Shown one piece after another: positions 1 through 64,000 of a stretch of 64,000 bases of DNA. The number at the start of each line of letters is the position of its first letter. The stretch's first letter is position 1. A model generated the notes under the pieces. The model ran no database searches. It was not told where the DNA came from and worked only from the letters and a program-made list of their open reading frames with translations. Origin of the DNA: an uncultured bacterium (GTDB lineage Bacteria > Sysuimicrobiota > Sysuimicrobiia > Sysuimicrobiales > Sysuimicrobiaceae); the NCBI GenBank assembly GCA_938028835.1, contig CALIMJ010000008.1, positions 124,001 to 188,000 on the forward strand, read 5' to 3'. The position numbers and the translations under genes are program-made.

Positions 1-303
<303 letters not shown>

Positions 304-312
304 GACCTCCCT

Positions 313-1869
313 TTACCCTCCGGCCTCACCCCAGGGGAGGCCCGACGATCTCGATGCCGTACCGCAGGGCGGTCTCCGCCAGCACGGCCGCGGCTTCTGG
401 CGTGGGCGGACCGCCGGAAGGCGGCAGTTCCGGACGGAGGGCGGGCCGCGCCATGGCGCGGACGAAGTCCTCGAAGTCCCGCCCCGCGGTGACCGTGAGC
501 CAGCGGGCTCGGTCGGAGACGACCCGGTAGGTGTGCGGCACACCTTTCGGAGCCAGCAGGGCTTCTCCGGAACCAATGGTCGGGCAGCGGCGGCGCGCGT
601 CCACCGGTACCCTTCCACCCAGTAGCCCCGGACGTTCCAGAAGGGCCACAGGGAGGCCGCGAGCCGCCGCAGGGTGTTGTGGTCTCCCACCTGGGCCGAC
701 CACTCCAGGACGTGGCGCAGGTTGTCATGCTCCTGTTCCAGCACCGCGAGCCACTGCCGCTGCTCGGGGCCTCGAAGGGCCCGTCCGGCCCGCTCCCCCA
801 GGGCCAACAGGTGGTACGCGAGGCGGACCTCCACCGCCTTCCGCTCACCGGCCGCCTCCAGCCGTTCCAGGCCGAACTCCCGGATGGTGTCCAGCATGCG
901 GAAACGCGGCCCCGCCTCCCGCAGCTGGCTGCGGACGAGGCTCTTGTCCACGAGGCCACGGATCACGTCCAACGCCTCGCCCCGCTCCAACCCGCAGACC
1001 GCTGCCGCGGCGTCCACGTTCCACCCGCTGGGGAACGCGCTCAGGGTGCGGAAGGCGCTCTGCTCCCGAGGAGTCAGCAGGGCGTAGCTCCACCCCACCG
1101 CGGCTCGCAGGGTGCGGTGCCGCTCCGGCACGTCCCGGGCAGAGCGGGTGAGCAGGGACAGCCGGTGGTCCAAGCGTTGTAGGATCGCCTGGGCCGGAAG
1201 GACCTTGAGCACCGGGGCTGCCAGTTCCAGCGCCAGCGGGAGCCCGTCGAGGCGGACGCAGATCTCTGCCACCGCGTGCGCGTTGGCGGGGTTGAGCCGG
1301 AACGTGGGGAGGACGGCGGTGGCCCGGGCAAGCAGCAGGGCGACGGAGGGTACCGCGGCGAGCTGGGCCAAGGAAGGGCGGTTGCGCAGCTCCGGCAGTT
1401 CCAGGGGCTCCAGCGCCACCAGGTGCTCCCCGCGCAGGCCGAGGGGCTCGCGGCTGGTGGCGAGCACTTTCAGGTCGGGGACGGCCTCCAGCAACTGACC
1501 CACGGCTTCCGCGGCTTGGAGCAGGTGCTCGAAGTTGTCCAGGGACAGAAGGACTGTCCGACCTCCCAGGGCCTCCGCGAGCCTCTCCAGGAGCACCCCC
1601 GGCCGTACGGTCCGGACCTGCAGAGCGTGCGCCACCTTGGCCAGCAGCAGGGAAGGATCGCGCAGGGGCACCAAGTCGACGAAAGCGGTCCGGTCGAAAC
1701 GCGAGCGGACGGTCCGCGTGACCTCCACCGCGAGGCGCGTCTTACCTACTCCCGGGGGGCCCGTGAGGGTGAGCAGCCGCACGTCCCGACGCGCGAGCCG
1801 ACCGGTGACCTCCGCGAGCTCCCGCTCCCGCCCCACCAGCGGGTCTTCCGGCGCCGGCAACCACCCCAC
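313..1869 (-). pseudogene. AfsR/LuxR-type NB-ARC-like ATPase, truncated, running out of frame into a cupin C-terminal remnant
   Basis: LVGRERELAEV, GPPGVGKTRLAVEV Walker A, SLDNFEHLL Walker B; homology-like sequence ends near 580, where an alternative frame (ORF 326..703) encodes a cupin-like tail. Confidence 0.7.
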
Positions 1870-1980
1870 CCCACCAGCTTACACCCGAGGAGTAAGGACT
1901 TTCCTCGGTGCCGTGATAGACTGCTGCGTAGGCGGCGGGCCTGTCGGCCTGCCGATGGACTCGCGAGGAGGTGCTGAGGA

Positions 1981-2295
1981 ATGCCAACGGTTTACCTGCC
2001 CGCCCCTCTGCGCCGACTGACCGGGGGCGCGTCCCGGGTCGAGGTTCCCCCGGGCACGGTGGCCGACGTGTTGCGCGCCCTGGACGAGCGGTTCCCCGGC
2101 ATGAGGGCTCAGTTGTGCGACGAGGATGGTTCCGTGCGCGCGTTCATCAACGTGTTCGTGAACGGCTCCGAGATCCGAACCCTGCAGGGGCAGCAGACCC
2201 CCGTGGGAGAGGAGGATGAGGTGTCCATCATTCCCGCCATGGCAGGCGGGAGCCCCCGGAGGTGCCTTTGTCGCAGAGCGGGGATCGGTCGCTAG
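1981..2295 (+). CDS. MoaD/ThiS/CysO-like ubiquitin-fold sulfur carrier with a 14-aa tail after the GG motif
   Basis: beta-grasp pattern ending VSIIPAMAGG followed by SPRRCLCRRAGIGR; adjacent CysM and JAMM genes. Confidence 0.85.
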   Translation: MPTVYLPAPLRRLTGGASRVEVPPGTVADVLRALDERFPGMRAQLCDEDGSVRAFINVFVNGSEIRTLQGQQTPVGEEDEVSIIPAMAGGSPRRCLCRRAGIGR

Positions 2296-2317
2296 CCCCG
2301 GCGTGGCGCTCCTAAGG

Positions 2318-2343
2318 CCCCGGACCCGCCGGGGGGTCCGGGG
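2318..2343 (+). promoter_or_regulatory. hairpin between the CysO-like gene and the ParB-like gene, next to the downstream SD
   Basis: CCCCGGACC...GGTCCGGGG perfect 9-bp arms followed by GGAGGA and the GTG start. Confidence 0.5.
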
Positions 2344-2355
2344 AGGAGGAACGTT

Positions 2356-3216
2356 GTGAGTCCCGGGGCGCCGCGGACACGGGGCAGCGCGCCGGCCACC
2401 GGGCGGGTGGCGCTTCCGGATCTGCGCTTCTTCCCCACCTCTCAGGTCCTCCTGCACGAGGAGTACGACCCCGAACGGGTCGAGCGGCTGGTGCGCCGGA
2501 TCGAGGAGGAGGCGGTGCTGCGGAACCCGCCCCTGGTGGCGGAGCTGGGCGACGGCCGCGTGGTGGTGCTGGACGGCGCCAACCGGGTCACCGCGTTGGA
2601 GCAGCTGGGAGCGCCGCACGTGCTGGTGCAGGTGGTCCCCTACGACGAGCCGTCGGTGGTCCTCGACCGGTGGCACCATCTGCTGGTGGCGCTGCCGGAG
2701 GGTTTCCCGGACCGGTTAGGGGAGGGGCTGCCCGTGGAGCCGACCGATCCGGAGGAGGCCTCCCAGCGCCTGGGCCGCGGGGAGCTCGTGGCGTACGTAC
2801 GTGTGGGGAGCTTCGCCCGGGGGCTCCCGCGAGCCCCCGGCCTCGTGGAGGACGCGGACCGGCTGCGGCGGCTGGTGGCGGCCTACCGGGGCCGCGCGGT
2901 CTACCACCGCGTGGAGTCCGAGGACTTCGACGATCTGACCACGCGGTACGGCGGCGCGCAGGCCCTGGTGGCCTTCGGGCGGTTCCGGAAGGAGGAGATC
3001 CTGGAGCTTGCGCGCAACTCCGCGAAGCTGCCTGCGGGGGTCACGCGGCACATCGTCCCCGGCCGGGCCCTGCGGGTAAACCTTCCCGTGGAGGTGGTCC
3101 TCCGGCACGGGTCGGTGGAGGAGAAGAACGCGTGGTTGCGGGCGTGGATCCAGCAACGGCTGCGGGAGGGGCGGGTCCGTGCCTACCTGGAGCCCACGAT
3201 CCTCTTCGACGAGTGA
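2356..3216 (+). CDS. ParB/Srx-fold protein, candidate free serine kinase (SerK/SbnI-like)
   Basis: N-terminal ParB-like domain (LLHEEYDPERVERLVRRIEEEAVLRNPPLVAELGDGRVVVLDGANRVTALEQLG) in a cysteine-synthase operon; no HTH evident. Confidence 0.65.
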   Translation: MSPGAPRTRGSAPATGRVALPDLRFFPTSQVLLHEEYDPERVERLVRRIEEEAVLRNPPLVAELGDGRVVVLDGANRVTALEQLGAPHVLVQVVPYDEPSVVLDRWHHLLVALPEGFPDRLGEGLPVEPTDPEEASQRLGRGELVAYVRVGSFARGLPRAPGLVEDADRLRRLVAAYRGRAVYHRVESEDFDDLTTRYGGAQALVAFGRFRKEEILELARNSAKLPAGVTRHIVPGRALRVNLPVEVVLRHGSVEEKNAWLRAWIQQRLREGRVRAYLEPTILFDE

Positions 3217-4178
3217 CGGAGCGAAGGAGCGTGCGGAGCGTGGCCTACCGGTTCGAGACGAAGATTCCGAGGATCGGAGAGGACCTGCTGCAGCGGATCG
3301 GCAACACGCCCCTGTTGCGCCTCCGCCGGGTGACCCGAGGGCTGCCGGAGGGCGTGGAGGTGTGCGTGAAGGCGGAGTGGTTCAACCCCGGGGGCTCGGT
3401 GAAGGATCGGCCCGTCCTGCGGATGATCGAGGACGCGGAGCGCGCGGGGCTGCTGACCCCCGACAGGGTGCTGCTGGACTCCACCTCGGGAAACGCGGGC
3501 ATCGCGTACGCCATGATTGGAGCCGCCAAGGGCTACCGGGTGAAGCTGGTGATGCCCGCCAACGCCAGCGAGGAGCGGAAGCGCATGATCCGGGCGTACG
3601 GGGCGGAGCTGGTGTTCAGCGACCCCCTGGAGGGCTCGGACGGGGCCATCCTGCTGGCCCGTCGGATCCACGAGGAGGACCCTGACCGGTACTTCAAGCC
3701 CGACCAGTACAACAACCCCTCCAACTGGAAGGCCCACTACGACACCACGGGGCCGGAGATCCTCGCGCAGACCGAGGGCCGGATCACCCACTTCGTAGGC
3801 ACCCTGGGTACCACGGGCACCGTGGTGGGCGTGGGGCGACGCTTGCGGGAAGCGAACCCCGAGGTGCAGATCGTGGCGGTGGAGCCAGACGATCCGCTGC
3901 ACGGGATCGAAGGGTTGAAGCACATCGCCAGCTCCATCCGGCCGGGGATCTACGACCCCTCGGTCCACCACCGGAAGATCGGGGTCAGCACGGAGGCGGC
4001 GTACGCCATGGCGCGGCGGCTGGCGCGGGAGGAGGGGATGTTCGTGGGAGCTTCCACTGGCGCCGCGGTGTGGGCAGCCCTGCAGGTGGCCCGAGACCTG
4101 CAGGAGGGGCTGGTGGTGGCGCTGGCGCCCGACGGGGGAGACCGGTATCTGAGCACCGCCCTGTGGCGGGACGTATAG
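3213..4178 (+). CDS. cysM: PLP-dependent cysteine synthase (CysM-type)
   Basis: IGNTPLLRLRRV, NPGGSVKDRPVLRMI, STSGNAGIAYAM, GTLGTTGTVVGVGRRLRE; start could be any of the GTGs at 3213-3240. Confidence 0.9.
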   Translation: MTERRSVRSVAYRFETKIPRIGEDLLQRIGNTPLLRLRRVTRGLPEGVEVCVKAEWFNPGGSVKDRPVLRMIEDAERAGLLTPDRVLLDSTSGNAGIAYAMIGAAKGYRVKLVMPANASEERKRMIRAYGAELVFSDPLEGSDGAILLARRIHEEDPDRYFKPDQYNNPSNWKAHYDTTGPEILAQTEGRITHFVGTLGTTGTVVGVGRRLREANPEVQIVAVEPDDPLHGIEGLKHIASSIRPGIYDPSVHHRKIGVSTEAAYAMARRLAREEGMFVGASTGAAVWAALQVARDLQEGLVVALAPDGGDRYLSTALWRDV

Positions 4179-4196
4179 GCGGCCCAGCAGCGCGCG

Positions 4197-4658
4197 GTGT
4201 GGTATTTTGGTGACGTGGCGGACCGGGGAGCTGACCCGCGGACCCAGGCGTCTGAGGCGGAACGGTTGCGGCTGAGTCGGGTTCACCTGGAGGCCATGGT
4301 GGCGCATGCCCGGGCGGAAGCGCCCAACGAGTGCTGCGGTGTCCTGGCGGGGCGGGACGGGAGGGTGGAACGCGTGCGGCCCGTGGCCAACGCGGACCGC
4401 AGTCCGTACACGTACCGCATGGACCCGCATGAGCTGCTGCGGGCGTACCGGGAGGCGGACGCGGAGGGGCTGGAGGTGCTCGGCTACTACCACTCGCACC
4501 CGGCGACCCCCGCGGTGCCCTCCCGCACCGACGTGGCGCGGGCGGTGGACCCGTTTGCGGTGTACGTGATCGTGTCTTTGGCCAGCGAGCCGCCGGAGGT
4601 TCGGGCCTACCGGATTCTGGACGGCCGCTACCGGGAGCTGGAGCTGAGCGTGGGGTGA
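4197..4658 (+). CDS. mec: JAMM/MPN+ metalloprotease (Mec-like)
   Basis: E...GYYHSHPATPAVPSRTD = EXnHSHP-S-D JAMM motif; NECCGVLAG. Confidence 0.9.
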   Translation: MWYFGDVADRGADPRTQASEAERLRLSRVHLEAMVAHARAEAPNECCGVLAGRDGRVERVRPVANADRSPYTYRMDPHELLRAYREADAEGLEVLGYYHSHPATPAVPSRTDVARAVDPFAVYVIVSLASEPPEVRAYRILDGRYRELELSVG

Positions 4659-5116
4659 GGTTCTCAACCCGAGCCGAGTACGGGCTGCGCGCCCTCATCG
4701 ACCTGGCCCTGTTCGGCCACGAGGGGCCGGTGCAGACCCACGACATCGGCCGTCGCCAGGGCCTGCCGGAGCCGTATCTGAACCAGCTGCTGGCGCAGCT
4801 GCGCCGGGCGGGTTTGGTGGTGAGCAAGCGCGGCCCCCACGGGGGCCACCGGCTGGCCCGGCCCCCGGAAACGATCCGGCTCCACGAGGTGTTCCTCGTC
4901 CTGGAGGGTACCACGTCCCCGTGGGAGTGCGTGGATCGCGACGATCCTGACTGCACGTACGCCCACGGTTGCGGGCTCCGGCCCCTGTGGCTGCGTCTGA
5001 AGGAGGCCACCGACGAGGTCCTTCGCAACACCACCCTGGCAGATCTCCTGCCCGTCTTCGCCGTACCCCCTCGCACCTCCCCGGTTCACAGACAGCGGGC
5101 CCGCCCCGTGCTATAA
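4655..5116 (+). CDS. Rrf2-family transcriptional regulator with Cys cluster
   Basis: [18 protein letters not shown]...; [21 protein letters not shown] overlap with the mec stop. Confidence 0.9.
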
Positions 5117-5268
5117 TCGGGCTGGAAAAGCGGCGTCGGTTCGGAACACGATCGGGAACAGGGTTTTCCTGGAAACGCGGGTCGTGCCCGACCGAGTGGG
5201 CTACGGGGGACAGAGCCCCAGGGTGCGTGGTCCAGGAGGGCCCTGTTCCTGCTTTGTGTGGACGTTCC

Positions 5269-5931
5269 ATGGGGATGCCGGTGGCAGGGGAAAAGCAGAC
5301 CCGTCTTTCCCGCCCGCCCGCGTTCGACGGCGCGCCGGGAAGGGAGCGGGATCGCGCTCGATTTGAAGTTCTGGTGCGGGAGCACCTGGACGGCCTCTAC
5401 GGGGCGGCCCTGCGCCTCACCCGCAACCGGGCGGACGCGGAGGACCTGTTGCAGGAGACCCTGCTGAAGGCCTGGCGGTCCTTCCACACCTTCGAGGAGG
5501 GGACCAACGCCCGAGCGTGGCTGTTCCGGATCCTCATGAACGCCCACATCGACCGCTACCGCAAGACCGCCAGGGAACCCGAAACCACCGACGTGGAGGA
5601 CGTGGGCGACTTCTATCTCTACAGCAAGGTACAGGAGTCGGAGCTGCTCCGCAGGGTGGGCGACCCCGAGAAGCTCCTGGAACGGGTGATGGAGCACGAG
5701 GTCCGCGAGGCGCTGGAGTCCCTGCCGGACCACTTCCGGAGTGTGGTGATCCTGGCAGACCTGCAGGGGTTTTCCTACCGGGAGATCGCGGACATCCTGG
5801 GGATCCCCATGGGCACGGTGATGTCCCGGCTGTTCCGAGGCCGGCGGCTGCTGCAGCGGAAGCTGTGGGACTACGTCCGGTCCCACCACCGGATCACCAC
5901 CGCCGAGGAGGGCGCGGCCGTTGGACTGTAG
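5269..5931 (+). CDS. ECF RNA polymerase sigma factor
   Basis: region 2 ([21 protein letters not shown]...[16 protein letters not shown]) and region 4 ([29 protein letters not shown]). Confidence 0.93.
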
Positions 5932-6148
5932 GGAGTTCGAGGCCAAGCTGTGGGCGTTCCTGGACGGGGAGCTGGACGCCGCGGCGTGCGCGGAACTGCG
6001 GGCCCACCTGGAGGACTGCCCGGGCTGCCTGGATCACTACCGGTTCGAGGACGCCCTGCGCCTGTTCGTGCGGCGCTGCTGCCAGGAGACCGTCCCCGAC
6101 GCCCTCCGCGCGCGGCTGGACCACCTCCTGGCCCGCCTCGAAGAGTAG
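5921..6148 (+). CDS. zinc-finger anti-sigma factor (ZAS type)
   Basis: small protein overlapping the ECF gene with HLEDCPGC (HxxxCxxC) motif. Confidence 0.85.
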
Positions 6149-6223
6149 TTGCGACTCCGGGGCGCGACCCTGGGGGGGGACCGGAATCCCGCCAGCTCCT
6201 GAGATGGTCTAGACTGGTCCCCG

Positions 6224-7117
6224 GTGCGACGGGCGGCCATCGACGTGGGGACTCACTGCGTGCGCCTGTTGGTTGCGGACGTGCAGGACGGGACGGTGCG
6301 CCCCGTGCTCCGGCGGCTGGAAGTCACCCGCTTGGGCGAGGGTGTGGACCGCACCGGGCTGCTCCTGCCGCAGGCCATCGGCCGGACCGTTCGTGCCGTG
6401 CGGACGTTCTGGCGCCTGGCAGAGCAGGCGGGGGCGGAGCGGGTGACGGTGGTGGGGACCAGCGCGGTACGGGAGGCCGCCAACCGCTCCACCCTGATCC
6501 GGGATCTCAAGCCCATCCAGCTGCGGGTGCTCAGCGGGGAGGAGGAGGCAGAGCTGGGCTATCGGGGGGTTCGGGCGGGAGTGCCGGGCGTGGCCGACCC
6601 CCTGGTCGTGGTGGACGTGGGAGGCGGGAGCACGGAGCTGGTGCGCGGGAGCCGGGATCAGGTGCGGTACAGGGTCAGTCTCCCGGTGGGCTCCGTGCGG
6701 CTCACTGAGCGTTACCTGCACGCGGACCCGCCCACGGACGTGGAGGTGCACGCGGCCCGCCAGGAGGTGGCGGAGTGCCTGAGGCCCCACCGGCAAGGTC
6801 TGACAGGCCCCCGGGTGGCTGTGGGCGTGGGGGGGACGGTTACTTCCGTGGCGGCGGTGGACCTGAGCCTAGATCCCTACGACCCGGACCGCGTGCACGG
6901 GCACCGTCTGTCCGCGGCCCGGTTGCGTTCGCTGGCGCGGGGACTGTGTACCATGCCCCTGGCGCTGCGCCGCTGCCTGCCGGGCCTGCTGCCCGAGCGA
7001 GCGGACGTGATCTGCGGGGGTGCCCTGGTGCTGGAGACGGTGGTAGAGGTCCTGCAGTTGGCGGAGGTGGTGGCCAGCGAGGCCGACCTTCTCTGGGGCG
7101 TGATCCTGCACCTGTAG
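6224..7117 (+). CDS. ppx: Ppx/GppA phosphatase family
   Basis: AIDVGTHCVRLLVADV, GTSAVREAANR, VVDVGGGSTELV. Confidence 0.88.
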   Translation: MRRAAIDVGTHCVRLLVADVQDGTVRPVLRRLEVTRLGEGVDRTGLLLPQAIGRTVRAVRTFWRLAEQAGAERVTVVGTSAVREAANRSTLIRDLKPIQLRVLSGEEEAELGYRGVRAGVPGVADPLVVVDVGGGSTELVRGSRDQVRYRVSLPVGSVRLTERYLHADPPTDVEVHAARQEVAECLRPHRQGLTGPRVAVGVGGTVTSVAAVDLSLDPYDPDRVHGHRLSAARLRSLARGLCTMPLALRRCLPGLLPERADVICGGALVLETVVEVLQLAEVVASEADLLWGVILHL

Positions 7118-7167
7118 GCCCTCGGCCACCGACACCTCCCCTGATTTAGCATGGAGGGGCCAAGGCC

Positions 7168-8643
7168 GTGCGGACTAAACTGGGACTCCTCCTTGTGGTG
7201 TTGGCCGCGGTAGTCGGCCTGCTGTGGTCCCTGGGGCTGGGGTTCCCACGGGCACCGGAGGCTGTGGACGCGGTCCGCGTGCGCCGGGGCGATCTGGAGG
7301 TGACCCTGGCCGTTCCTGGAGTGGTGGAGGCGCGGGCGGTGGACCTGGCCTTCCAGGTACCTGGGCGCCTGCGGTGGGTGGTGGCGGAGGGCCAGCAGGT
7401 GGCCGCGGGCGAGGTGGTGGCAGCCCTGGAGGCCGGGGAGCTGGAGGCCGACGCGCAACAGGCCCGCCACGCGCACCGAGCAGCGGAGGGGGAGGTCCTC
7501 AGGGCACGGGCTCAGGTACGGGCAGCCGTAGGGGAGGTCCGCAGGCTCGAAGCGGCCACAGACGCGGCGCGCGCCCAGGTGCGGCAGGCGGAGGCTGCGT
7601 TACGAGCGGCTCGGGCTCGGCTGGCGGAGCTGTTGGCGAACCCGCGGCCGGAGGACGTCCAGCAGGCGGAAGCCGCGGTGAGGTCCGCACGGGCCGCATG
7701 GGAGCAGGCCCGTCAGGTGCTGGAGGCGCAGGAGCGGCTGCACCGGGAGGGTGCGACCAGCCGGGCGCAGCTGGAGGCGGCTCGCGCCCAGCACGACACG
7801 CTGCTAGCGCAGCTTCAACAAGCCCAGGCCCAGCTGGACCGCGTGAGGGCGGGGCCGCCCCAGGAGGCGGTAGCTGCCGCACGGGAGCAGGTGCGCCAAG
7901 CCGAGGCCGGCCGACAGGCTGCCACCTCCCAGCTGCGGCAGGCCGCGGCGGCGCTGCAGGCCGCCTCAGCCGCCTTAGACCAGGCACGCGCCGCGGCCCT
8001 GGCGGCCCTGGAGCGCGCAGCGCAGGCCCGGGCTGCCCGCCGGGCGGCGGAGGAGCGGCTGGCACGGGCTGTGCTGCGGGCGCCCTTTGCGGGTCAGGTG
8101 ACCCGGGTGTACCTGCGGGAGGGTGCTGTGGTCTCGCCAGCCGTTCCGGTCCTCACCCTGGCGGATACCAGCCGGTGGGTGGTGGCGGAGGTGGAGGAGG
8201 CGGACGTGGGCAGGGTTCGCGTGGGCCAGCGCGCCCGGATCACCGCTGACGCCTACCCGGGTCTGGTGGTCCCCGCGAGGGTCGTCCGCGTCGCGGGCCA
8301 GGTGGATACCAGGGTGGGGACGCGGGTGGTGCGCGTCCGACTCGACCTGGAGTCTAGCGGTCCCCTTCGAGTGGGGACCGGGGTGGACGTGGACATCGTG
8401 CTTCGCCGCGTGCCCGGAGCCCTGCTGGTGCCCGTGGAGGCGGTGGCGTCAGCCGCGGACGGTGGAAGCCAGGTGTACCGGGTGGAAGACGGGGTGGTGC
8501 GGGTCCGGTCGGTCCAGACCGGCGAGCGCAACGAGGACCAGGTGGTCGTTCGGGACGGATTGCGGGAGGGTGACTTGGTGGTCGTGGCGGAGCCCGGCAG
8601 GCTGCGGGACGGGCAGCGGGTGCGGGTGCGGTCGGTGCGATGA
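7168..8643 (+). CDS. HlyD/MacA-type efflux periplasmic adaptor with long coiled coil
   Basis: N-terminal [22 protein letters not shown]...[14 protein letters not shown], Ala/Gln/Arg-rich coiled coil, [20 protein letters not shown]. Confidence 0.85.
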
Positions 8644-9383
8644 TGTCCGTCGTCGAGCTCCGGGACGTCACCAAGGTCTACCGCCTGGGTTCGGTGGAGG
8701 TCCGAGCCCTGCGCGGAGTCCGGCTGCGAATCGAGCCGGGCGAGTTCGTGGCCATCATGGGGCCCTCGGGGTCCGGCAAGTCTACCCTGCTGAACATCGT
8801 GGGCTGCCTGGATCGCCCCACGGACGGCGCGTACCTGTTGGAGGGTCAGGACACCCGGTACCTCAGCGACGACGCCCTCAGCGAGGTGCGCAACCGGAAG
8901 GTGGGCTTCGTGTTCCAGACCTTCAACCTGCTGCCGCGGCTGACGGCCCTGCAGAACGTGGAGCTGCCCCTGCTGTACGCGGGCGTGCCCCGCGCGGCGC
9001 GCCGCCGCCGCGCCGCGGAGTTGCTGGCGCGGGTGGGGCTGGCAGACCGGCTGTCCCACCGCCCGCGGGAGTTGTCGGGCGGCCAGCAGCAGCGGGTGGC
9101 GGTGGCCCGGGCCCTGGCCAACAGCCCGACCATCGTCCTGGCGGACGAGCCCACCGGCAACCTGGACAGCCGGTCCGGGGAGGAAGTGCTGGCCTTGCTC
9201 CAGGAGCTGAACCAGGCAGGCGTCACCATCGCCCTGGTGACCCACGACCGGGAAGTGGCGGAACACGCGCGTCGCATCGTCACCCTGCGGGACGGCCGGG
9301 TGGTGCGGGACGAGCCCGTGGGGTCGCCCCGAGTGGCGCGTGAGGTCCTGCGCCAGATGCCCGAAGAACCGGAGGGGCCCTAG
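8640..9383 (+). CDS. ABC transporter ATP-binding protein, MacB/LolD type
   Basis: [48 protein letters not shown]. Confidence 0.95.
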
Positions 9384-9385
9384 CC

Positions 9386-10594
9386 GTGGGACTCCTGGAA
9401 GCGCTGCGGGTCGCGTTGGAGGCGCTGCGGGCTAACCCCCTGCGGTCGGTCCTGACAACCCTGGGCGTGGTGATCGGTGTGGCGGCGGTGATCACCCTGG
9501 TTTCCGTGGGGCAGGCGGCGCGCAGCCGGGTGGTGGGGGAGTTCGCCAGCCTGGGCCCGGACCTCCTGTGGGTGCTCCCGGGGAAAGCAAAGGAAGGCCA
9601 GCAGTTCGCCACCCAGGAGGGCCGGTTCACCCTGACGTTCTCGGACGCCCAGGCCATCCAGCGGGAGGCCCGGGCGGTGGCGGGAGTGGCGCCGTGGCTG
9701 CAGACCTCCATCGAGATGACGGGCGGTGGCCGGCGGGAGGTGACCACCGTGATCGGGACCACCCCCAGCTACCTCCAGGTACGGGCGCTGCGGCTGCAGC
9801 TGGGCCGGTTCCTCTCGGAGGCGGACGAGCAGCGGCGCAAGCGGGTGGTGGTCCTGGGTCCAGCCTTAGCCCGCCAGCTGTTCCGGTCCCCGGAGCTAGC
9901 CCTCGGGCGGCGCGTGGTGATCAACGGCCGCGCCTTCGAGGTGGTGGGCGTCGTGCACCCCCAGGGCCAGGTGCTGGGCGTGGATCTGGACGACCGCGCT
10001 TACATTCCCTTCAGCACCGCTCAGGTACTGTTCTCGGTGAACTACGCCTCCTTTCTGTTCGTGAAAGCGCAGGACACCGCTTCCGTCCTGCGGGCGCAGC
10101 GGGAGGTGGAGCGGGTGCTCCGCCGCGAGCACGGCGAGGAGGACTTCACGGTCCTCACCCAGAGTCAGTTCCTCGGTGCCCTGGACGCCATCCTACGGGT
10201 GCTCACGGTGGCGCTGTCCTCCATTGCCGCGGTCTCCCTGGTGGTCGGGGGCATCGGGATCATGAACATCATGCTCGTGTCCGTGACGGAACGGACCCGG
10301 GAGATCGGCATCCGCAAGGCCGTGGGGGCCAAGCGGTGGGACATCCTGGCGCAGTTCCTGGTGGAGGCTGTGGCCATCAGCCTGGTGGGCGGCGTGCTGG
10401 GCATGGGACTGGGACTGGTCGCCTCGTGGGCCATCGCCGCGCGGCTGCTGGACCAGCCGCCCACCGCCGCCGCGGCGGTGCCGGTGGTGGTGCTGGCCTT
10501 CAGTTTCTCCGTCCTCGTCGGAGTGGCCTTTGGCGTGTACCCCGCGTGGCGAGCCGCCCGCCTGGACCCCATCGAGGCCCTGCGGTACGAGTGA
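9386..10594 (+). CDS. MacB/FtsX-type ABC permease
   Basis: N-terminal MacB periplasmic core; GIGIMNIMLVSVTERTREIGIRKAVGA; C-terminal YPAWRAARLDPIEALRYE. Confidence 0.93.
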   Translation: MGLLEALRVALEALRANPLRSVLTTLGVVIGVAAVITLVSVGQAARSRVVGEFASLGPDLLWVLPGKAKEGQQFATQEGRFTLTFSDAQAIQREARAVAGVAPWLQTSIEMTGGGRREVTTVIGTTPSYLQVRALRLQLGRFLSEADEQRRKRVVVLGPALARQLFRSPELALGRRVVINGRAFEVVGVVHPQGQVLGVDLDDRAYIPFSTAQVLFSVNYASFLFVKAQDTASVLRAQREVERVLRREHGEEDFTVLTQSQFLGALDAILRVLTVALSSIAAVSLVVGGIGIMNIMLVSVTERTREIGIRKAVGAKRWDILAQFLVEAVAISLVGGVLGMGLGLVASWAIAARLLDQPPTAAAAVPVVVLAFSFSVLVGVAFGVYPAWRAARLDPIEALRYE

Positions 10595-10600
10595 GCCGGT

Positions 10601-10628
10601 TTGACCGGAACGGGCCGCTGGCTATACT
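10601..10628 (+). promoter_or_regulatory. sigma-70-like promoter for initiator tRNA
   Basis: TTGACC - 16 bp - TATACT immediately upstream of the tRNA. Confidence 0.7.
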
Positions 10629-10640
10629 AGATTATGGTGA

Positions 10641-10717
10641 CGCGGGGTGGAGCAGCCAGGTAGCTCGCCGGGCTCATAACCCGGAGGTCGCAGGTTCAAA
10701 TCCTGCCCCCGCTACCA
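10641..10717 (+). tRNA. initiator tRNA-fMet (CAT)
   Basis: cgcggggtggagcagcc...CCGGGCTCATAACCCGG...GGTTCAAATCC...CCCCGCTACCA; three G:C pairs at the anticodon stem; unpaired position 1:72; encoded CCA. Confidence 0.96.
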
Positions 10718-10792
10718 TAATTTCCCCGCCGGAAGACCCCTTTTGGTTTGGACGGTGCCGGGTGGCACCCTTGTTGCTCCTACCGGAGGTGT

Positions 10793-11326
10793 ATGCCGTA
10801 CCGCCGCCGCACTCCCTGGCCGGTAGGGGAGGCTGGCCGCACTGCGGCCGAAGGCCCCTTGCGCCGGCTCCTGCTAGCAGCCCCGTCGGATCCTCCGAAT
10901 CCGCGGCCCCAGCTCTGGCCTCAGCCGGAGGCCGGGGCCGTGGAAGAGCCACAGGGCCCCACCCTCCTGGTGGTGGACGACGAGGAGGCTTTGTGTCAGC
11001 TCATCCGGGACGCGCTGGCCCGGCGGGGCTACCGGGTGCTGGTGGCCACCAGCGGGGTGGAGGGCGTCCGCCTGTACCGGGAACATGCGGGGCACGTCCA
11101 GCTGGTCATCCTGGACATGGTGATGCCCGGGATGGACGGCCGGGCGGTGTTCGAGACCCTGCGGAGCATCGACCCGGACGTGCGGGTGCTGCTGAGCAGC
11201 GGGTACATGGACGAGGGAACCGCGGCCAACATCCTGCGGCGGGGGGTCGCGGGGTTTCTGCGCAAGCCGTACACGCTCCGGGAACTGGTGGAAGCGGTCC
11301 AGGCGGCCCTCGGCAAGACGCCCTAG
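10793..11326 (+). CDS. stand-alone response-regulator receiver protein
   Basis: LLVVDDEEALCQLIRDALARRGY...VILDMVMPGMDGRAVF...FLRKPYTLRELVEAV; start uncertain. Confidence 0.85.
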   Translation: MPYRRRTPWPVGEAGRTAAEGPLRRLLLAAPSDPPNPRPQLWPQPEAGAVEEPQGPTLLVVDDEEALCQLIRDALARRGYRVLVATSGVEGVRLYREHAGHVQLVILDMVMPGMDGRAVFETLRSIDPDVRVLLSSGYMDEGTAANILRRGVAGFLRKPYTLRELVEAVQAALGKTP

Positions 11327-11375
11327 CCGCCCCGCCCGTCCTGTATGATAGGGCTGGCCAGCTTGGGAGCGTGCG

Positions 11376-12035
11376 GTGCCGCGCCGAGATAGCCTAACGA
11401 TCGATCGGTCGACTCAACCCCGGAGCCGCGGGGGGGCCAACCGGGACCGCCTCCTGGAGGTGGCGGCGCGGTTGTTCCACGCCAAGGGGTACTCCGCCAC
11501 CAGCATCCGCGACCTGGCACGGGCCCTGGGCCTGGAGACCGCCTCCCTGTACCACTACATGGACAGCAAGGAGTCCCTGCTGTACGAGATCGCCCGCCGC
11601 TGCCAGGAGCGCATGCTGGAGGCGGTGGAGGCGGTGGTCCGGTCGCCCCGGCCCGCCCTGGACAAGCTGCGGGATTTCGTGAGGGTGCACGTGACGTGGA
11701 TGATCCAGGACCGGGACGCGTACGCGGTGTTGCTGTCGGAGATGAAGGCGCTGTCCGGCCGCCGCCGGCAGGCGCTGGTGCGGCTGCGGGACACCTACGA
11801 GGAGCGCCTGATGCGGATCCTGGAGGAGGGCCAGCAGCAGGGGGTGGTGAGGACGGACGTGCCGGTGCGCTACCTCCGCCTGGCCCTGCTGAACCTGCTC
11901 AACTGGACCCTGTACTGGTACCGGCCGGACGGCCCCCTGGGGCCTGAGGAGCTGGCGGAGCTGCTGACCTCCGTGTTCCTGGACGGGGTCCGCCCCAGGG
12001 AGGGGTCTAGCCATCCCACGGCGCAGAGGGGGTGA
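11376..12035 (+). CDS. TetR/AcrR-family regulator
   Basis: RDRLLEVAARLFHAKGYSATSIRDLARALGLETASLYHYMDSKESLLYEI. Confidence 0.92.
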   Translation: MPRRDSLTIDRSTQPRSRGGANRDRLLEVAARLFHAKGYSATSIRDLARALGLETASLYHYMDSKESLLYEIARRCQERMLEAVEAVVRSPRPALDKLRDFVRVHVTWMIQDRDAYAVLLSEMKALSGRRRQALVRLRDTYEERLMRILEEGQQQGVVRTDVPVRYLRLALLNLLNWTLYWYRPDGPLGPEELAELLTSVFLDGVRPREGSSHPTAQRG

Positions 12036-12038
12036 CGG

Positions 12039-13475
12039 ATGCGTAGCTCGGAGGAGTACCTGGCGAGCCTGCGGGACGGCCGGCGGGTGTACTACCGGGG
12101 TCGTCGGGTGGAGGACGTCACCACCCACCCGCACCTGAGGAAAGGCGCGGGCGTGTGCGCCCTGGACTTCCAGCTGGCGCACGAGCGGGCCGACGACCCC
12201 ACCTTCGTCGTGCAGGACCCGCAGACGGGGCGGCGGTACAGCCGGTACTTCCACGTGCCGCGGGGACCCGACGACCTGCTGCGGCGGCGCGATCTCATCG
12301 AGACGGTGACGCGGGAGGCCCGGTCCTTCGTGCCCCTCATCAAGGAGATCGGGACCGACGCCCTGTTCGCCCTCCAGATCGTGTGCGCGCGGATGGACCG
12401 GGAGTTGGGGACTTCCTTCCTGCCCCGGGTCCGGGCGTTCTACGAGCGGTGCCGGGACGGAGACCTGGCCATGGCGGTGGCCCAGACAGACGTGAAGGGG
12501 GACCGGGGCAGACGGCCTTCGGAACAGCCCCACCCGGACCTGTACGTGCGCTGCGTCCGCGAGACCTCCGACGGGATCGTGGTGCGGGGGGCGAAGGCCC
12601 ACACCACCAACGCCGTGTACAGCAACGAGATCCTGGTGCTGCCCACCCGGGCGATGACGGAGCGGGACGCCGCCTACGCGGTGGCGTTCGCGGTCCCGGC
12701 GGATACGCCGGGCCTGAGCTTCGTGGCCAGCCCCCGGGGCTTCGGCGCCACCAGTCCCTTCGACAACCCCCTGAGCAGCCGGTACGGGATCACGGAGTCG
12801 CTCACGGTGTTCGACGACGTCTTCGTGCCGTGGGAGCGGGTGTTCCTGTGCGGACAGTGGGCCTACGCGGGGCCTCTGGCGAAGACCTTCGTGGAGTTCC
12901 ACCGGTTTACCGCCATCTCGTACAAGACCCCCCTGCTGGAGCTCCTCGTGGGTTCCGCCGCCTGGATGGCGGAGGCGCAGGGGATCGCCGCGGCGGGACA
13001 CGTGCGGGACAAGCTGGCGCGGCTTGTGATGTACGCCGAGACGGTCCGGGGGCTCACCACGGCCGCGGCGGTGGAGGGTAGGACGGTGGAGGGGATCTTC
13101 GTCCCCCACGTCGTCCTCACCAATGCGGCCAAGTACTACTTCGCCCGGGGCTACCACGACGCGGTCCGGGACGTGCAGGACATCGCGGGCGGCCTGGTGG
13201 TGACGGGGCCCGCGGAGGAGGACCGGAACAACCCGGAGGTGTGGGGACTCATCGAGCCGTACCTACAGGGCCGCGCGGGGACATCGGGGGAGGCGCGGCT
13301 GCGGATGATGAACCTGATCCGCGACCTGGCGGCTTCGGACCTGGGCGGGTACCTGGAAGTGCTGGCCATCCACGCGGAGGGGTCCCTGGAAGCGCAGAAG
13401 CTCACGGTCCTCATGGACTACGACCTGGAGCGCGTCCAGCGGCTGGCCGCTCGGGCGGGCGGGCTGGAGGCGTGA
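12039..13475 (+). CDS. 4-hydroxyphenylacetate 3-hydroxylase (HpaB)-family flavoprotein
   Basis: AVAQTDVKGDRGRRPSEQPHPDLYVRCVRET...GAKAHTTNAVYSNEILVLP...DDVFVPWERVFLCG; lacks the CxxxC expected for 4-hydroxybutyryl-CoA dehydratase. Confidence 0.85.
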   Translation: MRSSEEYLASLRDGRRVYYRGRRVEDVTTHPHLRKGAGVCALDFQLAHERADDPTFVVQDPQTGRRYSRYFHVPRGPDDLLRRRDLIETVTREARSFVPLIKEIGTDALFALQIVCARMDRELGTSFLPRVRAFYERCRDGDLAMAVAQTDVKGDRGRRPSEQPHPDLYVRCVRETSDGIVVRGAKAHTTNAVYSNEILVLPTRAMTERDAAYAVAFAVPADTPGLSFVASPRGFGATSPFDNPLSSRYGITESLTVFDDVFVPWERVFLCGQWAYAGPLAKTFVEFHRFTAISYKTPLLELLVGSAAWMAEAQGIAAAGHVRDKLARLVMYAETVRGLTTAAAVEGRTVEGIFVPHVVLTNAAKYYFARGYHDAVRDVQDIAGGLVVTGPAEEDRNNPEVWGLIEPYLQGRAGTSGEARLRMMNLIRDLAASDLGGYLEVLAIHAEGSLEAQKLTVLMDYDLERVQRLAARAGGLEA

Positions 13476-13478
13476 GCC

Positions 13479-14255
13479 GTGCCGCACGTGCGGGAGCTGT
13501 TTGACCTCTCCGGACGCGTGGCGGTGGTGACGGGAGGTTCTCGGGGCCTCGGCCTGGAGATCGCAGAAGGGCTCGGGGAGGCAGGGGCGCGGGTGGTGGT
13601 GGCCGCCCGCAGGGCGCAGTGGCTGGCTCCCGCCGAAGAGCACCTGCGCGCCCGCGGGATCGAGGTGGCCGCGGTAGCCTGCGACGTGGCAGACCCGGAG
13701 CAGGCGCGCCGGCTGGTCCAGGTGGCGGTGGACCGCTTCGGCCGCCTGGACGTGTTGGTGAACAACGCCGGCGTGAGCTGGGGCGCGCCGCTGGAGGAGA
13801 TGCCCGTGGAGCGGTGGCGGCAGGTGCTGGACGTGAACCTCACAGGCACCTTCCTGGTCACCCAGGCGGCGGTCCCCGTGATGAAGGCTGCTGGCTGGGG
13901 ACGGATCGTGAACGTAGCCTCGGTGGCCGGACTGGTGGGTTCGCCCGCGGAGATCCTGGACGCGGTGGGCTACGCGGCCAGCAAGGGGGGCGTGATCGCC
14001 CTCACCCGGGATCTCGCGGTGAAGCTGGCGCCCTTCGGCATCACGGTGAACGCCGTGGCGCCGGGCTTCTTCCCCACCCGCATGAGCGAGAAGCTGCTGG
14101 AGCGGGTGGGGGACCAGGTGGTGTCGCGGGTGCCCATGCGCCGGCTGGGACGCGAGGGCGACCTGAAGGGCGTGGTGCTGTTCCTGGCGTCCGAGGCGGC
14201 CCGGTACGTCACCGGACAGGTGCTGGCGGTGGACGGAGGTTCCACCGCTGTGTAG
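13479..14255 (+). CDS. short-chain dehydrogenase/reductase (SDR)
   Basis: VVTGGSRGLGLEIAEGL, VNNAGVSWG, YAASKGGV. Confidence 0.93.
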   Translation: MPHVRELFDLSGRVAVVTGGSRGLGLEIAEGLGEAGARVVVAARRAQWLAPAEEHLRARGIEVAAVACDVADPEQARRLVQVAVDRFGRLDVLVNNAGVSWGAPLEEMPVERWRQVLDVNLTGTFLVTQAAVPVMKAAGWGRIVNVASVAGLVGSPAEILDAVGYAASKGGVIALTRDLAVKLAPFGITVNAVAPGFFPTRMSEKLLERVGDQVVSRVPMRRLGREGDLKGVVLFLASEAARYVTGQVLAVDGGSTAV

Positions 14256-14307
14256 CCCCCTGAAGGATCCCGACCGGCTCCTGCGAATCCATCCCACGAA
14301 CGCGACG

Positions 14308-15510
14308 ATGCGATCCCGTGCGCCCCTGGTTGGAATCCGGGTCCTGGAGCTGGGTAGCTTCATCGCAGGGCCCTACTGCGGTCAGCTGCTGGCGGACTAC
14401 GGCGCGGAGGTCATCAAGGTGGAACCCCCTCGGGAGGGGGACGCCATGCGGCGCTGGGGGGTGGCGCTGTACCAAGGCCGGTCGCTGTGGTGGCCGGTGA
14501 TCGCGCGGGGGAAGAAGAGCGTGACGGTGGACCTGCGGCGCCCGGAGGGGCAGGAGCTGGTCCGGCAGCTGGCGGACCGGTGCGACGTCCTGGTGGAGAA
14601 CTTCCGGCCCGGGACCCTGGAGGCGTGGGGCCTAGGCCCTGACGTGCTGCTGGAACGTAACCCGGCACTGGTGTACGTGCGGATCTCCGCCTTCGGGCAA
14701 ACCGGCCTGTACCGGGACCGCCCGGGGTTCGGTGCGGTAGCGGAGGCCATGGGCGGGCTGCGCTACCTGGTGGGCTACCCGGACCGGCCGCCCCCGCGCT
14801 TCGGGGTCAGCATCGGCGACACCCTGGCGGGCATGTTCGGGGCGCTGGGCGCGCTGCTGGCCCTGCGGGAGCGCGAGGTGCGGGGCGGGCGGGGCCAGGT
14901 GGTGGACGTGGCCATCACCGACGCGGTGCTGGCGGTGCTGGAGAGCGTGATCGCGGAGTGCAGCGTGACCGGGGCGGTGCGGGAGCGCAGCGGGTCGGTG
15001 CTCCCCGGCGTGGCGCCCAGCAACCTGTACGAGACCGCGGACGGGCGGTGGGTGGTGGTGGCGGCCAACGCGGACGGCGTGTTCCGGAGGCTGTGCGACG
15101 CCATGGGGCGGCCGGAGTGGAAATCCGACCCGCGCTACGCCACCCACGAGGCGCGGGGCGCCCACCAGGTGGAGCTGGACGAGGCGATCGCCCAGTGGGT
15201 GGGGTCGCTGCCCGCAGAGGAGGTGCTGCGCGTCCTGGACCGCCACGGAGTTCCCTGCGGCCCGGTCTACAACGCCGCCGAAGTCCTGGCGGATCCCCAC
15301 TACCGCGCGCGGGGATCCCTGGTGGAGGTGGACAACCCCGGAGTGGGCCGTGTCACCATGCAGGCGCCGGTGCCCCGCCTTGGGGAGACCCCGCTGCCGG
15401 TCCCGGGTCCCGCGCCCGAGCTGGGGGAGCACACCGACCGGGTCCTTCAGGACCTCCTCGGCCTCTCCGCGGAAGACGTGGCGCGGCTGCGGGAGGCAGG
15501 TGTGGTGTGA
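14308..15510 (+). CDS. family III CoA-transferase (CaiB/BaiF)
   Basis: LVGIRVLELGSFIAGPYCGQLLADYGAEVIKVEPPREGDAMRRWG; DVLVENFRPGTLEAWGLG. Confidence 0.93.
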   Translation: MRSRAPLVGIRVLELGSFIAGPYCGQLLADYGAEVIKVEPPREGDAMRRWGVALYQGRSLWWPVIARGKKSVTVDLRRPEGQELVRQLADRCDVLVENFRPGTLEAWGLGPDVLLERNPALVYVRISAFGQTGLYRDRPGFGAVAEAMGGLRYLVGYPDRPPPRFGVSIGDTLAGMFGALGALLALREREVRGGRGQVVDVAITDAVLAVLESVIAECSVTGAVRERSGSVLPGVAPSNLYETADGRWVVVAANADGVFRRLCDAMGRPEWKSDPRYATHEARGAHQVELDEAIAQWVGSLPAEEVLRVLDRHGVPCGPVYNAAEVLADPHYRARGSLVEVDNPGVGRVTMQAPVPRLGETPLPVPGPAPELGEHTDRVLQDLLGLSAEDVARLREAGVV

Positions 15511-16322
15511 GGCTGGCCTCGCCCCCCGGGACCTGCGCGGTGCGCCTGCAGGGGTGCCGGCGGTCCTTCCGTACCCCCGACGGCGGGGTGTACGTGGCGC
15601 TGGATCGCGTGGACCTGGAGGTGCGGGCGGGCGAGTTCGTGGCGTTGGTAGGCCCCACGGGGTGTGGGAAGTCCACGCTGCTGAACTTAGTGGCGGGACT
15701 GCTGCAGCCCGACGCGGGGCGGGTGGAGGTGTTCGGCGCGCCCCTGGAGGGGATCAACCGGCGCGCCAGCTACCTGTTCCAGCAGGATGTCCTGTTGCCG
15801 TGGAAGACCGCGGAGGAGAACGTCATGCTGGGCCTGGTGTTCCGCCGGGTGAGGCGGGAGGAGGCGAGGCGGCAGGCGCGGGCCTGGCTGGAGCGGGTGG
15901 GCCTGCGGGGGTTCGAGAACCGCTACCCGCACCAGCTGTCCGGGGGCATGCGCAAACGGGTGGCCTTAGCCCAGAACCTCATCGTGAACCCCGAGATCCT
16001 CCTCATGGACGAGCCCTTCGCGGCCCTGGACGTGCAGACCCGGCAGCTGATGGAGAACGACCTGTTACGGATCTGGCAGGAGGAGCGGAAGACGGTCCTG
16101 TTCGTGACCCACGACCTGGAAGAGGCCATCGCCCTGAGCGACCGGGTGGTGGTGCTGTCCGCGGGGCCGGCGGCGCGTCCGGTGGGCGAGTTCCCGGTGG
16201 AGCTCCCGCGGCCGCGGGACGTCACGGAGGTCCGGCTGGACCCCGCTTTCGGGGAGCTGTTCCGCCGGATCTGGGAGCTGCTGCGGGGGGAGGTGCTGCG
16301 TGCGTTCCGGCTCGCTCCCTGA
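15507..16322 (+). CDS. ABC importer ATP-binding protein (nitrate/sulfonate/taurine type)
   Basis: GPTGCGKSTLLNLVAGLLQP, LSGGMRKRVALAQNLI, LLMDEPFAALDVQTR. Confidence 0.92.
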   Translation: MRLASPPGTCAVRLQGCRRSFRTPDGGVYVALDRVDLEVRAGEFVALVGPTGCGKSTLLNLVAGLLQPDAGRVEVFGAPLEGINRRASYLFQQDVLLPWKTAEENVMLGLVFRRVRREEARRQARAWLERVGLRGFENRYPHQLSGGMRKRVALAQNLIVNPEILLMDEPFAALDVQTRQLMENDLLRIWQEERKTVLFVTHDLEEAIALSDRVVVLSAGPAARPVGEFPVELPRPRDVTEVRLDPAFGELFRRIWELLRGEVLRAFRLAP

Positions 16323-17097
16323 CGCACGCTGGGGTCTGCGGGCGACCCAGGCGGCGGTGTTCGTCTTGCTGGTCGGCGCCTGGGAGGTGGCCAGCCGGCT
16401 GCGGTGGCTGGACCCTTTCTTCTTCAGCCGGCCGTCCAGCGTGGCGGAGCGGGTGGCCCGCTGGTTCGCCTCCGGCGAGGTGTACGGGCACATCTACGTG
16501 ACCTCCCTGGAAACCCTGCTGGCGTTCCTGGTGGGGTCGCTTCTGGGGGTGGTGGTGGGGTTCGCCTTCGCCCTCTCTCCGGCCCTCTCACGGGTGTTCG
16601 ACCCGTACGTGAAGGTAGCCAACGCCATGCCGCGCATCGTCCTGGCCCCCATCTTCACCCTTTGGTTCGGGCTGGGGATCCTGTCCAAGGTGGCCTTCGG
16701 AGTTACCCTGGTATTCTTCGTGGTGTTCTTCAACACCTACCAGGGGGTGCGGGAGGTGGACCGCAATGTGCTCAACAACGCCCGGATGTTGGGCGCTACG
16801 GACCGGGACCTGCTGCGCCACGTGCTGCTCCCCTCCGCCCTGGTGTGGATCCTGAGCAGCCTGCACACCAGCGTGGGGCTGGCCCTGGTGGGTGCCGTGG
16901 TGGGCGAGTATCTGGGGTCCGCGCGGGGACTGGGATACCTGATCCACCAGGCGGAGGCGCTGTTCGACACTACGGGGGTGTTCGCCGGGCTGGTGGTCCT
17001 GGCGGGGTTCGTCCTGGTCGTGGACCTGCTGGTGACCTCTGTGGAGCGTCAGCTGCTGAGATGGAAACCACCTTCCCACGTCGAAGAAGCCCTGTGA
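16300..17097 (+). CDS. ABC importer permease (SsuC/TauC type)
   Basis: six-TM BPD permease with NNARMLGATDRDLLRHVLLPSALVWILSSLHTSVGLALVGAVVGEYLGSARGLGYLI. Confidence 0.92.
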   Translation: MRSGSLPDARWGLRATQAAVFVLLVGAWEVASRLRWLDPFFFSRPSSVAERVARWFASGEVYGHIYVTSLETLLAFLVGSLLGVVVGFAFALSPALSRVFDPYVKVANAMPRIVLAPIFTLWFGLGILSKVAFGVTLVFFVVFFNTYQGVREVDRNVLNNARMLGATDRDLLRHVLLPSALVWILSSLHTSVGLALVGAVVGEYLGSARGLGYLIHQAEALFDTTGVFAGLVVLAGFVLVVDLLVTSVERQLLRWKPPSHVEEAL

Positions 17098-18149
17098 AGG
17101 GGGTGATCGAAGTGCGGCGGAGTCTCGGGCTGCTGGCGGTGGTGCTGGGGGCCTTGCTGGTCTGGCCTGCGGCGGCCCAGCAGGGCCGGCCGGAGCGCAG
17201 CCGGATCGTGCTGGCGGTGGGCGGGAAGGAGGCCCTGGTCTACCTGCCCCTGACGGTGGCGGAGCGGTTGGGCTACCTGCGGGAGACCGGGATCCAGATC
17301 GACATCCAGAACTTCGCGGGCGGCGGGCCTGCCCTGCGAGCCCTGGTGGGCGGCAGCGCGGACGTGGTGAGCGGCTTCTACGACCACACCATCCAGATGC
17401 AGGCGCAGGGGCGGGACATCCGGGCCTTCGTGATGCAGCAGCGCTACCCGGGCCTGGTCCTGGCGGTGACCAAAGCCGCGTACGACGCCGGGGTCCGCAG
17501 CTTCCTGGACCTGCGGGGCAAGCGGATCGGGGTCACCGCGCCGGGCTCCAGCACCCACTTCTTCCTGAACTTCCTGATGACCAAGGCGGGTGCATCGCTG
17601 GGCGACTTCTCCGTGATCGGGATCGGTGCCGGGGCCACCGCGGTGGCGGCGGTGCGCAACCGCCAGGTGGACGCCTTGGTGAACGTGGACCCGGTGATCT
17701 CCCTGCTGGAGACCGCAGGCGAGATCGTGGTGCTGGCGGACACCCGGACCACGACGGGGACCCTGCGGACGTTCGGAGGCCCCTATCCCGCGGCCTGCCT
17801 GTACGCCACGGGCGAGTTCATCGAGCGCAACCCGAACACCGTGCAGGCCCTCACCCTGGCCATGGTGAAGGCGCTCCAGTGGATCCGCTCCCGCCACTCC
17901 GTGGAGGACATCGTGAACCTTATGCCGCCCGAGTACTACCAGGGGAACCGCGAGGTGTACACGCGGGCGGTGCGGAACATGCTGCAGTCGTACTCGCCGG
18001 ACGGCCGGATGCTGGAGGCCGGGCCGCCCAACGTGCTGCGGGTGCTTTCGCAGTTCGACCCCCAGGTGAGCCGGGCCCGCATCGACCTCGGCAAGACGTA
18101 CGAGACCCGGTTCGTGGAGGCAGCCCTCAAGCAACTGCGCGGCAAGTGA
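17094..18149 (+). CDS. ABC importer substrate-binding protein (SsuA/THI5/NMT1-like)
   Basis: signal peptide; PLTVAERLGYLRETGIQIDIQNFAGGGPALRALVGGSADVVSG. Confidence 0.9.
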   Translation: MKGVIEVRRSLGLLAVVLGALLVWPAAAQQGRPERSRIVLAVGGKEALVYLPLTVAERLGYLRETGIQIDIQNFAGGGPALRALVGGSADVVSGFYDHTIQMQAQGRDIRAFVMQQRYPGLVLAVTKAAYDAGVRSFLDLRGKRIGVTAPGSSTHFFLNFLMTKAGASLGDFSVIGIGAGATAVAAVRNRQVDALVNVDPVISLLETAGEIVVLADTRTTTGTLRTFGGPYPAACLYATGEFIERNPNTVQALTLAMVKALQWIRSRHSVEDIVNLMPPEYYQGNREVYTRAVRNMLQSYSPDGRMLEAGPPNVLRVLSQFDPQVSRARIDLGKTYETRFVEAALKQLRGK

Positions 18150-18155
18150 GCCCGT

Positions 18156-18836
18156 CTACCGGGAGGCGGCGCGGGCCGCCCGCGCCGCCTCCCGGGCCAG
18201 GCGGAGGGGCTCGGGGGTTCGGAACCTGCCCACCAGCTGCAGGACCACAGTCACCGCGGTGTCCGGGTCGGTCCGCCACCCCGCGTGCACGCACACCGGC
18301 CGAACCCGGGGCCGGGTGCGCACCCAGTACCCCACCAGCTCACCCTGCACGTAGAGGGGGCTACAAGCGCCACGGCGGTCCTCGGGCGGCTGACCCGAGG
18401 CCACCAGGGGCCGGTCTGTGATCCCCACGGTGGGCACGCCCAGCACCGCACCCAGGTGCAGCGCGAGGCCCGCCCGCCTGGGGTGGTCCCGGCCCGTGGC
18501 GTCCACCAGGAGCACGTCCGGCAAGCGCGGGAGCGCCCGCACCGCAGCCTCCAGGATCGGGCCCTCCCGCAGCGCCAGCAACCCGGGCTCGTACGGAGCC
18601 GCGGCCACTCCGGTTACCGCTACCCGTTGGACGCCTTCGGGGGCGCACAGCACCGCGGCAGCCCAGCAGCGCTCCCCCGCGCGCCCGGCTCCTTCCCGGC
18701 CCCGGGGGTAGCACGCGAAGCAGGCCCCCGCGACCCAGTTGCCCTCCGGCCTCCACGGCGGAGGCTTTAGCGCGCCCAGCCGCTCCTGCTCGCGCAGCAG
18801 GGCGTCCCGGGTCGTCGGCCACCGGGAGCTTTCCAC
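18156..18836 (-). CDS. diverged endonuclease V-like protein
   Basis: YEPGLLALREGPILEAAVRALPRLPDVLLVDATGRDHPRRAGLALHLGAVLGVPTVGIT; the N-terminal catalytic Asp motif reads VAGACFACY; start uncertain (ORF extends to 18953). Confidence 0.75.
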   Translation of the reverse strand: MESSRWPTTRDALLREQERLGALKPPPWRPEGNWVAGACFACYPRGREGAGRAGERCWAAAVLCAPEGVQRVAVTGVAAAPYEPGLLALREGPILEAAVRALPRLPDVLLVDATGRDHPRRAGLALHLGAVLGVPTVGITDRPLVASGQPPEDRRGACSPLYVQGELVGYWVRTRPRVRPVCVHAGWRTDPDTAVTVVLQLVGRFRTPEPLRLAREAARAARAASR

Positions 18837-18903
18837 GCACGGGCTGTTCGCGAGACCGAGCCGGCCCCCTGCAGGACCGGACCGGAGGTGTTGGGAAAAA
18901 AGC

Positions 18904-19638
18904 TTGACGGTGGAGCCGCGGATCTGGGTGGGCTGCTGCGGGTTCGCCCGCAAGCTGGAGGAGTACGCCCGTCACCTACCCGTGGTGGAGGTGCAGCAGA
19001 CCTTCTACCGGCTCCCGCAGGTGAGGACCGCGCAAGGCTGGCGCCGACGCGTGCCCGAAGAGTTCGTGTTCACGCTGAAGGCGTGGCAGCTCATCACGCA
19101 CCCACCGGCCAGCCCCACCTACCGCCGCCTGGGTCGGCCGGTGCCTGCCTCTCGAGCCGACCGCTACGGGTTCTTCGCGCCCACGGAGGAGGTCCGGGAG
19201 GCGTGGGCTCAAACCCTAGAGGTGGCGCGGGCCCTGCGCGCCTCCGTGGTGGTGTTCCAGTGCCCCGCCAGCTTCACACCCACTGCCGTTCACGTGGCCA
19301 ACCTGGAGCGTTTCTTCCGGTCAGCCCCGCGGGACGGCCTCCAGTTCGCGTGGGAGCCCCGAGGGGATTGGCCGGAGGCGCTGGTGAGGCGGCTGTGCCA
19401 GGAGCTGGACCTCGTGCACTGTACCGACCCGTTCGTGGCGCAGAGTGCCTTCGGCCGGTTCCGCTACTTCCGGCTGCACGGCCGGGGTGGCTACCGGTAC
19501 CGGTACACCGACGGGGACCTCCGGGAGCTCCGCGGGTGGTGCCAGGAACCCGCCTACGTCCTGTTCAACAACGTCAGCATGTGGGACGACGCCCTGCGGT
19601 TTCAGCACCTATTGGCCGGCGACGACGCCCGCCCGTGA
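18904..19638 (+). CDS. DUF72 family TIM-barrel protein
   Basis: VEVQQTFYRLPQVRTAQGWRRRVPEEFVFTLKAWQLITH...; YFRLHGRGGYRYRYTDGDLREL...VLFNNVSMWDDAL. Confidence 0.88.
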   Translation: MTVEPRIWVGCCGFARKLEEYARHLPVVEVQQTFYRLPQVRTAQGWRRRVPEEFVFTLKAWQLITHPPASPTYRRLGRPVPASRADRYGFFAPTEEVREAWAQTLEVARALRASVVVFQCPASFTPTAVHVANLERFFRSAPRDGLQFAWEPRGDWPEALVRRLCQELDLVHCTDPFVAQSAFGRFRYFRLHGRGGYRYRYTDGDLRELRGWCQEPAYVLFNNVSMWDDALRFQHLLAGDDARP

Positions 19639-19645
19639 GAGTCGT

Positions 19646-20281
19646 CTACCGCCGGTACGCCACCAGGACCCCGTCCCGCAGGGGGACCACGGTGGCCGCG
19701 AAGTCGGGGTCCGTGAACACCGCGCGGGTGAACTGCCGGATGGCCTCCGTGGCCGCGTCCCGGGCCCCGCGATCCAGCACACGGCCGTACCAGAGCACGT
19801 TGTCCGCCAGCAGCAGCCCGCCGGATCGCAGGTGCGACTTGATCACGGGGAGCGCGTCCGGGTAGGCGGGCTTCTCGATGTCGTTGAACACCACGTCAAA
19901 TGCCTCGTGCAGGGACGCCAGGTATTCCACCGCCTCCGCCACGTGGAACCGGACCACGGACACCAGCCCCATGCGGCCCAGGTACTGCTGGGCGTCCCGG
20001 GACAGCTGCGGGTCCCAAACCACGTGGTGCACCACACCGCCCCCGTTCTCCCGCACCGCGAGGGCGAACCACGCGGTGGAGTACCCGTACCCCGAGCCCA
20101 TCTCGAACACCCGCCGCGCCCCTGCAAGGCGGGTCAGCACGTAGAACAGCTGACCGACCGCGGGGCCCACGATGGGGAACCCCGTGGCCCGGGCCCGCGC
20201 CTCCATCTCCTCCAGCACGGGATGTCGGGGCGGGACCAAGGACTCCAGGTACGGCATCAACCTGGCGTGGAACAGGTCCAC
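19646..20281 (-). CDS. class I SAM-dependent O-methyltransferase
   Basis: RVFEMGSGYGYSTAWFALAV; FNDIEKPAYPDALPVI; LLADNVLWYGRV. Confidence 0.88.
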   Translation of the reverse strand: MDLFHARLMPYLESLVPPRHPVLEEMEARARATGFPIVGPAVGQLFYVLTRLAGARRVFEMGSGYGYSTAWFALAVRENGGGVVHHVVWDPQLSRDAQQYLGRMGLVSVVRFHVAEAVEYLASLHEAFDVVFNDIEKPAYPDALPVIKSHLRSGGLLLADNVLWYGRVLDRGARDAATEAIRQFTRAVFTDPDFAATVVPLRDGVLVAYRR

Positions 20282-20386
20282 GGCAGCACCCCCGCTGATG
20301 GGTTGGCCGCCCGCGCGCGGTCTCCTCCCGGGGAGTTCCGCTCCCGGCGTCGAAGACGGTAACAGGACCACGAGGGGGAGGGTTGC

Positions 20387-21457
20387 ATGCGTTGGCTGGT
20401 GGCTGGGTTGACCGCGCTGGTGGTGTTCGGTGCGCGGCCGTCCGCGCGCCCACAGGTCGCGGAGTGGGTCCGGGAGCTGGAGGTGCCGTGGGCCATCGCG
20501 TTCGCCCCCGATGGCCGCGCCTTCGTCACGGAGCGGCCGGGCCGGGTGCGGGTGGTACGGGCGGGGCGGCTGGACCCCGAGCCCGCGGCGACCCTGCCGG
20601 TGGCGCACGTGGGCGAAGGCGGCCTACTGGGGCTGGCCCTGCACCCGCAGTTCCCCGACCCGCCGTACGTGTACGTGTACTACACGTACCAGCAGGACGG
20701 GCTGCGCAACCGGGTGGAGCGGTTCCGGGAGCAGGGCGGCAGGCTCGTACGGGACCGGGTGATCGTAGACGACATCCCCGGTGCCTTCGTGCACGACGGG
20801 GGCCGGATCCGGTTCGGGCCCGACGGCATGCTGTACGTGGGGACGGGAGACGCTCGGCAGCCCGCCCTCGCACAGGACCCGCGGTCCCTGGCGGGCAAGA
20901 TCCTGCGGGTGACGCCCGACGGCGGCGTCCCCCCTGACAACCCGTTTCCCGGGTCCGTGGTGTACTCCCTGGGCCACCGTAACGTGCAGGGATTGGCCTG
21001 GCACCCGCTCTCCCGCCGGCTGTACGCCACTGAGCATGGACCCTCCGGCGAGCGCGGGTTCGCCCACGACGAGGTGAACCTGATCCGTCCTGGCGGCAAC
21101 TACGGCTGGCCGGAGGTGCTGTGCGGGCAGGGCGGCCGGCCGGAGTTTGTGGAAGCCCTGGCGTGTAGCGGCGAGGACACCTGGGCCCCTTCCGGGGCGG
21201 AGTTCGTGAGGACCGGCAGCTGGCGCGGACGGTTGCTGGTGGCCAACCTCCGTGGCGCCCACCTGCGGGCCTTCGTGCTCGCCCCTGACGGAAGCCGGGT
21301 GGAGCGGCAGGAGGTGGTGCTGTCCGGGTTCGGGCGCCTGCGGGACGTGGTCGAGGGCCCGGACCGCGCCCTGTACGTCCTCACCAGCAACCGGGACGGC
21401 CGGGGTCGGCCCACCGCCTCTGATGACCGGATCCTGCGGGTCCCGCTGCCGCCTTGA
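20387..21457 (+). CDS. PQQ-dependent sugar dehydrogenase-like (glucose/sorbosone family), secreted
   Basis: VPWAIAFAPDGRAFVTERPGRVRVV; GEGGLLGLALHPQFPDPPYVYVYYTY; LYATEHGPSGERGFAHDEVNLIRPGGNYGWPEV. Confidence 0.92.
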   Translation: MRWLVAGLTALVVFGARPSARPQVAEWVRELEVPWAIAFAPDGRAFVTERPGRVRVVRAGRLDPEPAATLPVAHVGEGGLLGLALHPQFPDPPYVYVYYTYQQDGLRNRVERFREQGGRLVRDRVIVDDIPGAFVHDGGRIRFGPDGMLYVGTGDARQPALAQDPRSLAGKILRVTPDGGVPPDNPFPGSVVYSLGHRNVQGLAWHPLSRRLYATEHGPSGERGFAHDEVNLIRPGGNYGWPEVLCGQGGRPEFVEALACSGEDTWAPSGAEFVRTGSWRGRLLVANLRGAHLRAFVLAPDGSRVERQEVVLSGFGRLRDVVEGPDRALYVLTSNRDGRGRPTASDDRILRVPLPP

Positions 21458-21689
21458 ACCAGGGTCAGGTCTGAGAGGGGAGGAGGAACTCATCCCGGAG
21501 CCCTTCGTGGTCCGGTTGGGGCTGGACCCTGGAGCGGTCGCCAGTGGGGCAGAGCACTCGCCGGCCCGCGGTAGTCCAGCTGTCGCCGAAAGTGGCGCGG
21601 GAGGGCACGTATCTCCTGGCGCCTGAGGACGCCTCTCGTGCGCGCGGGAGTCCCCCCCAGGTGCGGCCCGTGTCCGTCAGTGAGGGGAC

Positions 21690-21880
21690 AAGCGTGTCTA
21701 CCCCCAACATCGACCTGCGGGAAAAAGCGCTGGACTACGCGGAGGCGGGGATTCCGGAGTACTGGAGGTGGACCGCGAGGGGGTGGGGTCACGGTCCACC
21801 GGCTGGAGTGTGGTGTGGATTCCCGCGCGCAGGCTGCGGCACCCCGTGGACCCCACGGTCACGTTACGAAGGTTGCGGTG
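21690..21880 (+). pseudogene. Uma2-family endonuclease remnant, frameshifted
   Basis: SEGTSVSTPNIDLREKALDYAEAGIPEYW in one frame, then MDREG and GVTVHRLE in the other two frames. Confidence 0.65.
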
Positions 21881-23069
21881 TGTCGCCGGGCAGCCGGTAG
21901 TTGCGGAAGGTGTACCACAGGGCGACGTCGTAGCAAGCCTTCAGCGCCCCCGCGGCCAAGAACGGTGCCGCGCCGGAAGCGAGTGGGAAGCTCCAGCCGG
22001 CCAGCGGGGTGGCCAGTCCCGCCGCCACGTGGCGCACCGCCAACGTAAGACCCGCTGCGGCCGCCTGCTCCTCCCGCAGGACCGCCGCCATGGTGTAGGC
22101 ACGCCGCACGGGCACGTCCACCTGCGACGTCAGGTGGCGCAGGAGGAGTGCGGCCACCGAGGCCTCCCACGTGGGTAGCAAAGGGACCGCGCACAGGAGC
22201 GCGTTGGATACGAGGTGGGTCCCCACCATGGTGCGCAGGAGGTCCCAGCGCCGCACCAGGAACGGCGCCATCAAAAAGGACAGGCCAGACAGCAGGTTGG
22301 TGCCGAAGAAGAGGAGCCCGAGGGCGGCAGCCCCGAGCCCGAACCTCTGGTGGAACCACAGAGCCACGAAGCTCTGAACCACGAAGCCCCCCGCGAAGGC
22401 GTCCAGGCCGAAGAGGGCCGCCAGCGCCAGGACCGGTCTGCGGGACGGTCCCAGCCTTCCCCGTGCGGGGGCGACAGGCCGAGGAACGTCGGAAACACCC
22501 GCGTACACCGGGAGCAGGGCTGCCGACAGAGCTGCGAAAACCCATATCACCATGGCGTTCAGCGCCGTCCCAGGGTCCTGGGACGGGGCGAGCGTGGACA
22601 GGGCGGTGACCGCGAGGCCACCGGCGGCCGCCGCCACGAACGCGGAGAAGTCGTACACGGCGTAGACGCGGACGTGCCGGGAGCCAGGCGTATGCGTGGC
22701 GAGAGCCGTCTGCTCCAGCGCCTGGAATGCCGCTACGTCCTGCCCCGTGGGGCTTACCAGTCCCAGGGCGAACACGGCGGCCAGCAAGCGGAAGTCGGAG
22801 CTGGTGGCCACCACCGCTCCGGAGGCGGCGAGGGCAGCCGCGCAGCCCATCAGGGCTGGCCGCAGGTGGTGGCGCAGGAGGGTCGGCAGCCCTGCTCCCG
22901 CGGCCGCGCCGCCCCAGAGGGCCGCGGTGAACAGCAGGCCCACCTGCAGCGCGGACAGCCCCCGTCGGGATAGCTCGACCGCCAGGACCACGGACAGCGC
23001 GCCGTAGCCGAAGGTCCGCACCGCACGGGCCGCGACCAGCCGCCCGAGGTGCCCGGGGGTTTGCCTCAC
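21864..23069 (-). CDS. MFS transporter
   Basis: about 12 predicted TM segments; overlaps the upstream ChrB-domain gene by GTGA. Confidence 0.82.
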   Translation of the reverse strand: MRQTPGHLGRLVAARAVRTFGYGALSVVLAVELSRRGLSALQVGLLFTAALWGGAAAGAGLPTLLRHHLRPALMGCAAALAASGAVVATSSDFRLLAAVFALGLVSPTGQDVAAFQALEQTALATHTPGSRHVRVYAVYDFSAFVAAAAGGLAVTALSTLAPSQDPGTALNAMVIWVFAALSAALLPVYAGVSDVPRPVAPARGRLGPSRRPVLALAALFGLDAFAGGFVVQSFVALWFHQRFGLGAAALGLLFFGTNLLSGLSFLMAPFLVRRWDLLRTMVGTHLVSNALLCAVPLLPTWEASVAALLLRHLTSQVDVPVRRAYTMAAVLREEQAAAAGLTLAVRHVAAGLATPLAGWSFPLASGAAPFLAAGALKACYDVALWYTFRNYRLPGDTPQPS

Positions 23070-23506
23070 CCGCCCTCCCGGACCCGGTGCTGGCACCACG
23101 CGTACAGGGCCTCGTACAGCGGTGTCTGGAGCCTCAGCTTGGCGAGGTCGTCCTCCCCCAGGCACAGGGCGAACCCGTGCGCGATGGCGCGCAGGCCCGC
23201 ACACTCCGGCTCGATCCCCACGTCCTCCGGGATGTCCGCGCCGTGCACGATCCGGCCCAGCAGGTGCAGCGCCGGGTCAGCCAAGCCGTAGCGGACCACG
23301 ATGGACTCGAAGCTGCAGCGGCCCTCCACGTGGCCCAGCTCGGCCCCGGGCACGTCGAACGGGACGGCCCCCTCGAGGGCGGCGACCTCCAGCACGCGCT
23401 CCGCGGGGACGAACAGGAACTCCGCCTGGGGGTCCACGAACCGACGGATGAGCCAAGGGCAGGCGACCCGGTCCACCTTGGCGTTGGAACGCGTGACCCA
23501 CTTCAC
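23066..23506 (-). CDS. ChrB-type chromate-resistance C-terminal domain protein
   Basis: WVTRSNAKVDRVACPWLIRRFVDPQAEFLFVPAERV...GADIPEDVGIEPECAGLRAIAHGFAL. Confidence 0.88.
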   Translation of the reverse strand: MKWVTRSNAKVDRVACPWLIRRFVDPQAEFLFVPAERVLEVAALEGAVPFDVPGAELGHVEGRCSFESIVVRYGLADPALHLLGRIVHGADIPEDVGIEPECAGLRAIAHGFALCLGEDDLAKLRLQTPLYEALYAWCQHRVREGG

Positions 23507-23574
23507 CGTCCCACCCCCTCTCGCGTCTACGGTAGCAGGGGGGTCGGCCCGCGGGCAGGGCCTACAATCGGGTC

Positions 23575-24846
23575 GTGGCGCGAAGGTTTCCGCCGGGGTT
23601 CCGCTGGGGGACAGCCACCAGCGCCCACCAGGTGGAGGGTTGCAACCGCAACAACGACTGGTGGGCCTTCGAGCAGCTTCCCGGCCGCATCCGCCGGGGC
23701 GAGCGGTCCGGCCGGGCCTGCGACTGGTGGCGCAACGCGGAGGCGGACTTCGACCGCATGGTGGCCCTGCACCTGAACGCGCACCGCCTGTCCGTGGAGT
23801 GGAGCCGGCTGGAGCCTCAGGCCGGGCGGGTGGACGAGTCCGCGGTACGGCGGTACCGGCAGATGCTGCGCGGGCTGCGGGAGCGCGGTATGGAGCCCAT
23901 GGTGACCCTGCACCACTTCACCCTGCCCCTGTGGGTGGCGCGGGCCGGCGGGTGGGAGAACCCCGAGGCGGTGGACTGGTTCGGCGGGTTCGCGCGGCGG
24001 TGCGGGGAGTGGTTCGGTGACCTGGTGGACCTCTGGGTGACGATCAACGAGCCCAACCTCGTGGTGGTGTTGGGCTACCTGCAGGGCCGCCATCCACCCG
24101 AAGTCCGGAACCCGCGGCGGGCCCTGCGGGCGGCCCGCCACCTCCTGCGTGCCCACGCGGCCGCCTACCGCGCCCTGCACGAGGTTCAACCGCAGGCCCG
24201 GGTGGGGATCGCCCACCACCTGCGGCCCATGGACCCCGAACGGGAGGGTCACCCCTTGGACGTGCGGGTGGCCCGCTGGCACGGGGAGTGGTTCAACTGG
24301 GTGTGGCTGGACCTCCTGCACCGGGGCGTGGCGGAGAGGTGGTGGAGTCCGGGTCCGCTGCCGGAGTGCGCGGGCACGCTGGATTTCGTGGGGGTCAACT
24401 ACTACACGCGGGACCGTGTGCGATTCGCGCCGTGGGCTCCGCACACGGCCTTCGGCGTCCACCGGCCGAGCCGGGGAGCTCCCACCAGCGACTTCGGGTA
24501 CGGGGAGATCTACCCGGAAGGGCTGTACCGGGTGTTGCGGGAGACCTGGCAGCGCTACCGGAAGCCTCTGTACGTCACGGAAAACGGCCTTCCGGACGCG
24601 GAGGACCGCTGGCGGCCGCGGTTCCTGGTGGACCACCTCGCCGCCCTCCACGCAGCCCTGTCGGAGGGGATCCCCGTGCTCGGGTACTACCACTGGTCGC
24701 TGGTGGACAACTTCGAGTGGACGGAGGGGTGGCGGATGAAGTTCGGGTTGCTCGGTCTGGACCCCACCTCCCAACGCCGGTGGCCGCGGCCTTCGGCTTC
24801 GGTGTACGCGGCGGTGTGCGCTGCCAACACGCTCCCCGACTCATAG
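23575..24846 (+). CDS. GH1 beta-glucosidase
   Basis: FPPGFRWGTATSAHQVEG, DLWVTINEPNLVV (acid/base), LYVTENGLPD (nucleophile), YYHWSLVDNFEWTEGW. Confidence 0.96.
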   Translation: MARRFPPGFRWGTATSAHQVEGCNRNNDWWAFEQLPGRIRRGERSGRACDWWRNAEADFDRMVALHLNAHRLSVEWSRLEPQAGRVDESAVRRYRQMLRGLRERGMEPMVTLHHFTLPLWVARAGGWENPEAVDWFGGFARRCGEWFGDLVDLWVTINEPNLVVVLGYLQGRHPPEVRNPRRALRAARHLLRAHAAAYRALHEVQPQARVGIAHHLRPMDPEREGHPLDVRVARWHGEWFNWVWLDLLHRGVAERWWSPGPLPECAGTLDFVGVNYYTRDRVRFAPWAPHTAFGVHRPSRGAPTSDFGYGEIYPEGLYRVLRETWQRYRKPLYVTENGLPDAEDRWRPRFLVDHLAALHAALSEGIPVLGYYHWSLVDNFEWTEGWRMKFGLLGLDPTSQRRWPRPSASVYAAVCAANTLPDS

Positions 24847-24890
24847 AGACCACCCGCGTCAATCCATCGAAAGGTTCTAGCCCAGCAGGG

Positions 24891-24918
24891 TTGACCCGCG
24901 CGGCCACTCTGCTACTAT
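24891..24918 (+). promoter_or_regulatory. sigma-70-like promoter
   Basis: TTGACC - 16 bp - TACTAT. Confidence 0.7.
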
Positions 24919-24923
24919 GAGCG

Positions 24924-25042
24924 TGGACGCGGTGCCCAGCGGGCACGGAGCCCGCCGGGGCCGCGTCGACGTTTGTGTGAAGGCGAGGGCCGGCGCCCGA
25001 TTAAGGGAGTCGGGCAGCCGGCCCCCCTGTTGGAGGTCGCGG
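24924..25042 (+). ncRNA. structured 5' leader (candidate cis-regulatory RNA)
   Basis: hairpin 1: GACGCGG(24926-24932)/CCGCGTC(24961-24967), CCC/GGG and GCGGGC-ACGGA-GCCCGC; hairpin 2: GGCCGGCGCCCGA-TTAAGGGAG-TCGGGC(A)GCCGGCC (24988-25023), then SD GGAGG and ATG 25043. Confidence 0.6.
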
Positions 25043-25414
25043 ATGCTGCGTGCGCATCGCGAGGCGCTGTGGGAAATCCGGAGGGAGACGGTGAAGGTCC
25101 GGGCGGACTACCGACGGGCGCTGGACGGCGAGCGGCGGCGCCGCGCCCGGATCCGTCACGAGCTGAGCCAGTACGCCTCCGCCCACACCGCCTACCGCGG
25201 CGAGCACCGGGCGGTGCTGGAGGGTGCGAAGCGGATGGCCCGGGAGGGGCTGGACGCTCACCGGAAGGCGCTCCAGGAGAACGCCTGGCTGCTGAAGCTG
25301 GTTGCCCTGTACGAGCGGGTCCAGCAGATGCGGGCGCAGCGAGTCCGGGCCCGGGCTGAGCGGACGGCGCAGGCGCGTGCGGCGTCGGCACAGCCCGTAG
25401 TTGCTCAAACGTAG
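25043..25414 (+). CDS. small basic coiled-coil protein, unknown function
   Basis: ATG with upstream GGAGG; 123 aa Arg/Ala/Glu-rich helix; promoter and terminators bracket it. Confidence 0.7.
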   Translation: MLRAHREALWEIRRETVKVRADYRRALDGERRRRARIRHELSQYASAHTAYRGEHRAVLEGAKRMAREGLDAHRKALQENAWLLKLVALYERVQQMRAQRVRARAERTAQARAASAQPVVAQT

Positions 25415-25424
25415 GCCACCCCAC

Positions 25425-25447
25425 CCCTCGGCTCCCCCGGCCGAGGG
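25425..25447 (+). terminator. hairpin downstream of small ORF
   Basis: CCCTCGGC-TCCCCCG-GCCGAGGG. Confidence 0.55.
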
Positions 25448-25464
25448 TGATGCCCCACCCCCCA

Positions 25465-25498
25465 CCAGCGGCGGCCCTCGCGGCCGCCGCTGGCTTTT
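25465..25498 (+). terminator. Rho-independent terminator
   Basis: CCAGCGGCGGCC-CTCGC-GGCCGCCGCTGG-CTTTT, perfect 12-bp stem. Confidence 0.88.
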
Positions 25499-25506
25499 CG
25501 TGGCGT

Positions 25507-26100
25507 TCACCCGGAGGTTCTCAACGCCTGGATGCGTGGGTGGCGGCGGAGGCGCTGGAGGAAGTTGCGCTTGGCCAGGTACACCGCCTCCGGGGAGGGG
25601 AACAGGTCGGGCCGGCGCTGGCAGATCTCCTGCGGGGTGAACCCGCACACGAAGGTCCCGTACACCAGCACCCGTTCCCGCTCGTCCTGCACCAGGGAGG
25701 AGACCGCGGACCACACTTCCTCCCGCTGAAGGTTGGCGACGGCTTCCTCCTCCGGATCGGCCGCCTCGGAGACCTGGAGGGGTTCTTCGAAGGCGCGCCG
25801 CTCCTGCTGCCGGACCACGTCCAGGATGGCGGTGTGGGTGCACATCTTCAGGTAACGGAGGAGGCTGGGAGCGTTGGGGAAGCGGCGGAACTTCTCGGGA
25901 TCCACGGCGGAGTGCAGGCGGTCGAAGGCGCGGTTGACGAAGAACGTCACGGGCTCGCCGGTCTGGAGGAACCAGGGGTGTCGCCGTACCCAGGCGGCCA
26001 CCAGGTTCTCGTACCGGGCGTACAGTTCCCGCCAGGCCTCCGGATCCCTGTGAACCAGGGCCTGCCGGAACAGCGCGTACGCTTGCTCGTCCCGATCCAT
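25507..26100 (-). CDS. ECF-like sigma-70 family factor, divergent
   Basis: WRELYARYENLVAAWVRRH...SLLRYLKMCTHTAILDVVRQ...GFTPQEICQRRPDLFPSPEAVYLAKRNFLQRLRR. Confidence 0.72.
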   Translation of the reverse strand: MDRDEQAYALFRQALVHRDPEAWRELYARYENLVAAWVRRHPWFLQTGEPVTFFVNRAFDRLHSAVDPEKFRRFPNAPSLLRYLKMCTHTAILDVVRQQERRAFEEPLQVSEAADPEEEAVANLQREEVWSAVSSLVQDERERVLVYGTFVCGFTPQEICQRRPDLFPSPEAVYLAKRNFLQRLRRHPRIQALRTSG

Positions 26101-26197
26101 CCACGTACCCCGTCGGCGAGGCGGAAGGCCCGCGGGTGTGGGGGAGGTCGAAGGAGTATTCTGGCGGGGGACAGGTGACTCCTTGCGGGAGGTGCCC

Positions 26198-27142
26198 ATG
26201 CGGGTGCTGGTGACCGGTGGAGCGGGTTTCGTAGGCTCCCACGTGGTGGAGGTGCTGAGGGCCGCGGGCCACCGGGTGGCGGTGGTGGACGTGCTGGATC
26301 CGGGGCGTGCAGAGTTCGTGCCCGAGGACGTCCCCCTGTACCGGGTGGACGTGGCCAGTCGTCAGCTGGAGGAGGTGTTCCAGGAGGAGCGCCCGCAGGC
26401 GGTGTGCCACCACGCGGCGCAGGCGTCCGTGGCGGTGTCGGTGCGGGAGCCCCTCCGGGACGCCCAGGTGAACGTGCTGGGGACTCTGAACGTGCTGGAG
26501 TGCTGCGTCCGCTACGGAGTCGGCCGGGTGCTGTTTGCCAGCACGGGGGGCGCCATCTACGGGGAACCCGACCGCCTGCCCGTCTCGGAGGATCACCCCA
26601 CGCGGCCCGTGAGCCCGTACGGGGTACACAAGCTGTGCGCGGAGCAGCACCTGGCCGCGTACGGACACCTGTACGGTCTCCGCTGGGTCGCCCTCCGCTA
26701 CGGCAACGTGTACGGGCCGCGCCAGGATCCCTACGGCGAGGCCGGCGTGGTGGCTATCTTCTGCGTGGCCATGCTGGAGGGCCGGCAACCCGTGATCTTC
26801 GGAGACGGTGAGCACACGCGGGACTACGTGTACGTGGAGGACGTGGCCCGGGCCAACCTGCTGGCCCTGGAGACCGACGCGCAGGGCGTGTTCAACGTGG
26901 GTACCGGGGTGGAGACCTCCACGCGCCGGGTCTTCGAGCTGGTGCGGGACGCCACGGGATTCTCGGGGGAGCCCCGGTACGGCCCCGCCCGCCCCGGCGA
27001 CGTGCGGCGGATCTGCCTGGACACCGCTCGGGCCGAACACGTGCTCGGCTGGCGCCCACAGGTCACCCTGGCCGAGGGGATCGCGCGGACCGTCGCCTGG
27101 TTCCGCGCGCACGCACGAACTGGACGGCGGGACGTACCATAG
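26198..27142 (+). CDS. galE: NAD-dependent epimerase (UDP-glucose 4-epimerase type)
   Basis: MRVLVTGGAGFVGSHVVEVL; SPYGVHKLCAEQ; RYGNVYGPRQDPYGEAGVVAIF. Confidence 0.9.
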   Translation: MRVLVTGGAGFVGSHVVEVLRAAGHRVAVVDVLDPGRAEFVPEDVPLYRVDVASRQLEEVFQEERPQAVCHHAAQASVAVSVREPLRDAQVNVLGTLNVLECCVRYGVGRVLFASTGGAIYGEPDRLPVSEDHPTRPVSPYGVHKLCAEQHLAAYGHLYGLRWVALRYGNVYGPRQDPYGEAGVVAIFCVAMLEGRQPVIFGDGEHTRDYVYVEDVARANLLALETDAQGVFNVGTGVETSTRRVFELVRDATGFSGEPRYGPARPGDVRRICLDTARAEHVLGWRPQVTLAEGIARTVAWFRAHARTGRRDVP

Positions 27143-27174
27143 ACGTGCAGGACGACTCTTCCGGGGAGCGGCGC

Positions 27175-28014
27175 ATGCGTCCCATCTGGAAAGGCCACAT
27201 CGCCTTCGGGCTGGTCACCATCCCCGTGCGGGTGTACGTGGCCCAGGAGTCCAAGGACGTGCGGTTCCGGCAGCTCCACGCGGCCTGCGGGACGCCCATC
27301 AAGCAGGTCCGCCGCTGCCCCCGGTGCGAGCGGGACGTGGAGTGGCACGAGGTGGTGCGCGGGTACGAGTACGGCAAAGGGCGGTTCGTACCTGTCACCG
27401 ACGAAGACCTCCAGGCGGTCCCCCTGCCCACCAAGGGGACGGTGGACCTGTTCGGGTTCGTGCAGCTGCAGGAGATCGACCCCCTCTACTACGAGCGTGC
27501 CTACTACCTGGCCCCTGACGTGGGCGGGGCCAAGGCCTTCAAGCTCCTCCAGGAGGCCCTGGCCGCTTCGGGCCGGGTAGGGATCGGGAAGGTGGCCCTG
27601 CGGGAGAAGGAGCACCTGGTGGCCCTGCGCCCTTACGGGGACACCCTCGTGATGGAGGTCCTGTACTACCCGGACGAGATCCGGGCCGTGTCAGACCTGC
27701 CGGGGTTCCCCCTCGAGGTGAAGGTGCACCCCAACGAGCGCAAGATGGCGGTGCAGCTGGTGGAGGGGATGACCATGGAGTTCCGCCCGGAGGAGTACCG
27801 GGACGAGTACCGGGAGGCGCTGTTGCGGGTGATCCAGGCAAAGGTGGAGGGTGCGCCTCCGCCCGAGTCCGCGGCGCCGAGGGAGGAGAAGGTGGTGGAT
27901 CTCATGGAGGCGCTGCGGCGGAGCCTGGAGCTGGCCAAACGGCAGCGGGTTCGCCGCGAGGCGGCTTCCCCGACAGGCAAGCGGGTGGCGGCCATGCGGG
28001 AACGGCACAAGTGA
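27175..28014 (+). CDS. ku: Ku protein (bacterial NHEJ)
   Basis: MRPIWKGHIAFGLVTIPVRVYVA...FRQLHAACGTPIKQVRRCPRCERDVEWHEVVRGYEYGKGRFV. Confidence 0.96.
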   Translation: MRPIWKGHIAFGLVTIPVRVYVAQESKDVRFRQLHAACGTPIKQVRRCPRCERDVEWHEVVRGYEYGKGRFVPVTDEDLQAVPLPTKGTVDLFGFVQLQEIDPLYYERAYYLAPDVGGAKAFKLLQEALAASGRVGIGKVALREKEHLVALRPYGDTLVMEVLYYPDEIRAVSDLPGFPLEVKVHPNERKMAVQLVEGMTMEFRPEEYRDEYREALLRVIQAKVEGAPPPESAAPREEKVVDLMEALRRSLELAKRQRVRREAASPTGKRVAAMRERHK

Positions 28015-28772
28015 GCGGGTTCCCCGGCCGGTCCCGAGCCCGTGTTCGCGCGGGGACCTCCGGGTTCGCATTCCCGGAGTGGCGTGGAGCTTTCTACCCT
28101 CCAGATCTCGCCGGGGATCGGTTCCTGTCCTACTACGCGGCGCGCCTCCCCACGGTGGAGGTGAACACCACCTTCTACCGGATGCCTTCCGAAGGGACCC
28201 TCCGCGCGTGGGCGGAACAGACCCCTCCGGGGTTCCTGTTCGCGGTCAAGGCGCACCGCCGGATCACCCACGTTAAAAGCCTCCGCGACGTTGACCCCGA
28301 ACTGCGGTGGACGGCCGAGCGGTTGGGGGTTTTGCAGGACCGCCTGGGCGTGGTCCTGTTCCAGTGCCCGCCGTCCCTGCGGTGTGACCTGCGCTTGCTG
28401 GAGCAGTTCCTGGCCGCGCTGCCACCCCTGCCCCGGGTGGCGGTGGAGTTCCGGCACCCCACGTGGTTCCAGGATGCCACGTACGAGCTGCTGCGCCGTT
28501 ACCGGGTGGCCCTGTGCGTCGGGGAGGACGAAGAGGGAAGCGATCCTCTGGTGTGGACGGCTCCGTTCGGATACCTGCGCCTCCACAGGCTCCGCTACGG
28601 TCCGGAGCCGTTGGGGCTTTGGGCGGAGCGGCTGCGGCAGGCACCCGCGGCGGAGGTTTTCTGTTCCTTCACCCATGACGCGGGGCCCGAGGCGGTGACG
28701 TTCGCGCAAACCCTGATGCAGCTGTGCGCCGCGGAACCGGAACCCAGTGCAGCACCGCTCGGGTATCCGTAG
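28011..28772 (+). CDS. DUF72 family protein
   Basis: GTSGFAFPEWRGAFYPPDLAGDRFLSYYAARLPTVEVNTTFYRMPSEGTLRAWAEQTPPGFLFAVKAHRRITH; overlaps the ku stop. Confidence 0.93.
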   Translation: MSGFPGRSRARVRAGTSGFAFPEWRGAFYPPDLAGDRFLSYYAARLPTVEVNTTFYRMPSEGTLRAWAEQTPPGFLFAVKAHRRITHVKSLRDVDPELRWTAERLGVLQDRLGVVLFQCPPSLRCDLRLLEQFLAALPPLPRVAVEFRHPTWFQDATYELLRRYRVALCVGEDEEGSDPLVWTAPFGYLRLHRLRYGPEPLGLWAERLRQAPAAEVFCSFTHDAGPEAVTFAQTLMQLCAAEPEPSAAPLGYP

Positions 28773-28789
28773 GGACCAGGGGGGGAACC

Positions 28790-29755
28790 GTGGAAGGAGT
28801 CGGGGGACTGCACCACGTCACATGTATCGCCGCAGACCCGCAGGAGAACCTGGACTTCTACGCGGGCGTGCTGGGGATGCGGCTGGTGAAGCGCAGCGTG
28901 AACCAGGACGATCCCGGGACCTACCACCTGTTCTACGCGGACGCGGAGGGCCGGCCGGGCACCGACCTCACCTTCTTCCCCTGGCCCTACCTCCCGCCGA
29001 TGCGGGAAGGCGTGGGGCTGGCGGTGGAGGTGGCCCTGGCGATCCCGCAGGGAAGCGTGTCCTACTGGGCGGGGCGTCTGGCCCGCTACGGCGTGACCGT
29101 TCGGGGTGCACAGACCCGGTTCGGGGAGCGGTGCCTCCTCCTGTCGGACCCCCATGGCCTAGCCCTGGCGCTGGTGGAGGTGCAGGACCGGCCCTTCGCC
29201 CCGTGGGCGGAAAGCGCCGTACCCGTGGACTTCCAGGTGCGCGGGCTCCACGGGGCGAGGATTTGGGAGGCTTCCCTGACCCGTACGGAGCGGTTCCTCA
29301 CCCAGGTGCTGGGCTTCCGCCGCGTGGCCGAGGAGGACGGGTGGGTGCGCTTCGCTGCAGGTGCGGGGGGCTCCGGCTGCTGGTTAGACGTGTACGAGAG
29401 GCCGCTGGCGGAGTCGGGAAGTTGGGGCGTGGGCGGGGTGCATCACCTGGCGTGGCGCGTGCGCGACGAGGCGCACCAGGCGCAGCTGCGGGAGCGGGTC
29501 GCGTGGGCGGGTGTCCACCCCACCCCGGCCATCGACCGATTCTGGTTCAAGTCCGTGTACTTCCGGGAGCCCGGGGGCGTGCTGTTCGAGCTGGCCACGG
29601 ACGGCCCGGGTTTTGCTGTCGACGAGGATCCCGGGCAGCTGGGGACCTCCCTGGTCCTGCCTCCCTGGCTCCAGCCTTACCGCGAGCGCATCGAAGCGCG
29701 GCTGCCGGTGCTGAGGTATCCACCGGTGCTGGACCCGGTGGCCGGATCCGGTTAG
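28790..29755 (+). CDS. ring-cleaving dioxygenase / glyoxalase-fold (MhqO/LinE-like)
   Basis: GLHHVTCIAADPQENLDFYAGVLGMRLVKRSVNQDDPGTYHLFYADAEGRPGTDLTFFPWP. Confidence 0.92.
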   Translation: MEGVGGLHHVTCIAADPQENLDFYAGVLGMRLVKRSVNQDDPGTYHLFYADAEGRPGTDLTFFPWPYLPPMREGVGLAVEVALAIPQGSVSYWAGRLARYGVTVRGAQTRFGERCLLLSDPHGLALALVEVQDRPFAPWAESAVPVDFQVRGLHGARIWEASLTRTERFLTQVLGFRRVAEEDGWVRFAAGAGGSGCWLDVYERPLAESGSWGVGGVHHLAWRVRDEAHQAQLRERVAWAGVHPTPAIDRFWFKSVYFREPGGVLFELATDGPGFAVDEDPGQLGTSLVLPPWLQPYRERIEARLPVLRYPPVLDPVAGSG

Positions 29756-29854
29756 GACAGGCAGGCTCCCACCTCTCGCGGCCGGGCCGGACGCAGACCC
29801 GCCCTGCGGGTAGGGTAGAATCAGGGCGTGGGGTGTCGGTAACGGGGGAGCTGG

Positions 29855-31702
29855 GTGCTGGGGCACGCTCCGGGGCAGGGGGTTTGGGACCGGTCCCCGC
29901 GCCGGGAGGCCGCGGGGAAGGTGCTGCGGTCCCTTCTGGCCCGGGTCGGCGGCGGGCGCCTGCTGGGGAGCCCGCCGGTGGATCGCCTCGGCGAGCGCGG
30001 CCACCTGTTCCTGTACGTGCTGGCGTACCGCTGGCTCAGCCTGCTGCCGGCGACTCTGGCAGTGTTCTCCGCGCCTGCGGCGCCGACCCCACGCACGCTC
30101 CTGGCCGCGGTGGTCAGCTACAACCTATGCATCACCCTGTTCCACCGGTGGCTCAACAACGCGGTCCTACGGTGGCCGGTCCTGCTGGGCCTGGACATCC
30201 TCCTGTGCGGTGTGGCGGTGGCCGCAAGCGGCGGAACCCGCAGTCCGTACTACCTGTACGTGTTGAGTCCGCTGTTCGGCGCGGGCGTGTTCTTCCGGAC
30301 CCGTGGGGGGCTGGTGGCGGCCGGAGCCACCGCCGCCGCGTACAGCGTGGCGGTGGCGGTGGACAGTCTGGCCTTTGCGGGGTTGTTTGACCCGGTGTCG
30401 GCCAGCATCCAGGTGGCTGGGTTCTTCCTGATCGGCGGGCTTTTCAGCAGCTTCGCGTCCCTGCTGGAGGACCAGCGGGCCAACGCGCGGCTGCTGGAGC
30501 AGGTCCGGACCGAGCTGGTCCGCAAGACCAGGGAGCTGCAGCGGACCAACCGCGAGCTACGGTCCCTGCACTCCCTGGCGGTGGCTCTTCAGTCTGCGGC
30601 CGTGGACGTACACGACGTGCAGGGCCGGGTTCTCCTGAGCTTGACGGAGGAACTGGGTTACCCCCGGGCCTGGATGGCCCTGGTAGACCACGGAGACCTC
30701 AGCCTCACCGGGTGGATGATGGCCGCCCGCGGCGAGGGCCTGACGGAGGATGTTCCCCCCACCCTCCGGCTGGCCCTCCGGGAGGTCCTGGGACCTCTGG
30801 CCCAGGCCCTGGGCGCAGGGGCGCGGCAGGTGGTGAGCGGGCCGGCCGCTTTCCCTCCGGGCTCGGGGCTGCCCGTTCGGGAGGGCGGGCGGTACGTGGT
30901 CGTGCCCCTGTCCGTCCGGGATCTGCCGGTGGGGATCCTGTTGGTGGAAGCGCCGGACGGAAGCCCGGACGACAAGCAGTCCCTGGCCCTGCTGACCTCG
31001 GTGGGGCACCAGGCGGCGCTGGCCCTGTGGAGCACCCGCATGTGCGTGGAGCGCGCCCAGCGGTCGGCCATCCTGGAGGAGCGGAACCGCATCGCGCGCG
31101 ACATCCACGACACCGTCTCGCAGTGCCTGTTCGGCACCGTCTGCGCGCTGGAGAGCTGCCTGAAACTGCTCCCCGGGGAGCAGGGCACCGTGCGGGAGAG
31201 GCTGGAGTACGTGCTCCGGCTCACGTCAAAGGCCATGACGGAGATCCGGCGCCTGGTCTTCGACATGTGGATCGGTGGGATGACCACCGGTGAGTTCGTG
31301 GCCGAGCTTCAGTCCTTCCTGCAGGATCTCGGAAAGCCCGACTCCCTCCGGGTGGAGATCCGGGTGGAGGGGGATCTCACGGAGCTCACACCCTTCACCC
31401 GCAAGCACCTTTTCCGGATCGCGCAGGAGGCGCTGGCCAACGCCGTCAAGCACGCTCGGGCCTCGGAGGTCTCCGTCCACCTGGCCGCTTCGGGTCAGGC
31501 GGTCCGCCTGGTGGTGCGGGACGACGGGCAGGGGTTTGACCCGCAGCGGGTGCCGCGGGGGATGGGGCTGGCGGGGATGCGGGAACGAGCCGCGGCCGTA
31601 GGGGCGGCGCTGGAGGTCCGTACGGGGCCGGGACAGGGGACCACGGTGGAGGTCAGCGTTCCGAGGCTGGCATGCGTCAGTCCGCCCCGGTTCGCGTCCT
31701 GA
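29855..31702 (+). CDS. membrane sensor histidine kinase (HisKA_3 type, GAF-like region)
   Basis: N-terminal TMs; ILEERNRIARDIHDTVSQCLFGTVCALE; HLFRIAQEALANAVKHA; DDGQGFDP. Confidence 0.9.
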   Translation: MLGHAPGQGVWDRSPRREAAGKVLRSLLARVGGGRLLGSPPVDRLGERGHLFLYVLAYRWLSLLPATLAVFSAPAAPTPRTLLAAVVSYNLCITLFHRWLNNAVLRWPVLLGLDILLCGVAVAASGGTRSPYYLYVLSPLFGAGVFFRTRGGLVAAGATAAAYSVAVAVDSLAFAGLFDPVSASIQVAGFFLIGGLFSSFASLLEDQRANARLLEQVRTELVRKTRELQRTNRELRSLHSLAVALQSAAVDVHDVQGRVLLSLTEELGYPRAWMALVDHGDLSLTGWMMAARGEGLTEDVPPTLRLALREVLGPLAQALGAGARQVVSGPAAFPPGSGLPVREGGRYVVVPLSVRDLPVGILLVEAPDGSPDDKQSLALLTSVGHQAALALWSTRMCVERAQRSAILEERNRIARDIHDTVSQCLFGTVCALESCLKLLPGEQGTVRERLEYVLRLTSKAMTEIRRLVFDMWIGGMTTGEFVAELQSFLQDLGKPDSLRVEIRVEGDLTELTPFTRKHLFRIAQEALANAVKHARASEVSVHLAASGQAVRLVVRDDGQGFDPQRVPRGMGLAGMRERAAAVGAALEVRTGPGQGTTVEVSVPRLACVSPPRFAS

Positions 31703-32055
31703 TCGCGGACGACCACGAGCTGGTCCGCCGCGGGCTCGCCATGCTCCTGGAAACGGAGGCGGGCATCCAGGTGGTGGGGGAAGCCCGGACCGGCTCGGAG
31801 GCGGTGGCGGCCGTCCTCCGGGACCGCCCGGACGTCCTCCTGGCGGACCTGAAGATGCCGGAGCTGGACGGACTCGGGGTCCTGAAGGCGGTGAAGGCCC
31901 GGGCGCCCGGGACCCGGGTGGTGCTGCTCACGGGGCTGGAGGTGGACGAGGCTATCCTGGAAGCCGTCTACCAGGGCGCGGACGGCTTCCTGTTCAAGGA
32001 CGTGCCACCTGCGGAGCTGTGCAGGGCCATCCGCGTGATCGCAGCGCGGAGATGA
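31672..32055 (+). pseudogene. NarL-family response regulator, receiver domain only (HTH deleted)
   Basis: VRVLIADDHELVRRGLAMLLETEAGIQVVGEA...GFLFKDVPPAELCRAIRVIAARR then stop inside the FBPase-like sequence. Confidence 0.78.
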
Positions 32056-32849
32056 CTTTCGAGGAGCGGCCCAGCGAGTCCATCATGGTCTGGGCGGCGG
32101 ACAAGACGGAGCCGGGTGCCTTCAACCTGCCCCTGTACCTGGCGTTCGCGGACCCCATGGATGGGTCCGGCCTGCTCCTGTCCCGGGACCTCCACGCGGG
32201 CTTCCGGTTCGTGGTCATGGACGTGGATCACACGGAAGGGGACCGGGTGATCAGCCTGGACGTGCCGGAGCGCCTGTACGACCTTGCCGCCCTCCTGCGG
32301 GACACCCACCGGTTCGTGGTGGAGTCCATCTGGTCGAGGACGTACCCTGGGGACCAGGCGGTGGCCGTGAGCACTACCCGCCTGCGCAACATCGCGGGGC
32401 GCTACGTGGGTAAGGACGACCCGGTGGCCGTCGTGCGGGTCCAGAACCGGTTCCCCGCTACGGAGGAGTTCGGCCCGCCCTTCGCCCTGGGGCAGTTCGT
32501 GGCGCGGGACACCCGGGGGGGCCACAATCTGCCGCTGATGCCGGTACCCGTGAACACGCCGGCTTCCACGTACTTCTGTTGCCCCATGGTTTCCGCCCTG
32601 GGCTTTTCCCTCCGCGAGGGCCGGCTGAGCCAGCCCGTGGACCTCTTCAGTGACCCCTTCTGGAGCGCGGTGCGGGACCGGGTGGCGGAGAAGGCCATGG
32701 AGATGCGCAAGCAGGGGTTTTTCGGCCCCGCCATGCTTCCCTACGCTGAGCTGGAGTACGGAGGGATCGTGGCGCGGATGGAACGGCTGGAGCGCGAGTT
32801 CACCGTGCGGGAGCCGGAGCGCGTGGCTTCCCCGTCGCCCGGACGTTAG
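32046..32849 (+). pseudogene. fructose-1,6-bisphosphate aldolase/phosphatase (class V), N-terminal part missing
   Basis: AEMTFEERPSESIMVWAADKTEPGAFNLPLYLAFADPMDGSGLLLS...; RLRNIAGRYVGKDDPVAVVRVQ. Confidence 0.8.
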
Positions 32850-32852
32850 GAA

Positions 32853-32917
32853 AGGCCCGTCCCGGTCCTGTCTCCTTCCGGACCCAGGGAGCCCTACCTC
32901 GGGGCCGGGACGGGCCT
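32853..32917 (+). repeat. long inverted repeat between FBPase remnant and rpe
   Basis: AGGCCCGTCCCGG ... CCGGGACGGGCCT perfect 13-bp arms, 39-nt loop. Confidence 0.7.
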
Positions 32918-32930
32918 CCGAGAGTGCCGC

Positions 32931-33638
32931 GTGGAGGATGGCGTGAAGATCGCAGCCAGCATCCTGGCAGCGGACTTGGGCCGGCTGGTGGAGGAGATCC
33001 GGGCCGCCGAGCAGGGCGGGGTGGATCGCGTCCACGTGGACGTGATGGACGGCAGGTTCGTCCCCAACCTCACCTTCGGCCCGGTACTAGTCGAAGCGGT
33101 CCGGCGCGCCACCCGCTTGCCTGTGGACGTACACCTGATGGTGGTGGAGCCCGAGCGGCTGCTGGAAGATTTCGCGCGCGCGGGAGCAGATCGGATCAGC
33201 GTGCACGTGGAAGCGACCCCGCACCTGCACCGGACCCTCCGCACCATCCGGGCCCTCGGTGCGTCCCCTTCCGCAGCCCTCAACCCGGCGACCCCGCCGG
33301 AGATGGTGGAGTGGGTGCTCCGAGAACTCGACTCCGTCCTCGTCATGACGGTAAACCCGGGTTTCAGCGGCCAGGAGTTCATCCCTGACGTCCTGCCGAA
33401 GGTCCGGTGGCTGCGGGAACGGATCCTGTCCCGGGGGCTTTCCGTGGAGATCGAGGTGGACGGCGGAATCAACGAGGCCACCGCGCCGCTGACGGTGCGC
33501 GCGGGGGCTACGGTGGTGGCGGCGTCAGCGGTCTTCCGATCCCCGGACGGCGCCACGAGGGCGGTGTCCCGCCTCCGTGAGGCCCTCCGCCTCGGGGCAC
33601 AGGCGGCTGCCGAGCCGCTCCCCGCCCCCGGCGCCTAG
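32931..33638 (+). CDS. rpe: ribulose-phosphate 3-epimerase
   Basis: KIAASILAADLGRLVEEIRAAEQGGVDRVHVDVMDGRFVPNLTFG; MTVNPGFSGQEFI; VDGGINE. Confidence 0.96.
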   Translation: MEDGVKIAASILAADLGRLVEEIRAAEQGGVDRVHVDVMDGRFVPNLTFGPVLVEAVRRATRLPVDVHLMVVEPERLLEDFARAGADRISVHVEATPHLHRTLRTIRALGASPSAALNPATPPEMVEWVLRELDSVLVMTVNPGFSGQEFIPDVLPKVRWLRERILSRGLSVEIEVDGGINEATAPLTVRAGATVVAASAVFRSPDGATRAVSRLREALRLGAQAAAEPLPAPGA

Positions 33639-33907
33639 GACGTACGGGCTCGAAGGGCCTCCTGGAGGAGCGTGCGGATTTCCCGCAGATCCTCGCGCAG
33701 TTCGCTCAAGCGGGCGTCCACCTGGGCGAAACGGGCGTTCATGTCGGCCCGGAGGTCGTCGATGCGGCGGTGGACGTCGTCGAATCGACCGTTGACGTCG
33801 TCGAACCGGCGGCGGACGTCATCGAACCGGCGGTTGTTGTACAGGATCCCGGCGAGGACCGCCAGGATCACGGTCACCACGATGGTGGCCACCTGCTCCC
33901 ACGCCAC
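33635..33907 (-). CDS. small TM protein with RFDDV heptad coiled coil
   Basis: N-terminal TM then RRFDDVRRRFDDVNGRFDDVHRRIDDLRADMNARF. Confidence 0.7.
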   Translation of the reverse strand: MAWEQVATIVVTVILAVLAGILYNNRRFDDVRRRFDDVNGRFDDVHRRIDDLRADMNARFAQVDARLSELREDLREIRTLLQEALRARTS

Positions 33908-34044
33908 GGGGCCAGGATAGCGCAGCTGCGTTCTGGCCGGCGACTTAGAGCCGGGGCACCGGTCCGCGGTGGCGGCCCCGCGGCTTGCTCTCCAGGATCC
34001 GTGGCAAGTGGCAGGCGGCTGCTGTCGCCGCCTACACTGGATCC

Positions 34045-36588
34045 GTGGAGCAGCGGGGGGCGAGCGGGAAGCTCGAGCCGTACCGCCGGAAGCGTCGCTT
34101 CGACCGGACCCCGGAGCCCGAGGGAGCCGCGGCGGGGCCCTCCCGCCGCCTGCGGTTCGTGGTGCAGGAGCACCACGCGCGCACGGCGCACTGGGACTTC
34201 CGCCTGGAGATGGAAGGGGTCCTGCGGTCGTGGGCGGTGCCCAAGGGCCCTTCCCTGGATCCCGCGGTGAAGCGGCTCGCGGTGCTGGTGGAAGACCACC
34301 CCCTGGAGTACGCGGAGTTCGAGGGCGTGATCCCGCCGGGGAACTACGGGGCGGGTACGGTGATGGTGTGGGACCGCGGCACCTACGAATGTCGGGAGGG
34401 GGACCCCGCCGAGGCGTTCCGCAAGGGCAAGCTCACCCTGGTGCTGCACGGGCAAAACCTGCGGGGCGAGTTCCACTTGGTCCGCACCCGGCGCCACGGG
34501 GGAAGGGACTGGCTGCTGTTCAAGGGTAAGGACGCGTACGCAGTCCCGGGCTACCAGCCGTCCGGCACGCGGTCGGTGCTCAGCGGCCGGACGGTGGCGG
34601 AGATCCGCCGCGGGGAGCCTGGGCCCGAGGATCCGCCGGAGGATCCGTTCCCCCAGCCGTTCCCACCCATGCTGGCGGGAAGCGCGCCAAAGCCCTTCGA
34701 CGACCCCGCGTGGTACTTCGAGCCCAAGTGGGACGGGGTTCGGGCGCTGGCCTTTGTCCGCCCGGGTGCGGGCCGCTCCGGAGTACAGCTGCTGAACCGG
34801 TCGCTCAGACCTGTGGGGGACCGGTACCCGGAGCTGGTGGAGGCTCTGTCACGGCTTCCCCCGTGCGTGCTGGACGGCGAGGTGATCGCACCGGACGAGC
34901 GGGGACGCCCGGACTTCGCGCGGCTGCAGCAGCGGATGCACCTGACGGACCCCGAGGAGGTCCGACGGGCCGCGCGGGAGATCCCCGTCCGGTACGTGGT
35001 GTTCGACGTGCTGTACTGGGCTGGCCGGGACCTGCGGCCCAGGCCTTTCGAGGAGCGGCGCCGGGTCCTGGAGGGGATCCCTCTGGAGCCGCCCCTACTG
35101 CGGAGCGACGTGGTGCGCGGGGAGGGCCGGGCCCTGTTCGCCGCGGTGCGGGGCCACGGGCTGGAGGGTGTGGTGGCCAAGCGCGCGGACTCCCCTTACC
35201 TTCCGGGTGTCCGCAGCGACCGCTGGCTGAAGGTGAAGGCCCGGCAGACCGAGGAGGCTGTGGTGGTGGGGTTCACCCGCGGCCGCGGCCACCGGGAGAC
35301 CAGCTTCGGGGCGCTGGTGCTGGCGCAGAGGGCCTTCCCGGGACAGCTGGTGCACGTGGGACAGGTGGGAGGCGGGTTCAGCGATGGTGAGGTGCGTCGC
35401 CTGCGGGCGCTGCTGGAACCGCTGAGGGTTCAGGACTGCCCCCTGTCACCTCGCCCGGAGGTCCCGCAGCCGGTGCAGTGGGTGCGGCCCGAGCTGGTGG
35501 TGGAGGTGGAGCACGCCGGCCGCACCCCCGACGGGAAGCTACGGTTTCCGGTGTTCGTGCGGCTCCGGCCGGACCGGACCGCGGGGGACGTGCAGCTCCC
35601 GGAGGCGTCGCTGCCCTTCGCGTTCACGAACCTCGACAAGGTGTACTTCCCCGAGGCGGGACTCACCAAAGGGGACGTGGTGGCCTACTATCGGGCGGTG
35701 GCGCCGTGGATCCTTCCGCACCTGCAGGATCGCCCCCTGACCCTGCGCCGCTTTCCCGAGGGGATCTCGGGACCGGACTTCTTCCAGAAGGACCTGCCGG
35801 ACGCGCCGCCCTTCGTGCGCACGGTGCGCCTGTGGTCCGAGCAGGGGGACCGGGACGTGACGGCGGTAGTGGGCGGGGACGAGGCCACCTTGCTGTGGCT
35901 GGTGCAGATGGGCTGCATCGAGCTGCACGCGTGGTTCTCCCGCACCACCCCGATCCCCGGCCTGCCGGCGTCCGCCGAGTTCTCCGGGTCAGAGGAAGCG
36001 CTGGAGCTCAGCGTCCTCAACTACCCGGACTTCGTGGTGTTCGACCTGGACCCGTTCCTCCTGCCCGAAGGAGAAGGGCTGCGCCGCCGCGGGCGCGAGT
36101 ACGACCCCGACTACTCCCGCCGCGGGTTCGAAGCGGCCCGGCAGGCGGCGTTGTGGCTGGAGGAGGCGCTGTCGGGTCTCGGCCTGCGGGCCTTCGTGAA
36201 GACGTCCGGCAAGACGGGTCTGCACGTGTTCGTACCCGTCCGCCGCACGTACACGTACCGCGAGACCCACGCCTTCGCCAAGACCGTGTGCGGGTGGTTG
36301 AGCCAGCGACACCCGGACGTGCTCACGGTGGCGTGGCGGGTCCGGGACCGGGTGGGCAAGGTGTTCCTGGACTACAACCAGAACGTCCGGGGGAAGACCC
36401 TGGCGGTGGCCTACAGCCTGCGACCGACGCCGCAGGCCACGGTGAGCGTACCGGTGACCTGGGACGAGCTGCGGACGGGGTTCGATCCCCTTCAGTGGAA
36501 CGCCAGAACGGTGCCGGAACGGTTGCGGCTGCAAGGGGACCCATGGCGGGACATCCTCGCTTACCCGCAGCAGCTGCCCGGCAGCTAG
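34045..36588 (+). CDS. ligD: multifunctional ATP-dependent DNA ligase D (PE-Lig-Pol order)
   Basis: HHARTAHWDFRLEMEGVLRSWAVPKGPS (PE); EPKWDGVRAL (ligase KxDG); TNLDKVYFPEAGLTKGDVVAYYRAVAPWILPHL (polymerase). Confidence 0.97.
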   Translation: MEQRGASGKLEPYRRKRRFDRTPEPEGAAAGPSRRLRFVVQEHHARTAHWDFRLEMEGVLRSWAVPKGPSLDPAVKRLAVLVEDHPLEYAEFEGVIPPGNYGAGTVMVWDRGTYECREGDPAEAFRKGKLTLVLHGQNLRGEFHLVRTRRHGGRDWLLFKGKDAYAVPGYQPSGTRSVLSGRTVAEIRRGEPGPEDPPEDPFPQPFPPMLAGSAPKPFDDPAWYFEPKWDGVRALAFVRPGAGRSGVQLLNRSLRPVGDRYPELVEALSRLPPCVLDGEVIAPDERGRPDFARLQQRMHLTDPEEVRRAAREIPVRYVVFDVLYWAGRDLRPRPFEERRRVLEGIPLEPPLLRSDVVRGEGRALFAAVRGHGLEGVVAKRADSPYLPGVRSDRWLKVKARQTEEAVVVGFTRGRGHRETSFGALVLAQRAFPGQLVHVGQVGGGFSDGEVRRLRALLEPLRVQDCPLSPRPEVPQPVQWVRPELVVEVEHAGRTPDGKLRFPVFVRLRPDRTAGDVQLPEASLPFAFTNLDKVYFPEAGLTKGDVVAYYRAVAPWILPHLQDRPLTLRRFPEGISGPDFFQKDLPDAPPFVRTVRLWSEQGDRDVTAVVGGDEATLLWLVQMGCIELHAWFSRTTPIPGLPASAEFSGSEEALELSVLNYPDFVVFDLDPFLLPEGEGLRRRGREYDPDYSRRGFEAARQAALWLEEALSGLGLRAFVKTSGKTGLHVFVPVRRTYTYRETHAFAKTVCGWLSQRHPDVLTVAWRVRDRVGKVFLDYNQNVRGKTLAVAYSLRPTPQATVSVPVTWDELRTGFDPLQWNARTVPERLRLQGDPWRDILAYPQQLPGS

Positions 36589-38600
36589 CGGCGCTGGCCA
36601 CTGCAGCGCTGCTGAGCATGGGCACCCCTGCCTGGGCGGCCGTCCAGGTGCCAGAGCCGTTGCAGCCCGGCTGCGCGGCACCCGAGGCGTTGCGGAAACT
36701 CGCGACGACGCCGGGCTCTGACGGCGTGCGGGCCGCCCTCCGGCTGGGTCTGTGCTTGATGGAGGACCGTCGCTTCCGGGAGGCGATGGCGCTGCTGGAC
36801 CGCGGCTCCAGCCACCCCACGCTGGCACCCTACAGTCTCGTGTGGGCTGGACAGGCGGCGCTGGCAGCGGGGGACTTGGAAGGCGCCCTCCGGCGCCTGG
36901 AACGAGCCGTGCAGGCAGGTCTCCCACCGCCGGCGCGCGGCCGCGGGTACCTTCTCCTGTCCGACGCTTCCCTGCGGCTCGGGGACGCTGCGGCGGCGCA
37001 GCGGTACGCCCACCTCGCCCTGCGCCACGCCCCGGACGACGAGGCACGGGCAGCGGCCTGGAGGCTTCTCGGGCGCGCTTCGGAGGCAGCGGGCCACCAG
37101 CAGGAGGCGCGGTGGCGCTACAGCGTGGCGTGGTGGGGCTTCCCAGGAACAGCGGCGTCCCGCGAGGCGGAGACCGACCTCCGGAGGCTGATGGGGCAGC
37201 TGCCGGTACCGCCTGCCGGGGCGCGGGCGGAGCGGGCGCGCAGGCTGGGGGATCCACAGGCCGCGCTGGAGGAATGGCGGGCGGCTTTGAGTCAGGGCCT
37301 GCCAGGTGCCCTGGAGGCGGAGGCATGGCTGCGGGTGGGTGTGCTGGCGGGCGGCACCGAGGGGCTGGCGGCTTTGCGCCGCTCGGCGGCCCACCCCGCG
37401 CATCGGGAGCAGGCGCGGTACTGGACCGGGGTGGTGCTGGTCCGCCTCGGCCGGCACTCCGAAGCCGCCCGCGTGTGGCAGGGCCTGGTGCGCGACTCGC
37501 CCCGAAGCCCGTGGGCTGCTCGGGCCCTTGCGGGTCTGGCGCAACGCGCGCAAGGCCGCGGGCGGCTCGCTGAGGCAGACCGGTACTGGGCGGAGTTGGC
37601 TCGCAGGTTCCCTTCCACCGCTTTGGCCGGCCGGGCGCGGTGGGAGCGTGGGTGGCTGCGCTACCGCCAGCGGCAGTACCGCAGCGCGGAGCGGTTGTGG
37701 AGGGAGGCGGCTACAGACGACCCGGGAAGTCCGTGGGCTGCGGGCAGCCTGTACTGGGCCGCGGTCAGTCGCGCCCGCCAGGGGTTGGATAGCCGCGCCC
37801 TGCTGAAGGAGGTGGCGAAGCGCTACCCGCACTCGTACTACGGCCAGCGAGCCCGCAAGCGTCTGGGCCTCGCGTTTCCACCGCCACCGGCGGAGGGCGG
37901 GCAGATGGTGATTCCGGCCGAGCGGTTCGCGCCCGCGCCGGTGGAGCTGGCCGCCCTCGGACGGTACCGGGAAGCAGCGGAGGCGGCCGAGGAGGCCCTG
38001 AGGTCCGCCCAATCCCGCTCCCTGCGGGCGCTGGCGGCGTGGGCCCGGGCCGCGGACGGGGACCTCGCGGGCAGCGTGGCCACCGCGGAGGCCTCCGCGG
38101 CTCCGTGGCGGCCTGAAGCCGGCGGCACCGACGCGGAGCTGTGGAAGCTGGCTTACCCCCTGGCTCACCGCGAAATCGTGCGGCGGTGGTCAGCGATCCA
38201 CGGTGTGGATCCCCTGCTGGTGCTGGCGGTAATGCGGGAGGAGAGCCGGTTCCGCACCGACGCCGTCTCGCCCGCGGGGGCGGTGGGGCTGATGCAGCTC
38301 CTGCCGTCCACCGCACGCGGCATCGACCCCGCGATCCGGCCGGACGTCCTCACGGACCCGGAGGCCAACGTCCGGCTCGGCACCGCCTACCTGGCGGGAC
38401 GCCTGCGGGAGTTCCGCGGGGACGTGGTGACCGCGCTGGCCGCCTACAACGCCGGCCCGGGGGCCGCCCGTCGCTTCCTTAGCTTCCGCGGCGCGGACGT
38501 GGACGAGTTCGTGGAGGCCATCCCGTACCCCGAGACTCGCGCGTACGTGAAGCGCGTCCTCGAGTCCTACGGGATCTACCGCTGGCTCTACCAGCGGTAG
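36543..38600 (+). CDS. soluble lytic transglycosylase (Slt-like, TPR + SLT domain)
   Basis: signal peptide; LLVLAVMREESRFRTDAVSPAGAVGLMQLLPSTARGI; AAYNAGPGAARRFL. Confidence 0.92.
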   Translation: MAGHPRLPAAAARQLAALATAALLSMGTPAWAAVQVPEPLQPGCAAPEALRKLATTPGSDGVRAALRLGLCLMEDRRFREAMALLDRGSSHPTLAPYSLVWAGQAALAAGDLEGALRRLERAVQAGLPPPARGRGYLLLSDASLRLGDAAAAQRYAHLALRHAPDDEARAAAWRLLGRASEAAGHQQEARWRYSVAWWGFPGTAASREAETDLRRLMGQLPVPPAGARAERARRLGDPQAALEEWRAALSQGLPGALEAEAWLRVGVLAGGTEGLAALRRSAAHPAHREQARYWTGVVLVRLGRHSEAARVWQGLVRDSPRSPWAARALAGLAQRAQGRGRLAEADRYWAELARRFPSTALAGRARWERGWLRYRQRQYRSAERLWREAATDDPGSPWAAGSLYWAAVSRARQGLDSRALLKEVAKRYPHSYYGQRARKRLGLAFPPPPAEGGQMVIPAERFAPAPVELAALGRYREAAEAAEEALRSAQSRSLRALAAWARAADGDLAGSVATAEASAAPWRPEAGGTDAELWKLAYPLAHREIVRRWSAIHGVDPLLVLAVMREESRFRTDAVSPAGAVGLMQLLPSTARGIDPAIRPDVLTDPEANVRLGTAYLAGRLREFRGDVVTALAAYNAGPGAARRFLSFRGADVDEFVEAIPYPETRAYVKRVLESYGIYRWLYQR

Positions 38601-38880
38601 ACCTCCACGCCTTCCCGAACGGCTTCTGCCGTGGTGCAGATCTCCCGAGACTTCCGTGCGAACTCCTCCGGCGTGTAGCAGAGGGGCTGCAGGTCCACGC
38701 CCAGCTCCCACAGGTCCAGCACCGCGGCGACCCGCTTCCGCCAGGTCAGGCCTTCGAAAGCCTCCGAGACGAGCACGAGGTCGTAGTCGCTGTCCAGCAG
38801 CTCGGTCCCCCCAGGATCGCGCGCTCCAGGGGAAAGCGCTCCGCCACGCGGGCCAGGAACCGCTTAACGCTGAGCGGTCA
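38588..38880 (-). pseudogene. MNT-type nucleotidyltransferase (antitoxin), disrupted
   Basis: KRFLARVAERFPLERAIL / TELLDSDYDLVLVSEAFEGLTWRKRVAAVLDLW in different frames; GSxARG segment missing. Confidence 0.75.
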
Positions 38881-39258
38881 ACGCCGAGGTGACCATTGCT
38901 GGACTCGCTCGGCGGCCTCCAGCAGCTGCCGGGCCTTCCGTAGGTCGTAGTTCTCCGCGGGGATCCCGTTGGCCGCGTCCGGGCAGCGAGAGGTGGCGTA
39001 CTCCGGGTTCAACAGGCGCAGGTCGCTCATGACGTCCTCCGGGACTCCCAGGGTCCTCCCCAGCTCCACGAGGTTGTGCGTCTTGGGAGGGAGCCGGCGC
39101 TGCAGCTGCATGATGGCCCGCTTCAGCCACTTCTCGACAGCCTGGTGACAGGCGAAGGCGGCGCCGAAGTAGAAGCCTGCCTGGCAACTGGCGCGGGCGT
39201 ACCCCAGGTCCGCGTCCCCCTGAGCGATCCATCGCCGCGCCTCCTCCCGCATCCACAC
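38878..39258 (-). CDS. HEPN domain protein (MNT partner)
   Basis: EEARRWIAQGDADLGYARASCQAGFYFGAAFACHQAVEKWLKRAIMQLQRRLPPKTHNLVELG. Confidence 0.9.
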   Translation of the reverse strand: MWMREEARRWIAQGDADLGYARASCQAGFYFGAAFACHQAVEKWLKRAIMQLQRRLPPKTHNLVELGRTLGVPEDVMSDLRLLNPEYATSRCPDAANGIPAENYDLRKARQLLEAAERVQQWSPRR

Positions 39259-39327
39259 CGCCTCCCAGGGGATTGTAACCGCGCGGGCCCCGCCTTTGAC
39301 CGTGCCGGGAAACCCGGGCCTGCAGCC

Positions 39328-40683
39328 CTAGCCCCGCTCCAGCAGCACCACGGCCTCCACGTGGTAGGTCTGGGGGAACAGGTCCACCGGCTGCACCGCG
39401 AGGATCCGGTACCCGAAGGGGACCAGCTCCTTGAGGTCCGGGGCCAGGGTGGTGGGGTTGCACGATACATAGAGCACCCGGCGAGGGCCAGCCCGGGCCA
39501 CCTTCCGCATCACCTTCCCTCCCGCTCCCGACCGGGGCGGGTCCAGGACCACCAGGTCCGGGGTCCCCGCCCGCGCCACCAGATCTGGGAGCACGTGCCG
39601 CACCTCACCCTGCACGAACTCCACGTTCCGGATGGCGGCCCGCGCCGCGTTGTCCCGCGCCGCCTGGACCGCAGACGGGACCACCTCTACGCCCCACACG
39701 AACCCCGCCTGCCGAGCGAAGCCGAGGGCGAACGTACCCACCCCACAGTAGAGATCCACCACGCGCTCCCCGCCCCGGAGGTCCGCCATCTCCAGGGCCA
39801 GCTGTAGCATGCGGTCCGCCTGCTCCGTGTTGGTCTGGAAGAAGGTCTCCAGCCCGATGCGGAACCGGAGGCCACCGAGCTCCTCCTCGATGGTGGGTTC
39901 ACCCCAGAGCACCTCCAGCCGGTCCACCTTCACCGCGTCGGAGAGCGAGCCGGATTGAGCCCACAGCACGCCCCGAATTTGCGGGTGGCACTGCACCAGC
40001 TGGCGCGCCAACTCCGGGCCCTCCGGGAACGGACCCGGCGCCGTGACCACCGCCACCAACACCTGCCCCGTGCGCACGCCTTCCCGGTACACCAGGTGGC
40101 GCAGAAGGCCCTGACGGGTGCGGTGGTCGTAGCAGGTCAGGCGCCGCTCCCGCACGAAGGCCTTCACCTCCCGGAGCACCGTGCTGGCCAGGGGCGAAGG
40201 CAGCAGGCACTCGTCGATCTCCACCACCCGGTCGAAGTGTCCCGGCACGTGCAGCCCCAGGGTGGCCTCCGGGTGGAAGGCGAACTCCATCTTGTTCCGG
40301 TAGCCGAGGGGTCGGGGCGCGGGCAGGATGGGCCGGATCGGTATTCCCCTCAGTCCCCCCAGGCGCTCCAGGCTGTCCCGCACGATCTGCTCCTTGGCCG
40401 CCAGCTGGGCCTCATAGCGCAGGTGCTGCCAGGTGCAGCCGCCGCAGCGGCCGAAGTACGGGCAAGGGGGGATCACGCGGTCGGCGGAGGGTTCCACCAC
40501 CTCCACTACTTCCGCTTCCCCGAAGGACCGCTTCGCCCGCACCAGACGGGCACGCACCCGGTCGCCGGGAGCGGTATAAGGGACGAACACCACGTACCCG
40601 TCCGCCCGGGCCACCCCTCGCCCGCCGTACGACAGTCGGTCTACCCGGAGCACCAGCTCCTGGCCTTTCTGGAAGCCCGCCAT
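39328..40683 (-). CDS. rlmD: 23S rRNA (uracil-C5)-methyltransferase RlmD-like
   Basis: TRAM domain; CPYFGRCGGCTWQHLRYEAQLAAKEQIV; DLYCGVGTFAL; DPPRSGAGGKV; YVSCNPTTLAPDL. Confidence 0.94.
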   Translation of the reverse strand: MAGFQKGQELVLRVDRLSYGGRGVARADGYVVFVPYTAPGDRVRARLVRAKRSFGEAEVVEVVEPSADRVIPPCPYFGRCGGCTWQHLRYEAQLAAKEQIVRDSLERLGGLRGIPIRPILPAPRPLGYRNKMEFAFHPEATLGLHVPGHFDRVVEIDECLLPSPLASTVLREVKAFVRERRLTCYDHRTRQGLLRHLVYREGVRTGQVLVAVVTAPGPFPEGPELARQLVQCHPQIRGVLWAQSGSLSDAVKVDRLEVLWGEPTIEEELGGLRFRIGLETFFQTNTEQADRMLQLALEMADLRGGERVVDLYCGVGTFALGFARQAGFVWGVEVVPSAVQAARDNAARAAIRNVEFVQGEVRHVLPDLVARAGTPDLVVLDPPRSGAGGKVMRKVARAGPRRVLYVSCNPTTLAPDLKELVPFGYRILAVQPVDLFPQTYHVEAVVLLERG

Positions 40684-40821
40684 ACCAAGGGCAGGGTAGG
40701 GGACATCTGGAGGCCCGGCAAGTTTTTAACCGACCGTTAACGTGTCGATTCCGCTCCGTTCACCACCCGCCCGGCCCGGCGCGGTATTCCTTCCGGGGAT
40801 TCTTCCGAGGGAGGTGCTGGG

Positions 40822-41223
40822 ATGTCCCGAAGCGGGGTGTGGTTGGTCGCAGCAGCCAGCGCGGCCTTTCTGGCCTCGGTCGGTGTCGTGCTGGGTCTGC
40901 GCCTGGCGGGCACGCAGGCTTCGCCGAGCCCAGCGGGACTGCAGCCCGCCGCCCAGGTGGAGCGCCTGCGGCAGGAGTCGCAGCAGCTACGGCGACTCGT
41001 GGCGGCCTACCGACAGCGGGAGGCCCTGTACCGCCAGAGGCTGCAGGAGGCCAATTCGGCCCTGCAGCGCTTGGCAGGCCGCGACAGCCAGGCCCCGCGA
41101 GGTACGGACCGTTGGGGGCGTGGGAGGCAGGAGCGTGAGGAACACAGCGGGCCCTCCCGCGCGAGGATCGGCTCCCCGGAGCACGAGGGACCGGAGAGGT
41201 GGGAGGGCGACGGTGACGACTGA
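40822..41223 (+). CDS. hypothetical TM coiled-coil protein
   Basis: N-terminal hydrophobic segment, Gln/Arg-rich coiled coil. Confidence 0.55.
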   Translation: MSRSGVWLVAAASAAFLASVGVVLGLRLAGTQASPSPAGLQPAAQVERLRQESQQLRRLVAAYRQREALYRQRLQEANSALQRLAGRDSQAPRGTDRWGRGRQEREEHSGPSRARIGSPEHEGPERWEGDGDD

Positions 41224-41449
41224 CCGCGGCGTTCGCGGGTGGAAGGCGTTGTTGGCCACGGGCTCCCTGCTGGCCAGCGTGGTGGGGTGGGGCGTGCTGG
41301 CCGCGCGGGACGTTCCCGTGGCGGTGCAGGACCTCGGGCCCCCGACGGTGCAGGAGGCGGAGGGGGTGGAGCCGGAAGCCGAGCTGGAGCTTCTACCGCC
41401 GGTCCCCTCTGTGCACCGGCCCGTGGCCGCTACCCGCTCATCGCGATGA
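41213..41449 (+). CDS. hypothetical small membrane protein
   Basis: WKALLATGSLLASVVGWGVLAA TM segment; overlaps both neighbours. Confidence 0.55.
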   Translation: MTTDRGVRGWKALLATGSLLASVVGWGVLAARDVPVAVQDLGPPTVQEAEGVEPEAELELLPPVPSVHRPVAATRSSR

Positions 41450-42569
41450 GCCTGCGGGTCATCCGCGGCAGGTTCCGGGCCATGGGTTGCGAGTTGCGGG
41501 TTTGCGTGGCTGTGTCGGACGCGGCCACGGCTCGTCACGCGCTGGCCACCGCGAGGTCCCGGGCGTCGCAGCTGGAGGCCTTGCTGAGCCGGTTCCGGGA
41601 GGACAGCGAGCTGAGCCGGCTCAACCGATCCCCGGAAGGCCCGGTGCAGGTGCACCCGGTGCTGTGGCGCTGGGGTGGGCCCTGTGGGCGGCTCGAGTCA
41701 CCGGGGGGCTGTACGACCCCACGGTGCTGGATCGCCTGGAGGCCGCGGGCTACCGGACCAGCTTCGAGAAAATTCCGGCGACAGAAAGGCTTCCGGACCC
41801 GGACCCGGCCATCTTCGGACGCTGGCGGCTCCTCCGGGTACACCCTCTCCGACCCGTGGTGGTCCTCCCGCGCGGTCTGCGGGTGGATCTAGGCGGTGTG
41901 GGCAAGGCGTACGCGGCGGAGCGGCTGGCCGCGGAGCTGCGTCGGTTCGGTCCGTGCCTGGTGGAAGCCGGCGGGGATGTGGCGGTGCGGGGAGTCCCGC
42001 CCGGGTGGCCGGGATGGCCGGTGGCCGTGGGGACGGCACGCGGTACCGTAGGGGTGCTGTGGTTACAGGCGTCGGTCCACGAGGGGGATGCGTCGCAGCG
42101 GCGCCCCGTGGACCTGGCACCGCTGCTGTACGGGCTGGTGGAGGAGATGACTCCCCTGGCCGCGGAGGCGGGGCTGCGGCTGGAAGTGGACGTCCCCCCG
42201 CACCTGCCGGAGGTGCTGGCGGACCCGGAACAGATGGTGCTGGTGGTCCGGAACCTTCTGGACAACGCCATCAAGCACACCCTCGAGGGGGGGCGCGTGA
42301 CCGTGCGCGCGTCGGCGCGGGACGCGTCCGTGGAGCTGGTGGTGGCGGACACCGGAGTGGGGATCCCTCCAGAGCACCTGCCGAGGGTATTCGACCGGTT
42401 CTACAGGGTCCCCACAGGGGGGCGCAGACGCGAGGGAAGCGGGCTCGGGCTGGCCCTGGTCCGGGAAGTGGTGGAGGCCCACGGGGGAGAGGTAGCCGTA
42501 CGCAGCGCTCCGGGGGCTGGGACGGAGTTCCGGCTCCGTCTGCCGCGGGAACCCGGCTCAGCTCGGTGA
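41446..42569 (+). pseudogene. ApbE (FAD:protein FMN transferase) fragment, frameshifted, fused to histidine kinase C-terminus
   Basis: FRAMGCELRVCVAV...LEALLSRFREDSELSRLNRS then frame change to VTGGLYDPTVLDRLEAAGY...VDLGGVGKAYAAERL...VEAGGDVAV, then VRNLLDNAIKHTLEGG...DTGVGIPPEHLPRVFDRFYR...GSGLGLALVREVVEAHGG. Confidence 0.8.
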
Positions 42570-42605
42570 GGAAGCCGGCCAGCGGGGATCCCGGTCTTCC
42601 GGCCC

Positions 42606-42881
42606 CTACAGGCGGAGGGCGTCCGGCCAGAAAAACAGGAACATGGCGGCCAGGAACGCTACCGGGGCAGCCAGCACGTAGGCCAGGGCCCGGCGCTCGA
42701 ACCGAAGGTGCATGAAGTTGGAGACGATCAGGGAAGCTTTGACCAGAGCGAGGAATACGACCGCCAGGATGATATACCCACGGGCAACCGGAAGGTAAAT
42801 CACCCCCACCTCGAGCGCCGTGACGATCAGGAGCCAAACCCACGTCCTCCAGTAGAGCCCGTACCCGACGGCTCTCTCCAC
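42606..42881 (-). CDS. cytochrome c oxidase subunit IV-type protein
   Basis: three TM; YLPVARGYIILAVVFLALVKASLIVSNFMHLRFERR. Confidence 0.85.
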   Translation of the reverse strand: MERAVGYGLYWRTWVWLLIVTALEVGVIYLPVARGYIILAVVFLALVKASLIVSNFMHLRFERRALAYVLAAPVAFLAAMFLFFWPDALRL

Positions 42882-42893
42882 TTTCTCACCCCT

Positions 42894-43556
42894 CTAGATG
42901 ACGTACATCAGCGCGAACACGAACACCCACACCAGGTCCACGAAGTGCCAGTACAGACCCGCATTCTCCACGCGCGCCGCCGCCGTCTCCAGGAGGTGTC
43001 TGCGCTGCTCTTCCGGTTGCTGCGGATCCACTCGGGCGAAGTCCCGAACCGTCCTCCGCAGGACGACCAGGAGGTAGACGACGCCGCTGGTGACGTGGGC
43101 GCCGTGAAAGCCGGTGATGAGGAAGAAGAAGGCGCTGAACGCCACGACCCCCCAGGGGTTTGCCCAGGGCCTCGCTCCTTCTTCGATGAAGTGGGTCCAC
43201 TCGTACGCCTGCATCCCGAGGAACGTGAGGCCCCCCAGGATGGTGAGGACCAGGTATCGGGTGGTCCTCCTGGCATCGGCTTCCTTCGCCGCGTGGACGG
43301 CAGCCGCCATGGTGGCGCTGCTGGTGATGAGCAGGAAGGTCATGGCACCGACGAAGTTCAGGTTGAGGATCGCGTGATGGGGAGGCCAGGCGGGTGCGGC
43401 CAGGCGCGCGAAGACGTAGCTCGCCAGAAAGGCGCCGAAGGTGAAGGCGTCCGAAGCGAGGAACGTCCACATCATGAACTTGCCCCAATTTACGTCGAAC
43501 GGCGAAACTCCCCCGCCCCACTCCGGTCGGACGATGGCCGTCTCCGTCGCCTGCAT
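42894..43556 (-). CDS. ctaE: cytochrome c oxidase subunit III
   Basis: FMMWTFLASDAFTFGAFLASYVFARL...LITGFHGAHVTSGVVYLLVVL...GLYWHFVDLVWVFVFALMYVI. Confidence 0.95.
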   Translation of the reverse strand: MQATETAIVRPEWGGGVSPFDVNWGKFMMWTFLASDAFTFGAFLASYVFARLAAPAWPPHHAILNLNFVGAMTFLLITSSATMAAAVHAAKEADARRTTRYLVLTILGGLTFLGMQAYEWTHFIEEGARPWANPWGVVAFSAFFFLITGFHGAHVTSGVVYLLVVLRRTVRDFARVDPQQPEEQRRHLLETAAARVENAGLYWHFVDLVWVFVFALMYVI

Positions 43557-43568
43557 GGCTAGCCCTCC

Positions 43569-45296
43569 TCACGTGCCGCGTGCGGGGATCGGTTCGGGAA
43601 GCCACTGGGGCAGGTAGTCCCGCTCCTCGCCGGGCACGCTGAACTCGTACGGCCCGCGGTAGACGGCGGGCACCGGTCCCTCCCAGTTGCCGTGGCCCGG
43701 CCGGTTGCGCGTGGACCACTCCAGGGTGCAGGCGCGCCACGGGTTCGGATCCTCCACGGTGGCGGGCTGGCGGAGCGCCCGCAGGAGGTTCCAGGCGAAG
43801 ACCAACCCGCCCAGGAAGATGAGGAACGCGGAGATCGTGATGAAGACGTTGACGGGCGCCAGGGGCTGCAGGTACGGGAAGGCCTGGATGGAGTAGATCC
43901 TCCGGTGCATGCCCGCGATCCCGAGGATGTGCATGGGGAAGAAGGCCCCGTAGGCGCCCACGAAACTCAGCCAGAAGTGGATCCGACCCAGCCGATCGTC
44001 CAGCATGCGCCCGAACATCTTGGGGAACCAGTAGTAGATGGCCGCGAAGATCCCGAACAGGGAGGCCACGGCCATCACCAGGTGGAAGTGTGCCACGACG
44101 AAGTACGTGTCGTGGAGGGGGATGTCTACCGAGTTGGCCCCGAGGAAGGGGCCGGAGAGTCCCCCGGCCACAAACATGGAGATGAAGCCCACCGCGAACA
44201 GCATGGCGGGGGTGGCGTGGATCCGGGCCCCCCAGAGGGTGACGACCCAGTTGAAGGTCTTGACCGCGGACGGGATGCCGATGGCCAGGGTGGTGAGGGC
44301 GAAGCCGGTGCCGAGCAGCGGGCTCATGCCGCTCACGAACATGTGGTGGCCGTACACCAGGAAGCTCAGAGCGGAGATGGCGATCATGGCGCCCACCATG
44401 CCGCGGTAGGCGAAGATCCCCTTCCGGGCGAAGGTGGCGATTACGTCCGACACCATCCCCATGGAGGGGAGGATGACGATGTACACCTCGGGGTGGCCGA
44501 AGAACCAGAAGAGGTGCTGCCAGAGAAGCGGATCCCCACCGGCCTGCGGTACGGGTCGGTTGCCCAGGAAGAGGCCCGCGGGTATGAAGAATCCGGTGCC
44601 GAAGTGCCGGTCAAACAGCAGGAGGATGCCGGCAGCCATCAAAACGGGAAACACCAACAGGGCCAGCGTGGCCGTGAGCAGCATCCCCCAGATGGTGAGG
44701 GGCAGCCGGCCCATGCTGAGCCCGCGGGTGCGCATCTGGAGGGTCGTGGTGATGTAGTTCAGAGAGCCGAACAGGGAGGAGATGCAGAACAGGATGACCG
44801 CCACGAGCCAGAGGTCCACGCCCCACAGGGAACCGGGGGCGGCGTCCCGCAGCGCGGACAGAGGTGGGTACTGCACCCACCCGCCGTTCGGGGGGCCGCC
44901 GGGGACGAAGAAGGCTGCCAGCAGGGGGACGATGGACAGGGCGTACGTCCAGTAGGAGAGCATGTTGACGAAGGGGAACGCCATGTCCCGCGCACCGCAC
45001 ATCAACGGGATCAGGTAGTTGCCGAACACACCGAGCTGCAGCGGGGTCAGCACCCAGAACAGCATGATGGTGCCGTGCATACTGACAAATCCGAGGTACT
45101 GCTCCGGCCGGAGGACATGCAGGTCGGGCCAGGCCAGCTGGGTCCGCATGGCCATGGCGAGAAAGCCGCCCACCAAGGCCATGAAGAGCCCCGTGAACAG
45201 GTACTGGATCGCGATGACTTTGTGATCGAGGCTGAAGACGTACTTCCGCCAGAAGCTCTCCCGCTCGGGGGCCTCCAGGTGCAGCGGGTGAGCCAT
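43569..45296 (-). CDS. ctaD: cytochrome c oxidase subunit I (A-type)
   Basis: DHKVIAIQYLFTGLFMALVGG; WFFGHPEVYIVILPSMGMVSDVIATFARK; YGHHMFVSGMSP; HDTYFVVAHFHLVMAVASLFG. Confidence 0.97.
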   Translation of the reverse strand: MAHPLHLEAPERESFWRKYVFSLDHKVIAIQYLFTGLFMALVGGFLAMAMRTQLAWPDLHVLRPEQYLGFVSMHGTIMLFWVLTPLQLGVFGNYLIPLMCGARDMAFPFVNMLSYWTYALSIVPLLAAFFVPGGPPNGGWVQYPPLSALRDAAPGSLWGVDLWLVAVILFCISSLFGSLNYITTTLQMRTRGLSMGRLPLTIWGMLLTATLALLVFPVLMAAGILLLFDRHFGTGFFIPAGLFLGNRPVPQAGGDPLLWQHLFWFFGHPEVYIVILPSMGMVSDVIATFARKGIFAYRGMVGAMIAISALSFLVYGHHMFVSGMSPLLGTGFALTTLAIGIPSAVKTFNWVVTLWGARIHATPAMLFAVGFISMFVAGGLSGPFLGANSVDIPLHDTYFVVAHFHLVMAVASLFGIFAAIYYWFPKMFGRMLDDRLGRIHFWLSFVGAYGAFFPMHILGIAGMHRRIYSIQAFPYLQPLAPVNVFITISAFLIFLGGLVFAWNLLRALRQPATVEDPNPWRACTLEWSTRNRPGHGNWEGPVPAVYRGPYEFSVPGEERDYLPQWLPEPIPARGT

Positions 45297-45301
45297 CTCC
45301 C

Positions 45302-46117
45302 TCACCTCCTTGGATTCGCACGGGCCTGCCCGGCCGCCCAGGCGTCGAACTCCTCCTGAGTGACCACCCGAAGCCGTCCCCTCATGATGTAGTGACCGAC
45401 CCCGCACAGTTCGGCGCAGGCGAAGTCGTAGGTTCCCACACGCGTCGGGGTGACCACCAGCTCGTCCGTGCGGCCCGGGACGACGTCCAGCTTGAGCCGG
45501 AAGTATGGGACGAAGAAGCTGTGGATCACGTCCTTGCTCCGCAGCAGGATGCGGGCCGGGCGGTTGACCACGAGGACGACCTGGGGGCTCGTGAAGTCGT
45601 CCTGGGAAGCGGGGTCGTCGGGGTCCACGTTGAAGGGGCGCGGGATGCGGGGATCTACCCGCCCCAGGCGGCCATCGGGTCCCGGGTAGCGGGCCGACCA
45701 GGCGAACTGCTCGGCGCGCACCTCTACCACGAGGGCGTCCGGCGGGGCCGGTCGCCACAGGCGCTGCCACAGAAGGATCCCGCCTACGCTGAGCCCGATG
45801 AACACCACTGCGGGGACGGCCGTGTACAGGGCCTCCAGCCCCCGGTGGTCGGGGAGGTAGGCGGCACGCCCCGGGATCCCGCTGCGGAACCGGATCAGGG
45901 TGTAGCCGAGGATGGCGTGGACGACCACGAAGCCCACCGTGACCGACCAGAGGGTGATCCAGTGCCGGCGGTCGATCCACCCACCCTCCAGGGAAGCCAG
46001 GGGAGGAAACCAGTAGCGGTAGCGGCCCGCCACGTACCAGCCTACCGCGTACAGGATCACGAGGAACATCCCCAGACCCAGGGCGATGCTGGCGTGGTCG
46101 TGTCTTCCCCTCTCCAT
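45302..46117 (-). CDS. ctaC: cytochrome c oxidase subunit II with CuA site
   Basis: QFAWSARYPG; CAELCGVGHYIMRGRLRVV. Confidence 0.95.
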   Translation of the reverse strand: MERGRHDHASIALGLGMFLVILYAVGWYVAGRYRYWFPPLASLEGGWIDRRHWITLWSVTVGFVVVHAILGYTLIRFRSGIPGRAAYLPDHRGLEALYTAVPAVVFIGLSVGGILLWQRLWRPAPPDALVVEVRAEQFAWSARYPGPDGRLGRVDPRIPRPFNVDPDDPASQDDFTSPQVVLVVNRPARILLRSKDVIHSFFVPYFRLKLDVVPGRTDELVVTPTRVGTYDFACAELCGVGHYIMRGRLRVVTQEEFDAWAAGQARANPRR

Positions 46118-46121
46118 GTCG

Positions 46122-47003
46122 CTATCCTCCGCCTCCGACCGTCAGCCGGGTTTCGTAGCCGAGGGATCGGGCTGAGGGGGCCGGCTCTGGGGGCCGGAGG
46201 GGACGCCCTACCCACACCGCGGACAGCGCCGCCCCCCCCAGGACCGGCAGAGGGATCAGCCACATCACGAGCCCCGCCAGCCGCTGGTCCTCCAGGGCGC
46301 GAGGACCCAGCACGCCCGCGTAGTACGCGTAAACGGGCTGGTCTGTGAGAGTGAAGTACGCCCCGAGGAGGGAACGCAGGGTGAGCGCGACGAGGACGTA
46401 GGCCACGAGCCCGTATAGGATTTCCTCCTCGCGGGACCAGCGGTAGCGGTAGGGGGCCGCTCGGATGATGGGCCACCACAACAGCAGCCCCGACGCGAAG
46501 AAGCTGACGTGCTGGACGTCATGGAGCAGGCGGCTTGTTTGGACGCCGTTGTAGAGGGCAGGAAGGTGCCAGGTCCACAGGATCATCAGGGAGGTCGCAA
46601 GCGCCATCCACGGACGGAGCAGGGAGTCCACGAGCACGCGCACCGGGCGACCCGGCGCCAGCGCGCCCCCAAGCCGTTTTCTCCATGGGTCCGGTAAGCC
46701 CCACAGGCTGATGGGCATGGGGCGGGCACTGAGGAGGAGCGGGGCGGCCAGCATCAGCAGCTCGTGCTGCAGCATGTGGGCGGCGAAAGAGGATCGCTGC
46801 CAGGCGTCCAAGGGTGAGCAGAGGGCCACCACGAGGAAGGTGAAACCGAGCACGGAGCGCCCGAGCGGACCCCGCCCCGCGACCCGGCTGTGCCCCCGCG
46901 TGCGGAGGATCCACCACCCGGTCACGTACACGGCCTCCAGGAGGACCAGCACCGGCAGGAGCTCGGACCTCCAGGCCCACTGGCCGAAGGGAACGTCGCG
47001 CAT
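46122..47003 (-). CDS. ctaG: CtaG-type cytochrome c oxidase assembly protein
   Basis: multi-TM; SFAAHMLQHELLMLAAPLLLSARP; VQHVSFFASGLLLWWPII. Confidence 0.9.
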   Translation of the reverse strand: MRDVPFGQWAWRSELLPVLVLLEAVYVTGWWILRTRGHSRVAGRGPLGRSVLGFTFLVVALCSPLDAWQRSSFAAHMLQHELLMLAAPLLLSARPMPISLWGLPDPWRKRLGGALAPGRPVRVLVDSLLRPWMALATSLMILWTWHLPALYNGVQTSRLLHDVQHVSFFASGLLLWWPIIRAAPYRYRWSREEEILYGLVAYVLVALTLRSLLGAYFTLTDQPVYAYYAGVLGPRALEDQRLAGLVMWLIPLPVLGGAALSAVWVGRPLRPPEPAPSARSLGYETRLTVGGGG

Positions 47004-47006
47004 CCG

Positions 47007-48626
47007 CTAGAGGGCTCCTTTCAGGGTGAGGCGGTCCAGCACCATCCCTGCGAACAGCAGCGCGAGGTAGACGTTGCTGAGCTTAAAAAGCGACCAGGCT
47101 GCCCGCACGGTACCGTCCCGCCACAACCGCCAGGCTGCGGCGAGCAACCCTCCGCCCAGCAGCAGCGCACTCAGCCAATAGACCGGGCCCATGGCCACAG
47201 CCGCGCCGAGCCCGAGCGTGCACGCGACCAGGGCCACGGCGTACCTGAGGATCTCCCTGCGGGTCCGCTCTTCCCCTCGCACCACGGGCAGCATGGGGAT
47301 GCCAGCCCTTGCGTAGTCCTCCCGCCGCGCGAGGGCGAGGGCCCAGAAGTGCGGGGGGGTCCACAGGAAGATGACCAGGAACATTCCCAGGGCCAGGACG
47401 TCCACCCGCCCCGAGGCCGCCGCCCACCCGACGAGCGGTGGGATGGCGCCCGCAGCGCCGCCGATGACGATGTTCTGGTCGGTGGTCCGCTTGAGCCAGA
47501 TGGAGTACCCCACCACGTAGGACAGGTAGCCGATCGCTGACAGGGTAGCCGCCAGGAGGTTCGCCCCGGTGGTCAGCACCGCGAAGGAGGCGAGGCCGAG
47601 GAGGATGCCTACGAGGAGTGCATCGGGGGTCCCCACACGGCCCGTGACGAGGGGGCGCGTCCGGGTTCGGCTCATGACGGCGTCCACGTCCCGGTCGATC
47701 ACGCAGTTGAGGGCATTCGCGCCGCCCGCCGCGCAAGCGCCCCCCAGGACGGTGACGAGGAGGAGCCCGAGGGAGACCTTTAGACCCTTTGCCGCCAACA
47801 TGGCGCACGCGGTTGTCACGAGGAGCAGCAGGACCACCCGGGGCTTGGTCAGCTGCCAGTAGGCCCCGGCCCGCGCACAGAGAGGGATCGCGCTGGGCCG
47901 TTCGGGGAGGGAGGGGCGGAACCACAGCAGCGCGGTGAGAACCCCGAACCCACCCGCCAGGCCGACCGCGGCCACCGCCACGAGGGGATCCGCGACCGGG
48001 CCGAAGAGACGACTTGCCAGGAGGTGGCCCGACGCGAGCCCGGTGATGGCCCCCGCAGTGAGGGCAGAGTGCGGCTCCTTGTGGCGCCGACTTCGAATCG
48101 CGAGCGCGAGGCCACAGGTGAGGGGGACCGCCGGAGCGAGCCTGGCATCGATCCCCAGCAGAAGGAGATATAAGGCGCCCGCGACACCCACGGGGAGCAC
48201 GGCGGAGTCAGGGATGGCGGGCCGTGGGACCCAGGCGGCCACCGCGGCCGCCGCGAAGAGCCCTACCGCGGCCGCTCCGAGGGCGAGGTGCAGACCCGTC
48301 CACGCCCGCTCAGGGCCGTGCAGGGCGATGCGGGCGCCCACCGCGTCCTGCACCAGCACGATCGCGAAGGCGGCTACCGAAAGTGGGAAGGTCGGCCGGT
48401 GTTCCACGAGGCTGCGGTAGCACAGCAGTCCCGAGAGCGCGGTCAGGAGACCCGCCAGGAGGCGATGAATCCAGGCCAGCAGGGCGGCGCTCTCCGCAGG
48501 AGGCCACTGCCCGCAGCGGGGCCAGCCTCTGCACGGATCGTCGCCGGTGGAGAGGAGCGTCCCCACAAGCCCCACCAGGGCCGCCAGGCCCAGGGCGCTT
48601 ATGACCAACCGCTGGTGCTGCGTCAC
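47007..48626 (-). CDS. CtaA-like/CtaB fusion: heme A synthase-like N-terminus + protoheme IX farnesyltransferase
   Basis: N-term: DDPCRGWPRCGQWPPAESAALLAWIHRLLAGLL...GLHLALG; C-term: LTKPRVVLLLLVTTACAM...NCVIDRDVDAVMSRTRTRPLVTG...YSIWLKRTTDQNIVIGGAAGAIPPLVGW. Confidence 0.9.
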   Translation of the reverse strand: MTQHQRLVISALGLAALVGLVGTLLSTGDDPCRGWPRCGQWPPAESAALLAWIHRLLAGLLTALSGLLCYRSLVEHRPTFPLSVAAFAIVLVQDAVGARIALHGPERAWTGLHLALGAAAVGLFAAAAVAAWVPRPAIPDSAVLPVGVAGALYLLLLGIDARLAPAVPLTCGLALAIRSRRHKEPHSALTAGAITGLASGHLLASRLFGPVADPLVAVAAVGLAGGFGVLTALLWFRPSLPERPSAIPLCARAGAYWQLTKPRVVLLLLVTTACAMLAAKGLKVSLGLLLVTVLGGACAAGGANALNCVIDRDVDAVMSRTRTRPLVTGRVGTPDALLVGILLGLASFAVLTTGANLLAATLSAIGYLSYVVGYSIWLKRTTDQNIVIGGAAGAIPPLVGWAAASGRVDVLALGMFLVIFLWTPPHFWALALARREDYARAGIPMLPVVRGEERTRREILRYAVALVACTLGLGAAVAMGPVYWLSALLLGGGLLAAAWRLWRDGTVRAAWSLFKLSNVYLALLFAGMVLDRLTLKGAL

Positions 48627-50104
48627 GCGCGCCCCCGTGCTCGGGCCCACGCCGGTCCCAGCCGGGTGACCAGGTCGTAGGTCAGCCAGAGAAGCCCCAG
48701 GGCCAGCACGAGGACGAACAGGGTGGCGAGGAAGGCCCACGTCTGCTCCCCGGTGCTGGGGATGGACACCGCGAACCGCCGAGGCTGTCCTGCAGCACCT
48801 GCGGTGAAGAACATCATGACGAATCCGGCGCCCCCGATCCCGTACAGCCACGCTGCGAGCCGGCTGGTCCGGCTCTCGTGCCTCCCGCTCAGCTCCGTGG
48901 CGAGGTGGTAGAGGTAGGCCCACGTGAGGGCGACCGCGCCCAAGAGGTAGTACGTGTGGAAGTGGGCGGGGACCCACAGGGTGTTGTGGAAGACCTGGTT
49001 CACCGCGATGGTGGAGTCCACCACCGCACCGATCCCCCCGAACACCCAGCCCCAGAAGCCCACGAACGTGAGGATGGTCGGCACGGCCCAGCGCATGCCG
49101 GAGCGGTACGCCAGCGTGAGTCCGCCGAAGACGGTGATCAGCAGGGCCGGAACGCCCACCCCGTAGCTTCCGAACTGGCCGATGGCTGAGAGGAAGACGG
49201 GCTGCGCGAAGTCCTGGTAGAGGTGGTGGAAGTAGGGCAGGAACACGAAGATCATGACGAGGTTCACGCCCAGGGCGCTGAGCGGCGTCGTCTTCCACGG
49301 CCGGCCGGTGTACGCGGGCAGGCTGGCGTAGGCCAGGCCCGCCGCCAGGTAGATGTTCAGGTTGACCGCGGTGTGGCCGAACAGGAAGATCATCTCCTTG
49401 ACGAACAGCGGGTCCACGAGCCCTGTGAGGTTGAGGTTGTGGGCGAAGTAGGGAACCAGGGCGGCGGCACCGGCCAGCACGGCGATGAGCCCGCAGATCC
49501 CGACCACCGTGGCCACGACCTCCTGGAGGTAGGGCACGTCCTCCCCTGGCTGGGCACGGCCGGAGATCACGGGCCAGCCAAGGGCCCGAGAGAGGCTACC
49601 GTAGCGCCGGAGCACGGCCTGGAGCATGGCGATGCAGTAGGCGGCAAATCCCAGGGCCACCAGGAGGTACCCGAGGAGGAAGGCGAAGGTGGACCAGGCC
49701 GTCCACCCGGATGCGTACGCCACCCCCAACGGGTAGATGATGGTCCAGCCCGCCGCGAACCCCCCGAAGAGCACCGCGAGGGGCACTAGACCCACGCCCA
49801 CGAAGTACAGGATGTAGGCAGTCCACAACCAGCGCAGGTCGTGGGTCAGGCGGTTGCTGGTGGCTGCGATCCCCCCGCCCATGGCCGCCAGCAACGCCGC
49901 CGCCACCATCCCGGCGCCGTGCAGGGTCATGAGCCGGTAGTACCACTGAGGGGGCAAGCGGAGCAGTTCGGCGTGCAGCATCCGCATGAGGAGGCCGAGG
50001 AGGCCCATGAGCAGGAACAGGATGAAGCCTGTGTACATGTAGACCAGCGCCACCCGGAGCGCCGGTCCGTTTCGGCCGTTCTGGATGGACTCGTATGCCC
50101 CCAT
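48623..50104 (-). CDS. heme-copper oxidase superfamily subunit I lacking helix VI Tyr; candidate NO reductase (sNOR/NorY-like)
   Basis: MTLHGAGM; FGHTAVNLNIYLAAGLAYASLPAYTGRPW; FLPYFHHLYQDFAQ; VPAHFHTYYLLGAVAL: all metal His present but GHPxVY is GHTAVN. Confidence 0.85.
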   Translation of the reverse strand: MGAYESIQNGRNGPALRVALVYMYTGFILFLLMGLLGLLMRMLHAELLRLPPQWYYRLMTLHGAGMVAAALLAAMGGGIAATSNRLTHDLRWLWTAYILYFVGVGLVPLAVLFGGFAAGWTIIYPLGVAYASGWTAWSTFAFLLGYLLVALGFAAYCIAMLQAVLRRYGSLSRALGWPVISGRAQPGEDVPYLQEVVATVVGICGLIAVLAGAAALVPYFAHNLNLTGLVDPLFVKEMIFLFGHTAVNLNIYLAAGLAYASLPAYTGRPWKTTPLSALGVNLVMIFVFLPYFHHLYQDFAQPVFLSAIGQFGSYGVGVPALLITVFGGLTLAYRSGMRWAVPTILTFVGFWGWVFGGIGAVVDSTIAVNQVFHNTLWVPAHFHTYYLLGAVALTWAYLYHLATELSGRHESRTSRLAAWLYGIGGAGFVMMFFTAGAAGQPRRFAVSIPSTGEQTWAFLATLFVLVLALGLLWLTYDLVTRLGPAWARARGRA

Positions 50105-50116
50105 GGCCGCACCCCC

Positions 50117-50644
50117 CTACTTGACCTCGAGGGTGGCGGCCATCCCGTGGTGCGGGATCCCACAGTACTCCAGGCACCGGATGGTGTAGGTACCGGGCCC
50201 CGGGAGGGAGACGACGAGCCGGTTGACGTAGGCGGGCATGGCCTGCACCTGCGCCACCAGTCTCCCGGACGGGCTGTAGATCCCGAACCCGTGATTCACG
50301 TCCACGGCGGTGGCCGCGAACTCCACGGGCTGGTTCGCGGGGACCTCCGTGCGGCTCAGCTCCCACGCCCACTGGCGCGCCCGGACCTCGACCCTCACGG
50401 AGGGCGGGCCTAGGCGTTGGGTGGCGAAGCTCGGGTACGGGAACCACCGGAGGGAGACCAGGTAGACGACCGCGAGCACGAGGAGGATCGGCGTCGCTAG
50501 CAGACGGCGGACCCGGGCGGCCCCGCGGCTCACGTCCTCGTAACCCAGCGGTGACCCGCCCGACCGGGCTGCCACGAACGCCCAGGCGGCGGTCCACGCC
50601 GCACCCAGGAGGAGGAATACCCCGAACGCTGCCCACCCACTCAT
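50117..50644 (-). CDS. subunit II-like protein with CuA site
   Basis: VEVRARQWAWELSR; VNHGFGIYSPSG; CLEYCGIPHHGMAATLEVK. Confidence 0.92.
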   Translation of the reverse strand: MSGWAAFGVFLLLGAAWTAAWAFVAARSGGSPLGYEDVSRGAARVRRLLATPILLVLAVVYLVSLRWFPYPSFATQRLGPPSVRVEVRARQWAWELSRTEVPANQPVEFAATAVDVNHGFGIYSPSGRLVAQVQAMPAYVNRLVVSLPGPGTYTIRCLEYCGIPHHGMAATLEVK

Positions 50645-50663
50645 GCCGCACCCCCTGTCGATT

Positions 50664-51041
50664 TCACTGGACGCGGAGCGTCGTGTGCATCCCTGCTTCC
50701 TCGTGACCGGGCACCGTACAGACCAGCCGGTACTCGCCCGGCTGCAGCTGAACCACCAGCTCCTGGCTCTGCCCGGGCTTGATGGCATCCAGCTCCGCAA
50801 GCTTCTTGCTTTTATCCGGGCTGAAGACGACGAAGTTGTGCTCGATGCTCCCTTCGTTCTTGACCCGGAAGGTGACCCGGCCGGCGGCCACGGCCTTGGA
50901 CGAGGGGTCGATGGAGAACTCCTTCTCGGATACCTGGACCACGCCCGGGGCCACTTGTTCCGCTTTCTTCCCCCCTCCCGCGCAGCCCGTGACCAGGAGG
51001 ACAAGCACGGTGCAGAGGGCCAGACGATGTGCCTTAGGCAT
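50664..51041 (-). CDS. cupredoxin (plastocyanin-like) lipoprotein
   Basis: lipobox LVTGC; GSIEHNFVVF...YRLVCTVPGHEEAGMHTTLRV. Confidence 0.88.
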   Translation of the reverse strand: MPKAHRLALCTVLVLLVTGCAGGGKKAEQVAPGVVQVSEKEFSIDPSSKAVAAGRVTFRVKNEGSIEHNFVVFSPDKSKKLAELDAIKPGQSQELVVQLQPGEYRLVCTVPGHEEAGMHTTLRVQ

Positions 51042-51060
51042 CCTTCCCCACTCCTTTCCG

Positions 51061-51666
51061 CTAGGCCCGCGGGCGGCCGCCCGCGGGAACGTGGTCAGGA
51101 CACTCCCTGTACGTGATCGGGTCGGGCAGGGGCACGTCCGCAAACGCACAGTGGTGGGGCCCGCGAGGGTCCTCCGGGTGGGCGTCGGGCCGGAAGAAGC
51201 CGCAGCTCCAGCACATCTCGTACACGCGCACGTACCCCGCTTGGACGAACCGCCGGACGATGGCTTCCGTGGCATGGAGCAGCGCCCGCTGGTCTTCCTC
51301 CGGCAGCTCGCGGATCCACCGCTCGAGGTCGGTCAGGGCCGAGTCCAGGGAGTCTGCGGCCACCTCCCCCTTTCGGGTGAGACGGAGCCGCTTCCGCCCG
51401 CGCACGCCCCTAGCCGGCTCGCGGCGCAGCAGACCCTTGCGCTCCAGGGCGTCCACGACGCCGTTGGCGTTGGCGGGTGTGCACAGGAGTCGCTCCGCTA
51501 GGCCCGTGAGCGTGTGGAGATCCGGGCGGCTGTACCGGAGGAACAGCAGGGCCTGGGCCTGGGGGGACGTGAGGCCCAGCGCCTCGCTCCGCTCCCGGAA
51601 CAGGATGTTGAGTGCTTGACCGATGCGGTGGAGAGCCACTGCGATGTGCCCGGCCACGTTCGCCAT
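51061..51666 (-). CDS. MarR-family regulator with C-terminal Cys/His-rich tail
   Basis: LTSPQAQALLFLRYSRPDLHTLTGLAERLLCTPANANGVVDALERKGLL; tail MCWSCGFFRPDAHPEDPRGPHHCAFADVPLPDPITYRECPDH; ORF extends to 51792 but the promoter suggests a downstream start. Confidence 0.85.
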   Translation of the reverse strand: MANVAGHIAVALHRIGQALNILFRERSEALGLTSPQAQALLFLRYSRPDLHTLTGLAERLLCTPANANGVVDALERKGLLRREPARGVRGRKRLRLTRKGEVAADSLDSALTDLERWIRELPEEDQRALLHATEAIVRRFVQAGYVRVYEMCWSCGFFRPDAHPEDPRGPHHCAFADVPLPDPITYRECPDHVPAGGRPRA

Positions 51667-51769
51667 CCGGTGGGCAGGGGCGAAACTGAACGGGCGCTCG
51701 GGCGGGTTCCCGTCTGGCACCGCCTTCCCCCAAGGCAGCTTTTTTAAGAGCCCTAAATTGCCCCGACCG

Positions 51770-51799
51770 ATGATAGACGCGGTGTAGGACAAATGTCAA
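51770..51799 (-). promoter_or_regulatory. sigma-70-like promoter for the MarR/oxidase operon
   Basis: minus strand TTGACA - 18 bp - TATCAT; GACAAATGTC inverted repeat overlaps the -35. Confidence 0.6.
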
Positions 51800-51893
51800 C
51801 AGCGCTGCCGTCGCGGCAGGCCGCGGGGTTCGGGCGCACCCGCGGGAAAGGGTGCCGGGGTTGGGGCCGGAAGCTCGTGGGGCGGGCTACCGC

Positions 51894-52445
51894 CTAGCGA
51901 GCCGCCCGGGAGGGACGCCACTTGATGGTGCAGCCTACGGGCGGGGTCTCCGCGACTTCCGGCTGCCGGCCCTCCAGGACCGCGTCCAGCGCCTCCCGCA
52001 GGTAGTGCCGCCGGACCTTCCGCGGGTCGTCGTAGTGGTCGTCGATGGCCCCGTGGTAGCGCAGGCGGCGGTCCCGGTCGAACACGAACACCTCCGGGGT
52101 GCGCTCCGCGCCGTAGGCCCGCGCCACCTCCTGGGTCTCGTCGTACAGGTACGGGAAGTTGTAGCCCTTCTCCTGTGCCCGCTCCCGCATCCGGTCGAAG
52201 CTGTCCTCGGGGTACTGCTCCGGGTCGTTGCTGCTGATCACGAGGAACTGCACCCCGCGCGGGGCGTAGTCCCGCTGGATGGCCACCATCCGGTCCTCCC
52301 AGGCCCGCACGTAGGGGCAGTGGTTGCAGCTGAAGATCACCACCACCGCCTGTCGGTCCGCGTAGTCGTCCAGGGCGTGCTCCCGGCCGTCCACGCCGGG
52401 CAGGCGGAAGGGGATGGCGGGGTCACCGGTCCTCAGGTTGGCCAC
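51894..52445 (-). CDS. thioredoxin-fold peroxiredoxin/AhpC-like protein
   Basis: VVVIFSCNHCPYVRAWEDRMVAIQRDYAPRGVQFLVISSNDPEQYPEDSFDRM. Confidence 0.92.
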   Translation of the reverse strand: MANLRTGDPAIPFRLPGVDGREHALDDYADRQAVVVIFSCNHCPYVRAWEDRMVAIQRDYAPRGVQFLVISSNDPEQYPEDSFDRMRERAQEKGYNFPYLYDETQEVARAYGAERTPEVFVFDRDRRLRYHGAIDDHYDDPRKVRRHYLREALDAVLEGRQPEVAETPPVGCTIKWRPSRAAR

Positions 52446-52466
52446 GGCTGTACCTCCTCACTCGAG

Positions 52467-52805
52467 TCATGGAGTTGTCGGGCCCGAGGCTTCCCGGGCC
52501 CGCCGCAGGGCCGCTCGGATCTGCCCGGTACTCGGCAGCGGCGAGATGCGGCCGTCCTCGTGCACGTAGGCTCGGCACGTGAGCCGGTAGGGGAGGTTTT
52601 CCGCAGGTGCCACGTCTTCCCCGTCCACCAGGATGGTGGGGGATCCCACGAACCTCCACCGGCGCGCGTCCTCCTCCGTGTCCACCCGGACCACCTCCAC
52701 GGAAGCCTCCACCCCTTCCTGGCGGATCGCCTCGTGGAGGCGGGCCAGGGCTTCCCCGTGAGAAGGGCAGCCTTCCCAGTACAGGAACGTCACCCGCACC
52801 GCCAC
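52467..52805 (-). CDS. thioredoxin-like small protein (CPSH motif)
   Basis: VTFLYWEGCPSHGEALARLHEAI...FVGSPTILVDGEDV. Confidence 0.82.
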   Translation of the reverse strand: MAVRVTFLYWEGCPSHGEALARLHEAIRQEGVEASVEVVRVDTEEDARRWRFVGSPTILVDGEDVAPAENLPYRLTCRAYVHEDGRISPLPSTGQIRAALRRAREASGPTTP

Positions 52806-52870
52806 GGCGTTTACACAGGCGCGCCCGAGGAGACCCCGGGCCGGGCACCTGCGCCCAGTATACTGGCGCC

Positions 52871-53362
52871 GTGGAGCGGCGGATCAAGCGGTCGGTGGCC
52901 CTGGTGGCCTACCCTCCCGGAGATCGCGGGCGCTTCGTGGTCGTGCGTCGGCCGGAGGGGCCGGGTGAGGAGCTGCCGGGGATGTGGGGACTGCCCGCGG
53001 TTTCCTTGGCGCCCGGGGAGACGGAGGAAGCGGCAGCGCTACGGGTGGGACGGCAGAAACTGGGCTGCGGGGTGCGCCTGCTGCGGGTGCTGGGCCGGGG
53101 CTCGCAGCGAAGGCCGGGATACCGGCTGGAGATGGCCGTATACGAGGCAGAGCTGGCCCGCGCCGCTCCGCAGCTGCCGCCGCCGCGCCAGGACGCGGAC
53201 GTCACCTACTACGTGGCTTGGCGGTTCGGAGGCGCGGAGGACCTGGGTGAGGCCGCGGAACGGGGATCCCTGTGCGCCCGGGTGGCCCTGCAGGCCCTCC
53301 GGGCGCGATCCCGGCGGGCCTACGGCTCCAGGTCTTCCACCCGAAAGGCGAGGACGAAGTAG
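52871..53362 (+). CDS. NUDIX-fold protein with degenerate NUDIX box
   Basis: GMWGLPAVSLAPGETEEAAALRVGRQKLGCGV aligns with GGxxExGE..REUxEExG but catalytic Glu are replaced. Confidence 0.72.
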   Translation: MERRIKRSVALVAYPPGDRGRFVVVRRPEGPGEELPGMWGLPAVSLAPGETEEAAALRVGRQKLGCGVRLLRVLGRGSQRRPGYRLEMAVYEAELARAAPQLPPPRQDADVTYYVAWRFGGAEDLGEAAERGSLCARVALQALRARSRRAYGSRSSTRKARTK

Positions 53363-53419
53363 TCCAGGTTCTCCGCGTTGAACCCCAGCTGCCGCAGCAT
53401 GAACATCCCCTGCGCCCGG
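53324..53419 (-). pseudogene. C-terminal remnant of unknown protein
   Basis: minus-strand VHHRAQGMFMLRQLGFNAENLDYFVLAFRVEDLEP directly after an in-frame stop; looks like a conserved C-terminus. Confidence 0.35.
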
Positions 53420-53456
53420 TGGTGCACCGGTCAGAATTCACCACGCACTGGGCCCA

Positions 53457-54032
53457 TCACGGGGATCGGGGCAGCAGTTCCACCCGGGGCTCCGGAGCCT
53501 GCCACGTGATCAGCGCTCCGAAGTACCGATCGTTGCCCATGGTGCAGTTCACCACCAGGGTATCCCCCAGGCGCTCCACGCCCGGGGACTCGTGCACGTG
53601 CCCGCATACCACCAGCCGAGGCCGGTGGCGCTCCACGTAGTCCCGCACCGCCACCGAGCCGATGTGCGCGCCGTTCCACGCGCGGTCCAGCACCCCGCGG
53701 GGCGGCTCGTGCACGACCAGGACGTCGCACGGCTCGTCCCCGAGACCGCCGAACCGGACCCCCTCGTGTTGCACACAAGCCCGCTGCGGGCTGCGGGCGG
53801 GGCTGCGGACGATGGCCTCATCCACGTCGAAGGGATCCATGTTGCCGGGGATGGCCAGCACCAGCACGTCGGGGAGCTCCAGCAACTCCAACGCCTCCCG
53901 GCCCCGGCCGGAGTGGGTAAGGTCTCCGGCCAGAATGAGGACGTCCGGCCGCAGACGGCCCACGGCCTCCCGCACCGCCTGGATCCGGTCTGGTCGTCCG
54001 TGCAGGTCCGCGGTGGCGTAGATCCGCATCAC
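53457..54032 (-). CDS. calcineurin-like metallophosphoesterase
   Basis: MRIYATADLHGRPDRI...LILAGDLTHSG...IPGNMDP...VVCGHVHE. Confidence 0.9.
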   Translation of the reverse strand: MMRIYATADLHGRPDRIQAVREAVGRLRPDVLILAGDLTHSGRGREALELLELPDVLVLAIPGNMDPFDVDEAIVRSPARSPQRACVQHEGVRFGGLGDEPCDVLVVHEPPRGVLDRAWNGAHIGSVAVRDYVERHRPRLVVCGHVHESPGVERLGDTLVVNCTMGNDRYFGALITWQAPEPRVELLPRSP

Positions 54033-54035
54033 GCC

Positions 54036-54848
54036 CTACTGCAGGTGCCAGAACAGGCGCAGGTGCTGCCAGCGCAGGTACCGGTCCGCCAGCAGGGACA
54101 GGGGCTTGCGCGCGGCGGGGAAGTCCTCCGACAGCCGCTCCAGCACCCTCCGCAGTCCGGACTCCGCGGCGTCCCGGTGCTCCGCCGCCAGCCGGTAGAA
54201 GGTAGCCCCCTGCTGCTCGTACTCCTCCAGGCTGCGCCACTCACCTCCCAGAGCCCGCCCCGGCCGCACCGTGCGCGCGTAACCCCCGTGGGACAGGACG
54301 TAGCCGGGGAACACCCCTGTGAGGAACAGGGCGATGTCCGCAATCCGCCGCAGCAACGGGAAGCGGTACGGCTCCTCCACCAGCTGCGCCAGCCGCACCA
54401 TGTCGTCCATGTTCAGGTCGGAAAAGCGCAGCCGCTGCAGCCTCCCGCGGTGCCACACGTGCACCACGTAGGTCTCCGTCCGGACGAAGGAGGCCAGCAT
54501 GGCGGCCAGGTAATCCAGGACCTCCTCGTCGTCCAGGAGCTGGTTCACCCGGGGGGTGTCGAAGATGGGCACGGACTCCCGCAGGCCCACCCACTCCAGG
54601 GTATAGCGGGCGTGCCGGACGTCCCGCGCCACCTGCCGGAGGAGGATGGCGAACAGCAGGCGGGGGGAGATCTTGAGGGTGATGTCCGGGTCGGTCCGGA
54701 TCCGCTCCACCAGCCGGGCGTCCTCCAGGGCCACCTCCAGGAATTCCGGCCGGCGTAGCTGCGACAGGAGGACCGGGACTTGGTCGGGCCGCTCCGCCAG
54801 CGTGCTCGCGATGAAGCGCAGGTCGTGTTCCCCGTAGGTCTGGGTCAT
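54036..54848 (-). CDS. conserved hypothetical protein
   Basis: MTQTYGEHDLRFIASTLAERPDQVPVLLSQLRRPEFLEVALEDARLVERIRTDPDITLKISPRLLFAILLRQ...; coding bias and compact spacing. Confidence 0.75.
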   Translation of the reverse strand: MTQTYGEHDLRFIASTLAERPDQVPVLLSQLRRPEFLEVALEDARLVERIRTDPDITLKISPRLLFAILLRQVARDVRHARYTLEWVGLRESVPIFDTPRVNQLLDDEEVLDYLAAMLASFVRTETYVVHVWHRGRLQRLRFSDLNMDDMVRLAQLVEEPYRFPLLRRIADIALFLTGVFPGYVLSHGGYARTVRPGRALGGEWRSLEEYEQQGATFYRLAAEHRDAAESGLRRVLERLSEDFPAARKPLSLLADRYLRWQHLRLFWHLQ

Positions 54849-54973
54849 GTCACGCTCCCCCTCGACCGCCTCCACCTCCAATATACGTATCGGGCGCGCC
54901 GGGGGCCTCCTTCACCCCGGGCGGAGGATCTCCAGGGGACGCCACGAAAACCCTGGCGGACGGGGGCGCGGCA

Positions 54974-56998
54974 ATGACGCGGGCTGAGGTCGGGCAAGCG
55001 CAGGAGATCGAGCAGCTGCTGGCCAGCGCGGACCCCGAGTTCGGGTACCGCAGGCTCGCGGGGCCCTTCGCCGCGGCTGTCGCCACGGTGGCGGTGGCCA
55101 TGTCGGCCTTCCACCTGTACACCTCGGGCTTCGGGACTCTTCTGGCCCTTAAGCAGCGGGCCGTGCACCTGGGCTTCGTGTTCACCCTGGTGTTCCTCCT
55201 GTACCCCGTACGGAGGAAGCACGCGGGCCAGACCGTCTTCGGGTGGCCGGACGTGGCGTTCGCCCTGGCGGGCGTGGCCTGCGTGGGCTACCTCCTCTGG
55301 CACCACGACCGCCTGATGCTGCAGGCCGGCCAGCTGGCCCGTACGGACCTCGTGGTGGGCGCGGCGGGGGTCCTGCTGGTGCTGGAGGCGGGCCGGCGGG
55401 TGATGGGGGTCTTGCCCTTTATCGCCGCAGCCCTGCTGGCGTACCCCTTCCTGGGGGAGTACGTGCCCGGCCTGTTCGCGGTGCGCCGGTTCCCCGTGGA
55501 GCGGGTCATCGAGCACATGTGGTACACCACGGAGGGCGTGTTCGGGATCCCGCTCGGGGTTTCGGCCACCTACGTTTTCCTGTTCGTGCTGCTGGGCGCC
55601 TTTCTCGAGCGAACCGGGTTGGGCCAGCTGTTCGTGGAGGTCGCCATGGCCCTGGCGGGGTGGATGCACGGGGGACCCGCCAAAGTGTCCGTGTTCAGCA
55701 GCGCCCTGCTGGGCACCGTTTCCGGCTCCTCGGTGGCGAACGTGGTAGCCGACGGGGTCTTCAACATCCCCCTGATGAAGCGGCTGGGCTACCACCCGCG
55801 CTTTGCGGCGGCGGCGGAGGCGGCCACCTCCGTGGGCGGCCAGATCATGCCGCCCGTGATGGGCGCTGCCGCCTTCGTGATGGCGGAGTTCCTGGGAGTG
55901 CCCTACCTCACCGTGGTGCAAGCAGCCGTGGTGCCGGCCCTGCTGTACTTCGTATCCCTGTTCTTCGTGATCCACTTCGAGGCCAGACGCCTGGACCTGC
56001 GGGGGCTGCGGCGGGAGGAGCTCCCCGACCTGCGGCGCACGGTGCTCCGCAAGTGGTACCTGGTGGTCCCCCTGCTCGTCATGGTCCTGTACCTGGTGCG
56101 GGGATTTTCGCCCGCGCGGGCGGCGTTCATGGCCATCGCGCTCGCCGCGGCCGTCCACCTGATCACGTGCGTCCGGGAAGGCCGCCTGCGGGACTACCCG
56201 CGGGAGCTGTGGGGGATGCTGGAGTACGGGGCCCGGAACGCTCTGACGGTGGCCCTGGCGTGCGCGGTGGTGGGGGTCATTATCGGCGTCGTCACCCTCA
56301 CGGGGATTGGGAACGCCCTGGTCACGGTGACCACCGCTCTGGGCCAGCACAACCTGTTCCTGACGCTGGTGCTGGTCATGGTGGCCTGCACCATCATCGG
56401 CTCCGGGATCCCTACCACCGCCACCTACATCATCCTGGCGGCCCTGGCGGTCCCCGCCATCGAGGCACTCCTTCCCGCCAAGGGGCCGGAGATCGCGCCG
56501 GGAGTGAGGGTTTCTCACATCGCGGGACACCTGTTCATCTTCTACTACGGCGTCATCGCGGACCTGACCCCTCCAGACGCCCTGGCTGCCTATGCGGCCG
56601 CGGGCATTGCCCGGACGCCGCCGTTCCCGGTGAGCCTGGAGGCCACGCGGCACGCCCTCGCGGCCATCCTCGTCCCGTTTGCCTTCGTGTACTCTCCGGA
56701 GCTGTTGCTGCTCAGCGGGTCTTGGCCCGACCGCGCGTTAGCGGTGGCCTCCGCGGTGGCGGGGATCGTGTTCCTGTCCGCGGCGGTGGCCGGCTACTTC
56801 TTCGGGCCCGCCCACCCCGTGGAGCGGGTGCTCCTGGCGGGTGCTGCGGTGGGGATGGTCCTGCACAACCCGTGGCTGGACCTGGCGGGGCTTGCAGCTG
56901 CAGGTCTGGTGGCGGCCGCGCAGTTCTTCCGACAGGCTCCGGGAACGCGCGGGGCGGGCCGAGGTCAGCCGGCGGCGGCCAAGCAGGACGGGCGATGA
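54974..56998 (+). CDS. TRAP transporter, fused 4TM/12TM permease
   Basis: AALLAYPFLGEYVPGLF; GSSVANVVADGVFNIPLMKRLGYHPRFAAAAEAATSVGGQIMPPVMGAAAFVMAEFLGVPYL; GIPTTATYIILAALAVPAIE. Confidence 0.95.
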   Translation: MTRAEVGQAQEIEQLLASADPEFGYRRLAGPFAAAVATVAVAMSAFHLYTSGFGTLLALKQRAVHLGFVFTLVFLLYPVRRKHAGQTVFGWPDVAFALAGVACVGYLLWHHDRLMLQAGQLARTDLVVGAAGVLLVLEAGRRVMGVLPFIAAALLAYPFLGEYVPGLFAVRRFPVERVIEHMWYTTEGVFGIPLGVSATYVFLFVLLGAFLERTGLGQLFVEVAMALAGWMHGGPAKVSVFSSALLGTVSGSSVANVVADGVFNIPLMKRLGYHPRFAAAAEAATSVGGQIMPPVMGAAAFVMAEFLGVPYLTVVQAAVVPALLYFVSLFFVIHFEARRLDLRGLRREELPDLRRTVLRKWYLVVPLLVMVLYLVRGFSPARAAFMAIALAAAVHLITCVREGRLRDYPRELWGMLEYGARNALTVALACAVVGVIIGVVTLTGIGNALVTVTTALGQHNLFLTLVLVMVACTIIGSGIPTTATYIILAALAVPAIEALLPAKGPEIAPGVRVSHIAGHLFIFYYGVIADLTPPDALAAYAAAGIARTPPFPVSLEATRHALAAILVPFAFVYSPELLLLSGSWPDRALAVASAVAGIVFLSAAVAGYFFGPAHPVERVLLAGAAVGMVLHNPWLDLAGLAAAGLVAAAQFFRQAPGTRGAGRGQPAAAKQDGR

Positions 56999-57894
56999 GG
57001 GATGTGGCCCTAGTGGGGGTTCCCCTGGATCTCGGGTCGGGGCGCCGCGGCACCGACATGGGGCCCAGCGCGCTGCGCTACGCGCAGCTGCAGGCGGAGC
57101 TGGAGAGCCTGGGCTACCGGGTCACTGACCTCGGCAACGTGAGCTTCCCAGTGGTGGAGCGACTGGAGGAGGGCGACCCGCGGGCGCGCTACGCGGACGC
57201 CATCGTCCGGGTGTGCGAGGAGGTGGACCGTGCGGTGACGGCGGCCCTGCGCCAGGGTGCCTTGCCCGTGGTTTTGGGGGGAGACCACAGCCTCAGCCTG
57301 GGGAGTGTTGCGGCGGTGATTCGTGACCGCCCGGAGACGGGGTTGTTGTGGCTGGACGCGCACGGCGACTTCAACACGCCCGAGACCTCTCCCTCCGGGA
57401 ACGTGCACGGGATGGTGCTGGCGTGCCTGGTGGGGCTCGGCCTTCCTCCCCTGGTGCGGGTGGGCGGGTTCGGGCCGAAACTGGCCCCGCAGCACTGCGC
57501 CCTGGTGGGCACCCGACAGCTGGACCCGGGGGAGCGGGAGCTGCTGCGGTCCAGCGGGGTGCGGGTGTTCACGATGAAGGACGTGGACCGGTACGGTGTG
57601 GGGGAGGTAGTCCAGCGCGCCCTGGACGCGGTCACCGACGGGGGCAAGCGGCCGCTGCACGTCAGCCTGGACCTGGACGTGGTGGACCCCGCACACGCTC
57701 CCGGCGTGGCGACCCCGTGTGCCGGCGGCCTGTCCTATCGTGAAGTGCACCTGGCCATGGAGCTGGTGGCGGACTCGGGCACCCTGCTGTGCATGGACGT
57801 GGTGGAAGTCAACCCCATCCTGGACGCACAGAACCGCACCGCGCGCCTGGCCACGGGGCTGGTGGCCTCCGCCCTGGGCAAGCGCATCTTCTGA
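56995..57894 (+). CDS. rocF: arginase
   Basis: VLGGDHSLSLGSVAAV; LLWLDAHGDFNTPETSPSGNVHGM; HVSLDLDVVDPAHAPGVATPCAGGLSYREV. Confidence 0.95.
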   Translation: MRDVALVGVPLDLGSGRRGTDMGPSALRYAQLQAELESLGYRVTDLGNVSFPVVERLEEGDPRARYADAIVRVCEEVDRAVTAALRQGALPVVLGGDHSLSLGSVAAVIRDRPETGLLWLDAHGDFNTPETSPSGNVHGMVLACLVGLGLPPLVRVGGFGPKLAPQHCALVGTRQLDPGERELLRSSGVRVFTMKDVDRYGVGEVVQRALDAVTDGGKRPLHVSLDLDVVDPAHAPGVATPCAGGLSYREVHLAMELVADSGTLLCMDVVEVNPILDAQNRTARLATGLVASALGKRIF

Positions 57895-57954
57895 GGCGCT
57901 CCCGCGCCGCCGGCGCAGCCTCAGGGCAACCGCCCGTTCCCGCTGGACACGATC

Positions 57955-58914
57955 CTAATCGGCCGGTCGCGTCCGCGCAGCCGGCTTCGGGCTGCCCGCC
58001 GGGGCCGCCTCCCGGCGGAACTGGCGCCGCACCAGCTCCACGAACGCCTGCACCGTGCCCGGCAGCCGCCCCACGCGGCGCAGGGCCAGGAACACCTCCC
58101 GCTGCGCCGTGGGCAGGTCGCGCACCGTCCGGATGCGGACCATGCCCGCCCGCACGTACGCAGCCACGGAGCGGTGCGGCGCAAACCCCACTCCCATCCC
58201 GCGGGAGATGAGGATCACCCCCAGCGGGATGCCGTCCACCTCGATGGCGGAGTGCAGGCCCAGCTCCTCCTGCATCCACCGTTCGAACTCCTCGAAACCC
58301 TCGCCCCACTGCATGGAGATGAGGGTGTGCCCCACGAGGTCCCGGGGCGTGATGTGGCGCCGGCGGCTGAGGGGGTGGCGCGGCGGCGTCAGGAGGACGA
58401 TGTCGTCGGCCACCAGGGGCTCCACGGTGATGAGGGGCTCGTGCAGGGGGCGTACCACGAACCCCACGTCCGCCAGGCCGTCCCGCAGCATCTCCACCAC
58501 CTCGTTGGAGTGTCCGTACCGTACCACCACCCGGGCGCCGGGCCGCTCGCGGCGGAACGCCTCCAGAAGGTCGGGGAGGATGGCGGTGGCCGCGGACACC
58601 GTGGCGCCCACCAGCACGGTGCCCCGGCCCTCCGTCTCCCGGGCCGCGGACGCTCCCTCCTGGATCAGCTGCAACGCCCGCTGCGCGTAGGGCAGGAACG
58701 CCTCGCCCGCCTCGGTGAGCCGCACCGTCCTCCCGCGGCGCTCGAACAGGGGGCGCCCGATCTCCTGCTCGAGCGCCTGGATACGGGCGGTGACCGAGGG
58801 CTGGGTGAGGAACAGGGCGGCCGCCGCGCGGGTGAAGCTGCGCTCCCGCGCCACCTGCAGGAACGCCTCGAGGTTCTGCAGTTCCACGGGAAGACCAGTT
58901 CGCAGCTCAGCCAT
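57955..58914 (-). CDS. LysR-family transcriptional regulator
   Basis: LQNLEAFLQVARERSFTRAAAALFLTQPSVTARIQALEQEIGRPLFERRGRTVRLTEAGEAFLPYA. Confidence 0.95.
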   Translation of the reverse strand: MAELRTGLPVELQNLEAFLQVARERSFTRAAAALFLTQPSVTARIQALEQEIGRPLFERRGRTVRLTEAGEAFLPYAQRALQLIQEGASAARETEGRGTVLVGATVSAATAILPDLLEAFRRERPGARVVVRYGHSNEVVEMLRDGLADVGFVVRPLHEPLITVEPLVADDIVLLTPPRHPLSRRRHITPRDLVGHTLISMQWGEGFEEFERWMQEELGLHSAIEVDGIPLGVILISRGMGVGFAPHRSVAAYVRAGMVRIRTVRDLPTAQREVFLALRRVGRLPGTVQAFVELVRRQFRREAAPAGSPKPAARTRPAD

Positions 58915-58930
58915 AGATCTCCTCTATGGC
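58910..58930. promoter_or_regulatory. perfect inverted repeat, candidate LysR operator
   Basis: GCCATAGA-TCTCC-TCTATGGC overlapping the LysR start codon; contains ATAG-N7-CTAT (T-N11-A type). Confidence 0.7.
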
Positions 58931-58979
58931 AGGCCTCCGGCTTCCGGCCCGCCGGGCCGGGCAGTAGCATAGGGGCGAG

Positions 58980-59879
58980 ATGGGGGCTTTCGAGGAGCTG
59001 CGGGCGTACTTCTCCCGGACCCGCGAGGTGTGCGCGGTGTACCTGTACGGCCGGTACCCTCCGGGCGCCACCTACCCCGACACGGACATCGAGCTGGGCC
59101 TCGTGTTCCCCCCGGAGACGCCGGAGGAGGAAGTGGGTGCGTTCCTGGAGCGGCTCGGGGAGGACAACCCCCTGGGACCTGCCCAGGGAGTCTTGCTGCC
59201 CTCCGTGCTGAACCAGCACGTGTTGCCCGTGGTGTACGAGATGCTGGGGTGGGGACAGCTCCTGGTGGAGAACGACCGCGACGCGCACGCCCGTTTCCTG
59301 CGCGAGAGCCAGGCCAGGATCGAGGCCGCGCGGGACAAGCTACTGGAGGAGGCCCGGGAGGTTCTGCAGCAGGCACGACGGCTGGGGGAGGGGATCCCGG
59401 AGTTCCGCCCGCGGCCGGGCCAGCCCCTGCGGATGCTCGACCCCCTGCGGGTGGGCTGGCGGCTCGGACGGCTGCTGGCCTCGGTGGCGGTGATCGAGGT
59501 GGCCACGCGGGAGGTGGAGGAGACCGCCAAGGACCCGGAGCGCGTGAACCAGGTGGTGGGGTGGTTCAGCAACGGGGCCGGCGCCGCCACAGGGATCGCC
59601 AAGGCGATGCTCACCACGTACGAGCTGGAGCGCCCCGCGCGGCGGTGGCAGGTGTTCCTCCCCCTCGCGGACCTGGGTCTGGTCACCACGGAACACGCCC
59701 TGTGGCTGGGTGCGGTGGTGGAGACCCGCTGGAGCCTCATGACCGCGGAGTCCATCCCCAGCCCCGAGCGTGCGCTGCTGCTCCTGCGAACCTACCTGCA
59801 CGCGCTCCTGCAGTTCGCCCGGGTGGCGAGCTGGGTCACCGAGATGCCCACGGTGGGCGAGGCGGCCCGGCTGCACTGA
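58980..59879 (+). CDS. fused degenerate MNT nucleotidyltransferase + HEPN/DUF86-like protein
   Basis: VYLYGRYPPGATYPDTDIELGLVF (cf. GSxARG/DxD); C-terminal four-helix region with ETRWSLMT in place of RNxLVH. Confidence 0.65.
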   Translation: MGAFEELRAYFSRTREVCAVYLYGRYPPGATYPDTDIELGLVFPPETPEEEVGAFLERLGEDNPLGPAQGVLLPSVLNQHVLPVVYEMLGWGQLLVENDRDAHARFLRESQARIEAARDKLLEEAREVLQQARRLGEGIPEFRPRPGQPLRMLDPLRVGWRLGRLLASVAVIEVATREVEETAKDPERVNQVVGWFSNGAGAATGIAKAMLTTYELERPARRWQVFLPLADLGLVTTEHALWLGAVVETRWSLMTAESIPSPERALLLLRTYLHALLQFARVASWVTEMPTVGEAARLH

Positions 59880-59980
59880 GCGTACACCTGTTCGCATCCG
59901 GTGTAACCCGTCCCGCCGCGCACAGGAGTTCGGCCGCCGCGGCCGAAATATAAAGCAGGGCAAATTAAGCTTCCGGGACG

Positions 59981-61357
59981 GTGAGGCCGGTGGCGCGGCA
60001 CAGGGTCCTGGTGGTGGACGACGAGGAGAACATCCGGAACCTCCTCAGCCAGATCCTGCGGCAGGAGGGCTTCGAGGTGGAGGCCGCCGCGGACGGCGCC
60101 ACCGCCCTGCGCCGCGCCAGTTCCGGGGAGTTCGACCTGGTCCTTCTGGACGTCCGGATTCCCGAGAAGGACGGGATGGAGGTCCTGCGGGAGATCCGCC
60201 GGGAGGACCCGGGTGCGGTGGTGATGATCGTCACGGGGTACGCCACCCTGGAGATGGCGGTGGAGGCCATGCGCCAGGGGGCGTTCGACTACATCTCCAA
60301 GCCCTTTAAGAAGGACGAGCTCCTGTTGAAGGTCCGCCGGGCCCTGGAGCACGAGCAGCTTCGGGAGGAGAACCGGAAGCTGCACGAGGAGCTGCGGGCG
60401 CGCTTCAAGTTCGAGGGCATCGTGGGCAGCTCCCCCAAGATGCAGGAGGTCATGCGGGTGGCGGCCGCGGTGGCACCCACGGACGCCACCGTGCTCATCT
60501 ACGGGGAGACCGGAACGGGCAAGGAGATCCTGGCGCGGTCCATCCACGACCAGAGCCGCCGGGCGGAGGGCCCCTTCGTAGCCATCAACTGCGGGGCCAT
60601 CCCGGAAACCCTCCTGGAGACGGAGCTGTTCGGCCACGAGAAGGGCGCCTTCACCAGCGCGGTGGGAAGCCGCATCGGGAAGTTCGAGGCCGCGGACGGT
60701 GGCACCATCTTCCTCGACGAGGTGGGCGACATGAGCCCCGCCATGCAGGTCAAACTCCTGCGGGTCCTCCAGGAGCGGACCTTCGAGCGGGTGGGGAGCA
60801 ACAAGCCCGTCCGCGTGGACGTGCGGGTCATCGCGGCCACCAACAAGGATCTGCGCCAGATGGTCCGGGACGGGCGGTTCCGGGAGGACCTGTTCTACCG
60901 GCTCAGCGTGGTGCCCATCGAGCTTCCCCCCCTGCGGGAGCGGCAGGAGGACATCCCCCTGCTCGCGCAGCACTTCCTGGAGAAGTACCGGGCCAAGTAC
61001 GGGAAGCCGGTGACGGGGTTCACACCGCAGGCGGTGCGGAAGATGCGACGGTACCCGTGGCCTGGGAACGTGCGGGAGCTGGAGTTCGCGGTGGAGCGCG
61101 CGGTCATCCTGTGCCGGACGCCGGAGATCTGGGCGGAGGATCTCTGGCTGGGCGGGGCGGGGCCCGAGGGGACGGAGGATCGGCTGCCGACCCTGGCGGA
61201 GGTGGAGCGCCAGCATATGGTGCACGTGCTGCAGCGCACGGAGTGGAACCTGGAGGAGGCGGCCCGGATCCTGGGGCTGAGCCTCGCGCAGCTCCGGCGG
61301 CGCCTGGACCAGCACGGGGTGCAGCTGCCCACCGCCGGCCGCTCCGGCGGACGGTGA
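59981..61357 (+). CDS. sigma-54-dependent response regulator (NtrC family)
   Basis: receiver domain; [34 protein letters not shown]-terminal Fis-type HTH. Confidence 0.97.
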
Positions 61358-62805
61358 GGAGCGTGGAGGTCCGTCCCGGCCTGGACATCGCCCCGCTGCC
61401 CCAGCAGCGGATGGTGCCGAAGCTCATGGCGGTGAGCGCGGTGCTGGTGCTCCCGCTCCCCCAGCTGGAGGCCCGCATCGAGGAGGAACTCCACAACAAC
61501 CCGGCGCTGGAACGGGAGGAGGTGCTCTGCGCCCGGTGCGGGGCGGAGGTGACGGCAGGCGTCTGCAGCAGCTGCGGCCACGTACCCGGGGAGCCCCTGG
61601 TGGAGGACAGCCTGACCGCCCCTCGGGCGAACCCCGACGAGGACTTTGATCCCTTGAGTCACGTGGGTGCGGAGATTTCGTTGCAGGAGTTCCTGCTGCT
61701 GCAGCTGGCGGCTCAGGACCTGAAGGGTCGGCGTCGCCAGCTGGCGGAATTCCTGGTAGGCTGTGTGGACCACCGTGGGTACCTCACCTGCGACCTTCAG
61801 GAAGCCGCCTCCCGCTTCCGCCTGTCCGTGCGGGTGGCGGAGGAGGTGCTGGCGGTGGTGCAGGCGTTCGAGCCGGTGGGGGTGGCCGCCCGCACCGTGG
61901 AGGAGTGCCTGCTGCTGCAGCTGCGGGCCCTGGAGCCCAGCCCGCACAACCTCCTGGCCCAGCGGCTGATCGCCGAGGGCCTGCTGGGCGGACTGGCCCG
62001 GGGCGAGTACGCCAAGGTCGGGCAACGGCTGGGGACGTCCGCGCAGGAGGTCCGGGAGGTGCACCAGTACATCCGCAGGAACCTGTACCCGTACCCCGCG
62101 GACCGGTACGAAGCGGAGCGCCAGGGTGGCGGCCGGCTGAAACCGCAGGAGGTCCCCCGGCCGGATGCCGTCATCGTGCGCACCCCCCGGGGCTACGCGG
62201 TGGAGGTCATGGGGTCGCCTACCATGGGCCTGCGGGTGAACGAGCTGTACCGGGACCTGTACCTGCGGGCCCGCAAGTTCCCGCAGGAGTTCGCGCCGAA
62301 CGCGGCACAGCACATCCACGACTATGTGACGCGGGCTAAGCTGTTCATCGAGACCGTGAAGCGCCGCAACTGGACCCTGAAGGCGATCCTGGAGGCCATC
62401 GTGGAGGTGCAGCGGGAGTTCCTGGAGTTCGGGCCCAGCCACCTCAAGCCCCTCACCATGGCCACGGTGGCGGCCCGGGTGGGGGTCAGCGAGTCCACCG
62501 TCAGCCGTGCCCTGGACGGGAAGTACGTGCTGCTACCCAACGGCCGGGTGGTGTCCTGCGAGGTGTTCTTCGACGCGTCCCTGCCCGTCAAGGAGAGGAT
62601 CCGGCAGCTGGTGCAGGAGGAGGATCCGGACGCCCCCCTCACGGACCGGGAGATCGCCCAGCGGCTGCGGCGGGAGGGGATGCCCATCGCGCGGCGGACC
62701 GCGGCCAAGTACCGGGAGGAGGTGGGGATCCCGCCTTCCTCCGTCCGGCGCCTGCGCCGCGACCTCGCGGAGGGCGGGCGTGCGGCCCTGCGGGGGCTGG
62801 CCTGA
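61354..62805 (+). CDS. rpoN: RNA polymerase sigma-54 factor with internal zinc-ribbon-like insert
   Basis: N-terminal Q/L-rich region [38 protein letters not shown], RpoN box [10 protein letters not shown]. Confidence 0.96.
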
Positions 62806-62818
62806 GGGGGAGGGGGCG

Positions 62819-63091
62819 GTGCGGATCGAGGTGCAACCCACCCCCAACGTCCACGCCCTGAAGTTCACCCTGGACCGAAGGGTGACGGAGGGCCGTAGCG
62901 AGACGTATACGTCCCCGGAACAGGCCGCGGGTTCGCCCGTCGCGCAGCGGCTCCTGCGCATCCCCGGGGTCCGCAGGGTGTTCCTGCTGAACGACTTCGT
63001 CACCGTCACCCGGCAGCCCGACGCGCGCTGGGAGGACATCGTGCCCGAGGTGGAGCGGGCCCTCCGGGAGTGCCTGGGGCCGCGGGAGTAG
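62819..63091 (+). CDS. Nfu/NifU N-terminal-domain-like protein
   Basis: VQPTPNVHALKFTLDRRVTEG...SPVAQRLLRIPGVRRVFLLNDFVTVTRQPDARWEDIVPEV. Confidence 0.9.
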   Translation: MRIEVQPTPNVHALKFTLDRRVTEGRSETYTSPEQAAGSPVAQRLLRIPGVRRVFLLNDFVTVTRQPDARWEDIVPEVERALRECLGPRE

Positions 63092-63143
63092 TCCCCCGCA
63101 CGGTCGGGCGTGCTACCATACCGGAGGCTTCCGAGGTGGACCC

Positions 63144-63440
63144 ATGCGCATCACGCCCGAGGTGGTCGAACGCGTGGCGCGGCTCAGCCGTCTGGAACTC
63201 ACAGAGGAGGAACGGGCCACCTTCGCCTCCCAGCTCAGCAGCATCCTGGAGTACTTCGCCCGGCTGGATCGGTTGCGCACGGAGGGGGTGGAGCCCACCT
63301 CCCACGCCATCCGGGTGACCAACGTGTTCCGGCCGGACGAAGTCACGCCCTCCCTGCCGGTGGAAGCGGTCGTGGCCATGGCGCCGCAGGCCCACGAGGG
63401 GTTCGTGGTGGTCCCGCGGGTGCTGGAGGCGGAGGAGTGA
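63144..63440 (+). CDS. gatC: Asp-tRNA(Asn)/Glu-tRNA(Gln) amidotransferase subunit C
   Basis: [53 protein letters not shown]. Confidence 0.95.
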
Positions 63441-64000
63441 GGGAGCTGGTCGGACGTCCCTACCACGAGATCCGGCCGCGACTGGGCAAGGACCTGTCCG
63501 TGCGGGAGCTGGTGGACGCTTACCTGGAGAACATCGCGCGGCTGGACGGTCAGGTCCGAGCCTACCTGACGGTCAGCGCAGACCAGGCCCGCGCTCAGGC
63601 CCGGGAGCTGGACGACCGCCTGGCCAGGGGAGAACCCCTTCCGCCGTTGGCGGGCGTGCCGGTGGCGGTGAAGGACAACCTGTGCACGCGGGGCGTGCGG
63701 ACCACCTGCGGCTCCCGCATCCTGGAGCCGTTCGTCCCTCCCTACGACGCCACCGCGGTGCAGCGCCTGCGGGAGGCGGGGGCGGTGCTGCTGGGCAAGA
63801 CCAACCTGGACGAGTTCGCCATGGGGTCGTCCACGGAGAACTCTGGCTTCTTCGCCACCCGAAACCCGTGGAGGCTGGATCACGTACCCGGTGGCAGCAG
63901 CGGGGGGTCCGCCGCGGCCGTGGCCGCGGGCGAGGCCCTGGCCGCCCTGGGCTCCGACACGGGCGGCTCCATCCGTCAGCCCGCGTCCCTGTGTGGGGTG
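63437..64000 (+). CDS. gatA: Asp-tRNA(Asn)/Glu-tRNA(Gln) amidotransferase subunit A (3' end outside window)
   Basis: [27 protein letters not shown]...[17 protein letters not shown]...[35 protein letters not shown]. Confidence 0.95.

Follow-up and report, generated by a model that had tools for sequence, protein, structure and literature searches.

A conserved bacterial gene cluster with a predicted ParB-fold serine kinase and a probable role in cysteine biosynthesis

In a window of 64,000 nucleotides from an uncultured bacterium of the family Sysuimicrobiaceae (contig CALIMJ010000008.1, positions 124,001 to 188,000), we identified five genes that probably form a cysteine-biosynthesis operon, in which a ParB-fold serine kinase would feed a CysM-type cysteine synthase, accompanied by a CysO sulfur carrier, a JAMM protease and an Rrf2 regulator. 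In the predicted sequence of catalytic steps, the ParB-fold protein would phosphorylate free L-serine to O-phosphoserine, which CysM would turn into a PLP-bound aminoacrylate. By analogy with the mycobacterial pathway, CysO would receive its thiocarboxylate from a rhodanese-containing E1 of the MoeZ type, whose gene lies outside the cluster, and the sulfur of CysO would then be added on CysM to yield CysO-Cys. The JAMM protease may act twice, first by trimming the CysO tail, or freeing CysO from a fusion to cystathionine beta-synthase (CBS), to expose Gly-Gly, and later by freeing cysteine from CysO-Cys. Rrf2, in which three cysteines are conserved, may adjust expression in response to sulfur or Fe-S status.

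The five open reading frames all lie on the forward strand between positions 1981 and 5116, with short gaps or overlaps. The first encodes a CysO-like sulfur carrier of the beta-grasp ThiS/MoaD/SAMP1 family (1981-2295, 104 aa) and the second the SerK/SbnI-type ParB-fold protein, a predicted free L-serine kinase (2356-3216, 286 aa). They are followed by the CysM-type cysteine synthase (3240-4178, 312 aa), a Mec-like JAMM/Prok-JAB metalloprotease (4197-4658) and an IscR/CymR-like Rrf2-family regulator (4655-5116). The genes from SerK to Rrf2 lie no more than 23 bp apart, and 60 bp separate CysO from SerK. Although an alternative start of CysM exists upstream at 3213, the GTG at 3240 is most likely the true one as judged from the sequences of its relatives, which begin MAYRF. 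An Rfam search of the region gave no match. The tight packing of five same-strand genes noted in the preliminary description was confirmed for all open reading frames, with family scans in agreement. Its picture of a self-contained unit did not hold, because the E1/rhodanese needed to load CysO is encoded on another contig: a MoeZ-type protein of 394 aa with ThiF and Rhodanese domains, unlinked to the cluster (G000:C33). The same genome also encodes two NifS-kind cysteine desulfurases.

The arrangement is widespread in the order of the window. A SerK homologue was found in 40 of 43 genomes, with a weak fragment in one more. As judged from hand-checked gene orders, CysM immediately follows SerK in 35 of the 39 genomes in which both sides are assembled. 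CysO precedes SerK in 33 genomes, either immediately or with CBS as the sole intervening gene. The full order CysO-(CBS)-SerK-CysM-JAMM-Rrf2 recurs in ~30 genomes of five families; G007 has the full order but with a 3.5 kb gap ahead of JAMM. As this order is kept although the SerK homologues are mostly 40-55% identical, it is not due to chance. A survey of the five-gene order, proposed earlier, therefore bore out its recurrence. The earlier view of one operon holding all parts stands as far as the five genes and their conserved order are concerned, but many relatives add CBS and a cystathionine gamma-lyase/synthase. In 14 genomes, the gene between CysO and SerK encodes CBS, a cystathionine beta-synthase with a CBS domain, and these clusters mostly also carry the gamma-lyase/synthase gene and lipB upstream; no CBS was found in the genome of the window. 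In genome G014, SerK, CysO and CysK/CysM enzymes are jointly undetectable.

CysO is matched by Pfam ThiS (54 bits) and by NCBIfam SAMP1 (65.6 bits, cut-off 60), and phmmer aligned it to M. tuberculosis CysO (3dwg_C) with an E-value of 4e-11. The protein does not end in GG: 14 more residues (SPRRCLCRRAGIGR, encoded at 2251-2292) follow the invariant GG of PAMAGG and are not conserved between relatives. PAMAGG is present in every CysO with an assembled end. The tails after it comprise 0-25 residues without any shared sequence, and only two of ~30 proteins are tail-less. A frameshift artefact was rejected as the origin of the tail, given tails of this range in ~30 genomes behind an invariant PAMAGG. 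In five genomes from four genera (G013, G016, G022, G026 and G028), CysO instead continues in frame into CBS, a spread that makes an assembly artefact unlikely. The CysO frame lacks a stop codon in G016 and G028, where free CysO could therefore arise only via cleavage. With a variable tail or a CBS fusion after PAMAGG, CysO thus probably needs processing by JAMM to free its GG terminus.

The candidate protease for this step scored 107 bits against Prok-JAB, its closest solved structure being 2kks (E 1.8e-26), and it contains the JAMM ligand motif (E, HxH, S, D) as NEC and HSHPATPAVPSRTD. Comparable maturation events are known. In Wolinella HcyS/HcyD/MetY, Pseudomonas QbsE/QbsD and Deinococcus DRJAMM, a JAMM protease exposes the Gly terminus of an extended or fused carrier, HcyD and QbsD being the proteases that cut the carrier in the first two. 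These systems differ from the cluster in their products, which are homocysteine, quinolobactin and molybdopterin, and none has a CysO-CBS fusion. DRJAMM cuts the carrier from a MoaD-MoaE fusion (PMC8832034). Given that JAMM proteases cut carriers from fusions and that CysO bears tails or fusions, we infer a dual role for the JAMM protein of the cluster, in CysO maturation and in cysteine release.

The CysM protein exceeded the cut-off of TIGR01136 (CysM/CysKM) and fell slightly below that of TIGR01138 (391.6 versus 394.2 bits). It is the only CysK/CysM-family cysteine synthase in the genome of the window, where the next best match reached 60.8 bits. Lys227 (codon 3918-3920) aligns with Arg220 of M. 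tuberculosis CysM, a position that we checked on the 3dwg sequence and take to be the reported contact to the phosphate of O-phosphoserine. Lysine occupies it in 17 of 18 CysM proteins of the clusters and arginine in the remaining one, and CBS and the enzymes of genus g7 show a gap. However, E. coli CysM also has arginine here, which makes a basic residue at this position weak evidence for O-phosphoserine use. The cluster CysM proteins end ~11-15 residues earlier than M. tuberculosis CysM and lack its C-terminal segment.

In a different assignment, CysM would be a conventional cysteine synthase that depends on sulfide, CysO and JAMM would serve another thiocarboxylate pathway, and the genes would be grouped only because they concern sulfur. 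The window CysM is indeed closer to the OAS-type enzyme 1ve1 (259 bits) than to M. tuberculosis CysM (211 bits). Furthermore, genus g7 has lost CysO and the cluster CysM and has kept SerK, JAMM and Rrf2 together with another CysK-like enzyme, without CysE. The retention of SerK after the loss of CysO suggests that SerK is tied to cysteine synthesis generally and not to CysO alone, and JAMM must have another task in this genus. Against an O-acetylserine route, no CysE passed the curated cut-off in any of the 29 genomes tested, whereas 8 of 14 control genomes had one above cut-off; weak CysE matches most likely represent other hexapeptide-repeat proteins. The physical association of the genes also speaks against separate pathways: CysO adjoins SerK-CysM in the 33 genomes described above, and in G016, G028 and G037, all from a single genus, CysM and JAMM form one continuous reading frame. 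We therefore consider an ordinary sulfide-dependent CysM unlikely and favor the coupling of CysM to O-phosphoserine and CysO.

Serine kinase activity would not be the only conceivable source of O-phosphoserine. The genome of the window encodes SerA (655 bits, over cut-off) beside a class-V aminotransferase, so that O-phosphoserine could also come from 3-phosphoglycerate without SerK. As SerB was above cut-off in none of 17 genomes, the flux from SerA could end at O-phosphoserine. In that case the ParB-fold protein might be redundant or regulatory, sensing serine, O-phosphoserine or a nucleotide, and NCBIfam does label SbnI a bifunctional transcriptional regulator/synthase. However, the active-site residues of the protein are invariant, an HTH domain was not found in it, the cluster already has its own dedicated regulator, Rrf2, and in other phyla homologues stand beside TrpB2, a further O-phosphoserine-using enzyme. 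A redundant or regulatory role thus appears quite improbable, and a catalytic supply of O-phosphoserine remains our preferred function. We also considered that SerK might run backwards as a SerB substitute, since no SerB passes the cut-off; this is unlikely, and thermodynamic grounds speak against it.

The kinase prediction rests on the relationship of the ParB-fold protein to SerK and SbnI. A Pfam scan gave no match, and its only two NCBIfam matches were SbnI (79.5 bits, E 2.5e-22) and SerK (37.3 bits, E 1.6e-9). Both scores are far under the equivalog cut-offs of 350 and 380 bits, respectively, which places the protein in a related clade and not in SbnI or SerK proper; the substrate specificity of such a separate clade could differ. 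Among solved structures, phmmer retrieved SbnI (5ujd, E 9.6e-16) and SerK (5x0b, E 9.4e-9), and Noc only at an E-value of 0.1. The structure comparison with SerK and SbnI suggested in the preliminary description gave a clear answer. An AlphaFold model with a mean pLDDT of 91.2 was matched by Foldseek to SbnI with E-values of 2.7e-19 (5uje) to 1.5e-17 and TM-scores of 0.67-0.72, and to SerK with an E-value of 3e-16 and a TM-score of 0.69. The SbnI/SerK match spans ~230-265 columns, i.e. nearly the whole protein (TM 0.65-0.72), whereas Noc, sulfiredoxin and ParB match mostly in a core of ~80 residues (TM 0.20-0.25).

A closer inspection of the active site supports this assignment. In the phmmer alignments, Glu35 (codon 2458-2460) falls on Glu30 of SerK (5x0b) and Glu20 of SbnI (6nr6 numbering), in line with the catalytic glutamate that had been singled out for checking. 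Glu30 is the residue mutated in the SerK structures 5x0e, 5x0g, 5x0j and 5x0k; the residue roles in SbnI are presumed from the alignment. An alignment of 22 sequences from relatives in the order shows H34, E35, D38, D73, G74, R77, W106, H108 and R231 to be invariant. Glu35, Asp73, Arg77, Trp106 and Arg231 are also kept outside the order, Glu35 in eight more distant sequences. The dN/dS of SerK against close relatives is ~0.36 and that of the neighbor genes 0.01-0.18, which makes SerK the fastest of the five and indicates constraint, though weaker than on its neighbors. As judged from sequence and model, the protein is a SerK/SbnI-type kinase relative with predicted activity and not a DNA-binding ParB. 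Of the two signs named beforehand as pointing to the latter, an HTH domain was not found, and the GxxRxxA motif is literally there (GANRVTA, residues 74-80). It lies within a DG-xx-R loop common to SerK (DGHHR) and SbnI (DGVHR) and alone is therefore no pointer to a DNA-binding ParB. A CTP-dependent ParB-type clamp, for which the ParB fold core, the motif in DGANRVTA and the weak Noc matches might speak, is extremely improbable and was rejected on the fold, the failure to find an HTH domain or a Pfam match, and a C-terminal part that matches SbnI/SerK.

Homologues in other phyla point to a broader role in O-phosphoserine supply. A SerK homologue occurs in 17 of 82 genomes of another phylum, and the next gene downstream is TrpB-like in 13 of these 17. 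The TrpB-like neighbors belong to TIGR01415/PRK12391, over cut-off in the four that were scanned, and in one genus the pair resides within an aromatic amino acid operon. Genome G048 from a third phylum has the same pair, bringing the total to 14 genomes in two phyla other than that of the window. According to Busch 2014, as cited in PMC11917138, TrpB2 enzymes are tryptophan synthases that depend on O-phosphoserine. They catalyze an O-phosphoserine-dependent PLP beta-replacement, as is predicted for CysM, and differ in their product, tryptophan, and in being unlinked in the window. The pairing with TrpB2 favors a function of SerK as a module that supplies O-phosphoserine, and the SerK/SbnI family thereby has links to four PLP enzymes with known or predicted use of O-phosphoserine, namely SbnA, CysK, CysM and TrpB2. 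It is an evenly balanced proposition that the bacterial ParB-fold kinase clade constitutes a general O-phosphoserine module, its partners in the gene order being CysM and a CysO matured by JAMM for cysteine in the order of the window, and TrpB2 for tryptophan in two other phyla. The carrier would be synthesized in precursor form, with a fusion to CBS in some genomes in the manner of a ubiquitin precursor, with JAMM both maturing the carrier and releasing the product.

Parts of the arrangement have precedents. The CysO-CysM-Mec system of Mycobacterium likewise unites carrier, cysteine synthase and JAMM protease, with an E1 with rhodanese in the genome. Unlike it, the operon of the window adds a SerK-type kinase and Rrf2, the cluster CysO carries a tail or a CBS fusion, and CysM lacks the C-terminal segment. 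Operons of carrier, E1, JAB and cysteine synthase were listed in a 2006 survey (Iyer 2006, rows 4c and 4d; PMC1779556), from which the window differs by its unlinked E1; the words ParB, Rrf2, CysM and cystathionine are absent from the text of that survey. SerK of Thermococcus is a free serine kinase that provides O-phosphoserine to CysK (PMC5120207). It shares with the window protein the fold, the catalytic Glu and the link to cysteine synthesis without CysE, whereas the window protein is bacterial, only ~18% identical by structural alignment, longer at its C-terminus and coupled to a carrier protein. Staphylococcus SbnI is the nearest solved structure and, as predicted for the window protein, converts serine to O-phosphoserine for a PLP enzyme, SbnA of the staphyloferrin B pathway (PMC12414870); it differs in serving a siderophore pathway and in an identity of ~25%, the window protein being under the SbnI equivalog cut-off. 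In a 2025 survey of ParB folds, SerK and SbnI figure as sporadic occurrences, and one SerK-like protein is reported to have bound CTP. No description of the CysO-SerK-CysM-JAMM-Rrf2 arrangement was found in the literature searched, which was mostly papers available without subscription.

The 2016 paper on free serine kinases found no clear-cut homologues in bacteria (PMC5120207), and the bacterial case since then is a siderophore gene. If our reading is correct, a route known piecemeal from archaea, staphylococci and mycobacteria extends to a bacterial group without detectable CysE, in which O-phosphoserine would be a dedicated activated-serine currency. The cluster would then provide a complete route from serine to cysteine with a protein-bound sulfur donor, and the CysO tails and CysO-CBS fusions would be a bacterial counterpart of the processing of ubiquitin precursors.

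The Rrf2 regulator scored 131 bits in the family scan and 96.7 and 81 bits against CymR and IscR, both under cut-off. Its three cysteines, arranged as C-x7-C-x5-C, are kept in 35 of 35 relatives. A promoter-like site at 5089-5117 overlaps the end of the Rrf2 gene and precedes an ECF sigma gene, which suggests that the sigma genes may form a separate unit.

CysO is fused in frame to cystathionine beta-synthase (CBS) at five loci (L042, L130, L039, L129 and L132), and the motif PAMAGG is invariant ahead of the junction. Two of these five fusions have essentially no linker, and release of free CysO thus requires cleavage. In genus g12, three genomes (L042, L130 and L174) encode CysM and the JAMM protease as an in-frame fusion.

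Outside the window's order, a TrpB2-type gene lies directly downstream of the SerK homologue in 14 genomes from two other phyla (L122, L050, L214-L217, L219-L222, L224, L225, L227 and L228), and in one genus an aromatic amino acid operon encloses the pair. No PLP enzyme adjoins the SerK homologue at L121, L218, L223 and L226; the neighbours of such homologues are an alcohol dehydrogenase-type gene in G366 and unannotated genes in family f273.

No phosphoserine phosphatase SerB scored over the cut-off in the window genome or in 16 other genomes of the SerK survey, even though the window genome does encode SerA.

The C-x7-C-x5-C motif of the Rrf2 regulator (4655-5116) is kept in 35 relatives, and it suggests that the protein is not a CymR-type regulator but an Fe-S cluster sensor.

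Genomes of genus g7 hold a second, apparently decaying copy (L189, L181); besides cystathionine gamma-lyase and CBS, it has a CysO that is shortened or absent altogether and a SerK that is either broken or truncated.

A CysO-like domain ending in PALAGGAC also forms the C-terminus of a protein that we read as sulfite-reductase-like (L192:2788-4710, genome G003), a fusion resembling one reported in PMC1779556. Its gene is probably part of a sulfur assimilation operon; no such protein was found in the window genome. In G366, from another phylum, a cluster runs CysM, JAMM and then CysO fused to MoeZ (L190:2963-6983), and SerK lies unlinked elsewhere in the same genome.
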